Assembly: GCF_900215605.1 (NCBI RefSeq)
Contig: NZ_OBEL01000001.1
Coordinates: forward strand, 62,001-126,000
From: Cohaesibacter gelatinilyticus
GTDB taxonomy: Bacteria; Pseudomonadota; Alphaproteobacteria; Rhizobiales; Cohaesibacteraceae
DNA: 64,000 bases
Reading direction: 5' to 3'
The notes under the pieces are model-generated. The model searched no databases, was not told where the DNA came from, and worked only from the letters and a program-made list of their open reading frames with translations. Below, piece after piece: positions 1 through 64,000 of this stretch. The stretch's first letter is position 1; each line of letters begins with the position of its first letter. The position numbers and the translations under genes were made by a program.

Positions 1-2
1 CA

Positions 3-143
3 ACAACAGAGCACCTTTTCAATATGACTTGGGAGACGAAATGGGGAAACCCACAGGTCGTTCTGCAAGAGCTTGCCCTTTGTCCAGAACAGGGCCAAAC
101 TTCGCTCGAAATGCAAATAACCCACCTTACTGTTTCCAGCTGA
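3..143 (+). CDS. 3' end of an unidentified gene (partial)
   Basis: An open frame enters from the left edge and stops at the TGA at 141-143, 15 bases before the aldehyde dehydrogenase start. The 46 residues (including TWETKWGNPQVVLQELAL) have an ordinary protein composition, so this is probably the tail of an upstream gene in the same operon. A second frame (2-166) is also open but is rich in Arg and Pro and looks less protein-like. I do not recognise the family. Confidence 0.35.
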   Translation, partial: TTEHLFNMTWETKWGNPQVVLQELALCPEQGQTSLEMQITHLTVSS

Positions 144-158
144 AAGGCGTTCTCCGCC

Positions 159-1670
159 ATGGTTGATCTCGCAGAATTCGAAAACCATTCTGATAATCTT
201 GCCAATCGCTCAAGAGTGATCGCACAGGAACGCACCTGGAGCAATGTGATTGATGGCAAATTCGAGCCTTCTGTTACCGGGCGGGTCATCAACATGGTCT
301 GCCCCTCTGACGGCAAGACCTTTTGCATGATCGCTCACTCTGGACTGGAAGATATCAATGCAGCAGTTGATGCGGCAAGACGAGCATTCGAGGATGGTTT
401 GTGGTCACGTATGCCAGCTCTGGAACGCGGTCGAATTCTGCGCCATCTGGCGCAACGTATTCATGCCAATTTTGAAGATTTGGCAGCACTGGAAAGTCGC
501 GACACTGGTAAACCTCTGAGTCAGGCAGAAGCTGACATTACCGCAACGGCGCGCTATTTTGAATATTACGGGGGAGCCGCAGACAAAGTGCATGGGGAGA
601 CCATACCGCTCCCCAACGGCTTTACGGCCATGACATTGCGTGAACCTCATGGCGTCGTCGGATCCATTATTCCGTGGAATTATCCAGCGCAGATCATGGG
701 GCGCGTTGTCGGAGCCGGACTTGCAATGGGCAATTGTCTGGTGATCAAGCCAGCGGAAGATGCCTGTCTATCAATCTTGCGTATAGCAGAGCTGGCATTG
801 GAAGCAGGTGTGCCGCCAGGTGTTCTCAATGTTGTGACGGGCACAGGCGAGGAAGCCGGTGCCTTGCTTGCCTCTCATCCGGGGTTGGATTTCATCACTT
901 TCACCGGTTCCCCGGAGGTTGGGACGCTTATTCAGCGTGCCGCTGCAGGCAACCATATTGGTTGTACTTTGGAACTTGGCGGCAAAAGCCCGCAAGTCCT
1001 GTTTGATGACGCGGATCTTGAGGCTGCCATGCCTGTAATTACCAATGCGATCATTCAGAACGCCGGGCAAACCTGTTCCGCTGGATCGCGTTTGTTGGTG
1101 CACAAAGACAAATGGGATGAAGTGCTGGAGAATCTGGTCAGGCGTTTTGACAATCTTGTCGCCAATGCCCATCACGTGAATGCGGATCTGGGGCCTTTGG
1201 TGACCCGCAATCAGGCTGAACGCGTGGCCGGATTCATGGATCTGGCAGATGATGCAAATATCCCGGTGCTGGCTGCTGGCAAGATTGCTGAAGATGCACC
1301 GGAAGGGGGCTATTATGCTGCGCCCACCTTGTTTGGGCCGGTTCCAAGCGACAGTGCATTGGCGCAAGAGGAGGTTTTCGGTCCGGTTCTCTCCATGTTG
1401 CCTTTCAGTGATGAGGAAGAAGCCGTAAAGCTTGCCAATGACACGCCCTACGGATTGGTGGCAGGACTTTGGACAAGAGATGCGGCACGCTCCATGCGAT
1501 TGGCGCGCTCCATTCGCGCTGGACAGGTCTATATCAATGGCTATGGCGCAGGTGGCGGCATCGAATTGCCCTTTGGTGGCTTCAAGAAATCCGGGCACGG
1601 TAGGGAAAAGGGTTTTGAAGGTCTTTATGAATTCTCAGCCACCAAAACCATTGTCATGAACCACGGATAA
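159..1670 (+). CDS. NAD(P)-dependent aldehyde dehydrogenase
   Basis: This 503-residue protein has the full length of a classical ALDH-superfamily enzyme, which oxidises an aldehyde to its acid in the cytoplasm using NAD(P)+. Visible motifs are the nucleotide-binding stretch IIPWNYP near residue 170, the general-base Glu272 in LELGGKSP, and the nucleophile Cys306 in NAGQTCSAGS. The closest look is to betaine/gamma-aminobutyraldehyde-type enzymes, but the substrate cannot be read from the sequence. ATG at 159 follows an AAAGG box by about ten bases. The stop is 12 bases before a short-chain dehydrogenase, so the two are probably co-transcribed and act in one alcohol/aldehyde catabolic route. 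Confidence 0.93.
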   Translation: MVDLAEFENHSDNLANRSRVIAQERTWSNVIDGKFEPSVTGRVINMVCPSDGKTFCMIAHSGLEDINAAVDAARRAFEDGLWSRMPALERGRILRHLAQRIHANFEDLAALESRDTGKPLSQAEADITATARYFEYYGGAADKVHGETIPLPNGFTAMTLREPHGVVGSIIPWNYPAQIMGRVVGAGLAMGNCLVIKPAEDACLSILRIAELALEAGVPPGVLNVVTGTGEEAGALLASHPGLDFITFTGSPEVGTLIQRAAAGNHIGCTLELGGKSPQVLFDDADLEAAMPVITNAIIQNAGQTCSAGSRLLVHKDKWDEVLENLVRRFDNLVANAHHVNADLGPLVTRNQAERVAGFMDLADDANIPVLAAGKIAEDAPEGGYYAAPTLFGPVPSDSALAQEEVFGPVLSMLPFSDEEEAVKLANDTPYGLVAGLWTRDAARSMRLARSIRAGQVYINGYGAGGGIELPFGGFKKSGHGREKGFEGLYEFSATKTIVMNHG

Positions 1671-1682
1671 CGGGCAAATATA

Positions 1683-2441
1683 ATGACAGATCAGAAAGCA
1701 ATGGGGCGTCTGGCCGACAAGGTTGCTATTATCACAGGTGCAGCCTCAGGCTTCGGCGAAGGTATGGCGCGCAGATTCGCTCAGGAAGGAGCGAAGGTTG
1801 TGGTTGCAGACCTCAATGATGAGGGCGCTCAAAAGGTTGCTGATGAAATTGGTGGCGTTGCAGTTGGCGTTGATGTGACCAAGGCAGCAGATATCGACAA
1901 GATGGTGGAAGCGGCACTTGAATTGGGCAGCCTGGATATCCTGATCAATAATGCAGGCTTCACCCATCGCAATCAGCCCATGCTGGATGTCGATGAGGAG
2001 ACTTTTGATCGCATCTTTGATGTCAATGTGAAAGCCATCTTTTTGGCTGCAAAACGCGTCGTCCCGATCATGGAAGAGCAGGGTGGTGGTGTCATTATCA
2101 ATACGGCGTCTACTGCTGGTCTGCGCCCGCGTCCTGGTCTTGTCTGGTACAACAGCTCAAAGGGTGCTGCCATCTCCATGACCAAATCCATGGCCGTGGA
2201 GTTGGCACCAAAGCAAATTCGCGTCAACGCCCTTTGCCCTGTTGCAGGGCCAACCGGCATGCTGCATCTGTTCATGGGAGAAGATACACCAGAGAAGCGC
2301 GAAATGTTCAAGGACTCCATCCCCATTGGACGTCTTTCCAGTCCACAGGATATGGCAAATGCTGCGCTCTATCTGTCCAGTGATGAAGCCAATTTCATCA
2401 CCGGTGTGGCGCTGGAAGTCGATGGCGGAAGGTGTATCTAG
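1683..2441 (+). CDS. short-chain dehydrogenase/reductase
   Basis: A 252-residue classical SDR, a cytoplasmic NAD(P)-dependent alcohol or keto-group oxidoreductase. The cofactor motif TGAASGFGEG lies near residue 19, the NAG motif (INNAG) near residue 90, and the catalytic Tyr156/Lys160 pair is in WYNSSKGAA. The C-terminal ITGVALEVDGG is typical of the glucose-1-dehydrogenase/FabG-like subgroup. It follows the aldehyde dehydrogenase by 12 bases, so the two probably form successive oxidation steps. Its stop codon abuts the tandem hairpin repeat starting at 2443, which may end or stabilise the message. The substrate is unknown. Confidence 0.9.
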   Translation: MTDQKAMGRLADKVAIITGAASGFGEGMARRFAQEGAKVVVADLNDEGAQKVADEIGGVAVGVDVTKAADIDKMVEAALELGSLDILINNAGFTHRNQPMLDVDEETFDRIFDVNVKAIFLAAKRVVPIMEEQGGGVIINTASTAGLRPRPGLVWYNSSKGAAISMTKSMAVELAPKQIRVNALCPVAGPTGMLHLFMGEDTPEKREMFKDSIPIGRLSSPQDMANAALYLSSDEANFITGVALEVDGGRCI

Positions 2442-2442
2442 T

Positions 2443-2722
2443 GCGCGCTCCCGAAAAGTTGCAGACTTTTCGGCTAAGAGTTCGCATGAGGAAAGCGCGC
2501 TCCCGAAAAGTTGCAGACTTTTCGGCTAAGAGTTCGCATGAGGAAAGCGCGCTCCCGAAAAGTTGCAGACTTTTCGGCTAAGAGTTCGCATGAGGAAAGC
2601 GCGCTCCCGAAAAGTTGCAGACTTTTCGGCTAAGAGTTCGCATGAGGAAAGCGCGCTCCCGAAAAGTTGCAGACTTTTCGGCTAAGAGTTCGCATGAGGA
2701 AAGAGCGCTTCCGAAAAATTGC
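2443..2722 (+). repeat. tandem 52-bp repeat, five copies plus a degenerate stub
   Basis: Five identical 52-bp units start at 2443, 2495, 2547, 2599 and 2651, followed by a diverged partial copy at 2703-2722. Each unit contains the palindrome CCGAAAAGT-TGCAG-ACTTTTCGG, a 9-bp stem with a 5-base loop, so the array can form five hairpins in a row. The unit length is not a multiple of three, so it is not a coding repeat. Units are contiguous with no spacers. It begins one base after the SDR stop codon. Confidence 0.95.
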
Positions 2723-2725
2723 TTG

Positions 2726-2766
2726 AAAAAGACCAGAGCATTTCGAATTGATCAAAAATGCTCTGG
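2726..2766 (-). terminator. rho-independent terminator of the dehydratase gene
   Basis: On the minus strand an 11-bp perfect stem (CCAGAGCATTT at 2733-2743 against 2756-2766) is followed by TCTTTTTC. It lies 19 bases past the stop of the dehydratase gene that reads leftward. The AGAGCATTT core also resembles dispersed palindromic elements known in Hyphomicrobiales, so it may be a repeat serving as terminator. Confidence 0.7.
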
Positions 2767-2784
2767 CTGCCCACCTCAGTGTCA

Positions 2785-3756
2785 TCAAACAACGGTCGGG
2801 GTTTTTCCTGAAAGAACGCCTGCAAACATATCGGCATCAATATTCTGACCAGAAAGCACGGTACCGACTTTCTTGCCTTTCATTTGCTCTTTCTCGCTCA
2901 AAAGACCAGCAAGTGAAGCCGCTCCCGCACCTTCGGCAATGTTATGGGTGCCGCGATAGATAAGGCGCATGGCTTCGGCAATCAGATCATCACCAACACG
3001 TATTACACGCTCTGCACCTTTGAGGATCATCTCCAACGCATCCGGATCCGGGCAGCGAACAGCCATACCATCGGCAAATGTGTCGGACCGATCGGCATTC
3101 TGCAAATTTCCCGCTTCAAAGCTCTTTGCATACCCATCAGCCCGCTCGGAAACCACACCAACAATCTTGGTTTTCAAACCCAACGCATCACGAGCAGTGA
3201 TCATTCCGCAGATACCAGACCCCTTGCCGATTGGCACATAAACGGTGTCGAAATCGGCATGAGCCTGCATCATTTCATAGGCATAAGTGCCAACGCCAGC
3301 CACCAGATCTTCGTGAAACGCCGGAACCATATGCATGTTTTGCTCTTCTGAGAGCTGACGTGCAGCACCAACTGCAATGTCGAAATCTTCGCCCTCTTCA
3401 ATCAGCTGAGCACCAAAGGCAGCCATGCAGGCATTCTTCTCAAGTGAGTTGCCATGTGGAACCACGATGGTGGCCTGCAGGCAATGCTCACGAGCCGCGA
3501 AGGCAAGGCTTTGACCGTGATTGCCGCGAGTAGCAGAAATCAGATCCAGGCTTTCAGGGAACCGCTCCTTGTGACGTGCAGCATAAACCAGTCCACCGCG
3601 TACTTTGAAGGCTCCGGTCGGTGTGTGATTTTCATGTTTCATCCAGACTTCAGTCCCCACCGCTTCGCAAAGAAGAGGCCAGTTATAACAAGGGGTCGCT
3701 GGCATTGATCGATAAATCAGATCTTCTGCTTTTTCAAAATCACGACGAGACAACAT
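2785..3756 (-). CDS. threonine/serine dehydratase-like PLP enzyme
   Basis: A 323-residue fold-type II PLP enzyme of the threonine dehydratase/serine racemase family, which deaminates a beta-hydroxy amino acid to a 2-oxo acid. The PLP lysine is Lys51 in TPTGAFKVRGG, the substrate Asn loop is TRGNHGQSLAFAA, and the glycine-rich phosphate loop is GKGSGICG. There is no ACT or other regulatory C-terminal domain, so it is a catabolic or specialised form rather than the allosteric biosynthetic IlvA. Hydroxyaspartate and hydroxyectoine-pathway dehydratases belong to the same family and cannot be excluded. It is divergent from a MocR regulator and shares a promoter region with it that holds three repeated half-sites. 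Confidence 0.85.
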   Translation of the reverse strand: MLSRRDFEKAEDLIYRSMPATPCYNWPLLCEAVGTEVWMKHENHTPTGAFKVRGGLVYAARHKERFPESLDLISATRGNHGQSLAFAAREHCLQATIVVPHGNSLEKNACMAAFGAQLIEEGEDFDIAVGAARQLSEEQNMHMVPAFHEDLVAGVGTYAYEMMQAHADFDTVYVPIGKGSGICGMITARDALGLKTKIVGVVSERADGYAKSFEAGNLQNADRSDTFADGMAVRCPDPDALEMILKGAERVIRVGDDLIAEAMRLIYRGTHNIAEGAGAASLAGLLSEKEQMKGKKVGTVLSGQNIDADMFAGVLSGKTPTVV

Positions 3757-3829
3757 GGCAAACCTCTTGGCATGGCGATCAAAGGTGCAGCTGGAAAAGG
3801 GCTGCTTTCTTGCAGCATGGCAAAATTAA

Positions 3830-3886
3830 TTGTATGGTTCAAAGCAATCATTGTATGGGAAATAAAAATTATTGTCTCCCATACAA
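3830..3886. promoter_or_regulatory. probable MocR operator with three TTGTATGG boxes
   Basis: In the 173-base gap between the divergent dehydratase and MocR genes, TTGTATGG occurs at 3830-3837, TTGTATGGGA at 3851-3860, and its inverted copy TCCCATACAA at 3877-3886. The first two are direct repeats 21 bp apart, about two helical turns. MocR/PdxR-type regulators commonly bind repeated half-sites between themselves and a divergent target, so this is the likely binding region of the adjacent regulator. Confidence 0.6.
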
Positions 3887-3929
3887 AATAGTGGTCAATT
3901 GTACGCAACGCGAAACTGGAGGAAAGTGC

Positions 3930-5330
3930 GTGGTGGATCAAAAGGGTATTTGGTCTCCGGATTTGTCTCCTTATTCGGGGCCGAAATATCGGGCGATCGT
4001 ACAAGCATTGGAAGATGATGTTGCACAAGGGCTTTTGCAACCGGGCGACAAGATGCCCACTCAGCGAGATTTGGCCTGGGATTTGGGGGTGAATCTCTCG
4101 ACGGTAACCGACGCCTATCGAGAAGCCACGAGGAAGCATTTGATTGCGGGCGAAGTGGGAAGAGGCACTTTTGTGCTGGCCAGTGCCGTAGAAGCGCAGC
4201 TTTATTCCCCCGGGCATGGGAGGTCGGGGCTTGAGGGTGGTGATGCGATTGATCTGTCAACCAATATTCCTGCCAGAGCCTTGCAGGAGAATGATGTACG
4301 TCAGGCCTTGCACGATCTGATGGAAACAGAAAATCTTGCAGAATTGATGGACTATCACAGTCCTGCTTTGCTGCAGCGCTGCCGAAAAGCGATCATTCAA
4401 TTCTATCAATCCCGTGGTTTCCACCCGAGAGCTGGCGATATTTTTCCATGCGCCGGAGCACAGGCAGCTCTTTATGCTGCCTTGCAGATGATCACCAAGC
4501 CCGATACAGCAGTTCTGGTCGAAGAGTTCACATTTCCCGGCATGAAAGCAACAGCCCGACAACTGGGGCTTCGACTTATTCCTGTGGCTATGGATGAGGA
4601 GGGATTGATCACGGAAGATTTGGATCGTGCAGCAAGAGCATCCGGTGCAAAGGTTCTCGTAGCCAGCCCCATTTTACAAAATCCCACCGGAGCCAATATG
4701 GGGCCTGTGAGAAGGCGTGAGATTACCAATTGTGTTGAACAACTGGATCTGACCCTGATTGAGGAAGATGTCTATGGAGCATTTACCTCCGATCCACCTC
4801 TCAGTCTTCACCTTGCGGGTCGCTCTTTGCTGGTCGGGGGATTTTCCAAGCTGGTTGCACCGGGGCCACGCTTTGGCTTCGTTATTTCAATGCTGGATGA
4901 GAGGCGCACTCCAGGTATCGCGACGGATGAACTGGTTCATACGACAAGTTGGATGACTGCACCGCTCATGCTGGCACTTGCTTGCCAATGGATAGAAACA
5001 GGCGCTGTTGAAGATCATATGGAATGGCAACGACAGGAAGCGCGGGCACGTCAAATCATGGTGAGACGAAAACTTGCCAATCTGATGGAGGTTCCTGCTT
5101 TGGGCAAGGCTCCCGCAGCTCCGCATCTATGGATAGATATCAGACAAGGCATGCCGAGCGGCGAATGGCTTGCAGCCTCCGCAAGTGCTCATGGTGTGGA
5201 AGTGGTGCCTGCCAGTACCTTCTGCGCTGGCCGTATGCAGCGCGACGGTCTCCGTCTTTGCCTCACGGCACCATTGGCTCGAACAACACTGATCGAAGCC
5301 TGTCAGCGTCTCGCTCGGGCTTGGGGCTAA
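3930..5330 (+). CDS. MocR-family (GntR-aminotransferase) transcriptional regulator
   Basis: A 466-residue regulator with an N-terminal GntR winged helix (about residues 10-80; MPTQRDLAWDLGVNLSTV) joined to a fold-type I aminotransferase domain. The PLP lysine is Lys307 in GGFSKLVAPGPRFGF. Such proteins bind PLP or a PLP-amino acid adduct and usually control a divergent amino-acid or vitamin B6 gene; here the candidate is the dehydratase. The open frame extends upstream to 3621, but that part overlaps the dehydratase. GTG at 3930 is preceded by GGAGG at 3918-3922 with 7-base spacing and gives the normal family length. A second GTG at 3933 is possible. Confidence 0.88.
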   Translation: MVDQKGIWSPDLSPYSGPKYRAIVQALEDDVAQGLLQPGDKMPTQRDLAWDLGVNLSTVTDAYREATRKHLIAGEVGRGTFVLASAVEAQLYSPGHGRSGLEGGDAIDLSTNIPARALQENDVRQALHDLMETENLAELMDYHSPALLQRCRKAIIQFYQSRGFHPRAGDIFPCAGAQAALYAALQMITKPDTAVLVEEFTFPGMKATARQLGLRLIPVAMDEEGLITEDLDRAARASGAKVLVASPILQNPTGANMGPVRRREITNCVEQLDLTLIEEDVYGAFTSDPPLSLHLAGRSLLVGGFSKLVAPGPRFGFVISMLDERRTPGIATDELVHTTSWMTAPLMLALACQWIETGAVEDHMEWQRQEARARQIMVRRKLANLMEVPALGKAPAAPHLWIDIRQGMPSGEWLAASASAHGVEVVPASTFCAGRMQRDGLRLCLTAPLARTTLIEACQRLARAWG

Positions 5331-5356
5331 GTGAAACGATTGAAGCAACCAATATG

Positions 5357-6970
5357 TCAGGTCTCATAGCCTTGCTGGGTTTTCAACTTGAATAGATGCA
5401 AGGTCTCTTCCCTTGGCCATTCAGGAGAGGAGAAGACGATGCCACGTTCAAGAAATTCCGGTTTATGCCAATTGGCGCGTTCTTCACGTCGACTTTCCAG
5501 ATGACTGATAATCAAATCACGCATCTGTTTCTGTCGCTCAGTTGTTACCGGATCTTCAATCCGGTTGGTGAGTTCATACGGATCAGTGTTCAAATCATAA
5601 AGCTCGTCATCGTCTCCCCAGACAGAGACATATTTCCATCCCTCGGAATAGAGAATCTTCTGATAGCTTACATCGCCGGAATGGCCAAAATGATCGCAAA
5701 TCATGACGCTGCGGCTGGTCTCACCTTTGATGAATGGAAGGAGATCTTCTCCATCAAGCCCCAGAGGATGCAAATCATTCAGATCAACGCCACCGGCATT
5801 CAGCATCGTAGCGGTCATATCGAGCAGGTTGACAGGATCTGCAACCTTGCTGCCGGGTTCGATGGTGCCGGGCCAATGCATGACAAGAGGGACGCGTCCG
5901 ACTTCTTCAGTGAAGGTGGAATATTTGTCCCAACCACCGCCATGGCTCGCGATTCCATCCCCGTGGTCGGCTGTGACAATGAAAAGGGTGTCGTCGCCTA
6001 ATCCCGTCTCGTTCAGGCAATCATAAAGGCGACCAATAGCAGCATCTGTCTGCAAACCAGCTGCATAGCAACGAGCGAGAACTGTTTGCCATGTTTTCCA
6101 ATCCTTCCAACGCTCCGACGCACGATGCAAACAGCGTAGATCCCTATGTATCCGATAGCGAAGGGGTTTATCTTTCAGATCTTCGGCAAAGCTTGGATAG
6201 GGAGCGATATCGTCAGGGTTGATCATATCGGCATAGTCTTGTGACGGATAATAGGGATGATGCGGCCCCCATAGGCTGGTGACCAGCAAGAACGGCTCCT
6301 CACGTTCTTCGTTCGCCAGGTTGCGCAATTGCTCGCAAGCCAGATTGGTGACAAAAAACTGCTCCTGAACTTCAGGACTACCAAGAAGCACACCCGCTCC
6401 GTCCATATAATCCCAGGGTTCGTCCGGATCCATCAACACCTCGGTGCCATCCAGTTTGGGCCGCATGAGGTGATGATCAATCCGGCATTTGGGCTGCTCT
6501 TCCCCAAGTTGCTCAAGATAAGCCTTGTAGGTATCAGAGCGATAGACATTGCCATATTCAGGCAGGGACCAGCCCTTGATGCCGTAATCCTCCGGCCCCC
6601 GATTGGTACCGCAATGCCATTTTCCAAAATAATGGCAATCATATCCAGCACTTGCCAAGGCTTGCGGAAACAGAATTTCATCCTCGCGAAATTCCTTTCT
6701 ATTATCGGGAATTGGATATTCGCAATTCCAACGCATGCCATGCTTGTCTGCACGTTTTCCCGTTAGCATGGAGGCTCGGGAGGGGGTGCAGATCGGAGTA
6801 ATGGCATAGGCGTTGTCAAACCAAGCACCATCTTTGGCGATGCGTTCCAGATTTGGCCAGTGATAATCATAAGCGCCATCAAATTGTGCCCGATAATGTC
6901 CCGCAAAAGCGACATGATCTGCAATGACGAGAACGATATTGGAGCGTTTGGGGGAAGAAATACTGCTCAT
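5357..6970 (-). CDS. cysteine-type sulfatase
   Basis: A 537-residue alkaline-phosphatase-superfamily sulfatase that hydrolyses sulfate (or related) esters. The formylglycine signature is CTPSRASMLTGK with Cys61, which must be oxidised to formylglycine by a maturase. Metal ligands are suggested by IADHV near residue 18 and TADHGDG near residue 335. No signal peptide is visible, so it is probably cytoplasmic and acts on an imported small sulfate or phosphonate ester. It is convergent with the MocR gene (26 bases apart) and has no sulfatase-maturase or transporter neighbour. Choline-sulfatase or phosphonate monoester hydrolase activity cannot be separated by eye. Confidence 0.87.
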   Translation of the reverse strand: MSSISSPKRSNIVLVIADHVAFAGHYRAQFDGAYDYHWPNLERIAKDGAWFDNAYAITPICTPSRASMLTGKRADKHGMRWNCEYPIPDNRKEFREDEILFPQALASAGYDCHYFGKWHCGTNRGPEDYGIKGWSLPEYGNVYRSDTYKAYLEQLGEEQPKCRIDHHLMRPKLDGTEVLMDPDEPWDYMDGAGVLLGSPEVQEQFFVTNLACEQLRNLANEEREEPFLLVTSLWGPHHPYYPSQDYADMINPDDIAPYPSFAEDLKDKPLRYRIHRDLRCLHRASERWKDWKTWQTVLARCYAAGLQTDAAIGRLYDCLNETGLGDDTLFIVTADHGDGIASHGGGWDKYSTFTEEVGRVPLVMHWPGTIEPGSKVADPVNLLDMTATMLNAGGVDLNDLHPLGLDGEDLLPFIKGETSRSVMICDHFGHSGDVSYQKILYSEGWKYVSVWGDDDELYDLNTDPYELTNRIEDPVTTERQKQMRDLIISHLESRREERANWHKPEFLERGIVFSSPEWPREETLHLFKLKTQQGYET

Positions 6971-7152
6971 ATTTTGTGGCCAGCCTGAAATGGATCGAAG
7001 AATGAGTGTGGCCAGATTAGAGCATTTTCTATCTCAGGCTATTGTTCATTCTTCTTTTCACGAAGGCTTGATGGAGCTGTTGAATAATACGGTTTCATGT
7101 TGAAGTGAGGTCTTGTTTGAAAAGCATTGCTACTCTTCGGGAGCGGGTTCTC

Positions 7153-7186
7153 AAAAAAGAACCGCACGAACAAGCGGCTCTTTTTT
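7153..7186 (-). terminator. terminator after the PdhS-like kinase gene
   Basis: A 13-bp stem with one mismatch (AAAAAAGAACCGC against GCGGCTCTTTTTT) lies about 30 bases past the stop of the leftward kinase gene. The T/A tracts on both sides could let it act in both directions, but no rightward gene ends here. Confidence 0.75.
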
Positions 7187-7214
7187 GATTTTATGATTTT
7201 GATCCTGCCGGTAC

Positions 7215-10200
7215 TCAGCTTGCCAGCACCCGAGCGTTGGGAAAGGTGATCTCGACCAGAGTGCCATGGTCCTTGGCGCTCACCAGAGAGAATTGTGCTC
7301 GGTTGGCTTCCACCAAGGCTTTGGTCAGAGGAAGCCCCAATCCTGTGCCAGGCCCGCCTTTGCCGGAGGTGGAAGAAACCTGACGGAATGGTTCGAGCGC
7401 AGTTGTAACCTCTTCCTCACTCATCCCGATGCCTGTATCGCGAATGCGCAGGATTACTTCGCCATTTTCTTCGTAGGATGTCGAGATGATGACCTGACCA
7501 CCGGCTGGCGTATATTTCACACCATTGGAAAGCAGATTCAATATGATCTGGCGCAAGGAGCGAGCATCTCCCACCACATCAGGTAGATTGGAGGCGAGCG
7601 AGGTGCGAATTATGATTTGCTCACGATTGGCCTGAGGTTGCATCAAGCCAACGCTTTCCTGAATGAGCGCATTCAGTTCGGTAGCCTGGAAGGACAAATC
7701 CATCTTGCCGGCTTCGACTTTGGAAAGATCGAGCAGATCGTTGATCAGGCTCATTATGTGGCTACCTGACGTGTGAATATCCTTCAGATAATCCTTGTAA
7801 CGCTCATTGCCAATAGCACCGAAACGCTCATCCATCATCACTTCGGAAAAACCGATGATGGCATTGAGAGGTGTACGGATTTCATGGCTGATCTTGGCCA
7901 AGAAGTCGGATTTCTGGCTATTGGCTTTCTCCGCCCGACGTTTTTCGGCCAACAGGTCTTCTTCTGCGCGTTTCCATTGTGCAATATCGCGCACAACCGC
8001 GCAGAAGCGGTTGGTGCCGGGAATGGCCACACGTCCCATGGTCATGAAAAGCGGAATTAAACCACCAGTTGAAACGCGCCCAATCACCTCACGTCCATCA
8101 TTGAGAACGGATGCAACGCCATTGGCCATCAGGCCATCCAGATAATCGATCGCGTCCTTGTGGCTTTCTTCTGCAAGCAAATCAAGGAAGCTTTCTCCCG
8201 CCATCTCGTGGCGATCCACCTCAAACAAAGCTTCCGCAGAATGGTTCATGCGCAAGATACCAGCACGCTCATCAAGCACCACAACACCATCGGTGGCAGT
8301 ATCCAGAATGGCTTCCAATTCGGCAATCTTCTCATCTTCTTCGGATAAGCCTATGCTTGGTGTTTCTGTCTTTGCCTCGCCAAAACAGAGCATGGCTGCG
8401 GCTTCGCCATTCCATTGGATTGAAGAAACCTTGGCTTCAGCAGATAGGGGCACACCATCTTGCTTGCGCAGAGTTGTAAGCCCCTCGGTCTTGGTCAGCC
8501 AGTCCCCGGGACGACCTCCAAACAGGGATTCCATGCCTCCTGCCGCTTCAAAAGCTTCTTGGGTTTCAAAGCCAAGCAATGTCAACGCCTTGTTGTTCGC
8601 ATAAAGAGTAGATTGGTTGGCCGAAACGATAAGTGCGGCAGGAACCTTGTCCAGAATTGCAGCAAGCGCTTCTGAACCTGTATCTGCCTGGGCCAGCTTG
8701 GCAACATCCAGTTTGGTTGGTTTTCCCTTCTCAACAACATCCAGGACTGGTTCGTTTGGTCCACTATCATCATTTAGAGAAGAAGCATGGCTTGCCAAGT
8801 CAATCACATCATGGATCGGATGGCTTTTCGATTGCAGATTATCAGCGAACAAGTCCACCAAATTGTCGTTTTCACCATCAATATCAGTCAGATCAGTCTC
8901 TTGATCTGTTAGCGATACAACATTGGAAGTATCGACTGTTTCTTCCATGATATCAGCTGATTCAACACTATCAAAACCGCCATCATGCGTCATGATTGTG
9001 TCTTCAGATGCTGGCGTGCTCTGGTCTGTCTTTGCATCGTCACCTTGATCAAGTCCTCCAAGAAGCGCCTCAAAGCGCGGACCGGATTTGTTGCGGCGAC
9101 GCATGGCTTCTTTTCCGGCATCTTCCTCGAGACGCGTATCCTCGGACTTGGAGCCATGCAGATGGCGAAATGCAGGGTCCATCGCCAGAATATCGCGGAA
9201 AGCGATGGATGCTGCACTTTTGAGAGCATCATCATCGTTGTTAGTGGCTGCTTCATCCATCTTCTCATGGTCTGAAGGTTCAGATGAGCCTGGGCCCTCA
9301 GTTGCCATGGATGTTTCTACAGCGGCGGCCTCTTCGTTTTCGCTGGATGGTTCGATTTCATTCAATGAGAGATCGGCCTGATCGGAATCAGAAATTTCCA
9401 AGATTTCTATAGGAGCGATAGATGGAGCATCTGCTGTGATCATGTCATCAGTCACATCTGTTGGAGCTTCCAAGAAATCCGTATTATCACCATCTTGCTC
9501 TTCTGACTTCTTCATCGTTTCGAGGTCGGAAGATTGATAGGATGATGCTTCATCCTCAGGAGGAGCAATACTGGTATTGGCCTGTGCACTCGCCAACTCT
9601 CGAGAGAGAGAAGCGTCATCTTCCGATGTTTCGGATGATATCTTTGCTTGCGGGAAAGAAGAATCATCCGTTTCCTGCGAGACATCATCTTGTGCGCCTA
9701 GGTTGTTGCCGGTAGCCACAACACCGATCAATCCAGCGGCTGTTGTGGTCAGCACAGCCTTGTCAGCCAGATCGCCATTGCGATCTTCTTTATCGTCAGA
9801 TGGTGCGACGTTGGCACCAGGCTGATCGTCGACCAGTGACCCATTCTCTTTTTCTCGCAACATTGCCAAACGCGCAGCCTTGCGCGCTTTCTTGCGTTTG
9901 CGCGCTTTTTTCAGTTTCTTGGCTTTGAGTTTCTTTTCTTCCTTGCGCTGCTTTTTCTCCGCCTTCATGCGTTTTTTTTCTGCTTTGCTCAGCTCAAGTT
10001 CTGAATCTGTCCTATCAAGGGGTGCTTCCTGATCCTGTGCCTCATCACCAGCGTCAGCATCATTGGCCTTCGCTGCTTTGTGTTTCTTCTTCTTTTTCTT
10101 GTCTTTCTTCTCAGGCAGGATGTTGGCTTCCGAGCGTTCTTCGGAGGCTTGTTCAGTTGGCTCGTCTGATGTAATGCTTACGTCCATTTCCCCTTGGTCA

Positions 10201-12413
10201 TGAGGCAGGCTAACGCCCAGTGCTGTCGCAGCGCCAGCCGCAGCAAGCAACATGTCATGATTGCCGCTGTCATCGTCTTCCGGGCTTCCCTCGGGCCCTG
10301 GATCAGCGTGAGCTATCAACTCTTCATCCAGCTCTTCAGGGATTTGCTCGCTTTGATTTTGAGGCGCCTCTTCCTCATCAACCAATGCTTCCGCGATCTG
10401 ATCAAAAGCATCCTGTTCACTTTTGCTGAGATGGGACAAATCTTCTTCGTCTGGTTCGAGACCCGGTGCAATGTCACCGTCGCAATCTGTTTCCGTCATG
10501 GAAAGGGTGTCTGGAATGGCAACTTCATTTCCCTCAATTGCATGTTGGGCAGCCATATCGTCATCAAGATCAGTGATCTCATCGTTATCGTAGAGAGCCA
10601 CTTCAGCAACAAAGTCCTCCTCTTCCAACAGATCATGCATGGCGGCGGCAACCTTTTGGGTGGCTTCGTCATCGGGTGGCCCGTCAATCAGGTCTTCCGC
10701 GAAATCGTCACCTGAGACGACCGCCCCTGCTGTTTTGACAGCCAGATCTGCAGCCCTCATCAGATCATCTGACAGAAGCGGATCATCATGGCTCAAAGCT
10801 GATGTGTCATCTTCTTCAACAATGGTCTCTTCGTCCGTATCAGGCGAAACAATTGGCTGAATTGTTGTTGATGAAAATGGTACCGCCAGATGAGTTCTGC
10901 AAATGCCAAAACCCCGAAACCCCTGAAATCCATGAAAGCGACCAAAAACGGGAAGTCCGGTCAGCTCAACCGGAACTGCAACATCACTATCCTGAACAGG
11001 CCAGTTAACGGTCAGACCAGTCCATGTGTCTCTTGCTGCGAAAGCAGTGGAAATTTGCCTGTCTTCATCCATGCCCAGATTTTGTGCCAAATCATCCCAG
11101 CTTTGCCCGACAATGGCTGCATGATCTGGTCCAACGGCATCAGCAAGATCCTTGGAGATGAAAGAGAAACGACCAACTTCATCACTTTCCCAAACGAAGT
11201 GATAAGGCCCACCATCTTTGTCGAATGCAAAGTTGGCCTTGTCAGTTTCCTCTTCATGTGAGGTTTGATTGTTATCTGTGCCGTCATCGTTGTTTTCGCT
11301 GGCCACTTCATCCTTGGAAGGTGCGCTGATGCTTTCCTCCTCAAGGTCTTCAAGGGAAGTAACGATACTGCCGGAATCAGGCTGTGTGTCATCGGTGAAG
11401 GATGGATTGGAAAATGAAATTTGAGAGCCAGCAGCAAAAGGCAGCGTCACAATATTGGATGATGTTTCCCTGGAGTGCGGACCGGAAGATTTTTTGCCAT
11501 CCCTGTGTGCACTCTCAAGTGTGTTATCTGCTTCGCCATCTTGAGCAAAAGAGACAGTATCCATATGATCCAGCATTGAAGGTTGATCAGCTTTGCTCTC
11601 CAAAGTTTTTTTGACTTCGTGAGCTGACATGTCAAAGATGTCTGCTTCACGAGCCATGACTTCATCGCTGATATAGGGGCCGCTGGTATCGTCTTCTTCA
11701 AGTGCGCTGAAATCCACCTCGTCGATGGTGTCGTCATCCTGATTGGCTACGATCAGCAAATAGCGGGCGTCGAGACCACTTCCTACTCGTGCTACACCAC
11801 CTATTCGTTGAGGGTTTTCTTCCTTCAAGGCATCAATTGCAAGGCCTGTCGGTTCATCAGAACCGCTCAGAAGAGCATCGATATCTTCAGAGAAATCTAC
11901 CAGACTTTCAAATCCGGAAGAGGCCGCCAAGACTCTGCTATCTCCATCCATAATTGCTGATAACACGGATGTATGCGGGCTCAATGCCTCTACCAGACGG
12001 GATGCAGATTGTTCTTCGTCAAGCTTTGGCAAGTCCGCATCTGTTGCCAAGACCAGAACCATGCTCTCACCTTCCACTTCAAGGCGCTTGCAAAGGCAAG
12101 TGGTCGTGACGGCGCTAACGCCAAGGAAAAACCGCAAGCGATCCAGAAGTGGCGCGTTGAGGCGTGAATTTAGAGCAAGGCGGGCCAGATGACGGCGGGC
12201 AGGGTGAACATCGCCAAAGGTGCGATCCAGCAATGCCTGCATATCCCGTTCCTGAAAGAATGCCAGTCCTGCAGCATTGGACCAGATAATCCGATTGCCT
12301 TCATGATTCCACACCCAGGCCGGACGAGGATCGAGCAGAACCGCACCAATTGCTGGATGAGCTGTCAGTGCCAAAAAAGGCATGATATGGGAGGCCGTGG
12401 TAACTTCAGGCAT
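7215..12413 (-). CDS. very large PAS-domain sensor histidine kinase, PdhS/PleC/DivJ type
   Basis: A 1732-residue soluble hybrid of PAS domains and a histidine kinase. An N-terminal PAS-like region (about 1-130) matches the style of PdhS-family kinases, which phosphorylate DivK and control cell polarity and division in Hyphomicrobiales. Another PAS-like segment lies near 400-510. Residues about 530-1230 are a low-complexity, strongly acidic linker interrupted by a Lys/Arg-rich block at about 768-853. Two PAS domains (about 1240-1345 and 1355-1475) precede the kinase. The H-box SHEIRTPLNAIIGFSEVM carries His1510, with N-box (NLLSNGVKYTP), G1 (DTGIGMSEEE) and G2 (GTGLGLPLTKALV) intact, so it should be active. 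No membrane segment is seen. The family is well supported; orthology to pdhS itself is inferred. Confidence 0.85.
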   Translation of the reverse strand: MPEVTTASHIMPFLALTAHPAIGAVLLDPRPAWVWNHEGNRIIWSNAAGLAFFQERDMQALLDRTFGDVHPARRHLARLALNSRLNAPLLDRLRFFLGVSAVTTTCLCKRLEVEGESMVLVLATDADLPKLDEEQSASRLVEALSPHTSVLSAIMDGDSRVLAASSGFESLVDFSEDIDALLSGSDEPTGLAIDALKEENPQRIGGVARVGSGLDARYLLIVANQDDDTIDEVDFSALEEDDTSGPYISDEVMAREADIFDMSAHEVKKTLESKADQPSMLDHMDTVSFAQDGEADNTLESAHRDGKKSSGPHSRETSSNIVTLPFAAGSQISFSNPSFTDDTQPDSGSIVTSLEDLEEESISAPSKDEVASENNDDGTDNNQTSHEEETDKANFAFDKDGGPYHFVWESDEVGRFSFISKDLADAVGPDHAAIVGQSWDDLAQNLGMDEDRQISTAFAARDTWTGLTVNWPVQDSDVAVPVELTGLPVFGRFHGFQGFRGFGICRTHLAVPFSSTTIQPIVSPDTDEETIVEEDDTSALSHDDPLLSDDLMRAADLAVKTAGAVVSGDDFAEDLIDGPPDDEATQKVAAAMHDLLEEEDFVAEVALYDNDEITDLDDDMAAQHAIEGNEVAIPDTLSMTETDCDGDIAPGLEPDEEDLSHLSKSEQDAFDQIAEALVDEEEAPQNQSEQIPEELDEELIAHADPGPEGSPEDDDSGNHDMLLAAAGAATALGVSLPHDQGEMDVSITSDEPTEQASEERSEANILPEKKDKKKKKKHKAAKANDADAGDEAQDQEAPLDRTDSELELSKAEKKRMKAEKKQRKEEKKLKAKKLKKARKRKKARKAARLAMLREKENGSLVDDQPGANVAPSDDKEDRNGDLADKAVLTTTAAGLIGVVATGNNLGAQDDVSQETDDSSFPQAKISSETSEDDASLSRELASAQANTSIAPPEDEASSYQSSDLETMKKSEEQDGDNTDFLEAPTDVTDDMITADAPSIAPIEILEISDSDQADLSLNEIEPSSENEEAAAVETSMATEGPGSSEPSDHEKMDEAATNNDDDALKSAASIAFRDILAMDPAFRHLHGSKSEDTRLEEDAGKEAMRRRNKSGPRFEALLGGLDQGDDAKTDQSTPASEDTIMTHDGGFDSVESADIMEETVDTSNVVSLTDQETDLTDIDGENDNLVDLFADNLQSKSHPIHDVIDLASHASSLNDDSGPNEPVLDVVEKGKPTKLDVAKLAQADTGSEALAAILDKVPAALIVSANQSTLYANNKALTLLGFETQEAFEAAGGMESLFGGRPGDWLTKTEGLTTLRKQDGVPLSAEAKVSSIQWNGEAAAMLCFGEAKTETPSIGLSEEDEKIAELEAILDTATDGVVVLDERAGILRMNHSAEALFEVDRHEMAGESFLDLLAEESHKDAIDYLDGLMANGVASVLNDGREVIGRVSTGGLIPLFMTMGRVAIPGTNRFCAVVRDIAQWKRAEEDLLAEKRRAEKANSQKSDFLAKISHEIRTPLNAIIGFSEVMMDERFGAIGNERYKDYLKDIHTSGSHIMSLINDLLDLSKVEAGKMDLSFQATELNALIQESVGLMQPQANREQIIIRTSLASNLPDVVGDARSLRQIILNLLSNGVKYTPAGGQVIISTSYEENGEVILRIRDTGIGMSEEEVTTALEPFRQVSSTSGKGGPGTGLGLPLTKALVEANRAQFSLVSAKDHGTLVEITFPNARVLAS

Positions 12414-12740
12414 GATTTCCCCTTTGATCCGGTCTTGGTCGTCTCGTCATTTATCGAAGTAGCAGCAACCGCTCTGTTGGCAGAATAGGCAGAACCACGA
12501 TTCTTTGTTTGCATCCGGCTTTGTGATTAGCTCTTAAACCGGGCGAACAGATTGGACCAGTCAATGGCAAAGCCAATCCAACAAGTCCTTAACAGTCTGT
12601 TAATACCGGTTTATGACCCGCAAATCCATATCTAGCCGTCCAACAGCGGCGGAAATGCATGCTCTTGGTTAATGTTCCAGCTTAATAATGATGACTTTGG
12701 TTCTTTTCCGACACGGGTTATTTTTTTGGAATTTTGTATG
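12414..12740. other. non-coding stretch upstream of the divergent kinase and phasin genes
   Basis: No credible gene is seen here. The stretch must hold the kinase promoter on its left side. It contains T-rich runs near 12720 but no clear terminator or RNA structure. Confidence 0.5.
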
Positions 12741-12881
12741 TTGCAGTGCAAAATAATTCGCCAATAAACGAAAGTCTCAAGTTGTTTCACGTGTTTGCCA
12801 TAAAGGCAGGTTATCTAGTTTTTCGCGCATGCGGAAATAATTATTGCAATGCACAAATTGTCGTGCTATGGTGCGATGCAC
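12741..12881 (+). promoter_or_regulatory. three TGC-N3-GCA palindromes, probable PhaR operators of the phasin gene
   Basis: TTGCAGTGCAA (12741-12751), TTGCAATGCAC (12844-12854) and GTGCGATGCAC (12871-12881) all fit TGCNNNGCA, and the first and third are perfect palindromes around the central base(s). PhaR, which represses phasin genes when polyhydroxyalkanoate granules are absent, binds TGC/GCA dyads in several alphaproteobacteria. Their place 44-184 bases before the phasin start supports this role by inference. Confidence 0.55.
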
Positions 12882-12924
12882 AATGAGAGTTTCGGTGCCA
12901 TATATTTGGCCAGGAGATATGACG

Positions 12925-13302
12925 ATGATGAAGACCCCAGAAGCATTTGAAGTACCAACCCAGGTTCGTGACATGGCTGAAAAAGGCGTTGAGCAAGCTC
13001 GTAAGGCATTCGACGAGTTCGTCGTTGCTGCCAACGATGCTGCCGCCAAAGTTGAAGGTTCTGCCGAAACCATGCGCAATGGTGCCGCCGACCTCAACAA
13101 AAAAGCTTTGTCTGCTACCGAAGAAAGCGTAAATGCTTCTTTCGATCTGGCTACCAAGCTGGTCAAGGCAAAAGACTTGAATGAAGCCATGGAACTGCAG
13201 ACTGCTTACGTTCAGTCTCAGATGCAGCGCTTCGGTGAAGTTGCTCGCGAAATGGGCGAAGCTGCTACCAAAGCAGCCGCTGACGCGACCGCAAAAAAAT
13301 AA
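12925..13302 (+). CDS. phasin-family protein, short form
   Basis: A 125-residue amphipathic helical protein of the phasin family, which coats polyhydroxyalkanoate granules. The PTQVRDMAEKGVEQARKA opening and the later AMELQTAYVQSQMQRF segment are family hallmarks, and the C-terminus is Ala/Lys rich. AGGAG at 12912-12916 is too close to the first ATG (12919) and well spaced (8 bases) for the ATG at 12925, which I chose. It is clearly paralogous to the second phasin 268 bases downstream, sharing VRDMAEKGV, LNKKAL and ELQT. Some phasin-like proteins occur without PHA storage, so granule binding is inferred. Confidence 0.88.
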   Translation: MMKTPEAFEVPTQVRDMAEKGVEQARKAFDEFVVAANDAAAKVEGSAETMRNGAADLNKKALSATEESVNASFDLATKLVKAKDLNEAMELQTAYVQSQMQRFGEVAREMGEAATKAAADATAKK

Positions 13303-13346
13303 TTTCGGCAGGTTTGCTGAAAGATCCTTCTGGATCAATTTGCTCA

Positions 13347-13378
13347 TTTGTGCGGCGCGATAGGATGCGGCGCACAAA
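13347..13378. other. intergenic hairpin after the first phasin
   Basis: A 12-bp stem with one mismatch (TTTGTGCGGCGC against GCGGCGCACAAA) and an 8-base loop lies 45 bases after the phasin stop. No T tract follows, so it is either a weak terminator or an mRNA-stabilising 3' structure. A smaller hairpin (GATCC-TTCT-GGATC) precedes it at 13323-13336. Confidence 0.5.
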
Positions 13379-13570
13379 CTCCACAAAGATAGAGAATTTC
13401 CTCTGGTTTTGCTGCGAGGGGATCAGAACACCAAGAATAAGGCGGTCTGATCTTTACGGATTTGGGTGAGCGTATCTCGCGCAATGCAAGAGCCAGGTCA
13501 AAGCAATCACCACTATAGTGTGGGCTGCATTGTCTTTGAACGAAACAAGTTGCATTACAAGGATAGTGAA

Positions 13571-14122
13571 ATGACCACTGCTAAAGCTCCTGCTGCAAAG
13601 AAAGCTGCACCAAAAACCGCTGCCAAAGCTGCACCAAAAGCGCCTGCTGCAAAAAAGGAAGAAGTTGCGAAAGACATCTTCGCAATGCCGTCTTTTGAAT
13701 TGCCGAATATGGATCTGTCCACTCAGATGATGCCGGAAATGGTTCGTGATATGGCGGAAAAAGGTGTTGCTAAGGCTCGTGAGAATTATGCTTCCGTACG
13801 TGCCGCTGCCGAAGAACAGAATGCAGCTGTTGAGAAAAGTCTGGATACCGCTCGCGAAGCTGGCATGGAACTGAATAAAAAGGCTTTGGATGCTGCTCAG
13901 GCTAATGTTGAAGCTGGTTTCAACTTCTTTCGTGACATCCTGAGCGTGAAGAGCGTTGGTGATGCTATTGAACTGCAGACCTCTTTTGCTCGTTCCCAAT
14001 TTGATGCCGTCTCGGCTCAGACCAAAGATTTTCAGGAAACCGTAAATAAGGGTGCCCAGGAAATTGCAGCTCCTGTTCAGGAAGCCATCAATAAGAATCT
14101 GGACGCAATCAAAGCCGCTTAA
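13571..14122 (+). CDS. phasin-family protein, long form
   Basis: A 183-residue phasin. Its first 30 or so residues are an Ala/Lys/Pro-rich tail (AAKKAAPKTAAKAAPKAPAA) of the kind that may bind DNA or granules. The phasin core starts near residue 55 (PEMVRDMAEKGVAKARENY) and ends in helical ELQTSFARSQFDAVSAQTKD. ATG 13571 has AAGGA at 13559-13563; the frame remains open upstream to 13466 but without a ribosome site. It is a paralogue of the preceding phasin and ends at a strong terminator. A single CGCAATGCA near 13480 is close to the TGCN3GCA motif found before the first phasin. Confidence 0.9.
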   Translation: MTTAKAPAAKKAAPKTAAKAAPKAPAAKKEEVAKDIFAMPSFELPNMDLSTQMMPEMVRDMAEKGVAKARENYASVRAAAEEQNAAVEKSLDTAREAGMELNKKALDAAQANVEAGFNFFRDILSVKSVGDAIELQTSFARSQFDAVSAQTKDFQETVNKGAQEIAAPVQEAINKNLDAIKAA

Positions 14123-14144
14123 GCGCTTGATAATGCCCAACCAA

Positions 14145-14180
14145 GAAGGCCCGCAATCCTCCCACGCGGGCCTTTTTCTT
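14145..14180 (+). terminator. rho-independent terminator of the second phasin
   Basis: AGGCCCGC (14147-14154) pairs with GCGGGCCT (14166-14173) around an 11-base loop and is followed by TTTTTCTT. It starts about 23 bases after the phasin stop. Confidence 0.88.
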
Positions 14181-14305
14181 GTTATGAGTAATTCGGAAAA
14201 AACCTCACCGTTGCAGTGAGGATAGTTTGGACAATCTGTGGGAATAACGCACTCCGCTCTTGCAATTTGTCCCAAGCCCGCCTAATAAACAGCCCACATT
14301 GGTAT

Positions 14306-14382
14306 GCAGTCGTAGCTCAGTTGGTTAGAGCGTCGGATTGTGGCTCCGAAGGTCGGTGGTTCGAATCCACTCGACTGTACCA
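14306..14382 (+). tRNA. tRNA-His (GTG)
   Basis: A full cloverleaf can be drawn: acceptor GCAGTCG/CGACTGT, D-arm GCTC...GAGC, anticodon stem TCGGA/TCCGA with loop TTGTGGC (anticodon GTG), T-arm GGTGG-TTCGAAT-CCACT, then A73 and an encoded CCA. There is no extra 5' G and the discriminator is A73 instead of the usual C73, a signature of alphaproteobacterial tRNA-His. Confidence 0.97.
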
Positions 14383-14569
14383 TTTTTCCCTTTCCAAATC
14401 GCCGCACAAGACTTTTCTGTCCATATGGAAGGAAAAGTCCATTGCATTTGTCCTTACATCATTATCGCTCCGAAGTAGATTTATGCTGGATAATCTTGTT
14501 CCAGCCAATGGTTCGATCGACGAGATGCTTCATCGCAAACAGGATATGCAGAATTAATGGTTTCTGGGC

Positions 14570-14782
14570 CTAGGCCGCTTCGGAAGTGGGGACTGCCAGA
14601 GCGGCAGTAGAAGCGTTGGTCGCCGAATATAATTGCGCCAGCAAATCCAGATCTACAATATATCGATCAAGCAAATCTGCAATGATATCTTTGGGTTGGC
14701 CGTTTTGCTCGCTAAGAGCTTGCAAGGCAATGCGCAAATCGGATTCACTCAATATATGAGGGCGTACTGGTTTTGTTTGCAT
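14570..14782 (-). CDS. small hypothetical protein
   Basis: A 70-residue open frame with a soluble, helix-rich composition (ESDLRIALQALSEQNGQ, then DIIADLLDRYIVDLDLLAQL) and an Ala/Thr tail. ATG 14782 is preceded on the minus strand by AGGGGG about 9 bases away; the frame could also start at the TTG just before it. No family is recognised. It lies alone between tRNA-His and an AT-rich gap. Composition and ribosome site make it more likely real than not. Confidence 0.55.
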   Translation of the reverse strand: MQTKPVRPHILSESDLRIALQALSEQNGQPKDIIADLLDRYIVDLDLLAQLYSATNASTAALAVPTSEAA

Positions 14783-14785
14783 CAA

Positions 14786-15219
14786 TCTGACCCCCTATGA
14801 ATACGTACCTGTCGTCATTAATAAACTATTAACAAACATAGTTAATAAAAAGTTAATGGCCTGAAAACGTGTTTATTTATAGGCAACCGTCAGGATGACA
14901 GTAAATCTGTTTTGATGAGTTTGTTTGTCTGGCGAGCAGTGTTCGGATTTTGGATTTCAATACTTGAATGGAAACGTGGAATTCATTTGAAGCAGTATTG
15001 TTCCCCCTCTTTGGTATAAAATCTGTTCTTGATCCTTGCGAGATGGCTGAACATGGCTGTGGGAACTTCGAATTTGTCGAGGTCTACAGCTGCGTTTCAG
15101 GTATGAGAGGCGAAACCTGTCTGTTCATGCTTGAGACAAGGGAAACACATAAATCAGGGCTTCGCCATAACAAGGGCCATGCCGACATCTCCCCAAGGGC
15201 CTGAGAAGCTGGATGCTGA
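14786..15219. other. AT-rich intergenic stretch, nothing assigned
   Basis: This stretch contains repeated TTAATAAA/GTTAATAAAAAGTTAAT tracts around 14815-14860, which are probably promoter-like or low-complexity DNA. A 78-codon open frame at 14968-15204 has an unconvincing composition. I see no terminator or RNA gene. Confidence 0.4.
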
Positions 15220-15903
15220 TCAGTCCAGATAAGTGTCATAATCGGAGACAAGAAGATGTGTCGGTGCTTCATCTTCTTCAACTTTGGCAAATCGGCCAAT
15301 CTCCATTTCAAAATCGTTGTCTGTCTTGTCGTCATTGACAGTCGAGACCTCACCAATAAGTACATCGCCACCTTCACCCCAAAAGGCATGCCAGACGCCA
15401 GGAAGCAGGGTCACGCTTTCTCCCGGATCAAGCGCGAGATGGCCTCCGGCGGGCAACGTGATCATGCGTCCGTCCACCGGCACCGCAATGTCGCTGGTGC
15501 GATCAATGGATCCGTCATCTCTACCGGCATAAAGCTCCAAAACCAGCTTGGCACCGCCGCGATTGATAATGTCTTCGGCTTTCAGAAAATGTCGATGCAT
15601 TGGGCTTAGCTGATTTTTGCGGCTAACCAGTAATTTTTCGGCATAGAGCATGCCGCGACCTTTGCTGAGATCGCCCAAAAGACCATTGCGAACAGTGAAG
15701 AGGAGTAAACCGAGCTCATCGAACTTTTCTTCTCCATAGTCGGTGATGTCCCAGCCCATGGCCCGCTCTTTGAGTGTGGGCGAATACTCACTTCGTTTCA
15801 ACTCATCTGGAGATAGATACGCAAAGGGAGGCAATTGATATCCAAAAGAACGAATGAAGGCGTCACCTTTACGCAGGATTTCATTGATGTGGGATCTTTT
15901 CAT
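15220..15903 (-). CDS. D-lyxose/D-mannose ketol-isomerase-like cupin
   Basis: A 227-residue protein of the D-lyxose isomerase family (single cupin), which interconverts D-lyxose and D-xylulose or D-mannose and D-fructose with a divalent metal. Cupin metal ligands are visible in SPMHRHFLKAEDI (His-x-His then Glu) and LLPGVWHAFWGEGGD (His). No signal peptide is present, so it is cytoplasmic. It is divergent from a FadR-type GntR regulator that leads a sugar ABC importer operon, and the gap between them holds three matching palindromes. The two transcripts are therefore probably co-regulated and serve one sugar. Substrate identity within the family is uncertain. Confidence 0.82.
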   Translation of the reverse strand: MKRSHINEILRKGDAFIRSFGYQLPPFAYLSPDELKRSEYSPTLKERAMGWDITDYGEEKFDELGLLLFTVRNGLLGDLSKGRGMLYAEKLLVSRKNQLSPMHRHFLKAEDIINRGGAKLVLELYAGRDDGSIDRTSDIAVPVDGRMITLPAGGHLALDPGESVTLLPGVWHAFWGEGGDVLIGEVSTVNDDKTDNDFEMEIGRFAKVEEDEAPTHLLVSDYDTYLD

Positions 15904-16003
15904 GATTGTTTACTGCCTTTTGTTGATCTGCATTTTGGGAATTGAGACACCGAAATGTCTGGATGTCGATTGGGTGGCTGTAATTTCCTCAAAACATGAT
16001 ATT

Positions 16004-16118
16004 TTGTCAGACATTCAATTCTTTTAATTATCGAAGGTTTAGAACTGGGCCTATAAAATAGCGTTGAAAATCAATATTGTAAACATTGTCTGACAAAGTT
16101 CTTTACATTGTCAGACAA
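16004..16118. promoter_or_regulatory. three TTGTC(A/T)GACAA operators of the GntR regulator
   Basis: TTGTCAGACAT (16004-16014), TTGTCTGACAA (16086-16096) and TTGTCAGACAA (16108-16118) lie between the divergent isomerase and regulator genes. They fit the TNGT-N3-ACNA pattern used by FadR-subfamily GntR proteins. The last two are 22 bp apart and abut the regulator start, which suggests autoregulation; the first sits nearer the isomerase promoter. Confidence 0.75.
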
Positions 16119-16143
16119 TAAAGGCATGTTAGGCAGGTGTCAG

Positions 16144-16935
16144 ATGAAGAGTGATAGGCAAAAGAAAGCTATGCCGGCGACGGAAAAACAGCAGCAACAA
16201 GCCTCACAGGAGATGGTGATCAAGGAAGCCATGAAGCGGCGAATTCCCCAAAGTGGGGGTGATCGTGGCCGAGAGGTGCTTAACGCCCTGGTGGAGATCA
16301 TTGAGGCAGCAGGCTTGAAGGCTGGTGATCGATTGCCACCGGAAAAGGAACTTGCTCAATCTTTAGGGGTTGGGCGTTCCAGTATCCGTGAGGCTCTGAT
16401 GGCCTGGCAGCGTATGGGTATTGTGGTGCGCAACAAGGGAGCAGGGACGAGGCTGGTTGCCAAAGTGAGTTCGCAATCCGTTCAGCTTCCCTTGACCATA
16501 CAACTTGAGGCGGAGGGTTTGGCACGAACCTTGACTGTCCGGCGTCCGTTGGAGTTTGAGGCAACGCGCCTGGCCATTCAGAATGGCACGGAAAAAGACA
16601 TGCGCATCATCAGTGCCCGATGTGAAGAACTGATGGCTATTTTTGAAGCGGGCGAAAACTGGCATGAGGCGGATGCCCGCTTTCATGCTGCCATTCACGA
16701 TGCGTCTGGTAATCCCTTGTTCGGTCAGTTGATTCAGCAGCTGCATTCGGCGTTCCACGATGCGTATCAAGCGCCATTCGACAAACCTCAGATGGCAGAT
16801 CGAAGTATCCCGTTGCATCGGGATTTGGCGGATGCTGTGAAAACCCGGGATTGGGAAGCAGCCAAGCGAACCCTGCAAGAAATTTTTGCCATTTTAGAAG
16901 TCGAGGTTGCAAACACACTAGATGAAAATCGATAA
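16144..16935 (+). CDS. FadR-subfamily GntR transcriptional regulator
   Basis: A 263-residue repressor with an N-terminal winged helix (LPPEKELAQSLGVGRSSIRE, about residues 60-85) and an all-helical FCD ligand domain (RPLEFEATRLAIQNGTEK; metal-site style residues DARFHAAIHDASGN and HRDLADAV). It likely senses a sugar or sugar acid. Longer starts at 16108 (TTG) and 16126 exist, but the former overlaps the operator and the latter has AAGG too close. ATG 16144 has AGG about six bases upstream. The last 14 bases overlap the next gene, which implies translational coupling. Confidence 0.88.
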   Translation: MKSDRQKKAMPATEKQQQQASQEMVIKEAMKRRIPQSGGDRGREVLNALVEIIEAAGLKAGDRLPPEKELAQSLGVGRSSIREALMAWQRMGIVVRNKGAGTRLVAKVSSQSVQLPLTIQLEAEGLARTLTVRRPLEFEATRLAIQNGTEKDMRIISARCEELMAIFEAGENWHEADARFHAAIHDASGNPLFGQLIQQLHSAFHDAYQAPFDKPQMADRSIPLHRDLADAVKTRDWEAAKRTLQEIFAILEVEVANTLDENR

Positions 16936-18094
16936 GCACATAAGTGGAGAAGGGGCGTCTCTGGCTACTTTGTTGGCGGCAGCCTATGAGGACGGGTCGG
17001 GGAGTATCACGCCTCCCATATACCAGACTTCGCTGTTCAGCTTTGATAGCTTTCAGGCTTTTGAAGAAACAATGGCTGGACGGCGGCAGCAGGATCTTTA
17101 CACCCGTGTCACCAATCCCACAATTCATGTGTTCGAAGACATGATGGCCAAGGCCGAAGGCGGGGAGGAAGCCGTTGCCTTCTCCTCTGGAATGGCTGCC
17201 ATCAGCTCTACTCTATTTGCTTTTCTCCGTCCCGGAGATCGTGTTGCGTGCGTTGAAAATGTTTATCCAGACGCTTATCGCCTGTTTGAAAAAATTCTGC
17301 GTCCTTTTGGCGTCGAAGTCACCTATCACGCAGTGAGCGATTTTGAAGACAAGCCTGACCTTCTTAAAGGGTGTCGTATTGCCTATCTGGAAAGCCCGAA
17401 CAGCATGTTGTTGCAAGCCATGGACTTGGCCAAGGTTGCGGCCCATGCCCGTCTTCATGATGTTGTGACAGTGATTGATAATAGCTGGGCTACTCCTGTC
17501 TTTCAGAATCCTTTGGCGCATGGCATTGATATCGTTCTGCATTCGGCATCGAAATATATTTCGGGCCATTCAGATGTTGTCGCGGGTGTGGTGGTATCCA
17601 GCCATGACAAGATCAAGGCAATTCGGGAGCTTACCTTGCCGCTTTTCGGCGGCAAGCTGGCACCGTTTGAAGCCTGGCTTCTGATACGAGGGTTGCGATC
17701 CCTGCATGCCCGCATGAAACAGCATGAAGCCACAGCCAATCTGTTCATTGAGCGATTGTCCGCCCATCCCGCTGTGAAGACAGTCTGCTCTCCCGCCCCC
17801 AATAGTGTGCCGGGTTTGAGGGGACGCTCAGGTCTTATGACAATCGACTTTTCTCCGTCTGTCGGAATCGAAGGTCTTGTCGATGAGCTGAAATATTTCA
17901 AGCTGGGAGTGAGCTGGGGCGGATTTGAAAGTCTTGTGATGCCATCCAAAGTCGGCTTGGCCCAGAAGGGAGAACAGAATTCTCTGCAACGTTTTGAAGT
18001 GCCCGACACCATGGTGCGGGTGAGCGTTGGACTGGAGGATGCTGAGGATCTGTGGCGTGATTTTGCCACGGCATTGCAGGCAAGTCTCGATTAA
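16922..18094 (+). CDS. Cys/Met-metabolism PLP enzyme (cystathionine lyase/synthase family)
   Basis: A 390-residue fold-type I PLP enzyme of the cystathionine gamma-synthase/beta-lyase family. Motifs are LYTRVTNPTIHVFE (phosphate and substrate Tyr/Arg), SSGMAAISS near residue 88, VIDNSWATP near 184, and the PLP Lys211 in HSASKYISGHSD. The family performs beta- or gamma-elimination or replacement on Cys, cystathionine or homoserine esters. Its place inside a sugar-importer operon, starting 14 bases before the regulator ends and followed 40 bases later by the binding protein, is unusual and suggests that the imported compound carries an amino-acid or thioether part, or that the enzyme has a shifted specificity. 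Specificity cannot be read directly. Confidence 0.85.
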   Translation: MKIDKHISGEGASLATLLAAAYEDGSGSITPPIYQTSLFSFDSFQAFEETMAGRRQQDLYTRVTNPTIHVFEDMMAKAEGGEEAVAFSSGMAAISSTLFAFLRPGDRVACVENVYPDAYRLFEKILRPFGVEVTYHAVSDFEDKPDLLKGCRIAYLESPNSMLLQAMDLAKVAAHARLHDVVTVIDNSWATPVFQNPLAHGIDIVLHSASKYISGHSDVVAGVVVSSHDKIKAIRELTLPLFGGKLAPFEAWLLIRGLRSLHARMKQHEATANLFIERLSAHPAVKTVCSPAPNSVPGLRGRSGLMTIDFSPSVGIEGLVDELKYFKLGVSWGGFESLVMPSKVGLAQKGEQNSLQRFEVPDTMVRVSVGLEDAEDLWRDFATALQASLD

Positions 18095-18134
18095 GCAAGC
18101 GAACTTTAATCAACAAATAAACGTGGAGGAAAAA

Positions 18135-19397
18135 ATGCGAAAGATTGTCTTGGGATTGACAGCGGTGGCCACATTGATGGCCAGTTCGGCATTGGCCGAT
18201 ACCAAACTCAAGCTTGTAGAAGTGATCACCAGTCCTGCCCGGACTGAAACACTCAAGGCCATGGTTGCAGACTATGAAAAATCCAATCCCGGAGTAACCG
18301 TCGAGATCGTCTCCCTGCCTTGGGGGCAGGCCTTTGAGAAGCTGGCAACAATGGTGGCTGGTGGTGATGTGCCCGATGTTGTTGAAATGCCGGACAAATG
18401 GCAGGCGCTTTATGCAGGCGCTGGTAAATTGGCCAACCTGGAAGACAATATCAAAAACTGGAAACATGGTGCCACTCTGGGCGAGAAGACTTTGGCCATG
18501 GCTCGTCAGGCAGGTGGAACGGCTTACTCCATCCCTTATGGTTTCTACCTTCGCGCAATGTTCTATAACAAGAAATTGCTCAAGGAAGCGGGTGTTGCCA
18601 AACCTCCGGTTACAACAGCCGAATTCAAGGAAGCTGCTGCAAAGGTCTCCAAGCTGGACGGTAAATATGGATATTGCCTGCGCGGTGGCGGTGGTGGTTT
18701 GAATGCTTGGATGATGAGCGCTGCCGCCATGAATGGTTCCGGTAAATTCTTTGATGATGCAGGCAAAGCGACCATCAATCAGCCTGGTTCGGTCAAGGGG
18801 CTGCAATATTTGATGGATCTCTACAAGGATGGTTCGGCACCGAAGGATTCCGTCAATTGGGGCTTCAATGAAATCGTTGCGGGCTTCTACTCAGGAACCT
18901 GCGCTTTCCTTGATCAGGATCCGGATGCGTTGATCGCCATAGCCGAGCGGATGCCTGCAGAAGATTTCGCAGTAATCCCAATGCCAGTTGGTCCTGCCGG
19001 AAAAGCCTATCCGACAATCGGATTTGCAGGTTGGTCCATCTTTGAAACCACCAAACACAAGAGTGAAAGCTGGGCATTGTTGGCTCATCTGTCTGATCCC
19101 GAGAACAACAAGACCTGGGCACGCAAGGTTGGAGTTCTGCCAATTCATACCGGTGCAGAACAGGATCCATATTACAAGACAGAACAATTTGCCGGATGGT
19201 TCACCGAATTGAACAGTTCCAAATATCAACCTTTGATCTTGCCATCCTATCTGGAAGGATTTGGTTATTTCGCAAGTACCCTTGCATTGGAAAGCAGTCA
19301 GCAAGCTTTGCTGGGAGAAATCAGCGCGCAGGAGCTTGCCGACAAATGGGCGGAGTTTTTGACCGCCGAATATGCCAAATGGAAAGCCAAACAATAA
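18135..19397 (+). CDS. ABC transporter sugar-binding protein
   Basis: A 420-residue periplasmic extracellular solute-binding protein of the MalE/UgpB type (family 1). The signal peptide MRKIVLGLTAVATLMASSALA is cut before ADTKLK or just after, and MVAGGDVPDVVEMPDKW is characteristic of sugar binders. ATG 18135 follows GGAGGA; the frame also runs upstream into the preceding gene and that part is discounted. It captures the substrate for the two permeases and ATPase that follow. A strong intercistronic hairpin separates it from the permeases, usual where the binding protein is made in excess. The substrate is unknown but should link to the isomerase and PLP lyase of this locus. Confidence 0.9.
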   Translation: MRKIVLGLTAVATLMASSALADTKLKLVEVITSPARTETLKAMVADYEKSNPGVTVEIVSLPWGQAFEKLATMVAGGDVPDVVEMPDKWQALYAGAGKLANLEDNIKNWKHGATLGEKTLAMARQAGGTAYSIPYGFYLRAMFYNKKLLKEAGVAKPPVTTAEFKEAAAKVSKLDGKYGYCLRGGGGGLNAWMMSAAAMNGSGKFFDDAGKATINQPGSVKGLQYLMDLYKDGSAPKDSVNWGFNEIVAGFYSGTCAFLDQDPDALIAIAERMPAEDFAVIPMPVGPAGKAYPTIGFAGWSIFETTKHKSESWALLAHLSDPENNKTWARKVGVLPIHTGAEQDPYYKTEQFAGWFTELNSSKYQPLILPSYLEGFGYFASTLALESSQQALLGEISAQELADKWAEFLTAEYAKWKAKQ

Positions 19398-19422
19398 GCT
19401 GATTGGCTGGTTCTAAAGAACA

Positions 19423-19476
19423 GGGCTCCTGAAGGATAATGCTTTTCAATCAAGAAAGCACCCATATCAGGGGCCC
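19423..19476 (+). other. intercistronic hairpin between binding protein and permease
   Basis: GGGCTCCTGA (19423-19432) pairs with TCAGGGGCCC (19467-19476), and an inner stem TGCTTTTC/GAAAGCA (19440-19460) extends it. No T run follows. Such structures protect the 5' part of the mRNA or cause partial termination, giving more binding protein than permease. Confidence 0.65.
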
Positions 19477-19511
19477 ATTCAGTCCTTGCATAGATCAATA
19501 GATGGTTTGCC

Positions 19512-20477
19512 ATGACGGATATGAACACTCACCTCCCGCCTGCCGATGCATCGGATCCAACCAAGAATAATTCGCCACAAAAGACCAAGGGTCTTGGATT
19601 GTCGTTGTCTTATTTTCTTGAACCCTATCTCTATTTGTCTCCGGCTTTGTTGTTGATTGGTCTGGTGATCCTGGTGCCATTGGTTATCGGAGTTTCCTAT
19701 TCATTCCAATCCATCGCTCTGTTGCAACCCTTCAAAACCGGTTGGATTGGTCTGGACAATTATCGTGCCCTTTTCACAGATGCGAAATTCCTGGTGGCGA
19801 TCAAGAATACTTTTTGGTGGACTCTCTATTGCGTAACCTTGCAATTTTTGCTCGGCCTTGGCCTTGCGATGCTGCTTAATACCAAGTTTCATGGCAAGAA
19901 GCTGATCCAGGCGCTTGTTTTTCTGCCTTGGGCTGTGCCGAGCCTGTTGTCTGCGCTCACCTGGGCCTGGTTATTCAATCCGGTCATTGGGCCTTTGCCG
20001 CATTGGTTGGCGGCCCTGGGTATTCTGGCTGAACCCTTCAATATTCTGGGTGACAAGGATTTGGCTCTCTGGGGGCCGATTGTGGCCAATATCTGGTTTG
20101 GTATTCCTTTTTTCGCCATCACTCTTCTAGCGGCGCTGCAATCCATTCCAGCTGATATGTATGAAGCTGCTGATATCGATGGTGCGACATCATGGCAGCG
20201 TTTCACGAAAATCACCTTGCCATTCCTGGCACCGATGATCGCGATCACGGTTATGTTGCGGACCATTTGGATCGCCAATTTTGCCGATCTGATTTACGTC
20301 ATGACCGGAGGTGGTCCGGCCAATTCCACCCAAATTTTGTCATCCTACATTTTCACGACAGCTTTCCGGAAACTTGATTTCGGTTATGCCTCGGCAGTTG
20401 CTGTCGTCCTGCTGCTTCTGATGCTGCTTTATGCTGCTATCCTTCTGAAAATGCGGAAGAAACTGGTGAAGGTATGA
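19512..20477 (+). CDS. ABC sugar permease, MalF/UgpA type
   Basis: A 321-residue inner-membrane permease with about six transmembrane helices (first near residues 40-65: LSPALLLIGLVILVPLVIGV). The EAA loop that docks the ATPase is EAADIDGATSWQRFTKITLP near residue 218. The N-terminal 30 residues are hydrophilic. The ribosome site before ATG 19512 is weak, and ATG 19521 is an alternative. Its stop overlaps the next permease start by four bases (ATGA). Confidence 0.9.
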   Translation: MTDMNTHLPPADASDPTKNNSPQKTKGLGLSLSYFLEPYLYLSPALLLIGLVILVPLVIGVSYSFQSIALLQPFKTGWIGLDNYRALFTDAKFLVAIKNTFWWTLYCVTLQFLLGLGLAMLLNTKFHGKKLIQALVFLPWAVPSLLSALTWAWLFNPVIGPLPHWLAALGILAEPFNILGDKDLALWGPIVANIWFGIPFFAITLLAALQSIPADMYEAADIDGATSWQRFTKITLPFLAPMIAITVMLRTIWIANFADLIYVMTGGGPANSTQILSSYIFTTAFRKLDFGYASAVAVVLLLLMLLYAAILLKMRKKLVKV

Positions 20478-21322
20478 AAATGCTTGATAGAAACATCACG
20501 AATGGTTTGGCTGTGGTCGGTAAATATGGCGCTCTGGCCTGCTATGTTGCTTTTGCCATGTTGCCGCTATATTGGCTTTTGAAAATCAGTCTGACACCGG
20601 ATCAACTGGTATTTACGGAAGGCACTGCCCTGTGGCCCAGTGCTTTGACCTTGGAGAATTTCCAATCGGTTATCTTCTATAGCGATTTCATGGCCTATTT
20701 CAAAAACAGCATCCTGGTTTCTCTGGGCACTGCATTGATCACCACTTTGGTGGCCACCGCAGCTGGATATGCCTTCTCGCGCTTTCATTTTGCTGGTAAG
20801 AATTTGATCATCGTGGCCATGTTGCTGACGCAGATGTTTCCGCTCCTTATGATCATCTCTCCCATCTACAAGATTTTTGCCTCTCTGGGGCTGCTGAATA
20901 CGCTGACCAGTCTGATCATCGCCTATACGGCGTTCAATGTTCCTTTCGCTACCTTCCTGATGCAGTCCTTCTTCGACGGTATCCCGCAAGATCTGGAAGA
21001 GGCGGCCATGACAGATGGAGCAACACGGTTTCAGGCATTGCGCAAGGTTATCTTTCCGCTAACCTTGCCGGGACTTGCGGCAACACTGGGCTTTGTGTTT
21101 ACCGCAGCTTGGAGTGAACTCCTGTTCGCCCTGATGCTTATCAGTTCCAACGATACCATGACTTTCCCGGTCGGTTTGCTGACATTCGTTTCGAAATTCT
21201 CGGTTGACTGGGGGCAGATGATGGCCGCAGGGGTCTTGGCCCTTATTCCGAGCTGTTTATTCTTCATCTTCATTCAACGATACCTTGTCCAGGGCCTGAC
21301 CTCTGGCGCAGTAAAAGGATAA
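20474..21322 (+). CDS. ABC sugar permease, MalG/UgpE type
   Basis: A 282-residue inner-membrane permease, partner of the preceding gene, with about six helices and the EAA loop EEAAMTDGATRFQALRKVIF near residue 175. The sequence MLTQMFPLLMIISPIYKIF is typical of the MalG group. The start overlaps the MalF-type stop by four bases, so translation is coupled. Together the two form the channel of the importer. Confidence 0.9.
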   Translation: MKMLDRNITNGLAVVGKYGALACYVAFAMLPLYWLLKISLTPDQLVFTEGTALWPSALTLENFQSVIFYSDFMAYFKNSILVSLGTALITTLVATAAGYAFSRFHFAGKNLIIVAMLLTQMFPLLMIISPIYKIFASLGLLNTLTSLIIAYTAFNVPFATFLMQSFFDGIPQDLEEAAMTDGATRFQALRKVIFPLTLPGLAATLGFVFTAAWSELLFALMLISSNDTMTFPVGLLTFVSKFSVDWGQMMAAGVLALIPSCLFFIFIQRYLVQGLTSGAVKG

Positions 21323-21331
21323 GACTGTCCG

Positions 21332-22399
21332 ATGGCTTCTATTCAACTTCAGGATATCGCAAAATCCTATGGCGCTGTCGAAGTTCTGCGCAATATCGAC
21401 CTCAGCATTGAGGAGGGAGAATTCATCGTCCTGGTAGGACCGTCCGGTTGCGGGAAGTCCACGTTGCTGCGGATGATTGCCGGATTGGAACCAATTACTT
21501 CTGGCGATATGTTTATCGGTAATGAATGGGTGAATGAGTTACGTCCCCGGGACCGTGACATTGCCATGGTATTCCAGTCCTATGCGCTCTATCCGCATAT
21601 GAGCGTCGAACGCAATATGGGCTTCAGTCTCGAAATCCGCGGTGAAGACAAGGCTGAGCGGAAAAAACGGGTGCAGGAAGCGGCTAGAATTCTGGGCTTG
21701 GAACCCTATCTGGATCGTTTGCCCAAGGCTTTGTCTGGTGGGCAGCGTCAGCGTGTTGCAATGGGCAGGGCCATCGTGCGTGACCCCAAAGCCTTCCTGT
21801 TTGATGAACCTTTGTCAAATCTGGATGCTGCTTTGCGGGTGGAAATGCGACTTGAAATTGCCAAGATGCATAAGCGGCTCTCCGCCACCATGATCTATGT
21901 GACCCATGATCAGGTGGAGGCGTTGACACTCGCCGACAGGATCGTAGTCATGAATAATGGTGATATACAGCAGATTGGTACTCCAATGGAGCTCTATGCG
22001 CGTCCAGCCAATCTGTTCGTGGCGCAGTTCCTTGGGTCTCCGACAATGAATATCATTCAGAAAGAGGCCTTGTCCTCATCATTGATCGAGATGCTTGTCC
22101 CCGCTGATATCCGAGATAGCGTGACAAAACTCGGAATACGTCCCGAACATGTCCAGATTGTACAATCCTCCGACCAGGAAGCGGAAGACGGCCATATCAC
22201 CGGTAAGGTGGTGGTTGTGGAGCATCTTGGTTCAGATGCCAACATTTATCTTGATTTGGGGAACCAGAGGCAATTCCTTGTTCGCCATCATGGTGATCTG
22301 GAGGTTGCGAGTGGCACCGAACTAAAGGTTCGCTTTGATCTCGAAAAGCTTCACTACTTCGACAATCAGGGCCATGCGGTGCACCAGCCATTCTTATGA
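21332..22399 (+). CDS. ABC transporter ATP-binding protein, MsmK/UgpC type
   Basis: A 355-residue ATPase that powers the sugar importer. Walker A GPSGCGKST is at residues 36-44, the signature LSGGQRQRVAMGRA follows, Walker B is FLFDEPLSNLD, and the switch His is in YVTHDQVEA. The C-terminal third is the TOBE/MalK regulatory domain (LGIRPEHVQIV). It lies nine bases after the second permease and is the last gene of the operon, before a strong bidirectional terminator. Confidence 0.93.
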   Translation: MASIQLQDIAKSYGAVEVLRNIDLSIEEGEFIVLVGPSGCGKSTLLRMIAGLEPITSGDMFIGNEWVNELRPRDRDIAMVFQSYALYPHMSVERNMGFSLEIRGEDKAERKKRVQEAARILGLEPYLDRLPKALSGGQRQRVAMGRAIVRDPKAFLFDEPLSNLDAALRVEMRLEIAKMHKRLSATMIYVTHDQVEALTLADRIVVMNNGDIQQIGTPMELYARPANLFVAQFLGSPTMNIIQKEALSSSLIEMLVPADIRDSVTKLGIRPEHVQIVQSSDQEAEDGHITGKVVVVEHLGSDANIYLDLGNQRQFLVRHHGDLEVASGTELKVRFDLEKLHYFDNQGHAVHQPFL

Positions 22400-22447
22400 A
22401 CGGGTGATGTCAAAGACTGTAGTCTGATTGTGATGGCCAAATATAAC

Positions 22448-22480
22448 AAAAGACAGGCCGCTCAACGCGGCCTGTCTTTT
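22448..22480. terminator. strong bidirectional terminator
   Basis: A perfect 14-bp stem (AAAAGACAGGCCGC against GCGGCCTGTCTTTT) with the 5-base loop TCAAC sits between the convergent ABC operon and the AceE-like gene, with T tracts on both strands, so it can end both transcripts. Confidence 0.93.
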
Positions 22481-22491
22481 GTTTGTCTGTC

Positions 22492-24873
22492 TTAAAGAGA
22501 AGCAGCAATACCTTGTTTGATCCTGCCACCCACTGACAATCCTTCGACTTTCTCAACGATGGAAGCGGCATCAATGCCGTGATGGCGATACAGATCGCCA
22601 ATCGAACCGGTCTGGCCGAAATGCTCGACACCAAGCGAGATGGTTTGATGTCCGATAACAGAACCGAGCCAGGCCAAGGTCGCCGGATGCCCATCAATGA
22701 TTGTCACAATCTTGCAATGGTTTGGTAAATCGCCCAGCAATTGCTCCGCATGGGAGGCAGCATTGATATTGCCACGTGCCCGCGCCCGTTGCGCAGCTGT
22801 CCAGCCCGCATTCAACCGATCTGCGGAGGTAACCGCCAGCACACCGATGTCTCTTCTTGCCTCGGCAATAGCCCCTGCGGCCTTGATAGCCTCGGATGCA
22901 ACAGCACCTTGATAAGCAATCACGATATCGCAATTGGGCCCGGGTTTGCGGAGCCAGTAGGCACCGTCCACGGCACCTTGACGAAAGGCATCATCAGCCC
23001 GTTTGACCGGTTGTTCTATCGGGTTGGTGGTTAGGCGCAGATAGACGGAGCCGCCGGTTTCATCTCGCAGCCATGTGCGCTCGTCAGGATCATTGTCTCC
23101 ATCACGCTGCATGTAATCAAAGGCCCATTCCATGATCACGGCCAGCTCATCGGCAAAGGCTGGCTCGAATGATGCCAGTCCGTCCTGACTCATGCCGATC
23201 AGTGGGGTGCCAACTGATTGGTGTGCCCCACCTTCCGGTGCAAGGGTCACACCGGACGGTGTGCCGACAATCATGAAGCGGGCATCCTGATAGCAGGCAT
23301 AATTGAGTGCATCCAAACCACGACACACGAACGGATCATAGACTGTTCCAATTGGGATAAGTCGTTTGCCGAACAGTGAATGAGACAGCCCCGCAGCGCC
23401 CAGCAGCAGAAACAGGTTCATTTCTGCAATTCCCAACTCGATATGCTGACCGGATGGATCAAATACCCATTTGGCGGTGGAGGGGATGCGATGCTCAATG
23501 AAGGCATCTTTCTGGGCTTCGCGTGCAAACAATTTGCGGCGATTGACCCATGGGCCAAGCTGGGTGGTGCCCGTCACATCAGGAGAGGTTGTGACGATAC
23601 GGCTGGCCAACTCGCTATCTCCTTTGGAAAGATCATCAAGAATCTTGCCAAAAGCTGCTTGTGTCGATGTGGCGCGATCAGCGTTCAACTCGATAGCGGG
23701 GACTGCGAGCTTTTTATCGTGGTAAACCCGGCGACCTTTGGAGAAGAACGGTACCTGATCAAGAGCGGCTTTGAAGGCATCAACATCCTTGATGGTTGCG
23801 AATGGCTCCCACTCTTCGCCTTTGGCTACGCCCATATGGGCCTGCCATTCTTCCATTTGGGTCTTGTTCATCAAGCCACCATGATTGTCCTTATGTCCGG
23901 CAATCGGTGTGCCCCAACCCTTGATGGTATAGGCCAGAAAACAGGTTGGGCGATCATGATCAATGGAAGCAAAGACATCGGCCATGGTGGTCACGCAATT
24001 TCCGCCGAGATTTTCCATCAAGTCAGCGAGTTCTTCATCGCTGCGTTTTTCAATCAGCGCACTGACATCGCCCTGATCACCCAGATCATCCATCAGGCGT
24101 TTGCGCCAGACAGCACCACCCATGAAAGTGAGAGCGGAATAATCCTGATTGGGGCAGGCATCGATCCAGTTTTTCAGCTTCTTGCCGCCCGGTTCATCAA
24201 AGGCTTCTTGCTGCAGTTTGCCATATTTGACGCGCACAACATCCCAGCCAAAGGCATCAAAGATTTTCTCAACGCGCTCGAAAAGGCCTTCGCGCACGAT
24301 GCCATCCAGTGACTGGCGATTGTAGTCGATGATCCACCAGCAGTTACGCAGATCATTCTTCCAGCCTTCCTGAAGGCATTCATAGACGTTGCCTTCATCC
24401 AGTTCGGCATCTCCGACCAAGGCAATCATGCGTCCAAGCTTCTGCTTCTGCCCCCAGTTTTTGGCTTTGATGTAATCCTGAATGAGGGAAGCGAAGCTGG
24501 TAATCGCAACACCCAAGCCGACGGAACCGGTAGAAAAATCTACGTCGTCAGCATCTTTGGTACGGGAAGGGTAGGATTGGACACCACCAAAGCCGCGAAA
24601 ATTCTCCATTTGCTCGCGCTCAAGATTACCCATCAGATAATGCATGGCGTGAAAGATAGGAGAGGCATGAGGCTTCACTGCAACCCGATCTTCGGGTTTC
24701 AACGATGAGAAATACAACGCCGTCATGATGGACACCATGGAGGCGGAGCTCGCCTGATGACCGCCAACCTTGATGTCATCGACCTTGGGACGAATATGGT
24801 TGGCATGATGGATCATCCAGTGTGATAGCCACAAAAGCCGCTGCTCAATGGTTTTGAGATTTTGTTTTTCCAT
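22492..24873 (-). CDS. AceE-like/transketolase-type thiamine-diphosphate enzyme
   Basis: A 793-residue ThDP-dependent enzyme resembling homodimeric pyruvate dehydrogenase E1 (AceE, usually about 880 residues) and transketolases. The ThDP/metal motif is GDAELDEGNVYE (154-165) ending at Asn185 in IIDYNRQSLDG, which mirrors the AceE NLQRLDG segment. HANHIRP and GGHQASSASM near residues 23-46 are AceE-like too. It is about 90 residues shorter than AceE and has no lipoyl-complex genes beside it, so oxidation through a partner E2 is uncertain. GGAGGAGG precedes its ATG. It is divergent from an Lrp regulator, 109-121 bases away, which suggests amino-acid-responsive control. Confidence 0.8.
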   Translation of the reverse strand: MEKQNLKTIEQRLLWLSHWMIHHANHIRPKVDDIKVGGHQASSASMVSIMTALYFSSLKPEDRVAVKPHASPIFHAMHYLMGNLEREQMENFRGFGGVQSYPSRTKDADDVDFSTGSVGLGVAITSFASLIQDYIKAKNWGQKQKLGRMIALVGDAELDEGNVYECLQEGWKNDLRNCWWIIDYNRQSLDGIVREGLFERVEKIFDAFGWDVVRVKYGKLQQEAFDEPGGKKLKNWIDACPNQDYSALTFMGGAVWRKRLMDDLGDQGDVSALIEKRSDEELADLMENLGGNCVTTMADVFASIDHDRPTCFLAYTIKGWGTPIAGHKDNHGGLMNKTQMEEWQAHMGVAKGEEWEPFATIKDVDAFKAALDQVPFFSKGRRVYHDKKLAVPAIELNADRATSTQAAFGKILDDLSKGDSELASRIVTTSPDVTGTTQLGPWVNRRKLFAREAQKDAFIEHRIPSTAKWVFDPSGQHIELGIAEMNLFLLLGAAGLSHSLFGKRLIPIGTVYDPFVCRGLDALNYACYQDARFMIVGTPSGVTLAPEGGAHQSVGTPLIGMSQDGLASFEPAFADELAVIMEWAFDYMQRDGDNDPDERTWLRDETGGSVYLRLTTNPIEQPVKRADDAFRQGAVDGAYWLRKPGPNCDIVIAYQGAVASEAIKAAGAIAEARRDIGVLAVTSADRLNAGWTAAQRARARGNINAASHAEQLLGDLPNHCKIVTIIDGHPATLAWLGSVIGHQTISLGVEHFGQTGSIGDLYRHHGIDAASIVEKVEGLSVGGRIKQGIAASL

Positions 24874-24994
24874 GCGGACCTCCTCCAGAATTCTGATTTT
24901 GGGCTAGAATATCTCGCTCCAATTGGTTTTATCTGGCTTTTTCAGCTGAGATTTGCGATAAAATTAGCGGTTATAACTCCAAATGGTCTTATTG

Positions 24995-25465
24995 ATGGCA
25001 GAAATTGCTCAACTTGATTCTTTTGATACGCAAATCTTGCGCGCTTTGCGCGGTGATGGTCGGCTGTCGGTCCAAAATTTGTCCGAGCTGATTGGCCTCA
25101 GCCCCACGCCAACAGCGCGCCGTCTCAAACGGTTGGAAGAAACGGGTGTAATCAGGGGATATAGCGCCCTTATTGATGAAGTTGCACTGGGATATACGGT
25201 GACGGTCTTTGTCTCGGTTCAACTGGATAGACAGGTCGATGATGCCCTCGCCAGATTTGAGGCGGCTGTTGAGGCGTTTCCCGAGGTGGTCGATTGTTGG
25301 CTGATGACTGGCAATCGAGATTATATGATGCGCGTGGTTACATCTGATCTCAAGGAGTTCGAGCATTTTCTTGTACGGCAATTGACCAAAGTGCCTGGAG
25401 TATCCACCATTGAAAGCTCTATTCCCTTGCGACGTGTGAAGGATGGGCAGGCACGTATGCTGTAA
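24995..25465 (+). CDS. Lrp/AsnC-family transcriptional regulator
   Basis: A 156-residue regulator with an N-terminal helix-turn-helix (LSVQNLSELIGLSPTPTARR) and a C-terminal RAM ligand-binding domain (VDCWLMTGNRDYMMRVV; VPGVSTIESSIPL). Such proteins sense amino acids as octamers or hexadecamers. ATG 24995 (MAEIAQLD) gives the usual short lead before the LD..D motif; ATG 24983 is also open, and neither has a clear ribosome site. It is divergent from the AceE-like gene, its likely target. Confidence 0.9.
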   Translation: MAEIAQLDSFDTQILRALRGDGRLSVQNLSELIGLSPTPTARRLKRLEETGVIRGYSALIDEVALGYTVTVFVSVQLDRQVDDALARFEAAVEAFPEVVDCWLMTGNRDYMMRVVTSDLKEFEHFLVRQLTKVPGVSTIESSIPLRRVKDGQARML

Positions 25466-25523
25466 ATACCTGGCTTTATCCCGCATAGATGGCTTTGGAT
25501 CTAACGAATGGAAATGGTGATAT

Positions 25524-25967
25524 ATGACACGCCCGGCACCTTATGAACGCAACAGGTTCAATGTCTTTATGCCATTGCAAACCCGTTGGGCCGACAATGA
25601 TATTTATGGTCACATGAATAATGTGGTGCATTATGCTTTGTTTGATACGGCCGTGAATGAATGGTTGATTGATCAAGGACTATTGGATATCGAAAACAGC
25701 TCGCAAATTGGGTTGGTGGTGGAGACGGGCTGCCACTATTTTGCCGAACTGGCCTTTCCGGACAAAATTGAAGCTGGGATAGGGATCGAGCACATAGGCT
25801 CATCCTCTGTTATCTACCGCGTGGCATTGTTTCGTGAAGGCGAAGATAAAGCCGCCGCCCAAGGGCGTTTCGTACATGTCTATGTGGATCGTAAAAGCCG
25901 AAAACCAATGCCATTGCCCGATAACTGGACGAAGGCCATGAGGCCACTGTTGCTAGAGCTGACCTAG
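25524..25967 (+). CDS. hotdog-fold acyl-CoA thioesterase
   Basis: A 147-residue 4HBT/YbgC-type thioesterase. The motif TRWADNDIYGHMNNVVHY carries the catalytic Asp and the His-Met-Asn-Asn loop of the family, which hydrolyses acyl-CoA thioesters in the cytoplasm. It starts 58 bases after the Lrp regulator in the same direction and may share its transcript. The acyl substrate is unknown. Confidence 0.87.
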   Translation: MTRPAPYERNRFNVFMPLQTRWADNDIYGHMNNVVHYALFDTAVNEWLIDQGLLDIENSSQIGLVVETGCHYFAELAFPDKIEAGIGIEHIGSSSVIYRVALFREGEDKAAAQGRFVHVYVDRKSRKPMPLPDNWTKAMRPLLLELT

Positions 25968-26056
25968 TTCAAACGGTCAGCCATCAGCTACACGGGTAAA
26001 GTGCTGCTATCAGAGATCCTTGCAAACAATCAGAATCTTATGATGACATGGTAGAT

Positions 26057-27526
26057 CTATCTGGCCTCATTGCGTACCGCAGACTGCATGTCTTTGTCGA
26101 GCATCATTGTCAATTTCGATGACACTGTTGAATTCCAACGCTGATTCAAAATGAGATCCTTGGGCAAGAAGCCATCAAGTTTGGACAGACATGCCACTAA
26201 TTCGTCCGGATTTTTCCTTGCCCCGATATTTCTTGCAATCTGGTCTTGTCTGGGATCGCGAAGCTCATAGGTTGCATTGGCATCTGTTCCGCGGACACAA
26301 TAATACATCCATGCCGCAGTAGCGAAGGCAAATGGAGCTATCGATTGGCCTCTATCCAGCGCAGTGACCGCCGGTTCAAAAATGCGTTGGGGCAGTTTTT
26401 CCGTGCCATCCATTGCAATTTGATAGGTTTCATGACGAATGTTGGGATTGGCGAATCTTTGGAGCAGGGATTTGGTGTAGATATCCAAATCGACACCCGG
26501 GACCGGATCGAGCGTTTGTGAGGCTGCAATGATATGCCGTTTGACAAGCTTTGCCAGATCTGGATCGGTCATGACATTGCAGACATGGTCAAGACCGGAG
26601 AGAAAGCCGGCATAAGCCAGCATGGAATGTGCTCCATTCAACATGCGTAGCTTCATATTCTCATATTGAGCTACATCCTTTACCAACAAAGCACCTCCGG
26701 CATCCCAAGCGGGCCGTCCAGTTGGGAAATCATCTTCGATAACCCATTGGCTGAAAGGCTCCGTTTCAACCGCAGCAAGATCTATGCATCCAATTAGATC
26801 GTTTGCCCTGGACAGAGTATCTTGCGTTGTGGCCGGGGTAATGCGGTCCACCATGGTTGATGGAAACGAAACATGCGCCTCAATCCATTCGGCGAGAGTA
26901 TGATCAATCTGGCGGGTAAAATCGAGAACACCCGCGCGCAGAAATGCACCGTTGTTGGGGAGGTTGTCACAACACAACACAGTGAATGGTTTCGTTCCTG
27001 CATTGTGTCGCCGTCGTAGGGCAGCAACCAGGATTCCCAGGACACCAACCGGATTGTCAGGGTTTGAAATATCTGCTGCAACTGCAGGGTGATCTTGATT
27101 TATGCCACCCGACACCCGTTCAATACCATAAGCCTTTTCTGTCACTGTCAGAGAGACAATGCGAATGCGCGGATCACCAAGTGTGTCCAAAAGCTGTTTG
27201 GTGTTTCCCTTGGCTGTAATAACTCTTTCGATGCTACCTATGATGCGGGCGCTGGTTTTATCCAAATCATGCTCGATCAATGTGAACAGCCCGTTTTGCG
27301 GGTTTAATTCTTCGGCTGCTTTGGGGCTTCGCAGATTTGCACCGATTATTCGCCAATCACCGCCTTCTGCCGCCAATGCATCATCGGTATATACCGCCTG
27401 ATGGGCTTTATGAAACGCCCCAAGTCCCAAGTGAACAATTCCGCTTCCATGCTTACTTGGTAGATAGGCGGGCTGGCGCAAATGAACGGGGAGTGTTGTG
27501 GAGGTAGCAAGTCTTTTCATGCTCAT
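26057..27526 (-). CDS. uxuB: D-fructuronate reductase (mannonate oxidoreductase), mannitol dehydrogenase family
   Basis: A 489-residue polyol-specific long-chain dehydrogenase. The NAD-binding loop is HLGLGAFHKAHQ near residue 32, and KLRMLNGAHSMLAYAG near residue 290 carries the catalytic Lys and His. UxuB reduces D-fructuronate to D-mannonate in the cytoplasm. Mannitol, altronate and mannonate dehydrogenases share this fold, but the adjacent uxuA, whose stop overlaps this start by four bases, makes fructuronate reductase the best call. It lies downstream of uxuA and is transcribed away from the GntR regulator. Confidence 0.88.
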   Translation of the reverse strand: MSMKRLATSTTLPVHLRQPAYLPSKHGSGIVHLGLGAFHKAHQAVYTDDALAAEGGDWRIIGANLRSPKAAEELNPQNGLFTLIEHDLDKTSARIIGSIERVITAKGNTKQLLDTLGDPRIRIVSLTVTEKAYGIERVSGGINQDHPAVAADISNPDNPVGVLGILVAALRRRHNAGTKPFTVLCCDNLPNNGAFLRAGVLDFTRQIDHTLAEWIEAHVSFPSTMVDRITPATTQDTLSRANDLIGCIDLAAVETEPFSQWVIEDDFPTGRPAWDAGGALLVKDVAQYENMKLRMLNGAHSMLAYAGFLSGLDHVCNVMTDPDLAKLVKRHIIAASQTLDPVPGVDLDIYTKSLLQRFANPNIRHETYQIAMDGTEKLPQRIFEPAVTALDRGQSIAPFAFATAAWMYYCVRGTDANATYELRDPRQDQIARNIGARKNPDELVACLSKLDGFLPKDLILNQRWNSTVSSKLTMMLDKDMQSAVRNEAR

Positions 27527-28737
27527 GCCCTGGTATTGTCGATATATGTAAGGGCGGATATGACGCCGCGCAGTTCGGCAAGTCCCTTTAAGCGGCCGAT
27601 CGCCGGATAGCCAGGTTGCGCTTTGCGGTGCAGATCATCCAGAATGTCCTGCCCGTGATCGGGGCGAAACGGAATGGAGCAATCCATGCGTCCGGATTCG
27701 CGCCGCTGTTTTTCCTCTTTCAGAACAGCCTGTACGAGGGCGACCATATCTGTTTCACCTTCAAGATGTTCGGATTCGTAAAAGGAACCCCGAATGTCCT
27801 TGCTTTCACGTGCAACGTTGCGCAGGTGAAGAAAATGGACCCTATCTCCTAACTGTTGCATCATCCTGGGCAGATCATTGTCCGGTCTGGCACCCAATGA
27901 GCCCGAGCATAATGTGATGCCGTTTGCGGGAAGGTCCACGGCATCCATTACCTTGCTATATTGCACCTCGGTAGACATGATCCGGGGTAAGCCAAGTAAT
28001 GGGAAGGGAGGGTCATCCGGATGGCAGCAGAGTCTGATACCAAGCTCCTGCGCCAATGGTGTGACCTGTTCAAGAAAAGCGATCAGATTGTTGCGAAGTC
28101 CATTTTCGGACAAGATCGCGTATTCGGAAATATGTTGGCGCACCTGATCCAGCGAAAACGCTTCCGCAGCTCCAGGTAAACCGTAAACGACGTTGCGAAC
28201 AATTCTTTTCTGAGCGGCGTTATCCATGGCTCTGTAGCGCGATGCTGCGATGTCCAGCAACGCTTCAGAATATTCTTCAGTGGCTCCAGCTCGTTTCAGG
28301 ATATGTATATCGAAGGCGATAAAGTCATGCCAGTCGAACCGCATACAGGTACCCCCATTGGGCAAGCGATGCTTGATATCTGTGCGTGTCCAGTCTAGGA
28401 CCGGCATGAAATTGTAGCAAACCACATCAATTCCGGCGTCAGAAAGATTGCGAAGACTTGCCTTGTAATTGTCGATGTGTTGTCGCCATTCACCTTGTTG
28501 TTTTTTGATGTCTTCAGAGACCGGCAAGCTTTCAACGACCTCCCATTGCAATCCTGACGACGTTCCATCGTGATGGAACGATATTTCTTTCTGTCTGCGG
28601 GCAATTTCTGCTGACGTCCAAATATCCCCGGTAGGGATATGATGGAGAGCTGTGACCACGCCTTCAACGCCAGCCTGCCGCATGTCTTGCAATGTGACTT
28701 GATCTTTTGGTCCAAACCACCTCCAGGTTTGTCTCAT
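27523..28737 (-). CDS. uxuA: D-mannonate dehydratase
   Basis: A 404-residue TIM-barrel dehydratase of the UxuA family (E. coli UxuA is close to this length), which converts D-mannonate to 2-keto-3-deoxy-D-gluconate. The opening MRQTWRWFGPKDQVTLQDMR and the downstream ALHHIPTG and CCHPDDPP segments are family hallmarks. It is first in the uxuAB pair, overlaps uxuB by four bases, and is divergent from the GntR regulator across a perfect operator. Confidence 0.92.
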   Translation of the reverse strand: MRQTWRWFGPKDQVTLQDMRQAGVEGVVTALHHIPTGDIWTSAEIARRQKEISFHHDGTSSGLQWEVVESLPVSEDIKKQQGEWRQHIDNYKASLRNLSDAGIDVVCYNFMPVLDWTRTDIKHRLPNGGTCMRFDWHDFIAFDIHILKRAGATEEYSEALLDIAASRYRAMDNAAQKRIVRNVVYGLPGAAEAFSLDQVRQHISEYAILSENGLRNNLIAFLEQVTPLAQELGIRLCCHPDDPPFPLLGLPRIMSTEVQYSKVMDAVDLPANGITLCSGSLGARPDNDLPRMMQQLGDRVHFLHLRNVARESKDIRGSFYESEHLEGETDMVALVQAVLKEEKQRRESGRMDCSIPFRPDHGQDILDDLHRKAQPGYPAIGRLKGLAELRGVISALTYIDNTRA

Positions 28738-28794
28738 TTTATACTCTCCATTGATTTCGCGGATGAATCGTTTCCTGTTTCAAGTGTGCCATTT

Positions 28795-28838
28795 TCCATA
28801 CTTCCATACAAGAGTGTTGACTTGTATGGAAGTATGGA
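28795..28838. promoter_or_regulatory. perfect 18+18 bp operator with overlapping promoter
   Basis: TCCATACTTCCATACAAG (28795-28812) and its exact reverse complement (28821-28838) flank an 8-base spacer between uxuA and the GntR regulator. Each arm has two CCATAC units, so the site offers four CCATAC/GTATGG half-sites. TTGACT (28817-28822) and CATAAA (28840-28845), 17 bases apart, form a possible rightward promoter that the operator overlaps, as expected for repression by the adjacent GntR protein. Confidence 0.85.
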
Positions 28839-28864
28839 GCATAAAAGTCAAGGGAGGATACCTG

Positions 28865-29563
28865 ATGCAGCTACAACACGATAAAGCTTGGGACCTTAAT
28901 CTTGAGGCTCCGATTGGACCGCAGCTCCACCGGATTCTGCGAGAGCGGATTGTCCGAAATGATCTGGTTTCCGGTAGCAAAATTTCCGAGACCGAAATCG
29001 CGAGATTCTATTCAATCAGTCGTCAACCGGTTCGTGAGGCATTCATCAAGCTGTCAGAGGAAGGGTTGATTTCAATACGACCTCAACGCAGCACCGTTAT
29101 CAAAAGGATCGATTCTGAAGCTGTTTTGCATGCTCGGTTCATCCGTGAGGCGATTGAGGCTGACATAGTAAAATTGTTGGCCACGAAATCTGACCCCGCA
29201 CTTGTGCGCGAATTGCGTGCGCAACTTGCGGAGCAAGAGCGTGTTGCGGGAAGTGATCCCGTAAAATTCACACGGTTGGATGAGCGCTTTCATCGAACTC
29301 TGGCAGAGGCGTCAGGCAATGCCAGCGCATGGAAATTCATCGAAGGATTAAAGTCTCAGATGGATCGGGTGCGGTTCTTAAGCCTCAGTTTTTTCCCAAT
29401 GCCCAAGCTGATTGCTCAACACAAAGAAATTGTTGATTGCATCGAAGTCGGAAATATTTCGCAAGCAGAAAGCGCAATCCGGCTTCATTTGAAAGAAATC
29501 CTGAAAGATTTACCGGAGATCCAGGCTGTAAATCCTGAGTTCTTTAGTCAAGCGCCCGAATAA
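28865..29563 (+). CDS. GntR-family regulator of the sugar-acid locus
   Basis: A 232-residue FCD-type GntR repressor with winged helix (SETEIARFYSISRQPVREAF, about residues 40-60) and helical ligand domain (REAIEADIVKLLA; DERFHRTLAEASGNASAW). By position it is the UxuR/ExuR counterpart and should sense a hexuronate or aldonate. The frame is open from 28751, but GGGAGG at 28852-28857 lies seven bases before ATG 28865, and the upstream part would run through the operator. The TRAP genes follow 42 bases later and probably share this transcript. Confidence 0.9.
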   Translation: MQLQHDKAWDLNLEAPIGPQLHRILRERIVRNDLVSGSKISETEIARFYSISRQPVREAFIKLSEEGLISIRPQRSTVIKRIDSEAVLHARFIREAIEADIVKLLATKSDPALVRELRAQLAEQERVAGSDPVKFTRLDERFHRTLAEASGNASAWKFIEGLKSQMDRVRFLSLSFFPMPKLIAQHKEIVDCIEVGNISQAESAIRLHLKEILKDLPEIQAVNPEFFSQAPE

Positions 29564-29605
29564 CAACAATACAGGCAATTACCTAAACAATCATGGAGGA
29601 AGATT

Positions 29606-30583
29606 ATGAAGATTACTAAAACGATCGTGACTACCCTCGCTGCGGGTATCATGGCTCAGGTCATTGGTGGTTCAGCCATTGCGCAAGACATGACGTTGAA
29701 ACTTGGTCATTTGGCCAACGAGGCGAATCCTTGGCATAAAGCGTCTGTTAAATTCGGCACTGAGCTTTCCCGTCTGACAGATGGCCGCATCTCGGTTGAG
29801 GTGTTCCCAAACGAGTCTCTTGGCAAAGAGGTTGACCTGATCAACGGAATGCAACTGGGAACAGTTGATATGACGATCACCGGGGAAAGCTTGCAAAATT
29901 GGGCTCCCATGGCAGCGTTGTTGGCTGTTCCATATGCCTACAAATCGATTGAACATATGGATCAGGTTGCCGGTGGCGACATCGGCGATCTGATTAAGGC
30001 ACAGATTGTCGAGAAGGCAAAGATTCGCCCCATCGCACATTTTGCACGGGGGCCGCGTAACCTGACATCCAACCGCGCAATTCCTTCACCCGATGACCTG
30101 AATGGCTTGAAAATGCGCGTACCAAACGTGCCGCTGTTTGTTGATGTATGGAAGGCATTGGGGGCAAATCCGGGACCGATGGCCTTCTCCGAAGTGTTTA
30201 CAGCACTTCAGAATGGAACAATTGACAGCCAGGAAAATCCCCTTGCATTGATCCGCTCGGCAAACTTCAACGAAGTTCAAAGCCATATAAACATGACGGA
30301 GCATGTGCGCTCATGGATCTATCTGACAATCGCCGAATCTACCTGGCAGAAATTGTCAGCAGAAGATCAAAACGCTGTCTTGCAGGCCGCAGCCCTTGCA
30401 CAGGCCTATGAGCGTGGTCTCTTTGAAGCATCAATTGCCGCAGATCGTGCCTATCTTGAAGGCAAAGGCATGACGTTTGTCGAAGTAGACGGGGCGGCTT
30501 TTGCAGCCAAAGCCAAAGATGCAGTGCTGGCCAATGTCAATGATGAAATCAAGCCCATCGTTGATGACCTTTTCAAGCAGTAA
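29606..30583 (+). CDS. TRAP transporter solute-binding protein, DctP type
   Basis: A 325-residue periplasmic binding protein. The signal peptide of about 26 residues ends in GGSAIAQ. Family motifs include LGHLANEANPWHKAS, the carboxylate-binding Arg region GLKMRVPNVPLF near residue 168, and the TALQNGTIDSQENPLA segment. It delivers an acidic sugar to the DctQM permease using the sodium gradient. Its neighbours indicate an aldonate or hexuronate such as L-gulonate, D-mannonate or D-fructuronate. AGGAGGAAG-type ribosome site precedes ATG. Confidence 0.93.
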   Translation: MKITKTIVTTLAAGIMAQVIGGSAIAQDMTLKLGHLANEANPWHKASVKFGTELSRLTDGRISVEVFPNESLGKEVDLINGMQLGTVDMTITGESLQNWAPMAALLAVPYAYKSIEHMDQVAGGDIGDLIKAQIVEKAKIRPIAHFARGPRNLTSNRAIPSPDDLNGLKMRVPNVPLFVDVWKALGANPGPMAFSEVFTALQNGTIDSQENPLALIRSANFNEVQSHINMTEHVRSWIYLTIAESTWQKLSAEDQNAVLQAAALAQAYERGLFEASIAADRAYLEGKGMTFVEVDGAAFAAKAKDAVLANVNDEIKPIVDDLFKQ

Positions 30584-30652
30584 GTCTGATTGAATGATAT
30601 CACTCGGGGCCGGTGTCAATCGGCCTCGCTTCTACTGCTCCAAGGGGTAATC

Positions 30653-31156
30653 ATGTCGATCCAGCATATTCAATCGATACTTGTCAAAATCTGCCGTGCC
30701 GGGGTCGGACTGGCATTTTGCCTGCTGCTTGGAACGGTTTTGTATCAGGTTATTGGCCGCACATTTACGATGTCATTCGTATGGACCGAAGAGTTAACTC
30801 GCTACACTTTGCTCTATGTTGCTGCATTTGGCGTTGGATTGTCCTTGCTCAGTGGTGAACTGGTCAATGTCGATGTGATTTGCGAATCCTTGCCTGGTGA
30901 ATGGCCCAGGCGATTAAGATTAATTTCAGCGCTCATTACAACTCTCTTGTGTTTGGCATTGATTGCTCCGGCATGGAAATACACTGCTATCGGAGCTCTT
31001 CAAACATCACCCGCAATGGGCATTCGAATGGACTTTGCCCACGCGAGCGTTCTCATGCTTCTGCTGCTATTGCTCATATTCGCTGCACTACGCGTTGTTT
31101 CAATGCTTTGGGGCGGTGCCTCAGGACTCTCTGAAGAGAAAGAGGATAACACCTAA
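30653..31156 (+). CDS. TRAP transporter small permease, DctQ type
   Basis: A 167-residue membrane protein with four helices (about residues 15-35, 48-66, 85-107 and 127-148) and the typical FVWTEELTRYTLLYVAAFG loop. It partners with DctM. The frame is open from 30590, but ATG 30653 has AAGGGG at 30642-30647 and gives normal length. Its stop codon shares one base with the DctM start. Confidence 0.9.
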   Translation: MSIQHIQSILVKICRAGVGLAFCLLLGTVLYQVIGRTFTMSFVWTEELTRYTLLYVAAFGVGLSLLSGELVNVDVICESLPGEWPRRLRLISALITTLLCLALIAPAWKYTAIGALQTSPAMGIRMDFAHASVLMLLLLLLIFAALRVVSMLWGGASGLSEEKEDNT

Positions 31157-32433
31157 TGGAAGTTGCTGTTCTTATTTCAATTTTTGTAATCGGCCTGATC
31201 ATAGGTTTGCCTGTTGCAATCACCCTCGGTGTTGCGTCATTGGCCTATTTGTTGGTTGCAGAAATTCCTTTGGTCGTCATGCCACAGAAAATGTATGCAG
31301 GTATGGATGTGTTCGTTCTGCTCAGTATTCCAGGTTTTGTCCTTGCTGGTAATTTGATGAATAGCGGTGGCATTACAGAGCGGATTATCCGTTTTGCAAG
31401 TGCGTTGGTTGGTTGGATTCGCGGCGGGCTTGGTTTGACAAACATCGCAGCCTCAATGCTGTTTGGTGGCATTACCGGGACAGCCGTCGCTGACGCGGCC
31501 TCGATCGGTGGCGTCATGATCCCGGGAATGAAAAAGGCTGGTTACCCTGCAGATTTCTCCGCAGCCGTTACTGCTGCGTCTTCAACTGTTGGGCCGATCA
31601 TTCCTCCAAGTGTTCCAATGATCATTGTCGGTGCATTGTCCGGCATCTCAGTGGGTAAGATGTTTCTTGCTGGTGCTATACCCGGCATTCTGATGGGTGT
31701 CGCGATGATGGTCACCTGTTACATCGTCTCTGTTAAAAAGAACTTCCCTCGGCAGGCATGGCGTGGGACGTCTGAGTTGGGGCGATCTTTCGTGTCTGCG
31801 TTTTGGGCACTGGCAATGACCGGCCTGATCATCTACGGACTTTTGAGTGGATTGGCGACACCAACCGAAACTGCTGTGATCGCGAGCCTTTATGCACTGA
31901 TCGTAGGAGCGTTCGTCTATCGTGACCTGAAGCTGTCTCAAGTTCCCAAAATCCTGATTGATAGTGGGGTGTCCTCCGCAGCTATTCTGGTTCTGGTCGG
32001 TTTTGCAAATGTGTTTGGGTGGATTCTCGTCTCCGAGCGCATACCGCAAGCAATCGCATCGGCGGTCCTTTCTGTCACCGAAAACAAATTTCTGGTGATC
32101 CTGATTGTCAACATCCTGCTACTGTTTGTAGGCATGTTCATGGAGACAATTGCTGCCCTCATTATTCTTTTCGTTCCGTTGTTGACCTTGGCCCAGGCAG
32201 TTGGTGTCGAGCCGCTTCACTTTGCAACCTTTGCGGTGTTGAACCTGATGATAGGACTGACAACTCCTCCCGTTGGTGTCTGTCTGTTTGTCTGCGCGAA
32301 TATCGCGCGCCTCCCGCTTTCACCTGTTGTTTGGGCCATTCTGCCCTTTTTGGCGACCAATATCATCATCTTGTTGATGGTCTCCTACATTCCTGCTCTG
32401 GCGACTTGGTTGCCGTCCATTCTGATCCCGTAG
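31156..32433 (+). CDS. TRAP transporter large permease, DctM type
   Basis: A 425-residue inner-membrane protein with about twelve helices, the sodium-coupled transport subunit. Family hallmarks are GGITGTAVADAASIGGVMIP near residue 107, AASSTVGPIIPPSVPMII, and LMIGLTTPPVGVCLFV near the end. It starts on the last base of the DctQ stop (TAATG), so the two are translationally coupled. A zinc dehydrogenase begins eight bases after its stop. Confidence 0.94.
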   Translation: MEVAVLISIFVIGLIIGLPVAITLGVASLAYLLVAEIPLVVMPQKMYAGMDVFVLLSIPGFVLAGNLMNSGGITERIIRFASALVGWIRGGLGLTNIAASMLFGGITGTAVADAASIGGVMIPGMKKAGYPADFSAAVTAASSTVGPIIPPSVPMIIVGALSGISVGKMFLAGAIPGILMGVAMMVTCYIVSVKKNFPRQAWRGTSELGRSFVSAFWALAMTGLIIYGLLSGLATPTETAVIASLYALIVGAFVYRDLKLSQVPKILIDSGVSSAAILVLVGFANVFGWILVSERIPQAIASAVLSVTENKFLVILIVNILLLFVGMFMETIAALIILFVPLLTLAQAVGVEPLHFATFAVLNLMIGLTTPPVGVCLFVCANIARLPLSPVVWAILPFLATNIIILLMVSYIPALATWLPSILIP

Positions 32434-32441
32434 GTGCTGCT

Positions 32442-33488
32442 ATGCATACACGTATCTGCCGTCTGCACGGCAAAGAAGATATTCGAATTGAAACCTTGAG
32501 TGTCAGCGCACCAAAAGAGGGAGAGGTAAGAATTCAAATGGGTGCCGGCGGCATCTGTGGATCGGATCTGCATTATTATCAAGATGGAGGCTTCGGGCCA
32601 ATTCGGGTCAAAGAGCCTATTATTCTGGGTCATGAAGTTGCGGGAACGGTTCGTGAGATCGGTCCGGGTGTTGATGGATTAAGGCTTGGTGATCGTGTTG
32701 CTCTGAATCCCAGCCATCCATGCGGCACCTGTAAATTCTGCTCTTCAGGCCTGTTTCAGCACTGCATGACAATGCGGTTTCTGGGGTCGGCCTTGCGGTT
32801 CCCACATGAACAAGGCGCATTTCGCGACCAGATCGTTTTGAAGGCAGGTCAATGTGTTCCTGTCAAAGACAGCATCACGCTGGCCGAGGCGGCTTGCGCG
32901 GAACCGCTCGCTGTGTGTTTGCATGCCAGAAACCGTGCACCGGATCTAAAGGGTCGCCGTGTTCTGATCACTGGCGCCGGACCGATTGGCGTTTTATGCG
33001 CCGCTCTTGCCGCCGAAGCAGGAGCCCACGAAATCGTTGTCACAGATTTGAAGGATTTGCCTTTGAACGTTGCGCAGCAAATGGGCGCAACGCAAACCAT
33101 CAACATCACCACCGATGCAACACAGTTCCAAACCTATACATTTGACAAAGGGTACTTCGATGTCACCTTTGAATGCTCTGCAGCGGCTCCCGCCATTCAC
33201 AGTGCAGTCAATGCAACGCTTCCACAGGGAACGATCATTCAGGTCGGTGTAACAGGCGATGTGTCTGTACCTTTAAATGTCATAGTAGGTAAAGAAATCA
33301 ATTTTCTGGGATCTCACCGTTTTCATGCAGAGTTCGATTTGGCAGTTGATCTATTGGGAAGCCGGGGCGTTGATGTCAGGCCGATGATCACAGCTACGTT
33401 CCCATTGGAAAAGGCTGCAGAGGCGTTGAAAGTCGCTGGAGATCGCAGCAAAGCGGTCAAGACCCAGCTTTCTTTTGCTGCAGAATAA
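32442..33488 (+). CDS. zinc-dependent sugar-acid dehydrogenase (L-idonate/L-gulonate 5-dehydrogenase type)
   Basis: A 348-residue medium-chain dehydrogenase. GGICGSDLHYYQDGGFG and ILGHEVAGTV carry catalytic zinc ligands, HPCGTCKFCSSGLFQHC holds the structural zinc cysteines, and GAGPIGVLCAALAAEAGA near residue 170 is the NAD fold. Length and the SDLHYYQ motif match L-idonate 5-dehydrogenase (IdnD) and RspB-like L-gulonate 5-dehydrogenases. Beside uxuAB the more sensible reaction is L-gulonate to D-fructuronate, which feeds UxuB. Start ATG 32442 is eight bases after DctM; the frame open from 32019 overlaps DctM and is rejected. Confidence 0.85.
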   Translation: MHTRICRLHGKEDIRIETLSVSAPKEGEVRIQMGAGGICGSDLHYYQDGGFGPIRVKEPIILGHEVAGTVREIGPGVDGLRLGDRVALNPSHPCGTCKFCSSGLFQHCMTMRFLGSALRFPHEQGAFRDQIVLKAGQCVPVKDSITLAEAACAEPLAVCLHARNRAPDLKGRRVLITGAGPIGVLCAALAAEAGAHEIVVTDLKDLPLNVAQQMGATQTINITTDATQFQTYTFDKGYFDVTFECSAAAPAIHSAVNATLPQGTIIQVGVTGDVSVPLNVIVGKEINFLGSHRFHAEFDLAVDLLGSRGVDVRPMITATFPLEKAAEALKVAGDRSKAVKTQLSFAAE

Positions 33489-33535
33489 AAACTCTTCATG
33501 CAAGACGATTTTTACTGTTTTTAGGAGAATTTTTC

Positions 33536-34462
33536 TTGAATTCGCCAAAACATTCCCTCCGTTCGGTTGCCTGTATTGGCGAAGTAATGGTCGAGCTCAG
33601 TCCCGAAGCTCCTGAGTGCTTTAAAGCCGGTGTGGCTGGTGATACTTTCAATACCGCCGTTTATCTCGCCAGGGAGTTGAAAAACAACTCCGTGAAAGTC
33701 TCCTACGTCACCGCTCTTGGAGCCGATCTTTTTTCGGACAGGATCTTGGCGGAGATCAAACAGCATGGCCTGGCAACAGATCATATCGAAAGACGGCCCG
33801 ACCGCATGCCCGGCCTGTATGCAATTCATACGAATGGCAGCGGCGAACGCAGTTTTAGCTATTGGCGGGAAACTGCGGCAGCCCGCACTCTCTTTTCCGA
33901 GCCATGCGAAGTCGAGCTGGACCGTATGTCATCATTTGATTTGGTTTTCTTGTCAGGGATAACCATGGCAATCTTGCCACCGCCTGTACGCAAGGCAGTT
34001 ATTGATTGGGCCGAAGGCTTTCGAAATGCCGGGGGTACATTGGTCTATGACAACAATTACCGCGCCCGCCTGTGGGAAGACATTGCTACAGCGAGAGAAA
34101 TCAACTCAGCTATGTGGAGCCTTGCAAATATTGCACTTCCTTCTCTGGAGGATGAGATGGAACTGTTTGGGGATGTTGATCGCATGGCAGTTGTCGACCG
34201 ATTGCATGATGCAGGGGCAACACGTGGTATTCTCAAATGCGGGGCTGACGGACCTCTGGACCTTTCAACGGGGCTTGAGATCAAAGTACCGCCTAGGGAG
34301 GGGCCTGTTATCGATAGCACCGCTGCGGGCGACAGCTTTAATGCAGGCTTCCTGGCGTCTCATATTGCTGGACATAGCGACATTCTTTCTGCCAAGGCGG
34401 GCCATGCACTCGCTGCCTACGTAATCGGTTTCCCGGGGGCAATTGTGCCTTCGAGGGATTAG
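33536..34462 (+). CDS. kdgK: 2-keto-3-deoxygluconate kinase
   Basis: A 308-residue PfkB/ribokinase-family kinase. GDTFNTAVYLAR near residue 35 and the catalytic DSTAAGDSFNAGFLA near residue 260 are the family signatures, and VTALGADLFSDRI with the long GLYAIHTNGSGERSFSYWR segment fits KDG kinases. It phosphorylates 2-keto-3-deoxygluconate from UxuA to KDPG. The start appears to be TTG 33536, preceded by AGGAG at 33523-33527 with 8-base spacing; no ATG or GTG nearby has a better site. It is the last gene of the locus; no KDPG aldolase follows. Confidence 0.87.
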   Translation: MNSPKHSLRSVACIGEVMVELSPEAPECFKAGVAGDTFNTAVYLARELKNNSVKVSYVTALGADLFSDRILAEIKQHGLATDHIERRPDRMPGLYAIHTNGSGERSFSYWRETAAARTLFSEPCEVELDRMSSFDLVFLSGITMAILPPPVRKAVIDWAEGFRNAGGTLVYDNNYRARLWEDIATAREINSAMWSLANIALPSLEDEMELFGDVDRMAVVDRLHDAGATRGILKCGADGPLDLSTGLEIKVPPREGPVIDSTAAGDSFNAGFLASHIAGHSDILSAKAGHALAAYVIGFPGAIVPSRD

Positions 34463-34739
34463 CCGCAATCATTGCGCTGAAAGAGAGAGTGCTTAATGCC
34501 GACTCTAAAGGGCCTGAGCCTAACACTCTAACCGGAACACCCGAAGTTGTTCATGTCTTCCATGGCGGAGATATCTAATCCGACTGTGCCTAAACGCGCC
34601 AGGCGTTGCGGCACATCAGCGGTTTGTTCTTGATCGTTCTGCAGGAGTAAATCAGGGAATCGATAAGAGAGAGAGTAATAATCAGCCTGCAAAGCCACTG
34701 ATATTTGGGATATTCTTTTAATCAGGCACAAAAAAACCG

Positions 34740-34814
<75 letters not shown>

Positions 34815-35110
34815 ATACCACGGTGTTTTGATAGGGCACTCAATGTCGCCCCAATGAGGGCGGTTTCTAGAGCAGCTTCAGCGACATTGCAAGCCTGTTT
34901 TTTGAAAAAGACGGCTTTCCTGTGAAAAGGCGAATTTCCTATCCAGCTGACAGCTCGATAATTTTACCTCTCACGCTAACCAAGGCGGAAAATTTCTGCC
35001 AAATGACCATGAAAAGGCCCTATTGTGGGCTTTTTTGTGCTGTGCTTTTGGTTTAAGAAGTTCGAAATCATAAAAGATCTCTCTGGAGAGATTTATGTTA
35101 GGAAATATGT

Positions 35111-35332
35111 GTGTCTGATAAGTGCCAAAACTCATCCGATCAATCTGCTGGCGACAAAGTGAAGTCCCCTGGTCGCAAGATTGGAAAAGAGCGAGATGAG
35201 CGTCTGTCGAGTGCTTTGAGAGGCAATTTGCGTCGGCGCAAGGCACAAGCCAAGAAGCGGGACGATAAGGATTTGGGTTCAAAGGGTCCTGGATTGCTGG
35301 CGGCTATCAAGTCGGAAGCAAAGGACCAGTAA
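35111..35332 (+). CDS. small basic conserved protein
   Basis: A 73-residue, highly charged protein (RDERLSSALRGNLRRRKAQA). From memory it resembles a short conserved alphaproteobacterial family found as a lone small gene; no function is known. GTG 35111 is preceded by a TTAGGAA box. It has no membrane segment and may be partly disordered. It precedes murA by 144 bases on the same strand. Confidence 0.65.
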   Translation: MSDKCQNSSDQSAGDKVKSPGRKIGKERDERLSSALRGNLRRRKAQAKKRDDKDLGSKGPGLLAAIKSEAKDQ

Positions 35333-35476
35333 GATCCCTTGATCCATGATCAAGCTTGCCTTGTTGTTGAACAGGCAAGCTTGGAAAATATCAATGACGG
35401 TGAGCATTTTTCTGATAGCTCCCGAACCTGTCACACATAGTGGCAGGTGAATAGCGAACAAAAGAGAGAGAAGCAA

Positions 35477-36766
35477 ATGGATGCAATTCGCATTGTTGGT
35501 GGTGCAGAACTGAATGGGGTTATTCCTATTTCCGGTGCAAAAAATGCGGCTTTGCCGCTTATGATTGCTTCTCTGCTGACTGATGAAGAATTGGTTCTGG
35601 AAAATTTGCCTCGCCTGCGTGATGTGCAGCAATTGCAGCAAATCCTCTCCAATCATGGTGTCTCCTACATGATCGAGGGCAAGCGTCCAGGTCAGGGCAG
35701 CATGGATGGTCAGATCGTCCATCTGCGCGCCAAAGAAATTATCGACACCAAGGCGCCTTATGAGCTGGTTTCCAAAATGCGTGCCAGTTTCTGGGTGATT
35801 GGTCCTTTGCTGGCCCGTATGAAAGAATGCCGTGTGTCTCTGCCTGGTGGTTGCGCAATCGGAACCCGCCCGGTCGACTTCTTCATTGATGGTCTCAAGG
35901 CACTCGGTGCTCAAATCGATATTGAGCGCGGTTATGCGGTTGCTTCAGCTCCTGATGGCTTGCAAGGCGCAACTTTCGAGTTCCCAAAAATTTCTGTTGG
36001 TGCGACTCATACGCTGATGATGGCAGCCTCTCTTGCAAACGGTGTGACTACTCTGAAAAATTCTGCGCAGGAGCCAGAAGTCACCGACCTAGCCAATTGT
36101 CTGATTGCAATGGGTGCCAAGATTTCTGGTGCGGGCACTGACACCATCACCATTGAAGGTGTTGAGAAGCTCCATGGTGCGCGTCATAGCGTTTTGCCAG
36201 ATCGCATCGAGACTGGCACCTATGCAATGGCTGTGGCCATGACCGGTGGTGAGGTCATGCTGAAAGGGGCACGTGCAGACCTGTTGCAGTCCGCTCTGGA
36301 TGTTTTGGAACAAACCGGCACCCACATTACCGTGACCAATGAAGGCATTCGCGTGGCACGCAACGGTACGGCACTGAAGGCAGTGGATGTTACAACAGAC
36401 CCATTCCCGGGTTTCCCGACCGATTTGCAAGCCCAGTTCATGGCTTTGATGACTCGTGCAGAGGGCACATCGACCATCACCGAGACAATCTTTGAAAACC
36501 GCTTCATGCATGTGCAGGAACTGGCCCGTCTTGGCGCTTCCATATCCCTGGACGGTCAGAAAGCTCATGTGGAAGGCGGAAGTGAGCTGAAAGGTGCTCA
36601 GGTCATGGCAACCGATCTTCGTGCATCTGTGTCGCTGGTGATTGCGGGCCTGGTGGCTGAGGGTGAAACCAAGGTCAACCGCGTCTATCATCTGGATCGC
36701 GGCTTTGAACGTTTGGAAGACAAGCTGACAGCCTGCGGCGCTACGATTGAACGTATCTCTGCTTGA
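35477..36766 (+). CDS. murA: UDP-N-acetylglucosamine 1-carboxyvinyltransferase
   Basis: A 429-residue cytoplasmic enzyme that transfers enolpyruvate from PEP to UDP-GlcNAc, the first committed peptidoglycan step and the target of fosfomycin. Lys22-Asn23 in SGAKNAALP and the catalytic Cys126 in [14 protein letters not shown] are intact, so fosfomycin reactivity is expected; the C-terminal [11 protein letters not shown] region is also typical. The frame opens at 35447, but ATG 35477 follows GAGAGAGAAG and gives the normal N-terminus MDAIRIVGG. Confidence 0.97.
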
Positions 36767-36868
36767 CCAAGAGCAGCTTCCTGTCTGCGTGCAATTTCTC
36801 GGGCTTGTAGATTGACAGGATGCATCCTATCTAATCAACAATAGAGAAATCAATTTGGAGAGCGGATC

Positions 36869-37366
36869 ATGACCCCTTTAAAGCTTGCCGCACTTGATGC
36901 AGAGGATCTGGAAATCTTGTCCAGCCATAGTCAGGATGCTGTCGTCAAGGTGGGGGATATCTCTTGGCTGAAGTCAGAGCATCGGTTGGTCATTGCCATG
37001 CATCGCTTTGCATGGGAGCAGGCGCTTTCGCAAAAGAAAGGCCTGTTCGCTCCAAAGCCAACCTATGAACGCAGGCAATCTGTTCTGCATTTCGATCAAG
37101 TGCTGGGTGTGCAGGCTCGCAATATCAAAATGCAGGCGAAAGACGCGGTTCTCAATCTGCTCGCCATTACCTTTGAAAGCGAAGGTGAAGGGCCAGGTGG
37201 CAATGTAACTCTGGTCTTTGCTGGCGATGCGGAATTGCGCTTAAAGGTCGATTGCATCGAGAGCCAATTGGCTGATGCCGGCAGTGCTTGGGAGACGGAA
37301 AATCTGCCAGAGCATGAAGCAGCTGAAACATTTGAAGAGTTGCTTAAAGACCAACCGCAGGCATAA
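36869..37366 (+). CDS. DUF2948 family protein
   Basis: A 165-residue soluble protein matching the alphaproteobacterial DUF2948 family (LKLAALDAEDLEILSSHSQDA at its N-terminus, KLRLKVD-like ELRLKVDCIE later), of unknown function. It lies 102 bases after murA, an arrangement conserved in many Hyphomicrobiales, which hints at a cell-envelope or housekeeping link. A strong terminator follows about 170 bases later. Confidence 0.85.
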   Translation: MTPLKLAALDAEDLEILSSHSQDAVVKVGDISWLKSEHRLVIAMHRFAWEQALSQKKGLFAPKPTYERRQSVLHFDQVLGVQARNIKMQAKDAVLNLLAITFESEGEGPGGNVTLVFAGDAELRLKVDCIESQLADAGSAWETENLPEHEAAETFEELLKDQPQA

Positions 37367-37533
37367 TACCAAAGGCCGGATTTTCAAGCTTCGTGGACTG
37401 CATCGCCGCTGCCTTGTGGTCAGTCAGACCAAGACGGCACCCGCTCCTTGCCACAAAGCCCGAAAAGTCCGGTCATATGGGTCATTCTTTCCCCTCGCTG
37501 GTATAAGCACTTTCAAATATCAAGTTCAAACGA

Positions 37534-37564
37534 AAAAGGCCGGGTTCAATGAACCCGGCCTTTT
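37534..37564. terminator. bidirectional terminator between DUF2948 and pyc
   Basis: A perfect 14-bp stem (AAAAGGCCGGGTTC against GAACCCGGCCTTTT) with a 3-base loop separates the convergent genes, with T tracts on both strands. Confidence 0.92.
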
Positions 37565-37587
37565 CAGTCATTGCATTAGCCTGCTGT

Positions 37588-40500
37588 TTATTCGAACTCA
37601 ATCAGCAGATCCTTGGCATCAATCTGGCCGCCTGCCTGTGCGTGAACAGACTTGACTATGCCATCCTGCTCGGCATGCAGGCCGGTTTCCATTTTCATGG
37701 CCTCAATTGTAAGGAGCAGATCGCCCTCGGCAACTTTTTGCCCAGCTGTCACAGCTACAGAGGCCACAACCCCCGGCATAGGGGCACCGACATGCTTTGC
37801 GTTGCCAGCTTCCGCCTTGGGGCGCTGAATGCTGCTTGCCTTGGCCTTGGCATCAGAAACGCGGATTACGCGTGGCTGGCCATTCAGTTCAAAGAAGACT
37901 TTGACCTCTCCATCTTCGTTGGTCTCTCCAACGGCAAGAAGGGTAATCTCCAACGTTTTTCCCGGATCAATCTCGGCAGTGACCTGCTCGCCTGGCTCCA
38001 TACCATAAAAGAAGGTTCTGGTCGGCAAAGTGCGCACCGGACCATATCGGCGATGACGGCCCATATAGTCGAGGAAGACCTTTGGATACATCAGGTAGCC
38101 ATTGAGGTCCTCGTCATCGACTTGAAAGCCCTCCAGCTCGGAAGACAGATCGCTACGGGTTTGTTCCAGATCAACCGGAGCCAGATGCTTGCCCGGGCGA
38201 TCCAGATTTGGTGCTTCACCTTTCAGAACCTTGTTGAGAATTGCGTCCGGGAAGCCACCTTTGGGCTGACCCAAATTGCCTTTCATCATGTCAATGACAC
38301 TGTCAGGGAAGGCGACATCACTGTTTGGATCTTCCACCTGTTCGCGAGTTAGACCCTGGCTGACCATCATCAGCGCCATATCGCCCACAACTTTGGAAGA
38401 AGGTGTCACTTTTACGATATCACCAAACATCTTGTTCACATCAGCATAGGACTGTGCCACTTCCGGCCAGCGTTCCTCCAGGCCAAGTGAGCGAGCCTGT
38501 GCTTTCAGGTTGGTGAACTGACCACCTGGCATCTCATGCAGGTAAACCTCAGAAGCCGGGGCTGCAAGGCCGCTTTCAAAGGCGACATATTGAGCGCGAA
38601 CTCGCTCCCAATAGTCTGACATTTCACGGACATGGCCAATATCGAGGCCGGTGTCACGATCAGTATGACGCAATGCTTCCACAATGGAGCCGAGGCAGGC
38701 TTGAGAAGTGCCGCCGGAGAAGGCATCCATAGCCGCATCCGCGGCATCAACACCTGCATCTGCAGCTGCCAATATAGTGGCGGCAGATGCGCCGGATGTG
38801 TCATGAGTGTGGAAGTGGATCGGAAGGCCAACCTCTTCTTTCAACGCCCTGACCAGCACACGCGCCGCCGCAGGTTTCAAAAGACCAGCCATGTCTTTCA
38901 AACCCAGAATATGAGCGCCAGCAGCCTTCAGATCCTTACCCATGGAAACATAATAATTGAGATCATATTTCGCACGGTCGGGATCCAGAATATCACCTGT
39001 ATAGCAGATGGTGCCTTCACAGATCTTGCCGCTTTCAACGACAGCATCCATGGCGACGCGCATATTTTCCACCCAGTTCAGGCTGTCGAACACGCGGAAG
39101 ACATCAACACCGGTCTCTGCAGCCTGCTTTACAAAAGCCTGCACGACATTATCCGGATAGTTGGTATAGCCAACGCCATTGGAGGCGCGCAGTAGCATCT
39201 GGGTCAGAAGATTTGGCATGGCCTTGCGAAGATCGCGAAGACGCTGCCATGGGCATTCTTGCAGGAAGCGGTAAGCCACATCAAAGGTCGCACCACCCCA
39301 GCACTCCACGGAGAAAAGCGGAGAGAGATTACTTGCGTAAGCTGGGGCTGCCTTGATCATGTCAATGGAGCGCATACGAGTTGCCAGCAAGGATTGATGA
39401 CCATCACGCATGGTAGTGTCGGTCAAAAGGAGCTTCTTTTGATCCAGCATCCAGTTGGCAACGGCTTGAGCACCTTTTTCTTCCAGAAGCGTACGAGTGC
39501 CAGCTGGTGGATTGATCGGATCGCCATGGCAGATCGGTGCTTTTGGTGCCTTCAGGGACGCATCGGGAATCGCTCTGCCAATGGTCTCGGGATGACCGTT
39601 GACAGTAATATCGGCAATATAGGTCAGAACCTTGGTGCCGCGGTCGCGACGCTTCTTGAAATCAAACAGCTCCGGCGTCTCATCGATGAACTTGGTGGTA
39701 TAGCTGTCATCCAGAAAAGTCGGATGTTTGAGCAAGTTTTCAACAAAGGCAATATTGGTAGACACGCCGCGAATACGGAATTCGCGCAGTGCGCGATCCA
39801 TGCGGGCAATAGCAGCTTCCGGGGTTTGGGCATGTGCGGTGACTTTGACCAGCAGTGAGTCATAATAACGTGTGATGACACCACCGGCATATGCAGTGCC
39901 ACCATCCAAACGAATGCCCATGCCGGTTGCGGAACGGTAAGCGGTCAGGCGCCCATAATCGGGAATGAAATTATTTTGCGGATCTTCCGTTGTTATGCGG
40001 GTCTGCAAGGCATGGCCATTCAGACGAATTTCATCCTGAGAGGCTTTGCCAGTGGCATCAGCGATGGAAGCGCCTTCGGCTATGCGGATCTGCGCCTGTA
40101 CGATATCAATGCCGGTGACTTCTTCGGTGACTGTATGTTCCACCTGAACACGTGGGTTCACTTCGATGAAGTAGAAATTGCCGCTTTCCATATCCATCAG
40201 GAATTCGACAGTACCTGCACATTCATAATTGACATGAGCGCAGATTTTGCGGCCAAGGGCGCAGATTTCATCCCGCTGTTCTTGCGTCAAATATGGGGCA
40301 GGGGCACGTTCGACCACTTTCTGGTTGCGGCGCTGAACGGAGCAATCGCGCTCATAAAGATGATACATGCCACCATGGCTATCACCCAGGATCTGTACCT
40401 CCACATGGCGAGCACGGGTGATCATCTTTTCCAGATAACCTTCGCCGTTGCCAAAGGCGGCTTCTGCCTCGCGGCGACCTTCCAGTACTTTTTCTTCAAG

Positions 40501-41037
40501 TTCGTCCGGGCCATGGATAGGGCGCATACCGCGTCCGCCGCCACCCCAGCTGGCTTTCAACATCAGCGGATAGCCAACCTCGGATGCTTCAGCTGCAATT
40601 GCGACCATGTCATCGCCCAGTACTTCGGTTGCCGGAATAACAGGCACACCAGCCTCAATCGCAACCCTGCGTGCCGAGGCCTTGTCACCCAGCGCACGCA
40701 TGGTGGCAGCTTTGGGGCCGATGAAGGTGATGCCATTGGTCTCACAGGCATCTACGAATTCAGGATTCTCAGACAGCAGACCATAGCCAGGGTGAATGGC
40801 GTCAGCGCCAGACAATTTGGCAACCCGGATAATTTCATCAATCGACAGATAAGCCGCAACAGGGCCCATACCTTCCCCGATTTGATAGGCTTCATCAGCC
40901 TTGAAGCGATGAAGGCCGAGCTTGTCTTCCTCGGCATAAACCGCAACGGTCTTCTTGCCCATCTCGTTGGCTGCGCGCATTACACGAATCGCGATCTCGC
41001 CGCGGTTCGCAATCAGTATTTTCCGGAAGGATCCCAT
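37588..41037 (-). CDS. pyc: pyruvate carboxylase
   Basis: A 1149-residue single-chain biotin enzyme that makes oxaloacetate from pyruvate, bicarbonate and ATP to refill the TCA cycle. Domains in order: biotin carboxylase (about 1-450; KASWGGGGRGMR, EVNPRVQVEHTVTEE), carboxyltransferase (from about 530; TDTTMRDGHQSLLATRMR, HFHTHDTSGA), PC tetramerisation domain, and biotin carrier ending in EAMKMETGLH with the biotinylated lysine at residue 1115. All key motifs are intact and the length is normal. It is monocistronic, convergent with murA-DUF2948. Confidence 0.97.
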   Translation of the reverse strand: MGSFRKILIANRGEIAIRVMRAANEMGKKTVAVYAEEDKLGLHRFKADEAYQIGEGMGPVAAYLSIDEIIRVAKLSGADAIHPGYGLLSENPEFVDACETNGITFIGPKAATMRALGDKASARRVAIEAGVPVIPATEVLGDDMVAIAAEASEVGYPLMLKASWGGGGRGMRPIHGPDELEEKVLEGRREAEAAFGNGEGYLEKMITRARHVEVQILGDSHGGMYHLYERDCSVQRRNQKVVERAPAPYLTQEQRDEICALGRKICAHVNYECAGTVEFLMDMESGNFYFIEVNPRVQVEHTVTEEVTGIDIVQAQIRIAEGASIADATGKASQDEIRLNGHALQTRITTEDPQNNFIPDYGRLTAYRSATGMGIRLDGGTAYAGGVITRYYDSLLVKVTAHAQTPEAAIARMDRALREFRIRGVSTNIAFVENLLKHPTFLDDSYTTKFIDETPELFDFKKRRDRGTKVLTYIADITVNGHPETIGRAIPDASLKAPKAPICHGDPINPPAGTRTLLEEKGAQAVANWMLDQKKLLLTDTTMRDGHQSLLATRMRSIDMIKAAPAYASNLSPLFSVECWGGATFDVAYRFLQECPWQRLRDLRKAMPNLLTQMLLRASNGVGYTNYPDNVVQAFVKQAAETGVDVFRVFDSLNWVENMRVAMDAVVESGKICEGTICYTGDILDPDRAKYDLNYYVSMGKDLKAAGAHILGLKDMAGLLKPAAARVLVRALKEEVGLPIHFHTHDTSGASAATILAAADAGVDAADAAMDAFSGGTSQACLGSIVEALRHTDRDTGLDIGHVREMSDYWERVRAQYVAFESGLAAPASEVYLHEMPGGQFTNLKAQARSLGLEERWPEVAQSYADVNKMFGDIVKVTPSSKVVGDMALMMVSQGLTREQVEDPNSDVAFPDSVIDMMKGNLGQPKGGFPDAILNKVLKGEAPNLDRPGKHLAPVDLEQTRSDLSSELEGFQVDDEDLNGYLMYPKVFLDYMGRHRRYGPVRTLPTRTFFYGMEPGEQVTAEIDPGKTLEITLLAVGETNEDGEVKVFFELNGQPRVIRVSDAKAKASSIQRPKAEAGNAKHVGAPMPGVVASVAVTAGQKVAEGDLLLTIEAMKMETGLHAEQDGIVKSVHAQAGGQIDAKDLLIEFE

Positions 41038-41578
41038 CAGATTATCCCAAATCTGGCGTCATACTGCTCGCGGCCCGCATTCAATGAGATCTGTTTCTCA
41101 CGTCATGTGTTGGTATTTGGCGTTGGGCAGATGACAGGTGTCATGTCATTGCGAGGCGATCATAGTGCAAAGCAGCAAAGATGTCTTCCCGATGGGAGGT
41201 AAAATTTTTTTGCCAATTTTGCATATTTAAGAATAATAATTTCAGTTTATTTTCGGGATATTGGAGTTTGATGACGGAATGGGAATGAGTTGAAGGCGAA
41301 TATGTGAAATAAAATTTACCAATAGCATTCTGCGGTTTTTTGCAAAACTGAACCAGAGAGAAGGGCGATTCGTGATTGGCAAAGAGCAATTTTTCAATGT
41401 AAAGGGTCGAAAAGGCGAGGTTCGGAGCTTCGGGTTGTGAGCGGTTTCATGTGCAGAGCGGTTCTTGCAGAGTAGAGAGGCAAGTGAATTCAATGATGTT
41501 CATTCACCGCCAAGATCGGCATAAAAGCTTTTTGAAACTGTAATCTGCCTGTCATGAAGGGGCGGTAGAGTTAGGTTA
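41038..41578. other. long intergenic stretch with no gene
   Basis: About 540 bases between pyc and the ABC operon hold the pyc promoter on the left. GTCATTGCGAGGCGATC at 41145-41161 resembles the edge of a dispersed repeat common in alphaproteobacteria. Short open frames on the minus strand (41141-41389 and 41242-41493) have unconvincing composition. Confidence 0.45.
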
Positions 41579-41627
41579 TGCACACGCGTGCAATTTATAT
41601 CCTTTACCATTTTGCACTCGTGTGCAA
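41579..41627 (+). promoter_or_regulatory. two LacI-type operators before the glycerophosphodiester operon
   Basis: TGCACACGCGTGCA (41579-41592) and TTGCACTCGTGTGCAA (41612-41627) are near-perfect palindromes with central CG, the classic LacI-family pattern. They are 33 bp apart and lie 49-97 bases before the binding-protein start. The LacI repressor encoded later in this operon is the obvious ligand. I see no clear -35/-10 pair by eye. Confidence 0.82.
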
Positions 41628-41675
41628 AAATTCGTTCATAACAAAAATGAACGATCACCCTTAAGGAGAAACCGG

Positions 41676-43037
41676 ATGACCATAACCAAATCTCTCAAGG
41701 TGGCTGCTCTTACCGCAGCTGTTGCTCTTGCCTCTACTTCTGCGCCTGCTCTTGCAAAAGACTTCAATATCAGCATCTGGTCTGGTGGTTCCAACCAGAA
41801 TGACAGCTATCGCGTCGAGGCGATCGAAATGGCTGCCGATATTCTGGAGCGCGAAGCGGCGATCCGTGGCGAGGAGCTGAACATCAAAGTTGAGTCCAAG
41901 CTGCACAATGACGGATGGGATAACTTCAAGCAGGCCATCACTCTGGCAGCAGAGTCCAAAACCGCGCCAAACATCATCGTAACCTCTCATGCTGATATCG
42001 CGCCTTGGTCGCAGTCCGGTCTGATCCGTCCGATCGAAGATTATGTCGACATGGACGCATGGCCGCTGAACCAGCTCTATCCAAACCTTGTTGAGATCAC
42101 CTCTTACAATGATCAGGTCTGGGGTATCCCTCAGGATGCTGAATCTCGTCCCTTCTTCTTCTGGATTCCTCACATGAAGGCTATCGGTTACACCGATGAG
42201 CAGATTGCTGAGCTGCCAGCGAAAGTGAAATCTGGCGAATACACCCTTTATAATGTTCTGGAAGACGCCAAGAAAATTCAGGACAAAGGTCTTGTTGCCA
42301 AAGGCAAAGGTTTCTCCCCACGCGTTTCCAATGGCCCTGACTATTGGCAATTCTACCAAAGCTTTGGCGGCGTGATGAAGGACAAGGAGTCTGGCAAGCT
42401 GGTCTTCGACAAGCAGGCCATGACCGATATGTTCCAGTTCTTCGCAGATGCCGTGAAAATGGGCGTGACTTCCAAAACCCATCTTGGTGGCGATTGGAGC
42501 CAGTGGTATAGCGAAGTTGCCAACGGCAAAGCTGGCACCTGGCATGGTGGTACCTGGCATTATAAGCGTTACACAGGCAAAGAAGGTCTGGATGATTTCT
42601 TCGGCAACATTCAGTTCACATTGATCCCGGCTGGTAATAAAAAGGGTCGTGCCAACACCATCACCCATCCTCTGACCTATCTCGTCTCCAATACCGGTAA
42701 TGACGAAGTTGCCGAAATTGCAGCGCAGCTGGTTGCAATCGCTTCCGAGCCACGTCTCAACTCCCTGCATGCCATCAAATCTGCTCATCTGGGTATCGGC
42801 ACCGAGCAGTCCAAGGTCGAGCTGTATGCCAATGACCGTTGGGCATCTGAAGCAACCGAGCGATTGCTGACCTCCGCCAACGCAATGCCGAACCACACAA
42901 AGTTCGGTCAGTACTGGCAGATCATGTTCAAAGGTCTGGAATCCGCTTGGACCGGCCAGAAGCCTGTGGCTGACGCAGTCAACAATGTTGAAGCAGAACT
43001 GAAGTCCACTTTGGGTGACGACATTATCGTAAAGTAA
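41676..43037 (+). CDS. ABC transporter solute-binding protein (sugar/glycerophosphodiester type)
   Basis: A 453-residue family 1 solute-binding protein. The signal peptide (MTITKSLKVAALTAAVALAS, cut after APALA) is followed by KDFNISIWSGGSNQND. ATG 41676 follows AAGGAGAA with about 7-base spacing; the frame open from 41622 overlaps the operator. It is the first gene of an operon with two permeases, an ATPase, a double glycerophosphodiesterase, a LacI repressor and an inositol-phosphatase-type enzyme, so it probably binds a glycerophosphodiester or its polyol head group. Two hairpins separate it from the permease. Confidence 0.9.
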   Translation: MTITKSLKVAALTAAVALASTSAPALAKDFNISIWSGGSNQNDSYRVEAIEMAADILEREAAIRGEELNIKVESKLHNDGWDNFKQAITLAAESKTAPNIIVTSHADIAPWSQSGLIRPIEDYVDMDAWPLNQLYPNLVEITSYNDQVWGIPQDAESRPFFFWIPHMKAIGYTDEQIAELPAKVKSGEYTLYNVLEDAKKIQDKGLVAKGKGFSPRVSNGPDYWQFYQSFGGVMKDKESGKLVFDKQAMTDMFQFFADAVKMGVTSKTHLGGDWSQWYSEVANGKAGTWHGGTWHYKRYTGKEGLDDFFGNIQFTLIPAGNKKGRANTITHPLTYLVSNTGNDEVAEIAAQLVAIASEPRLNSLHAIKSAHLGIGTEQSKVELYANDRWASEATERLLTSANAMPNHTKFGQYWQIMFKGLESAWTGQKPVADAVNNVEAELKSTLGDDIIVK

Positions 43038-43061
43038 CGATAGCTTTTCACCCCTCCCAAG

Positions 43062-43152
43062 GCCGGATGCTTCTCCACAAGCGTCCGGCTATTGGAAGGA
43101 CAATCATGCTCACAATGGATCTGCGCAAGGGACCTTCCTTGTGCGCAGATCC
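43062..43152 (+). other. two intercistronic hairpins after the binding-protein gene
   Basis: GCCGGATGCT (43062-43071) pairs with AGCGTCCGGC (43080-43089, one mismatch). GGATCTGCGCA (43117-43127) pairs perfectly with TGCGCAGATCC (43142-43152), with an inner AGG/CCT extension. Neither is followed by T's. They probably stabilise the binding-protein mRNA or limit read-through into the permeases. Confidence 0.7.
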
Positions 43153-43159
43153 CTGCTAA
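43106..43159 (+). CDS. possible 17-residue leader peptide
   Basis: ATG 43106 is preceded by GGAAGGA (43094-43100) at five-base spacing and opens a 17-codon frame (MLTMDLRKGPSLCADPC) that ends at 43159, inside the ribosome site (43158-43162) of the permease. The second hairpin lies within it. It could couple or attenuate permease translation. It may equally be chance. Confidence 0.3.
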   Translation: MLTMDLRKGPSLCADPC

Positions 43160-43170
43160 GGATCATCAGG

Positions 43171-44484
43171 ATGCGTTCGAAAATCAGCCTCCTGGGCCTC
43201 GGGTTCTTGACACCCGCTCTCGTTATGGTGGTGCTCTTTTTCCTGATTCCGGTTGTGCTGACCGGTGTCTTTGCCTTCACCAATATGAGTACGGCCACAG
43301 GGATTTCTGGCGGTGAATATCTGATCACCACCAACACGCTCAAATCCTTGAAGGGTCACGACGCCTTCGATAACAAGGTGCTGGAAAACCTGCAGGCAAC
43401 AACCTATCTGGTGGATGCGGCGGCTCTGGCAAAAGCTGAAAAAGCTGGTGTTAAAAAGCCATTTCTCAAAGAGATTGAAAGCCGCCTGTCTGGCAAAAGC
43501 TTTGATAGTCGCCGTGCCTTCGAGCGCGCACTCAAGAAACTCAAAAACCGTCCCCGCAAGACGCGCGAGTTGAAAAAGGCAGCAGAATCTTTCTCTCGCT
43601 CCATTCTCAATCAACGCTATGCGCTTGAAGCAGACTTTGTCGCAGCGTTGAATGAGACTGGTATCAAGTTGACGGAAGTTCAGCATAATTTTCTGGTCGA
43701 GCGGGCCTACACCGGCTGGTCATGGACAACTGATAACTTCACGGCAATGTTCAAGAAGCCTGCAACCTGGTTCGTGGCGATGAACACTTTCATCTATGTC
43801 TCGCTTACCCTGTGCTTTAATGTCGGTTTCGGTCTGCTGTTGGCCATCACCACTTTCTATCTGCCATCCGGACAGGCTGCATTCTTCCGTGCTGTGTGGT
43901 TGCTCCCCCGCATTTCTCCGCCAGTGCTCTATGTCCTGCTCTGGAAATGGTTCACATGGGATACAGGGTTCCTTTCAAGCCTAGGCAGCTTCTTTGGTCT
44001 GCCCGCCCACAATTATATGCTCGGTTCTGTCGGTAACGCCTGGTCAGTCGTAATCCTGATCAATGGGTTCGTCGGTGCATCCATGGGCATGATCCTGTTC
44101 TCGAGCGCCATTCGTGCTATCCCGACCTCCATGCTGCAAGCAAGTGAGGTTGATGGAGCGAGCCGCTGGCAACAGGTTCGTCATATCATCCTGCCGCAAT
44201 TGCGTTGGCCGATCCTGTTTGTTACCAGCTACACCACTTTGTCCCTGCTGACCTCGTTCGACTATATCCTGCTGTCCACCAAAGGCGGACCAGGCGGGTC
44301 AACCACGGTTTGGGCACTGGAAGCCTATTTCACCGCGCTCAACAACTATGCGGGTAATCTGGAATATGGCTATGGCGCTGCGATGGCGCTGGTTCTTGTT
44401 ACCGTCGGCATCACTCTGTCCCTTCTCTATCTGCGACTGTTCAAGTTCGATGATCTTGTCTCTCGCCCGAAAATTGAAGGATAG
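43171..44484 (+). CDS. ABC permease, MalF type with a large periplasmic insertion
   Basis: A 437-residue inner-membrane permease, longer than the usual 300 because about 140 mostly charged residues (about 40-185, rich in Lys/Arg/Glu helices such as KAEKAGVKKPFLKEIESRL) lie between the first two membrane helices, the position of the MalF P2 domain. The rest is standard, with EAA loop EVDGASRWQQVRHIILP near residue 330. ATG 43171 follows AAGGA with 8-base spacing; the frame also reaches a GTG at 43141, which would cut into the hairpin. The insertion may contact the binding protein. Confidence 0.88.
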   Translation: MRSKISLLGLGFLTPALVMVVLFFLIPVVLTGVFAFTNMSTATGISGGEYLITTNTLKSLKGHDAFDNKVLENLQATTYLVDAAALAKAEKAGVKKPFLKEIESRLSGKSFDSRRAFERALKKLKNRPRKTRELKKAAESFSRSILNQRYALEADFVAALNETGIKLTEVQHNFLVERAYTGWSWTTDNFTAMFKKPATWFVAMNTFIYVSLTLCFNVGFGLLLAITTFYLPSGQAAFFRAVWLLPRISPPVLYVLLWKWFTWDTGFLSSLGSFFGLPAHNYMLGSVGNAWSVVILINGFVGASMGMILFSSAIRAIPTSMLQASEVDGASRWQQVRHIILPQLRWPILFVTSYTTLSLLTSFDYILLSTKGGPGGSTTVWALEAYFTALNNYAGNLEYGYGAAMALVLVTVGITLSLLYLRLFKFDDLVSRPKIEG

Positions 44485-44496
44485 GAGGATCGGATC

Positions 44497-45333
44497 ATGA
44501 AACAAGAAAATACCCGTAACTTTACCTCCTGGCCGGTGCTGCTCTTGTTGGGGATGCTCTCTTCCCCAATCCTGATCATGTATCTGTATCTCTTCATTGA
44601 TACGATCACCAATACCGAGCCCGGCTCACTGGTGCCAAACGAGTTCACATTGGAGCATTGGCGTTTCCTGTGGGAGACCGATACAGGATCCACTTCTGTA
44701 TGGGTAGCTACGCGCAATACCGTGATCTTTGCCACCACCAATGCCAGTATCATTCTGGGCGTATCACTGACAGCAGGCTATGCTCTGTCTCGTCTGAACT
44801 TGCCTTTCCGCCGCTTCTTCCTGGCGGGTGTACTGGCATTGCATGCCTTTCCAACCATCACCTTGGTCATTGCTCTCTTCATCGTGCTACAAATGGTTGG
44901 TCTCTATAACACCTTGATCGGCGTAATCTTCATCAAGTCAGCCTTGATGCTGCCATTCGGCATTTGGGTGATGAAAGGCTTCTATGACACTGTGCCATGG
45001 GAAATCGAGATGGCAGGTGTTCAAGATGGTGCATCACGCTTCACCGTATGGCGTCGTCTGGTCCTGCCGCAAATTCAACCGGGCCTGATTGCCCTGGGTG
45101 TGTTTGCGTTCCTCGACGGCTGGAGTGAATACATCCTGCCGCAGATTTTTGCACCGGATGCGGATGTTCAGGTTCTGTCGGTTTATCTGGCGTCACTGAT
45201 CGCCGATGATCAGAAATTCGACTTCAACCTGTTCAAGTCAATCGGTCTCTTCTATGTGGTTCCGGTTATCATTCTTTATCTCATCTTCCAGAACAAACTG
45301 ATGAACATTTATGGCGGAGGCAGCAAAGGCTGA
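44497..45333 (+). CDS. ABC permease, MalG/UgpE type
   Basis: A 278-residue inner-membrane permease with about six helices and the EAA loop EIEMAGVQDGASRFTVWRRL near residue 170. It follows the MalF-type partner by 12 bases with GGAGG before its ATG. Its stop shares one base with the ATPase start (TGATG), so expression is coupled. Confidence 0.91.
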   Translation: MKQENTRNFTSWPVLLLLGMLSSPILIMYLYLFIDTITNTEPGSLVPNEFTLEHWRFLWETDTGSTSVWVATRNTVIFATTNASIILGVSLTAGYALSRLNLPFRRFFLAGVLALHAFPTITLVIALFIVLQMVGLYNTLIGVIFIKSALMLPFGIWVMKGFYDTVPWEIEMAGVQDGASRFTVWRRLVLPQIQPGLIALGVFAFLDGWSEYILPQIFAPDADVQVLSVYLASLIADDQKFDFNLFKSIGLFYVVPVIILYLIFQNKLMNIYGGGSKG

Positions 45334-46391
45334 TGCGTATCAAACTCGACCAATTTACCAAAAGCTTTGGTGAAGTAACCGTCATCGATCAGATGGATCT
45401 GGAAATCAATGATGGTGAAATGCTGGCCCTGCTCGGACCGTCGGGCTGCGGCAAGTCAACCACTTTGTTTGCCATTTGCGGTATTCATCAAATCAACGGC
45501 GGCCGCATTCTGTTTGGCGACAAGGATGTGACCCGTACAACAGCTCAAACCCGCAACGTGGGTGTGGTGTTCCAGAATTATGCGCTCTATCCGCATATGT
45601 CGATCTTCGACAATATCGCTTTCCCTCTGACTGTCAGGAAGGAAAGCAAGGAGCTCATCAAGAAGGAAGTCCATGCCATTGCAGATCTCGTGCATATTGG
45701 CAACCTGCTCGAGCGAAAGCCCTCTCAGCTCTCCGGTGGTCAGCAGCAGCGTGTAGCTCTGGCTCGTGCTCTGATCCGTCGACCGGATGTGCTGCTACTT
45801 GATGAGCCATTGGCCAATCTGGATGCCAAACTGCGTCTGGAAATGCGCTCGGAAATCCGCCGCATTCAGTTGGAGACAGGCATCACTGCCGTTCTGGTGA
45901 CCCATGATCAGGTTGAAGCCATGTCCATGTGTGACCGCATCGCCATCATGGATCAGGGCAAGATCCTGCAGGTGGCATCGCCAACCGAGATGTATGACAA
46001 TCCGATCACGGATTTTGTGGCTGGTTTTCTTGGTAACCCGCCAATCGCCTTCCTGGAAGGGAAGTTGGACAATGGGAAAGTAAAACTCGAGGGCTCTGAG
46101 TTTTCTCTCCCATTGCCCGGCGCGATTAGCGGATTGTCCGAAGGTGATTATGTCAAGTTGGGTGTGCGTCCAGAACATGTCGGGCAAGGGCAGGGGACGG
46201 AGTTGCCGGGTAAAATCAGCTTTGTCGAAACGCAAGGGCGTGAGAATCTATACGATATGACGTTGGATAACAGCTCCATTCTACGCTCAATCCAGCCGGT
46301 TCGTCATGATATTGCATTGGGTCAAAGCATAAGCTGGACTGTTGATACTGAGCGTATGCTCGTTTTCAACTCGCAAGGAAACCGTCTCTGA
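45333..46391 (+). CDS. ABC transporter ATP-binding protein, UgpC/MalK type
   Basis: A 352-residue ATPase. Walker A GPSGCGKST is at residues 35-43, the signature is LSGGQQQRVALARA, Walker B is VLLLDEPLANLD, the switch is LVTHDQVEA, and a TOBE regulatory domain follows (LGVRPEHVGQG). It energises the upstream permeases. It is joined by one-base overlaps to both neighbours, the second being the glycerophosphodiesterase, which ties uptake to hydrolysis. Confidence 0.93.
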   Translation: MRIKLDQFTKSFGEVTVIDQMDLEINDGEMLALLGPSGCGKSTTLFAICGIHQINGGRILFGDKDVTRTTAQTRNVGVVFQNYALYPHMSIFDNIAFPLTVRKESKELIKKEVHAIADLVHIGNLLERKPSQLSGGQQQRVALARALIRRPDVLLLDEPLANLDAKLRLEMRSEIRRIQLETGITAVLVTHDQVEAMSMCDRIAIMDQGKILQVASPTEMYDNPITDFVAGFLGNPPIAFLEGKLDNGKVKLEGSEFSLPLPGAISGLSEGDYVKLGVRPEHVGQGQGTELPGKISFVETQGRENLYDMTLDNSSILRSIQPVRHDIALGQSISWTVDTERMLVFNSQGNRL

Positions 46392-47905
46392 TGTCTATGC
46401 ATGCCAAATGCCAATCCCTGAAATGGCCAGCCAGCCGCTTTGGTGGGCCACGCATCATCGGCCACCGTGGTGCCAGCCACCATGCCGTGGAAAATACCCT
46501 TTCTGCCTTTCAGCTGGCCAGTGAGCTAGGGGCTGATATGTGGGAACTGGATGTTCGCCAGACCAAGGATGGCGTTTGCGTTGTCTCCCATGATGATGAT
46601 CTGGAACGGGTTTTTGGCGTGCAGAAAAGACTCTCTTCCATGACCGCATATGAACTTGCGGCCATGGAGGATGTTGCCATACCAACCCTTGCCGAGGTTA
46701 TCGCGTTGGCGAACCAGCTCGGTACCGGTCTCTATATCGAGATCAAGGGTGAGGGGGCCGGTATGGCCGCGTTGGACGAGCTGAAAGAAGCTAATTTTGC
46801 TTACGCAGCTCTTGGTTCTTTCATTGCAGAATGGATCGCAGAACTCGCTGATAGCGATTGCCCCTATCCGCTGGCAGTGCTGGTTCGTGTGGATGAGGAT
46901 CCGTTTGAGCGTGCAAAGACTGCCAAGTCGGATGCCATTCATCTGTGCTGGGAACGTGCGGATGATAATCCTCATGAATTGCTGACGTCGGAGCTTTTCG
47001 ACCGTGCTCGTGAAGAAGGACAGGAGATCGTGCTCTGGCATGAAGAGCGCCCACATGTGATCCGCGCTGTCATGACCATGAACGTGCAAGCCGTTTGCTC
47101 GGATCGACCCGAATTGATGGTACCTTATGCAAATTCGCCATCACGTCCTTCACTTTTCCCCAAGGGGCCAGAGGTTTGTTGTCATCGTGGGGTTAATAAA
47201 CTGGCGCCGGAAAATACCATGTCCGCAGGTCGATTGACTTTTGATCAGGATTTTGACTGGTTGGAAATCGACGTGCACGAGACTGCCGATAGCGAGCTAG
47301 TCGTTATTCACGATAATACATTGGATCGTACGACCAATGGTCGGGGATCGGTTGCCAACTATCGTCTAGATGAACTGCGCAACCTTGACGCTGGAGACTG
47401 GTTTGCCCATCAGTTCAAAGGTGAGCAAATTCCAACCATGAAAGAGGTGATCACTCTTGCGCAAAATCATGGCAAAGGCCTCTATATCGAGATCAAACAG
47501 GGTGATCCACAAAAGATCCTGAGTGTCGTCGAGGATATGAATTTTCTGGGCCATTGCTTCTTCTGGAGCTTTGACTGGTCTTGCATTGAAGAGCTTCGTG
47601 CACTTTCGCCAGAAGCACGTCTTATGGCAAGAAGTCTTGATTTTCATACTGTTGCAGATGCCGTCAAAAGTGTGCGGGCCGAGATCATTGAAATCAACAT
47701 GAGTGAAGACTTCGAGCCACTGGTTGCAGCAGCCAAAGCAACCAATGCTCGTCTCATGCTTTGCTATATGGGAGCAGATATTGCAATTTTTGAGCGCATG
47801 ATTGAGCTTGAACCCCATATGGTAAATGTGAATCACTCCCATATCTGGAAAGAAGTCTGGTTCAACCATTGCCGAAAGCAACAAGAAAAGATTGCGTGCC
47901 AATGA
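46391..47905 (+). CDS. tandem-domain glycerophosphodiester phosphodiesterase
   Basis: A 504-residue cytoplasmic protein made of two complete GDPD domains. Domain 1 (about 20-245) has HRG at His25, ENTLSAF, WELDVRQTKDG and SHDDDLERV. Domain 2 (about 258-500) has HRG at His265, ENTMSAG, LEIDVHETADS and IHDNTLDRTTNG. GDPD enzymes split a glycerophosphodiester into glycerol 3-phosphate and an alcohol, or sometimes glycerol and a phosphorylated head group. Both domains keep the His/Glu/Asp/His set, so this is a duplicated enzyme rather than an enzyme plus pseudo-domain. No signal peptide is seen, so the substrate is imported first. Confidence 0.9.
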   Translation: MSMHAKCQSLKWPASRFGGPRIIGHRGASHHAVENTLSAFQLASELGADMWELDVRQTKDGVCVVSHDDDLERVFGVQKRLSSMTAYELAAMEDVAIPTLAEVIALANQLGTGLYIEIKGEGAGMAALDELKEANFAYAALGSFIAEWIAELADSDCPYPLAVLVRVDEDPFERAKTAKSDAIHLCWERADDNPHELLTSELFDRAREEGQEIVLWHEERPHVIRAVMTMNVQAVCSDRPELMVPYANSPSRPSLFPKGPEVCCHRGVNKLAPENTMSAGRLTFDQDFDWLEIDVHETADSELVVIHDNTLDRTTNGRGSVANYRLDELRNLDAGDWFAHQFKGEQIPTMKEVITLAQNHGKGLYIEIKQGDPQKILSVVEDMNFLGHCFFWSFDWSCIEELRALSPEARLMARSLDFHTVADAVKSVRAEIIEINMSEDFEPLVAAAKATNARLMLCYMGADIAIFERMIELEPHMVNVNHSHIWKEVWFNHCRKQQEKIACQ

Positions 47906-48927
47906 AGCGTGAAGAGGAAGAATTCAGCCGCCAGGTGACGGCATTGGATGTGGCCAAGCATGCCGGAGTATCACGCTCTGCGGTTTCTCGCACTTTCACA
48001 CCGGGTGCCAGTGTTTCTGCATCCACCCGTGAGAAGGTGATGAAGGCGGCTGATGAACTTGGCTATCGCGTAAACCAGCTGGCGCGGAGCCTCATCAACA
48101 AACGCTCGGATTTGGTTGGAATCGTTGCGGCTAATATGGATAATCCCTTCCGTGCGCAGCAGGTTGAGCATATGGCTCGTGAGTTGGTGGAGCAAAATTT
48201 TCGCCCGATCCTGCTTCCAGCGGAAGGAGAAGAAAATCCAAGCCGTGTGATTGGCATGCTGCTGGAATATAATGTATCTGGGGTAATTGTAACTTCGGAT
48301 ACCCCTCCTCAGAGTATTTGTCAGGAATGTGTCTCGCTCGGTGTACCAATGGTTCTGATCAACAAGGGCGAGATTGATGCCAGTGTTGATCGGGTATTGC
48401 TCGATAATGAAACATCCGGACGTATCGCTGCCCGGCATCTCTACGATAAAGGGTGCCGTCAGTTGGCAAGCATTGGTTCGGATAAGCCATCCTACTCGCT
48501 GAGCGTGCGCGTGAAGAGCTTTCAAGCTGCTTGCAAAGAGCTGGGAATGAATGCGCCAGGTCACTTCTCCGCTCCAATCTCGGATTATAATGGTGGTTTC
48601 ACGGCAGCAGAAGCCATGCTTCGCGACATGCCAGATGTTGATGGTGCTTTTTGCATTACCGACTATATGGCTTTGGGCAGCCTCGACTATTTCCGCCTTA
48701 GATCAGATCGAAAGGTCCCGGATGATCTGAAAGTCATCGGTTGTGATGACATTTTGCAGGCGAGTTGGGCAGGATATGACCTGACGACCATCCGACAAGA
48801 TACACGTTTATTGGCGAAACAGGTGGTTGGTGCCCTGACAGCGCGTTTTAAGAACCCACTCGCTCCCCCCGATATTCGCATGGTCGATGTCAGTGTGGTT
48901 GAGCGGGCAACAACAAAAACCTCATAA
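47902..48927 (+). CDS. LacI-family transcriptional repressor
   Basis: A 341-residue repressor with an N-terminal helix-turn-helix (TALDVAKHAGVSRSAVSRTF; hinge ELGYRVNQLARSLINKRS) and a periplasmic-binding-protein-like sensor core. ATG 47902 overlaps the GDPD stop by four bases; the frame open from 47869 lacks a site. It probably binds the two palindromes at 41579-41627 and is released by the imported substrate or its product. Its place inside the operon would give negative feedback. Confidence 0.92.
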   Translation: MKREEEEFSRQVTALDVAKHAGVSRSAVSRTFTPGASVSASTREKVMKAADELGYRVNQLARSLINKRSDLVGIVAANMDNPFRAQQVEHMARELVEQNFRPILLPAEGEENPSRVIGMLLEYNVSGVIVTSDTPPQSICQECVSLGVPMVLINKGEIDASVDRVLLDNETSGRIAARHLYDKGCRQLASIGSDKPSYSLSVRVKSFQAACKELGMNAPGHFSAPISDYNGGFTAAEAMLRDMPDVDGAFCITDYMALGSLDYFRLRSDRKVPDDLKVIGCDDILQASWAGYDLTTIRQDTRLLAKQVVGALTARFKNPLAPPDIRMVDVSVVERATTKTS

Positions 48928-48946
48928 GGGACAGGATTTCTATCGG

Positions 48947-49738
48947 ATGCAAGAGCGTTACCAGGCAGCACAGCGTGTGGCCAAAGCGGCCGGAAAACTG
49001 GCACTTGACCACCTCTCCTCCATGCAAGCAGGGGAGTTGGAAATTGAGGTTAAGGGATTGCAGGATTTCGTAACCCATGCCGATCGTGATGTTGAAAATT
49101 TTATCAAGCGCGAATTGTCCGCTCTTTTTCCCGGCGATGGCTATTGGGGCGAGGAATCGGAGCGAGCACGTGGCAAGAATGGATTGACCTGGGTCATTGA
49201 CCCTATCGATGGGACAGCCAATTTCATTCGCGGGATTGACCAATGGGGTATCTCCATCGCTCTGGTTTCCGGGGAACGGGTGGAGATTGGCGTTATTTAT
49301 GATCCGATGCGTGACATCCTCTATCATTGTCGGCATGGACAGGGAGCCATGCAAAATGGGCAAACCATGCCGCAATTGAATTCCGGGAATACACGACCAG
49401 CTGACGCATTGATCATTCTTGGGCAGTCCCGCCGAATTGGTTTCGATGTTTATCTCAACACGTTGAAATATCTTCATGAACAAGAAGTCGAGCATCGTCG
49501 GTTTGGGTCAGCGGCTTTGGGTCTTGCTCAGGCCGCAGAAGGATTGGTTGATGCTTATTTTGAAGCTGATCTCAATCCATGGGACTGTCTCGCAGGACTG
49601 TTGTTGATTGAGGAATGCGGCGGTGTCGTTGTCTCAGGGCAGCAGATGTTGAAAGATTTGAGTAATTATCCGGTTGCAGCGGGCAAGGTTTGCTTGCGAC
49701 AGGAATTGACACATCTGGTCGGCTTGTCCGGCAGGTAA
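48947..49738 (+). CDS. inositol-monophosphatase-family phosphatase
   Basis: A 263-residue Mg2+/Li+-sensitive-type phosphatase (IMPase/SuhB/HisN superfamily). Metal ligands are Glu69/Glu70 in WGEES, Asp85 and Asp88 in VIDPIDGTANF, and the aspartate in NPWDCLAG. ATG 48947 follows AGGA; the frame open from 48887 overlaps the LacI gene. As last gene of the glycerophosphodiester operon it would fit dephosphorylation of inositol 1-phosphate or glycerol phosphate released by the GDPD. HisN or SuhB function is possible but less fitting in context. Confidence 0.88.
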   Translation: MQERYQAAQRVAKAAGKLALDHLSSMQAGELEIEVKGLQDFVTHADRDVENFIKRELSALFPGDGYWGEESERARGKNGLTWVIDPIDGTANFIRGIDQWGISIALVSGERVEIGVIYDPMRDILYHCRHGQGAMQNGQTMPQLNSGNTRPADALIILGQSRRIGFDVYLNTLKYLHEQEVEHRRFGSAALGLAQAAEGLVDAYFEADLNPWDCLAGLLLIEECGGVVVSGQQMLKDLSNYPVAAGKVCLRQELTHLVGLSGR

Positions 49739-49801
49739 GTGGCTGTCATACATGCGAAAACCCCAGATCCCGATAAAGGATGAATTCCTGGTTCAGATTG
49801 A

Positions 49802-52321
49802 TTACATTGAGTAGATTTCCTTGCCTGCCAAAAGAGCCTTGGCTGGTTGGGAAACGATAGGGTGCGTATTTGGATCAGCCAGCACTCCCTTGTTGAGGCC
49901 CTTATGCATCCATTCCGTCATATCTGCAAAGCTCATGGGTTTTGCAACCATATAGCCCTGAATGGAGCATTTGGAGATATGTGAAACAGCCTTGAATTGT
50001 TCGTAAGTCTCAACACCTTCACAGACCACATGCAACTGCATGAGCTTGGACATGGACATGACCACGCCTACGATGGCCTGTCCTTTGGAATTATTCTCAA
50101 TATTCTGAACGAAACTGCGATCTATCTTGATACCATCGATTGGCACACTTGAGAGATGCGAGAGTGAGGCGTAGCCAGTGCCGAAATCATCCAGCTCCAC
50201 ATGAATGCCCCGTTGACGGAAGGTTTCCAGAATGTTCGAGATATCGGCATGCGGATCATCCAGCAAGCAGGATTCTACAAACTCTACGGCCAGACAATCA
50301 GGTGCCAGATCAAAGCGCTGCATCGTGGAGAAGAAATCATCCAGTAATGATGTGCGCTTCAGGTGGGATGGTGACAGATTGATTGCCACCTTGCCAAAGT
50401 CGAGATCCAGGTCTGTCCACTGTCTTGCTGCAGACATGGCCTTTTCAAAAACAAGGCAGCCCAATTGCGAAGCAAGGCCATTTGTTTCGCTGACATCAAG
50501 GAACATACTGGGCGGCACAAGACCGTGTTCAGGGTGATTCCAGCGTATCAAAGCTTCTATGCCGGTCAGGCTTTCGTCTGAAGAACTAACTTGCGGTTGG
50601 AAATAGAGATCAAGCTGATCCTCTTCAATGGCAACACGCAATTCACTTTCGATTCGGGATTCCAGATCCACTTGTTCCTTCATTTCGGATGTGAAGAATT
50701 GATAACCGTCTCGTCCAAGCTCCTTGGTTTTATAAAGTGCCAGATCAGAGAAAACCATCAGGCTTTCACGATCAGTTCCGTCTTCGGGATACCGCGCAAT
50801 ACCAAGGCTAACAGTGGGCCAGAATGTCTTGCTTTCAAAATGCACAGGAATGGAAATGAGATCGGTCACTTCCTGGCATATTTCATCCAACGGAATATCG
50901 CCCTTGCGTTCCACCAGAGCAATGAATTCGTCTCCCCCCCAACGGTAGGGTTTGAAACTGCTGATCTGATTGCTGAACAGACTGAGACGTTCGCCAACGG
51001 TTTTGAGCAGGAAATCGCCCCCTGCATGCCCCATCGTATCGTTGACGCGTTTGAAGTTATCGAGATCAATCTGAACAATCGCAAACTTGCTGGCTGAAGA
51101 AATTTGCGAGAAGTGGGTATCAAGGTCTTTCTGACATCGTGCACGATTGGGTAACGTGGTCAGTTCATCATAAAAAGCAATATGTTCGAGTTTATCTTTG
51201 GTATCGCGAAGTTCAGCCTCTCTCCGGCGGTGATTGGTAACATCAATCAGGGTAACAATGGTATCGCCATTATCGAGCTTGCGTTCGGAAATGATCAATT
51301 GCTGACCGTTATTGAGTGTAATTTCCCGCTCATTGTCCTGATTGCTGTTGCGATAGGCAACATGTTCTGCAATCCAGGTTTCTACATCTTCATCCCCGAT
51401 GCTCCAAATGCCCGCTTCGACCCCCTTGAACAGGAAGTCTTCAAATGGCAAACCGGCATTCAAGCTATCTTTGATATCCGCATAAACCCGGCGGAAGGTT
51501 TTGTTTGCCATGACCAAACGGCCATCTTTGTCCCAAATCACAAATCCATTGCGCATGGAATTGATCGCCGAGATCAAATGCTTGTGAGTTTTGGCTTGTT
51601 CGTCTCGCGCTGTTCTTAGACGCTCGGTGGCAATCAGGGATTCCTGACGTTTGGTCTGCAGCTCGGATAAGGTGTTTTCTTGTTCGGTAACATCAAGATA
51701 AGTGGTTAGAAAGCCACCACTTGGAAGAGGTATACCTCTGATGTCCAGAACTCGACCAGAGCTCGTCCTACGCTTGAGCTCGTGAGGAACAGGGTTTCTT
51801 GCAAGCTTCACCCGCTTGCTGACTTGCTCGTCCTTGTTACAGGTCCCATATTCTCCACGTTCTGCATTAAAACGAATGATGTCTTCAAATGTGCAGCCGA
51901 CCTTTAGCTGATCTTCCGGCAGGTCGAGGAGATGGTAGAAATCCTTGTTTGCCATTTTGAGAGTCAGATCGCCATCGAAATAACTTAAACCACCAGGAAA
52001 ATACTCGAAGATGGAATTGAGCAGGCTGACATCGGCCATGGCCCGGCGAGCATTTCTGCTATGAATCAGGTAAGTAAGGCCTGAGGTGATTGCAATAATG
52101 AGGCATGCCAACACAAGTATGAAGATTACTTCCGGATGAGCTTCAAGTCCCCCCTCAGCATGATGGCTTTGCAGATTATCGTTTGACATCAGCCAGGCAA
52201 TAATTGTTCCGATCACAATGATCGGAAGACCTAGCAATAACACAGTTGTAAATCGCAACCGTATTTCACTACGCTGTATTACTTCCCGGAGGTCTCGAAA
52301 GGCCATTAAGGATATCCCCAT
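49802..52321 (-). CDS. membrane GGDEF-EAL protein with two PAS domains
   Basis: An 839-residue cyclic-di-GMP enzyme. Two membrane helices lie at about 24-45 and 63-87, PAS domains at about 98-215 and 245-365, GGDEF (462-466, intact, in YRWGGDEFIALV) and EAL (589-591 in GIEALIRWNHPEHG). DDFGTGYASLSHL in the EAL domain is also intact, so both synthesis and breakdown of c-di-GMP are possible. No RxxD inhibitory site is seen five residues before GGDEF. It may start at MAFRDL (ATG 52306) rather than 52321. It is monocistronic. Confidence 0.92.
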   Translation of the reverse strand: MGISLMAFRDLREVIQRSEIRLRFTTVLLLGLPIIVIGTIIAWLMSNDNLQSHHAEGGLEAHPEVIFILVLACLIIAITSGLTYLIHSRNARRAMADVSLLNSIFEYFPGGLSYFDGDLTLKMANKDFYHLLDLPEDQLKVGCTFEDIIRFNAERGEYGTCNKDEQVSKRVKLARNPVPHELKRRTSSGRVLDIRGIPLPSGGFLTTYLDVTEQENTLSELQTKRQESLIATERLRTARDEQAKTHKHLISAINSMRNGFVIWDKDGRLVMANKTFRRVYADIKDSLNAGLPFEDFLFKGVEAGIWSIGDEDVETWIAEHVAYRNSNQDNEREITLNNGQQLIISERKLDNGDTIVTLIDVTNHRRREAELRDTKDKLEHIAFYDELTTLPNRARCQKDLDTHFSQISSASKFAIVQIDLDNFKRVNDTMGHAGGDFLLKTVGERLSLFSNQISSFKPYRWGGDEFIALVERKGDIPLDEICQEVTDLISIPVHFESKTFWPTVSLGIARYPEDGTDRESLMVFSDLALYKTKELGRDGYQFFTSEMKEQVDLESRIESELRVAIEEDQLDLYFQPQVSSSDESLTGIEALIRWNHPEHGLVPPSMFLDVSETNGLASQLGCLVFEKAMSAARQWTDLDLDFGKVAINLSPSHLKRTSLLDDFFSTMQRFDLAPDCLAVEFVESCLLDDPHADISNILETFRQRGIHVELDDFGTGYASLSHLSSVPIDGIKIDRSFVQNIENNSKGQAIVGVVMSMSKLMQLHVVCEGVETYEQFKAVSHISKCSIQGYMVAKPMSFADMTEWMHKGLNKGVLADPNTHPIVSQPAKALLAGKEIYSM

Positions 52322-52561
52322 TACTTAGGCTCATCCCGCAGTGTGGCGTAAAATAGTTGATAATCTAATAAGCAGCCATCACGTATCGGGGCGTCAATAC
52401 AGTGTCGACAGGAATGGAGGGAAAGATAAACTTTTGTGTCCAATGTCTGGCTTCGCTTGTCGAGCGATGCTATAGGAGCGAATTGATCCCAGTATGGGAT
52501 GGTTTGACATAATCAGTTTTGTCTTCTCTATATTTTTCTCCAAAGCCGGAAACTTCTTTTC

Positions 52562-53776
52562 ATGGAACAGAGCAAGCCTTCGAGCCAGCAGCTCTCCTTC
52601 AAGGAATTTGTTGCCCTGATGGCACTATTGATGTCCCTGGTTGCTCTCAGCACGGATGCAATGCTGCCTGCTTTGCAGGTGATGGGAGAGGATCTGTCTG
52701 TTGCCTCTTTTCAAGATATCCAACTGGTCGTTACAATCCTGTTTTTGGGCATGGCAATAGGCCAATTCTTCTATGGTCCGCTATCTGATCAGATAGGGCG
52801 CAAGAAAGGAATTTACATTGGCCTCATACTCTTCATTCTGGGAAGCATCCTGAGTTGGTTTGCTGAAGATTTCTCGACGATGCTGGCAGGTCGTTTCTTG
52901 CAAGGATTGGGGGCTGCTGGATCAAAAATCGTCGTAGTTGCCATGATACGTGACCTTTTTGCGGGCGCCTCCATGGCGAGGGTCATGTCCTTTATCATGG
53001 GTGTTTTTATTCTGGTGCCGGTTTTGGCACCGGCGATGGGGCAGGCTATCTTTCTGCTTTGGGGATGGCGCGCCATTTTCTTTTCTTTCATCCTTCTCGG
53101 ACTCCTCGGGGGGTTATGGCTCGCTATTCGGCAGCGGGAAACCTTGTTGCCTGAGAGACGGATCCTTGTGACCCCGTCCAATCTCTGGGACGGGACTTGC
53201 CAGACTTTCAGGACACCGACGGCACTGGGATATATGTTGGCTTCAGGCATCATATTTGGCCCATTTGTTGGATATCTAAGTTCAGCCCAACAAATCTTCC
53301 AATCTGTCTATGGTGTAGGGCAGGCCTTCCCTTATTATTTTGCAGCCTTGGCATTATCGATTGGATTGGCATCAATGCTGAATGGACGCATCGTCATGTC
53401 TATTGGAATGGTCCCATTGGTGCGAATTGCGCTGACAACAAGCACTGTCGTTGCCGCAGCTTTTTTAACTGCGTCCTATTTTTATGATTTCGTGCCGCCC
53501 TTTGGCCTGTTTGTCGTCAGTTTCATTCTGCTATTCTTTGCCAATGGTATTCTGTTTGGAAATTTGAACAGTTTGGCGATGGAAGATGTAGGCGAGATCG
53601 CTGGGATCGCATCAGCAATTATTGGTGCGATCAGCACATTCCTTGCAATGTTTATTGCTTGGATCATAGGCAGATTTTATGACGAGACATTGCTGCCTCT
53701 GACTGTTGCTTTCGTGATTTCGGGTTTGTTAACTCTGTTCATCGTCAAGCGTGTAACTGCACTTGAGCGCCAATAA
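52562..53776 (+). CDS. Bcr/CflA-type MFS drug exporter
   Basis: A 404-residue major facilitator with 12 predicted helices of the drug:H+ antiporter-1 Bcr/CflA group. Motif A is GPLSDQIGRKKGI after helix 2; STDAMLPALQVMGEDL in helix 1 and FLQGLGAAGSKIV near residue 115 are group features. It is expected to export a small toxic compound, but the substrate is unknown. ATG 52562 lacks a strong ribosome site. galE starts about 90 bases after its stop and may be separate. Confidence 0.9.
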   Translation: MEQSKPSSQQLSFKEFVALMALLMSLVALSTDAMLPALQVMGEDLSVASFQDIQLVVTILFLGMAIGQFFYGPLSDQIGRKKGIYIGLILFILGSILSWFAEDFSTMLAGRFLQGLGAAGSKIVVVAMIRDLFAGASMARVMSFIMGVFILVPVLAPAMGQAIFLLWGWRAIFFSFILLGLLGGLWLAIRQRETLLPERRILVTPSNLWDGTCQTFRTPTALGYMLASGIIFGPFVGYLSSAQQIFQSVYGVGQAFPYYFAALALSIGLASMLNGRIVMSIGMVPLVRIALTTSTVVAAAFLTASYFYDFVPPFGLFVVSFILLFFANGILFGNLNSLAMEDVGEIAGIASAIIGAISTFLAMFIAWIIGRFYDETLLPLTVAFVISGLLTLFIVKRVTALERQ

Positions 53777-53866
53777 AATGGACCTGAAACAACCATATAT
53801 TATCTCTTTTTGATAATATTGGTGTCCAGAATTCCCCATACACGTTTCGAGAAGCAGGTTTGAGTG

Positions 53867-54865
53867 ATGACGATTTTGGTAACTGGTGGCTGCGGATATA
53901 TTGGAAGTCACATGACCTGGACCCTGAAAGATCAGGGACGAGATGTGGTTGTTTTCGATAATCTGTCGACGGGCTTTACAAACCAGATACCAGCGGATGT
54001 GCCTTTGATTGTCGGTGATATTGATGATCAGGCGCTAGTCGCCAAGGTTATTGATGACCACAATGTGGAAGCCATTATCCATTTTGCAGGATCCATAGTT
54101 GTACCGGAATCCATAACCGATCCGCTTGGTTATTATCTTAACAATACGGTTAAATCCCGATCCTTGATTGAAAATGCCGTAAAGGCCAAGCTCAAGGCTT
54201 TCATCTTTTCTTCAACCGCAGCGGTCTATGGAAATCCGCAAGACACATCGCGTCCCTTGATAGAAGATCTGGCACTTGATCCGATTTCGCCATATGGATC
54301 TTCCAAGTTAATGACCGAGATCATGTTGCGTGATGCCAGCCGTGCATATGGTTTGCGGTATGCCGCTCTTCGATATTTCAATGTTGCGGGAGCCGACCCG
54401 AAAGGGCGAACCGGTCAATCAACGCCTGAAGCAACCCATTTGATAAAAGTCGCCAATCAGGTTGCATTGGGCCAACGCGAGAGACTTGCTGTTTTCGGCA
54501 CTGATTATCCAACACCTGATGGAACATGCATACGCGATTACATTCACGTCAGTGATTTGGCTGCGGCACATGCGTTGGCTTTGCAGGTCTTGCTGGATGG
54601 GCAGGATAGCTTCGTTGCCAATGCAGGTTATGGACAGGGTTATTCGGTTTTGGAAGTGGTGAAAGCTGTACGGGAGCAGGTGAACGGGGCATTTGATGTC
54701 GAAATGACGGATCGCCGTCCGGGAGATCCTGCGCAATTGGTAGCTGACTCCTCGCGCTTGCGATCTCTGACTGGTTGGCAGCCGGAGCATAATGATCTGG
54801 ACCAGATTGTACGTGATGCTCTGAATTGGGAGCGCCATCTGATTGAACAATCAGTATCTGGTTAA
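53867..54865 (+). CDS. galE: UDP-glucose 4-epimerase
   Basis: A 332-residue extended SDR. The NAD motif is TGGCGYIGSH at the N-terminus, SSTAAVYG near residue 120, and the catalytic Tyr-x3-Lys is in SPYGSSKLMTE near residue 145; GTCIRDYIHVSDLAAAH is diagnostic for GalE. It interconverts UDP-glucose and UDP-galactose for exopolysaccharide or lipopolysaccharide. ATG 53867 is chosen over GTG 53864 just before it. Confidence 0.92.
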   Translation: MTILVTGGCGYIGSHMTWTLKDQGRDVVVFDNLSTGFTNQIPADVPLIVGDIDDQALVAKVIDDHNVEAIIHFAGSIVVPESITDPLGYYLNNTVKSRSLIENAVKAKLKAFIFSSTAAVYGNPQDTSRPLIEDLALDPISPYGSSKLMTEIMLRDASRAYGLRYAALRYFNVAGADPKGRTGQSTPEATHLIKVANQVALGQRERLAVFGTDYPTPDGTCIRDYIHVSDLAAAHALALQVLLDGQDSFVANAGYGQGYSVLEVVKAVREQVNGAFDVEMTDRRPGDPAQLVADSSRLRSLTGWQPEHNDLDQIVRDALNWERHLIEQSVSG

Positions 54866-55152
54866 GCCCTCTCAAGGGGCATAGGTCTATAGGTTGATGC
54901 CTGTCTTCCCTCCCAATTGTACGCGAATGCAAATCAGGTTCCGGTACAATCATGAGTGAGAAATCAAACAGATCAATCTTTTCATTCACTTGCAGCGGAG
55001 TGGCTCACCAGCAGCATCGCTCAATAGTCAAAGAGAGCTCATCAAAAGTAGAAATTAACCTTTAAACAACCATGTTTCGTTAGGGTCAGCATGGGCGAGG
55101 GTGCGGCTAAGGCATTCTGATATTAGGGAAAATACTAGGTCGTGAGGTCAAA

Positions 55153-57327
55153 ATGCTGGAGCTCATCCAGTTCTTTATGTCCATAGCGGGAATTGCGATC
55201 CCCCTAGGATTGCTTCTTATCATGGCAGGACGTGTGCGGTATCGAAACGAACTGGATACGCTGGTTCGTATTACGTCTGCATTCGGCATCACGATTGCGG
55301 CATTCTGGCTGATCGGTCATAGCCTCTATTCTTCTCCTAGTCTTTGGGGATTTGTAGGTTGGAACTGGGGAGCCATCGACCATTATTCCAACAGCATGAC
55401 GAATGGTCTAAATCTGCGAACAATTTTCCTTTTTGCGATACCGTCAATATTGGTGGCGTCTACGATGGCTGAGCGAGGTAGATGGCTGGCAGGCAATATT
55501 CTGGTAGCGATTGTCGCCGCATTCATTTTCCCGATCGTGGCGCATTGGGGCTGGCACAATAGTCACAATAGCGAAGGTTGGTTGATCACTCGCGGATTTA
55601 TGGATTCAGGTGGCGCAGTCGTATTCTTTGCAGCGGCAGGATTTGCTGCTCTGGCGGCATCCATAGTTATTGGTCCTCGCATGATGCGGTTCCCCGATCA
55701 GGCTTCCCGCCCGAGAGGGCATAGCCCAACATTCACATTTCTGGGAGCAATGATCCTCATTATCGGCTTGGCCGTCATGACCGCTGGTCAGCATAATCAG
55801 GCTGCACTCATGTCCGAGGCCTTTCTTCATGTAGTGATTGGGTCTACGTTTGCAGGAGCGGCAGCTCTTGGGCTTTTGATCATGTGGCCTGAACGGGTTT
55901 CCGCCATGGATCTGCTCAATTCCAGTTTGGCCGGGGGGATCGCATTGATTGCTTTCGCCAGCAAAGCCAGCCCCGCCAGCGCAGCTCTTGTTGGCATGCT
56001 TGCTGGTGCCATGGGAATTGGTTTGCGCAATATTCTGATGCAGCTGGAAATTGATGATGTAGGGGATCTGATTTCGTCCTCTATTGCAGGCGGCGTCCTG
56101 GGTGGGGCCATTGCTCCGATCATGGTATCTGGAGAGAGAGGGGATCTGCTCAACAATCTCTTTCTGCAATGGCTGGGCATTGCTGCCATATGCCTATGGG
56201 CATTTCTGTGCGTTTGGGCAGTTGCCAAGGTGCTTGATCAGGTCTTTGGCATGAGAGTGGATCCGGCTGATGAAGTTCGTGGCCTGTCTTTTGCCAATTT
56301 TGCAATGCAAAGTGAACCCGATTACGTCATTTCATATATGTCACATAATTCGATTCTGGGCTCTGCCACGCAAAAGGATAGCGGCGAGGAACTGGGACGG
56401 CTCTCAGCAGATGTAAGCAACAAGGTTGTCAATCTGCGCAACGAAATTCGTAGGGCAATCAATCGTATTCAGTCGACGTCTCCCGATGCCAAACTGGGAG
56501 CTGCCATGGCGGCCCGGATGCGAATGTCCGATGATACATTGCGGGTCAATGCCGAAGATGTTCTGCTTTTGCTTGAACGTGTTCTTTCTCGCGACAATGC
56601 TGCAGGTTATGGACCGGAGCTGCGTAGTTGGTCTATCGAGGCGATTGAATTGCTGCTTGTTCCGACAATGTCGGATTTGGAGCAATATATCCGCCATATG
56701 CCATTGCAGGCCGAGCTGGAAGAATTGGAAGCGATGGTCATCGGCGCAACTGATTCCATCTCGCGCTGCGCCCATCAGATCGAAATGGTGGCTGATTATT
56801 GTGATGCAGATAGCGATGGCTTCTTTGTTCGTGATCATACCTGTGATTTATCTGCAGTTCTGCGAGAACGTAGCAAAGTGCTGTTGGCATCTGCAGAAAT
56901 TCGCAACAACCCGTTGCAGGTAGATCTGCGCGACACAGAGCATCTGATTGTAAATGGTGATGCCAAGGCCCTTTCGAGAATGATTATGTTGTCCGCAGAA
57001 GGAGCCTTCAATCGCCTTGTGGCAGGAAGAGGGGATCCGGTACGTCTGGAGCTTCGCGAGCATATTGGTGGCGACCATATCCTATTTGAATGCATCGACA
57101 CAGGTGCCGCTCTCTCCTCGCGTCAAGTCAGAGCAATCACCAGCCCATTTACGGCGATTGGCTCTCTTGGCGACTTGGGCTTTGCACAGATTCTGCCCTT
57201 GATTTTGGCAACCCGATTGATTGAGGCAATTGGTGGCGAGTTTACTTTGTCGAGTGAGCATGGCTTGGGAACCTTGATGCAAGCGCGATTACGCAAAGCC
57301 CGGCAGTCAAAGTCGGTCGCTGCCTGA
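55153..57327 (+). CDS. Amt-like membrane domain fused to a degenerate histidine-kinase-like ATPase domain
   Basis: A 724-residue protein. Residues about 1-365 hold 10-11 membrane helices that match the ammonium-transporter (Amt/Rh) fold by motif: HWGWHNSHNSEGWL, DSGGAVVFFAAAGFAALAA ending in GPR (131-176), and the second-half NSSLAGGIALIAF...DDVGDLISSSIAGG (256-314). At the places of the twin pore histidines I read Phe159 and Ser310, so ammonium conduction is unlikely. Residues about 380-545 are helical (coiled-coil-like), with no recognisable phospho-accepting H-box. Residues about 590-715 resemble an HATPase_c domain (CIDTG for the G1 box, then GDLGFAQILPLILATRLIEA and SSEHGLGTLMQ) but the N-box is degenerate. 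It is probably a signalling protein, either a sensor that has lost transport or an inactive relay. It is convergent with the kinase-like gene at 57354. Confidence 0.72.
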   Translation: MLELIQFFMSIAGIAIPLGLLLIMAGRVRYRNELDTLVRITSAFGITIAAFWLIGHSLYSSPSLWGFVGWNWGAIDHYSNSMTNGLNLRTIFLFAIPSILVASTMAERGRWLAGNILVAIVAAFIFPIVAHWGWHNSHNSEGWLITRGFMDSGGAVVFFAAAGFAALAASIVIGPRMMRFPDQASRPRGHSPTFTFLGAMILIIGLAVMTAGQHNQAALMSEAFLHVVIGSTFAGAAALGLLIMWPERVSAMDLLNSSLAGGIALIAFASKASPASAALVGMLAGAMGIGLRNILMQLEIDDVGDLISSSIAGGVLGGAIAPIMVSGERGDLLNNLFLQWLGIAAICLWAFLCVWAVAKVLDQVFGMRVDPADEVRGLSFANFAMQSEPDYVISYMSHNSILGSATQKDSGEELGRLSADVSNKVVNLRNEIRRAINRIQSTSPDAKLGAAMAARMRMSDDTLRVNAEDVLLLLERVLSRDNAAGYGPELRSWSIEAIELLLVPTMSDLEQYIRHMPLQAELEELEAMVIGATDSISRCAHQIEMVADYCDADSDGFFVRDHTCDLSAVLRERSKVLLASAEIRNNPLQVDLRDTEHLIVNGDAKALSRMIMLSAEGAFNRLVAGRGDPVRLELREHIGGDHILFECIDTGAALSSRQVRAITSPFTAIGSLGDLGFAQILPLILATRLIEAIGGEFTLSSEHGLGTLMQARLRKARQSKSVAA

Positions 57328-57353
57328 CAACACAGGATATGATGGATCTGGGT

Positions 57354-59054
57354 TTAATGCAGAATGCCTGGAAAGCCACGATCACATGCTTTGCCCAGCA
57401 GACCGTGAGCACGATGTAGCATGTCTTCTATTTCCATGGATGCATCCAAAATTGTCCAGCCAGCTTCAGCTAGCCGATTGGATTTGACGGTTTCCTTGTT
57501 ATCAGTGAGCCATATCGGAACCAATACTGCTTCTGTTGCAACGGCAAATTGGCCCATGGCATTGAGACATGCAGGATGCAACGCACCCCATTCCAGCAAT
57601 ACAGAGAAATTGGCTTCCAGGCCGTAGCGTGCTTTTTCGAGCATATATTCATGGACCAGATCATAAAGACCTGCTTGATGGCGTGTCTGCTGATGACCGC
57701 TGGGATCAAGAAGAGTTTTCTCATGATTCGTGCTTAGCCACAGTCCACCGGGCATGCGCCCCAAAGCAGGGGATAATGATTGTGCAAATTCGGTTTTCAT
57801 CTTGCTGTCAGGGCCACCCAAGACAATTAGTATCTTGGGCTCTTCCAGCAAGCTTTCCATTGCTGTTCGCACAAAGCCTTCAAAGGCAGAAGCCAAAGAA
57901 CAGCGTGCACCGGACCGACAAGCTTCATCTATCGGACAAATGGCGAGCGCTCGGTCAATTGAGCGTACAAACATCATCAGACTCAGAGCCCGTAGACCAT
58001 CCAGATTGCTATTGTCCAGAAGGGAGCCAAAATAGCGGGAGAAAATCCAGTTGCTCGCTTCGCGCTGACCCTGAGACCACAGATCGATGAGCAATCCTGC
58101 AATATCAAACAGGCAATCGCCACGTTGTGGTGAGTTGTCAACAAGACGAGGGTTGATCAGTTGTGGTACGCCATCTTGGGAAACAAAATTGGCAAGACGC
58201 ATGTTGCCATGAAGTGCTTGTACCTGTCCATGCCGAGCGCGCATATGCAATAGAGGTTTGAGTTGTTCATTCAGTTGCAGTGCCTGATCAAGACTGGCTT
58301 TCAGACCGCGTAAACCAGGTTGTGGGGCGAAAAGCTGCGGACGTTTGCCAAAGCTCTTCAAATGGGCCTCTAGCCACTCCCCCCAATTTTCCTGATCATA
58401 GCTGGTTGACCAACTATGTAGGTCGACCAGATATTGAGCCAGTGAACAACAATCATCAAGCGACAGATCTTCCAGTCCACCAATCTTGTCAAAAGTCTGA
58501 TTGTAGTCATACCGCTGCATTTGAACCAGCCAATCAATCAGCACCCATCCCTCAGGAGCTTGGAAGCCATCAATCTGCTGCACGCCTTCTCCCAGTTTCA
58601 GAGTGTTTGGCCCTCTCAATACTGGCCGTAAACAAAGATAGATTCCAGGACTGGTGGTCTTGCCAAAATTCAACTCTGCTTGTGCCAGAATACCGCGCTG
58701 GGCAACATCAAGCTCATCGCGACATCCCATGGGACGACTGCGGCGAATGCGATAGGTATGCTGTTCCGTGAAGTACAGGATACTGTCGACCAGCCCCAGC
58801 CGGTCTACACTCGTTTCAAGCCCATAGCTTTTTGATTTACCGAGAAACACTAGTGTTTCCTTCTGATCATCAAGGGGGCAGGGAGGTTTGGATGGCTCGC
58901 TTGCTTCTGGCAGTTCAAGTGGACAGGACAGGACATTTTTCGACGATGTGTCCCTCTGATTTGCATCAGTGATATGATTGACAGGCGAGCCCATGGTTGG
59001 TCTTGGTCCTTTGTTTGGAGCCTGCACCTTGCCGATAAAATGTCTATTTGGCAT
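57354..59054 (-). CDS. degenerate COG2187-like protein (phosphotransferase plus P-loop regions)
   Basis: A 566-residue protein with the layout of the bifunctional aminoglycoside-phosphotransferase-like/P-loop kinase family. An N-terminal disordered stretch (1-60) precedes a kinase-like region (ETSVDRLGLVDSILYF near 80; GWVLIDWLVQMQRYD near 170). The catalytic loop reads LHGNMRLANF (281-290) where HGDxHxxN is expected, so the base Asp is Asn284. The metal-binding segment is INPRLVDN (300-307). The C-terminal P-loop reads GGPDSKMKTE (413-422) instead of GxxGxGKST. Both active sites seem lost, suggesting a binding or regulatory role. It is convergent with the Amt-like gene, 26 bases apart. Family assignment rests on layout and a few motifs. 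Confidence 0.6.
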   Translation of the reverse strand: MPNRHFIGKVQAPNKGPRPTMGSPVNHITDANQRDTSSKNVLSCPLELPEASEPSKPPCPLDDQKETLVFLGKSKSYGLETSVDRLGLVDSILYFTEQHTYRIRRSRPMGCRDELDVAQRGILAQAELNFGKTTSPGIYLCLRPVLRGPNTLKLGEGVQQIDGFQAPEGWVLIDWLVQMQRYDYNQTFDKIGGLEDLSLDDCCSLAQYLVDLHSWSTSYDQENWGEWLEAHLKSFGKRPQLFAPQPGLRGLKASLDQALQLNEQLKPLLHMRARHGQVQALHGNMRLANFVSQDGVPQLINPRLVDNSPQRGDCLFDIAGLLIDLWSQGQREASNWIFSRYFGSLLDNSNLDGLRALSLMMFVRSIDRALAICPIDEACRSGARCSLASAFEGFVRTAMESLLEEPKILIVLGGPDSKMKTEFAQSLSPALGRMPGGLWLSTNHEKTLLDPSGHQQTRHQAGLYDLVHEYMLEKARYGLEANFSVLLEWGALHPACLNAMGQFAVATEAVLVPIWLTDNKETVKSNRLAEAGWTILDASMEIEDMLHRAHGLLGKACDRGFPGILH

Positions 59055-59289
59055 TGATTGAAATCAAGATTCCTGAAGGGCTTTATGACATACTATATCC
59101 AGTTATTCAGTTCATTATCCTGTACTGCTTTTCCTGCATTGAGAAGATGACACCGAGGCTCTGATGCTGGGTTCGCATGTCTGCAATGATGAGGGGCAAT
59201 TGAGGGTGATGTCATGCAGTCTGCTGTTGTTGTAACGGGCAAGCAGTGATGCTGATCAGACACAGACCAAGGGAGGTATCGTTTTATCC

Positions 59290-59661
59290 ATGGCTGATAT
59301 GAAGAAAATCCGTCTGAATTTGGCGCGTAATCATGACTACCCCAATGGAAGTGCCGCCCATGGCTACGAGTTTGTTGCGCCATTGGATGAGCAAGGACAT
59401 ATTGACGCAAGCCTCTGGAAAATTAACCGGGATCAATGCCGGGTACATCGCTTCTGGCAAGGTGAAAGCGACGAATATGGTCATCTGATTCACCGGCCCG
59501 GCGGGTCTTGGGCGTTTACTTATGATATTGATGGCGATGACGATGATGAGGCGGGATATCGTTTCGGCCTTCATGCCTTCAAACCCGGAGAATATGTCTC
59601 TATCAAGGATGAAGATGGGGATTTATATACCTTCACAGTGGTGACTGTAGAGCAGTTGTAA
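59290..59661 (+). CDS. small conserved hypothetical protein
   Basis: A 123-residue acidic, soluble protein. HGYEFVAPLDEQGHIDASLW, HRFWQGESDEYGHLIHRPGG and the C-terminal FKPGEYVSIKDEDGD look like a conserved alphaproteobacterial family that I recall only as hypothetical. GGGAGG lies 13 bases before ATG 59290, longer than ideal. It stands alone, with a possible terminator about 150 bases downstream. No function is offered. Confidence 0.75.
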   Translation: MADMKKIRLNLARNHDYPNGSAAHGYEFVAPLDEQGHIDASLWKINRDQCRVHRFWQGESDEYGHLIHRPGGSWAFTYDIDGDDDDEAGYRFGLHAFKPGEYVSIKDEDGDLYTFTVVTVEQL

Positions 59662-59739
59662 GGATCGATATTTAATAGGTAATAACAAGGAGCTAGAGGG
59701 AAAGGGCAAGCGAGATCAAAGACGCGGCGGATTTGGTCT

Positions 59740-59793
59740 GAGTAATCAATCACGCTATTCGTCCCCGAAAAAGCGGTCCCCATTTGATTACTC
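59740..59793. repeat. perfect 10-bp inverted repeat with 34-base loop
   Basis: GAGTAATCAA (59740-59749) and TTGATTACTC (59784-59793) are exact complements in the gap between the small gene and the Pat-like gene. No gene explains it. It could be part of a structured 3' end or a small RNA. Confidence 0.5.
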
Positions 59794-59808
59794 TTCCTTT
59801 CTCAAAAG

Positions 59809-59847
59809 ATGACCCTGTAGGTCTTGCGGCCTGCAGGGTCATTTTTA
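59809..59847 (+). terminator. rho-independent terminator, rightward
   Basis: ATGACCCTGTAGG (59809-59821) pairs with CCTGCAGGGTCAT (59830-59842), 12 of 13 positions plus a G-U, followed by TTTTTAT. It ends a rightward transcript, presumably of the small gene at 59290 or an RNA in the gap. Confidence 0.8.
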
Positions 59848-59869
59848 TGTATGCATTCTCAAATGCTAG

Positions 59870-59911
59870 AAAAAAGCCCAACTTCCATCCGAAAGGAGGG
59901 AGGTCAGGCTT
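59870..59911 (-). terminator. probable terminator of the Pat-like gene
   Basis: On the minus strand a 13-position stem (two G-U pairs, one mismatch; 59899-59911 against 59874-59886) is followed by six U's. It lies 20 bases past the leftward gene's stop. Confidence 0.6.
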
Positions 59912-59931
59912 TTGGGTATTTTGAGGTCTTG

Positions 59932-62658
59932 TTATTGCTCCATAGCTTTTTGGGTTTCGCAAATTCTTTGCGAGATGTTTGGAACCTTGAATATCATGCG
60001 AACCAGATCTTCATCGTCCGGGTCGGAATGAGCTTCGAAACCCAGAGCTTCACACATGGAGCGCATGGTGCGGTTCCCACGCAGAACTTCACCGGTCACG
60101 GTGTTGAAACCGTCTTTCTCGGCAAACTGCAGGATCAGCTTCATCAGCTTCCAGCCAAGGCCTTGACCTTTGAGGTCAGATCGCACCATCACGGCATATT
60201 CGCCGTCGTCATGGTTGGGGTCACCATGCAGACGAACGGCGCCCAACATGTTGCCGCTATCTTTCTCAATGGCGATGAAAGCCATGGAGCGGGCATAGTC
60301 AAGCTGGGTCAGTTTGGCAATGAAGGCGTGATTCATGGAGCGGGCAGCAGAGAAGAAACGAAGTCGCAAATCCTCGTCTGTTACCTGTTCGAAGAAGGGA
60401 GGATAAAGCTCTTCATCTTCAGGGCGAATTGGCCGAACGAGGACAACGCGTCCATCCTTGAGTTCGATTTCATGCTCCCATTCAGCAGGATAAGGTTTGA
60501 TCGCAAAGCGTTTGTGCGGATGACCTTCCTCTGCTGATGCGATACGTACTCTAGCGTCGGTAATGATGCTACCCGCATGATCGGCCAGGATCGGATTGAA
60601 ATCGACTTCCTGAATTTCAGGGAAGTCAGCCGTGATCTGGGAAAGCTTGACCATGATCTTGGCAATGGCTTCGCGATCAGAGGCCGGACGGTCTCGATAA
60701 CCACCCAGCAGTCGGTTGACACGCGTTTTCTCCATCATGTCCCGTGCGGATAACATATCCAGCGGTGGCAAAGCCAAAGCCTTATCCCGGATCACTTCTA
60801 CCGCGGTGCCGCCACGACCAAAGACCATGACCGGTCCCCAGAGTTTATCGACCGTCATGCCGCCAATCAACTCGATGGCATGTGGTTTGCGGATCATCGG
60901 ATGAACCGTCACACCTCTAATATCTGCATCCGGCACAGCATCAGCTGCCCGTTCCATCACCTCTTTGGTAACCTTGGCCACCAGTTCAGAGCTGTTGAGG
61001 TCCAGCACTACACCACCAACATCAGATTTATGTTGAATATCAGGGCTGTCAATCTTAACGACAACCGCGCCAAATTGCTCAATAAGCGGTTTGGCAAGCT
61101 CGGAAGCCTCTTCTGGATTGGAAGCTGCTCGAGCTGCTGCTATAGGCAGATCATATGCTTCCAGTACTTTGGTGATCTCAACGGCATTCAGCCATTTTTT
61201 TCCCTTGGCAAGGGCTTTTTCAATCACCTTTCTTGCAGTCTCCAAATCCGGTTTTACTTCCGGCAAGGCAGGAGGCATGCGCATCAGAGTCTTCTGGGCT
61301 TCCATATGCTTGACCACATACATGAAGCCGCGAATTGCGTCCGCCGGAGTTGGGTAGTGCGGAATACCAGCGCTCTCGAAAATTTCGGAGATCTTGTCAT
61401 CACCACCAAGCCAAGCTGCAAAAATAGGTGGGCGACGCTTGCCCTGCTTTTTACGCTCTTCCATTACCTCTACAACAGCACGAGCTGCATCTTCGGTTGA
61501 TGCAAGAGCGGTGGGGCAGGCCATGGCAAGAACAGCGTCGCTGTTTTTGTCATCCATACAGAGATTCAGCGCAGCCTTATAGCGGTCAGCGCCAGCATCA
61601 CCAATGATGTCGACCGGATTGGCACCGGACCATGTGGCAGGAAGAACCTGATTAAGTGCTTCAATGGTCTCATCGGATAATGTAGCCATTTGGCCGTTAT
61701 GGTCGACCAGATCGTCAACAGCGAGAACGCCAGCACCGCCACCATTGGTCAGAATGGTCAGTTTAGGGCCTTTAAGTTTGCGGACATGGGTAAGCGTTTC
61801 AACTGCATCAAAAAATTCATCCAGATCGAAAACACGCAGCAGGCCTGCGCGTTCGAATGCAGCATCATAGACATTATCTTCGCCAGCTAAGGCGCCTGTG
61901 TGGGATGCTGCGGCTTTGGCACCATCAGCATGGCGGCCGGATTTGATCAGAACAACTGGCTTTGCACGAGCAGCAGCGCGGGCAGATGACATGAACTTGC
62001 GAGCATCCTTGATGCTCTCGATATAGAGAAGAATAGCACGCGTATGCGGATCCATGGCGAAATAGTCAATTAGGTCACCGAAATCGACATCGGCTTTGTC
62101 ACCCATGGAAACAAGCCCTGAAAAGCCGATATTATGTTTCTCGGCCCAGTCGACCACAGATGTAACAATAGCGCCTGATTGTGACAGTAGTGCCAAATCT
62201 CCCGGTTTTCCCGGTAGATGACAGAAGCTGGCATTGAGGCCAGCGCGAGGTGACAGCACACCCACACAGTTGGGACCGACAATGCGCAAGCCATAGCGAG
62301 CAGCAATATCCAGACATTCCTGCGATAGGGAGCCTTCGCCGGAGCCAAGACCAGCAGTGATCACCACTGCACCGCGTGCGCCTTTTTTACCCAGATCTTC
62401 AATCGTTGCAGGAACAAATTGAGGAGCGACAGCAATAACGCCGAGATCAACTTCGGTTTCCACGTCGGCAAGCGAAGAATGCATGGGCAGTCCTTCTGCC
62501 TCGCCTCCTTTGGGATTGATCAGAATCAACTTGTCTTGATAGGGGCCATCCAAAAGATTGCGCACCAGAATATTACCAACACTACCCTCGCGCGCACTGG
62601 CACCAATGATGGCGACAGTCTTTGGGGCAAAAAAGACGTCTAGATTGTAACTGCTCAT
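59932..62658 (-). CDS. Pat-like fusion: ADP-forming acyl-CoA synthetase plus GNAT acetyltransferase
   Basis: A 908-residue protein. The N-terminal CoA-binding domain (PKTVAIIGASAREGSVGN), succinyl-CoA-ligase-like domain (VGPNCVGVLSP; KSGRHADGAKAAASHTGALA) and ATP-grasp region (about 490-700; HKSDVGGVVLDL) resemble ADP-forming acetyl-CoA synthetase. The last 150 residues are a GNAT domain (DLRLRFFSA; acetyl-CoA loop RSDLKGQGLGWKLM). This is the layout of Pat/Pka protein lysine acetyltransferases, which acetylate and switch off acetyl-CoA synthetase. The loop SHTGALAGEDN keeps the phosphohistidine position, so ligase activity is not excluded. ATG 62658 has GAGGA five bases upstream and is preferred to ATG 62676. 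Confidence 0.88.
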   Translation of the reverse strand: MSSYNLDVFFAPKTVAIIGASAREGSVGNILVRNLLDGPYQDKLILINPKGGEAEGLPMHSSLADVETEVDLGVIAVAPQFVPATIEDLGKKGARGAVVITAGLGSGEGSLSQECLDIAARYGLRIVGPNCVGVLSPRAGLNASFCHLPGKPGDLALLSQSGAIVTSVVDWAEKHNIGFSGLVSMGDKADVDFGDLIDYFAMDPHTRAILLYIESIKDARKFMSSARAAARAKPVVLIKSGRHADGAKAAASHTGALAGEDNVYDAAFERAGLLRVFDLDEFFDAVETLTHVRKLKGPKLTILTNGGGAGVLAVDDLVDHNGQMATLSDETIEALNQVLPATWSGANPVDIIGDAGADRYKAALNLCMDDKNSDAVLAMACPTALASTEDAARAVVEVMEERKKQGKRRPPIFAAWLGGDDKISEIFESAGIPHYPTPADAIRGFMYVVKHMEAQKTLMRMPPALPEVKPDLETARKVIEKALAKGKKWLNAVEITKVLEAYDLPIAAARAASNPEEASELAKPLIEQFGAVVVKIDSPDIQHKSDVGGVVLDLNSSELVAKVTKEVMERAADAVPDADIRGVTVHPMIRKPHAIELIGGMTVDKLWGPVMVFGRGGTAVEVIRDKALALPPLDMLSARDMMEKTRVNRLLGGYRDRPASDREAIAKIMVKLSQITADFPEIQEVDFNPILADHAGSIITDARVRIASAEEGHPHKRFAIKPYPAEWEHEIELKDGRVVLVRPIRPEDEELYPPFFEQVTDEDLRLRFFSAARSMNHAFIAKLTQLDYARSMAFIAIEKDSGNMLGAVRLHGDPNHDDGEYAVMVRSDLKGQGLGWKLMKLILQFAEKDGFNTVTGEVLRGNRTMRSMCEALGFEAHSDPDDEDLVRMIFKVPNISQRICETQKAMEQ

Positions 62659-62718
62659 TCTATCCTCGGCCGCCATGCTGTGCCTATGGGAGGATAGGCC
62701 GACATGGCTTTGTCTGAA

Positions 62719-62737
62719 TACCGGTAAAATACCGGTA
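62719..62737. promoter_or_regulatory. paired TACCGGTA palindromes
   Basis: TACCGGTA occurs at 62719-62726 and 62730-62737, 11 bp apart centre to centre, so both face one side of the helix. They lie 61-79 bases before the Pat-like start. They look like a dimeric operator for an unknown regulator. Confidence 0.5.
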
Positions 62738-63309
62738 ATCCGATCTGAAACGACAGGCCCGTTTCCATAAAACGGGCTTTGGCAAATCGACTCTAGAGGG
62801 GATTTGCGACTTTTAGGTAAAGTAGCCGCAAGTTTTTATCTTTGATCTATGCGGTCTTTCATCTCTGATCTGGATGGATTGTCACAGATAAATGTGAATA
62901 GCAGCTATGCATATTACGCAGAGCTCCGGAGCGGACAATCAGGGCCGGTTACCTGACGGCTGATCCAGTTATCAAGTGTTTACATCCATTACACAAATTT
63001 CCGCAATCTGAGATATTTGTTGCGATAATGAGTACCTGCTATTGGATGAAATATAAGTAGATATACTTTAATAAAGAGTGTGTGCGATAGCAGTCATATT
63101 TAAAGTAATAAGTAATTTAACTGATATTCTAAATACTAACAAAATAAGTAATTCTATGTATGAATTCAATAATTACTTGGAAATACAAAGGGATGAATTG
63201 AAGTATTAAATGGCTGTTAACTTAGCCCGGAGCACGATGTGGTTGGTGAGGTATAACCTTTTGACTAAATCATTTCAGGTCGGGTTGGGTACGAATAGCG
63301 GGTAAGGAA
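62738..63309. other. non-coding stretch before the NIT-domain gene
   Basis: No gene is seen in about 570 bases. Two small hairpins lie at its start: GCCCGTTT/AAACGGGC (62757-62777) and GCAAATC/GATTTGC (62782-62807). The part near 63050-63190 is AT-rich and probably carries the promoter of the downstream gene. Confidence 0.45.
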
Positions 63310-64000
63310 ATGAAACTTTCTATCACACAAAAAATTCTGGCAGTCTTTTTGGCTGTGCTGGTTCCCATGATGTATTTCGTCGTAAAGGATATCAGCACAA
63401 ACTCGACACGACTGAGCGAAGCCAAGATGGTCAGCTCCGTTATTGAAGTTGCGCCTTCGATTAGCGCTGTTGTCCACGAATTGCAAAAGGAGCGCGGCCA
63501 GTCTGCAGTTTTCATTGGCTCCAAGGGGCAGAAAATGACTGCCAGCCTGCCGGTTCAGCATGGTGATAGTGATCAGGCGATCAAGCATATGCATACAGCG
63601 CTTGCAAACGTGAGCAAAGAAGAGGCTGATCGACAGTTTTTGGCGCAATTGGATAAAGCAAAGAGCAAGCTGCAAGATCTTGACGCTATACGCAATCAGG
63701 TCAATGGTCTGAACACCTCTGTGCCGAATATGGCCAAATACTACACTGTGACAATAGCAAGCCTTCTAAATGCAATTGATCAGTTGGGAAATTTGGCAAC
63801 CGATGCCGAGATGGCTTCAGCTATTCATAACTATTCCTTCTTCTTGTGGGGCAAGGAAATGGCGGGTCAGGAACGTGCGATGGGTGGCGGCGGTTTTGGA
63901 GCTGGTGAGTTCAGTCAGGCTCTGTACGGCAAGTTGCTTCAGTTGGGCGCCCAACAGGAAACATTGTTCAATCTGGCTCGTAGCAATGCTCCGGAAAATC
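63310..64000 (+). CDS. nitrate/nitrite-sensing (NIT) domain receptor, 5' part only
   Basis: The frame opens at ATG 63310 and runs off the window, giving 230 residues. MKLSITQKILAVFLAVLVP is a membrane helix, and the following periplasmic region, with VVHELQKERGQSAVFIGSKG near residue 56, is the hallmark of the NIT domain found in chemoreceptors and histidine kinases. A second helix and a HAMP plus signalling domain would be expected beyond the edge. AAGGA is only one base from the ATG, so ribosome binding may use the nearby GCGGG. Confidence 0.75.
   Translation, partial: MKLSITQKILAVFLAVLVPMMYFVVKDISTNSTRLSEAKMVSSVIEVAPSISAVVHELQKERGQSAVFIGSKGQKMTASLPVQHGDSDQAIKHMHTALANVSKEEADRQFLAQLDKAKSKLQDLDAIRNQVNGLNTSVPNMAKYYTVTIASLLNAIDQLGNLATDAEMASAIHNYSFFLWGKEMAGQERAMGGGGFGAGEFSQALYGKLLQLGAQQETLFNLARSNAPEN

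Follow-up and report, generated by a model that had tools for sequence, protein, structure and literature searches.

What does a protein do that has the fold of an ammonium transporter (Amt) and a histidine kinase-like tail, with the working residues of both replaced? A gene in the window, by which we mean the whole 64,000-nucleotide stretch of Cohaesibacter gelatinilyticus DNA analysed here, raises this question. We confirmed an exact open reading frame at 55153..57327 of the plus strand, on which all features described below lie. Its 724-amino-acid product consists of an Amt-fold membrane domain, a pseudo-DHp part and a pseudo-CA part. We found 18 full-length orthologues, in 17 of the 18 genomes of the genus (including a Cohaesibacter MAG) and in one of two other genomes of the family, and refer to them as the window family; their hosts are marine bacteria. 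They were compared with 15 alphaproteobacterial Amt-HisKA-HATPase proteins (Amt-HKs; 15 of L072-L087, L076 being of the GGDEF-EAL type), which have the same overall architecture and kinase tails that match by profile.

The Amt fold and its ammonium pore

The first-pass annotation had proposed an Amt fold, and two lines of evidence bear this out. PF00909 (Amt/Mep/Rh) matches residues 14-385 with an E-value of 1.7e-43. Foldseek with the full-length model returned Amt entries at every one of ranks 1-12 (target TM 0.80-0.89), with Sd-Amt1 (8qj4, 8qj3), Ks-Amt5 (6eu6), Af-Amt1 and AmtB entries at the top. The full-length model was poor beyond residue 550 (block-mean pLDDT 25-62); its C-terminal half was left unused, and the Amt part and the kinase part were modelled separately. 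In the AF2 model, the helices of the Amt part have block-mean pLDDT values of mostly 75-96. The window protein is a member of the Amt/Mep/Rh family with the 11-helix fold, and the Amt domain with its cytoplasmic tail covers residues 2-392 (55156..56328).

In this fold, alignment placed no histidine at the pore positions. Phe159 (55627..55629) occupies the first twin-His position (AmtB His168) and is Phe in all 18 orthologues. Ser310 (56080..56082) occupies the second (AmtB His318), which is Phe in 14 orthologues, Ala in two, Ser in one and Thr in one. Both residues had been assigned to these positions by eye, and the same placement was obtained by pairwise alignment of the window protein with Sd-Amt1 and by alignment of the family profile with 6eu6, 2b2f and 2npd, the last being an AmtB variant with Phe in place of the first His. 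In an alignment of 58 Amt-domain proteins both histidines were present in 40/40 rows outside the family and neither in 18/18 family rows. Seven further loci (L217, L223, L226-L230) also keep the twin His.

The remaining elements of a functional ammonium transporter that we considered, the Phe gate (columns 93 and 209), Trp212 (column 206) and Ser219 (column 213), are replaced in 18/18 orthologues. Asp151 (55603..55605), the equivalent of AmtB Asp160, is kept in 17/18, and the GPR motif at residues 174-176 reads Gly, then Pro in 13, Ala in four and Thr in one, then Arg; both had been correctly listed as retained. E. coli AmtB without both histidines did not support growth on ammonium in yeast, as described in PMC3647058, but a review reports channel-like passage in other assays (PMC10433425).

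We then compared the seven in-membrane ammonium-ligand positions of Ks-Amt5. Six of them (Q24, E31, N47, D50, T51 and T109) are replaced in 18/18 orthologues, and T112 is replaced in 13 and Thr in five, so nearly all of the Ks-Amt5 site is missing from the family. The Amt-HKs keep Q24, E31, N47, D50 and T109 in 15/15; T51 and T112 are weak markers, since they are not Thr in the 15 Amt-HKs either. The equivalent of W148 (S1 site, selectivity-filter Trp) is kept in 12/18 orthologues.

The protein might still be a receptor that senses ammonium or methylammonium as Ks-Amt5 does, only with a changed binding site and with signalling via a partner kinase. The Amt fold is nearest to those of the two solved sensor Amts, the Asp160 and Trp148 equivalents are largely retained, and Ks-Amt5 shows that a receptor need not conduct, as reported in PMC5764959 and PMC10433425. 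This reading is nevertheless doubtful, given the replacement of the six ligand positions and the loss of Ser219 and both gate Phe. In addition, the pore helices TM3, TM5, TM6 and TM10 are relaxed, with mean identities of 0.48, 0.59, 0.33 and 0.58 in the window family against 0.80, 0.83, 0.68 and 0.86 in Amt-HKs, as are the periplasmic loops (0.33 against 0.50).

Non-conducting Rh subunits regulate or anchor RhAG, and by analogy the protein could join canonical Amt trimers to regulate or anchor them, with the kinase-like tail as a docking site. The host genome contains two more Amt genes besides the window gene, and Amt proteins are described as trimeric in PMC5764959. However, aligned over 387 positions, the window protein shares 26% identity with one canonical Amt of the host genome, and the genes are not linked (contig C3 versus C1), which makes such a role quite unlikely.

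The kinase-like C-terminal module

Behind the Amt tail, a helical hairpin (residues 400-480, 56350..56592; block-mean pLDDT 37-73 in the AF2 model) leads to a DHp-like two-helix hairpin (residues 487-555, 56611..56817; AF2 model, pLDDT about 64-70) that has no His before 515. It is followed by a CA (HATPase_c-like) fold with degenerate catalytic boxes (residues 562-718, 56836..57306; block-mean pLDDT 68-92). Pfam gave no HisKA match in the window protein or the family C-termini and no PAS match in the window protein. HATPase_c scored 21.4 bits in the window protein, under the gathering score of 26.4, and matched 14/14 of the family C-termini scanned at E<=1. With hhalign, the family profile matched one built from the tails of five Amt-HKs plus another kinase at a probability of 98.3 (E 1.8e-14). 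The separate model of the kinase part has the DHp-CA fold (mean pLDDT 75), with Foldseek matches to DivL, RetS and HK853 at E-values from 3.7e-10 to about 1e-8. Homology of the tail to histidine kinases is supported by these comparisons.

The catalytic boxes tell a different story from the fold. The SHELRTP H-box occurs in 0/18 of the window family and in 15/15 Amt-HKs, in agreement with the missing H-box of the first-pass annotation. The presumed H-box place, residue 499, is Glu in nine, Asp in seven, Gln in one and Arg in one of the orthologues. This place varies between methods: it falls near 420 in one alignment, near 476 in hhalign and in a gap in the 58-row alignment. We adopted about 499 because the same-order relatives and the AF2 model point there; none of the candidate places holds an invariant His, and the stretch 390-600 contains no column that is His throughout the 18 orthologues.

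Only a remnant of the N-box is present at residues 612-623 (56986..57021). The position of the Mg-binding Asn, 617, is Gly in 15, Ala in two and Leu in one orthologue but Asn in 15/15 Amt-HKs, so the description of a poor N-box was right. The G1 box keeps its DTG (residues 649-651, 57097..57105), which is invariant in 18/18, also as claimed. The G2-like segment that had been proposed is absent; residues 672-686 (57166..57210) read LGLxQILPL or near it in 17/18. GLGT at about 704-707 is presumably the Gly-rich stretch with which domains of this kind usually close. Since DTG and Glu616 are invariant among the 18 orthologues, some nucleotide binding may persist. A histidine kinase, by contrast, needs the phospho-acceptor His of the H-box, the N-box Asn and the G2 box, and the family has none of them.

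His is present at columns 515, 541 and 562 in 17/18 orthologues each, and at 429 in 9/18. Since three columns are so strongly conserved, an unorthodox phospho-site is conceivable, and the protein might be a kinase or relay after all, phosphorylated at His 515, 541 or 562 in cis or by another kinase. None of the three lies in an H-box-like motif, however, and one orthologue has Arg at 515 and Gly at 541 (L022) and another Arg at 562 (L006). The loss of the N-box Asn in 18/18 makes self-phosphorylation unlikely, and we consider the relay reading very improbable.

Selection, relatives and genomic context

The loss of so many catalytic residues together could mean that the gene is decaying towards a pseudogene or is an assembly artefact. 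This is extremely unlikely. An open frame of similar length is present in 18 genomes, and many residues are invariant in alignments of 14 and of 18 sequences. The dN/dS values were 0.020-0.140 (24 finite values from nine overlapping pairs, for the Amt, DHp-like and CA parts), although they are only indicative, with dS of at least 0.8 in 16 of the 24 and three of 27 values saturated. Low dN/dS speaks against decay, and these values are indicative of purifying selection on all three parts. The survey of homologues found the pore-His and kinase-motif losses to be common to 18/18 orthologues.

A search of viral contigs for the window family gave no match. We inspected pore histidines in above-threshold matches with a fetched locus, from partly overlapping samples of 297, 385, 397 and 299 genomes; with this sampling and these thresholds a more distant family with the double loss could have been missed.

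In the tree the window family is a single clade (100/98). Fifteen same-order relatives without the H-box motif (L035-L042, L044-L050; 12/15 from one genus) lie together with it, 33 rows in all, on the same side of a branch supported at 98/96. Without L038, L040 and L023_2772, 31 of these 33 rows shared one side (SH-aLRT 96). The relatives are of similar length to the window family, SHELRTP occurs in 0/15, and the Ser219 position is Gln in 11/15 of them and in 12/18 of the window family. Unlike the window family they keep both pore His in 15/15; the N-box Asn is present in 8/15 and D-S/T-G in 14/15. One of them, L038, has a His at or adjoining the H-box place, which makes its assignment to this group tentative. 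The Amt-HKs differ further from the window family, with twin His, gate, Trp212, Ser219, SHELRTP and N-box Asn in 15/15. Provided that the tree is rooted in the Amt-HKs or in the canonical Amts, the simplest reading of the sequences would be a single loss of the phospho-His that preceded the pore losses. Several branches are long (those of L022, L035, the f20 group and the window group), and the order is therefore uncertain.

Of the nine family contexts scanned, 0/9 contain a kinase whose H-box is intact. For the window's own context we relied on Pfam matches of six neighbouring genes; in the high-GC relatives a simple gene caller picked shadow frames and the motif scan alone was used. A loose response-regulator pattern occurred in 4/9 contexts, three times in an apparently UspA-like gene and once in another gene. 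In the f20 genus a kinase gene adjoins the related gene, and the host genome encodes a homologue of that kinase with 53% identity (contig C1, 867544-868980). Upstream, an MFS gene and the next two genes are present in 8/8 other contexts of the genus, and a further one was called in 7/8; in locus L053 the three genes beside MFS are DUF2157, DUF4401 and GDYXXLXY. In the window and in L001 galE replaces these genes. A PAS-GGDEF-EAL gene lies three genes off in the window, and a GGDEF-type gene (by motif) adjoins the Amt-kinase-like gene in L060.

The interval from galE to the gene contained no sigma-54-like site with at most one mismatch; over the whole window this pattern matched 142 times, where 95.6 were expected, mostly inside genes. 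A promoter scan of 54800-57500 gave three sites against 3.0 in shuffles, none of them upstream of the gene, and a terminator scan of the same region gave five against 2.6, all within the gene.

Proposed mode of action and known systems

Since the pore residues and the working parts of the kinase are replaced, the protein probably signals by touching other proteins. We put a probability of about 55% on the reading that it descends from alphaproteobacterial Amt-HKs, has given up both chemistries and is a receptor without transport or kinase activity that controls two-component proteins through contact. Sequence and models show that the Amt fold is kept while the residues of its conduction path and of the ammonium sites known from other Amts are replaced, with Phe aligned to the first pore His and usually to the second as well. 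The DHp-CA fold is likewise kept, with the H-box motif, Mg-binding Asn and G2 box lost. The Amt part would no longer conduct ammonium and may be a trimeric membrane receptor or scaffold, possibly for another ligand. Cytoplasmic loop 5, together with the C-terminal helix, would relay its conformation to the kinase-like module. This module may be a DivL-like surface on which an intact histidine kinase or a response regulator docks, and docking would turn the partner's activity up or down with no phosphorylation by the module itself. The first-pass annotation had called the protein a non-transporting, non-phosphorylating descendant. The losses in 18/18 orthologues and the kinase homology agree with this, while the descent is suggested by the architecture and linker shared with Amt-HKs.

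The conservation shifts do not all favour this explanation. Loop 5 (residues 173-193, 55669..55731), with its R-x-x-R-F and P-R-G-x-x-P motifs, is better conserved in the window family than in Amt-HKs (mean identity 0.66 versus 0.52), as is the CA part (0.55 versus 0.47). The cytoplasmic loops on average roughly held their identity (0.58 versus 0.60). Conservation is lower than in Amt-HKs in the cytoplasmic loops 28-40 (0.70 versus 0.86) and 104-112 (0.53 versus 0.74), in the hairpin 400-480 (0.41 versus 0.58) and in the DHp-like part (0.46 versus 0.61). It is also possible, though we consider it unlikely, that the Amt barrel is reversed and, as a trimeric integrator in the membrane, reads a cytoplasmic state in place of external ammonium, such as the docking of a response regulator, a partner kinase or a PII protein. 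Docking would then involve the cytoplasmic face and the kinase-like tail, again with neither transport nor phosphorylation.

For the contact-acting receptor that we prefer, the closest solved Amt by sequence and fold is the Sd-Amt1 receptor of Shewanella denitrificans (PDB 8qj3, 8qj4, 8qpf). Unlike the window protein it has both pore His in the alignment, and its output domain is presumably a diguanylate cyclase. Next comes Ks-Amt5 (PDB 6eu6), a histidine kinase from Ca. Kuenenia stuttgartiensis that senses ammonium and in which, as in the window protein, an Amt part is fused to DHp-CA. Its Amt part is reported to bind ammonium and not to translocate it (PMC10433425). According to PMC5764959 its selectivity filter, Phe gate and twin His are all retained, ammonium binds at a site within the membrane, and its phosphorylated His is coupled to ammonium. 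In contrast, the twin His, gate and Ser219 are gone from the window family along with nearly all ammonium-site residues, and the filter Trp is kept in 12/18.

Among solved structures, DivL (4q20) matches the C-terminal part best by profile and fold, and RetS (6dk7/6dk8) comes second by sequence and fold. HK853 ranks third by fold, with a much weaker sequence match (E 0.011). This ranking could partly reflect shared degeneracy. RetS is a contact regulator of GacS, comes from Pseudomonas and not from an alphaproteobacterium, and has a sensor part that differs in kind from Amt. In DivL, a pseudo-histidine kinase of Caulobacter, the phospho-His is replaced and the DHp-CA fold kept, as in the window family. 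DivL is described as working without kinase activity through DivK binding, with PAS sensors and the other kinase boxes kept (PMC4211667); the window protein has an Amt domain instead and no PAS. We therefore liken the two in their way of working and not in membership or orthology.

Given that contact-acting kinase-dead histidine kinases such as DivL and non-transporting Amt receptors such as Ks-Amt5 are already known, the suggestion of a new type of membrane regulator goes beyond the evidence. Our searches found no precedent for a non-transporting Amt receptor and a kinase-dead histidine kinase in one protein. Neither Amt sensors nor dead histidine kinases are new in themselves; here the loss of both chemistries is conserved while both folds are retained, a natural test of how far an Amt receptor can signal through shape alone. 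Complete Amt-HKs, Amt proteins without the H-box and the window family without pore His or kinase boxes form a graded series, which makes the order of losses and the switch from phosphorylation to contact signalling testable.

The Amt domain and its ammonium path

The gene at 55153-57327 (+) has an intact frame of 724 codons and encodes an Amt-kinase-like protein. Pfam placed Ammonium_transp at residues 14-385 (E 1.7e-43). The full-length protein was modelled with AlphaFold2 from 39 rows (mean pLDDT 68.7), and its transmembrane helices came out fairly confident. A Foldseek search of the PDB ranked the two solved sensor Amts, Sd-Amt1 and Ks-Amt5, on top, followed by Af-Amt1 and AmtB. All three analyses bear out the Amt fold recognised in the first-pass annotation. 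The annotation had also put Phe159 and Ser310 in place of the twin histidines of the pore, and the alignments agree, leaving no histidine at either position. The same placing was obtained with Sd-Amt1, with a family profile compared to Ks-Amt5, Af-Amt1 and the AmtB variant 2npd (which itself carries Phe at the first twin-His position), and with 40 other Amt-domain proteins, all of which have His at both positions. Seven further loci (L217, L223, L226-L230) have both histidines as well.

The 18 full-length orthologues are here called the window family. The first twin-His position is Phe in all of them, and the second is Phe in 14, Ala in two, and Ser and Thr in one each. The equivalents of AmtB F107, W212, F215 and S219 are substituted in every member, while 12 still have that of W148 and 17 that of D160. 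Ks-Amt5 is described as holding ammonium inside the membrane with seven residues (PMC5764959). Six of these are substituted throughout the window family and the seventh, T112, is Thr in 5/18, although T51 and T112 are weak markers of the site, as the 15 kinase-bearing Amt proteins compared below also lack Thr there. E. coli AmtB with both histidines changed to Ala did not support yeast growth on ammonium (PMC3647058), yet such variants, according to a review, pass ammonium in a channel-like manner in other assays (PMC10433425). We therefore only predict that the window family does not transport ammonium; a bulky Phe in place of the first histidine raises the likelihood of this, as does the fact that the remaining path has been lost too.

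We compared mean pairwise identity in 13 of the 18 window-family rows and 13 of 15 alphaproteobacterial Amt-HisKA-HATPase proteins (Amt-HKs), with segment bounds set by hand from the model. In the Amt-HKs, identity in pore helices TM3, TM5, TM6 and TM10 is 0.80, 0.83, 0.68 and 0.86, against 0.48, 0.59, 0.33 and 0.58 in the window family, and the periplasmic loops go from 0.50 to 0.33. The cytoplasmic loops are level on average (0.60 and 0.58), and three segments are higher in the window family: loop 5 (0.52 to 0.66), TM9 (0.39 to 0.52) and the CA domain (0.47 to 0.55). Loop 5 of Ks-Amt5 is proposed to contact the linker of the adjacent subunit (PMC5764959). However, two cytoplasmic loops run contrary to this trend (0.86 to 0.70 and 0.74 to 0.53). 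The hairpin at 400-480 also drops, from 0.58 to 0.41, and so does the DHp-like part (0.61 to 0.46, with just 35 comparable columns in the Amt-HKs).

The kinase-like tail

Pfam found no HisKA in the window protein and a weak HATPase_c match at residues 617-715 (21.4 bits, below the gathering score). A separate model of residues 400-724, from 25 rows (mean pLDDT 75), has a helical hairpin ahead of a DHp-like one (487-555, pLDDT about 64-70); the CA domain that follows (562-718) is predicted better, with block means of 68-92. Its top Foldseek match was DivL, with RetS and HK853 next. A C-terminal profile of 14 window-family members matched a profile built from the tails of five Amt-HKs plus one other kinase (probability 98.3, E 1.8e-14); judged by such profiles, the tail is homologous to kinases.

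The H-box motif SHELRTP is found in 0/18 window-family proteins compared to 15/15 Amt-HKs. Residue 499, taken as the H-box place, is Glu in nine, Asp in seven, Gln in one and Arg in one, but other alignments set this place elsewhere. The Mg-binding Asn of the N-box, present in 15/15 Amt-HKs, is replaced by Gly (15), Ala (2) or Leu (1). DTG is invariant, and LGLxQILPL or a string close to it occupies the G2 box position in 17/18. No column between 390 and 600 is His in all 18 proteins. Nevertheless, His515, His541 and His562 are each present in 17/18 and Glu616 is invariant, which speaks against a dead kinase; the tail may still be phosphorylated at an unorthodox site or bind some nucleotide.

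Orthologues, selection and descent

Of 20 genomes searched in the window's family, 18 have a full-length orthologue. These are 17/18 genomes of the genus, which includes a Cohaesibacter MAG (locus L001, JAOXSH010000129.1), and the one genome of genus g3 (30% identity); the genus member without it, G006, is 64% complete. None was found in the one genome of genus g2. At strict thresholds, 397 order, 385 class and 299 phylum genomes gave no further member lacking the twin histidines, and the non-family matches inspected from these samples had both. Nine overlapping orthologue pairs were compared over the Amt, DHp-like and CA parts, and 24 of the 27 dN/dS values were finite (16 of those with dS >=0.8). 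They range over 0.020-0.140, which argues for selection rather than decay.

The Amt-HKs belong to other families within the class and retain the twin His, gate, W212, S219, H-box and N-box Asn. Since both groups have a common architecture, we infer that the window family descended from Amt-HKs. A third set of 15 same-order Amt proteins, 12 of them from one genus (g22 of family f20), has both pore histidines in 15/15. SHELRTP is missing in 15/15, replaced for example by GRTFRQP, although in L038 a His sits at the H-box place or next to it, which makes the assignment of this protein tentative. This set keeps the N-box Asn in 8/15 and D-S/T-G in 14/15, and has lost S219 and part of the gate. In Pfam at E 0.01, HisKA was not matched in four of its members (L035, L036, L038, L040), and the same scan matched it in the Amt-HK L077. 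In the tree, the window family is one clade (support 100/98), and a 98/96 branch separates all 33 rows without the H-box motif from the 15 Amt-HKs. Without three long rows, 31 rows lacking the motif still lie on one side (SH-aLRT 96). The simplest reading is that the phospho-His was lost first and the pore histidines later, only in the window family; this order is tentative, given the long branches and its dependence on a root among the Amt-HKs or canonical Amts.

Other Amt genes were also recorded. The window's genome has just two further Amt profile matches. In the genus, Amt domains with intact twin His also occur in fusions of the types Amt-HAMP-MCP (831 aa) and Amt-PAS-GGDEF-EAL (at least 995 aa), as in L025, L033 and similar loci. 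In L217 (G741), a 451-aa Amt frame is followed by a HATPase-like stretch in a different frame, likely an L035-like gene with a frameshift. Amt genes were common on viral-called IMG/VR contigs (L088-L167; 149 confirmed matches, 80 retained), some of which may be host sequence.

Gene context, probable signalling by contact and known systems

The gene converges with 57354-59054 (-), which encodes a 566-aa protein without a Pfam match at 0.001 and is conserved beside it in the genus (cluster c2). galE (53864-54865) takes the place that c4, c5 and mostly c6 fill in eight other genus contexts; in L053 these are DUF2157, DUF4401 and GDYXXLXY genes. A PAS-GGDEF-EAL gene (49802-52321) lies three genes away, and in L060, the most distant orthologue, a GGDEF-type gene (by motif; 5169-6716) adjoins the Amt gene.

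In the f20 genus (L062, L063, L066-L069), a SHELRTP kinase adjoins the Amt gene or lies one gene off, on the opposite strand, in 6/6 contexts; the L063 copy has HisKA and HATPase_c in Pfam. No such kinase was near the Amt gene in three contexts from other third-set genera or in nine window-family contexts. In the window's genome, the top match to the f20 kinase is 53% identical, unlinked and one of 12 kinase matches. The f20 Amt proteins, which have both pore histidines and no H-box motif, could possibly form a receptor-kinase pair with this neighbour. The kinase may be a lead to the window family's partner, or the arrangement in this one genus may be mere synteny.

Most likely, the window protein serves as a receptor or scaffold in the membrane and passes signals on through contact, which is the best-supported reading. 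Its tail retains the DHp-CA shape, a form recognised by response regulators and kinases, and would act by contact as DivL does on binding DivK (PMC4211667). A ChrS pseudokinase is likewise reported to heterodimerise with HrrS (PMC9491836). Our literature search, which covered few subscription journals, turned up Ks-Amt5, reviews and DivL work, and within it we found no Amt protein with a dead kinase and no bacterial Amt that naturally lacks the twin His. We group the window protein, as a variant, with the known Amt receptors that carry a kinase module. It stands outside both the functional Amt transporters and the histidine kinases, because the defining residues of each were tested and are lacking.
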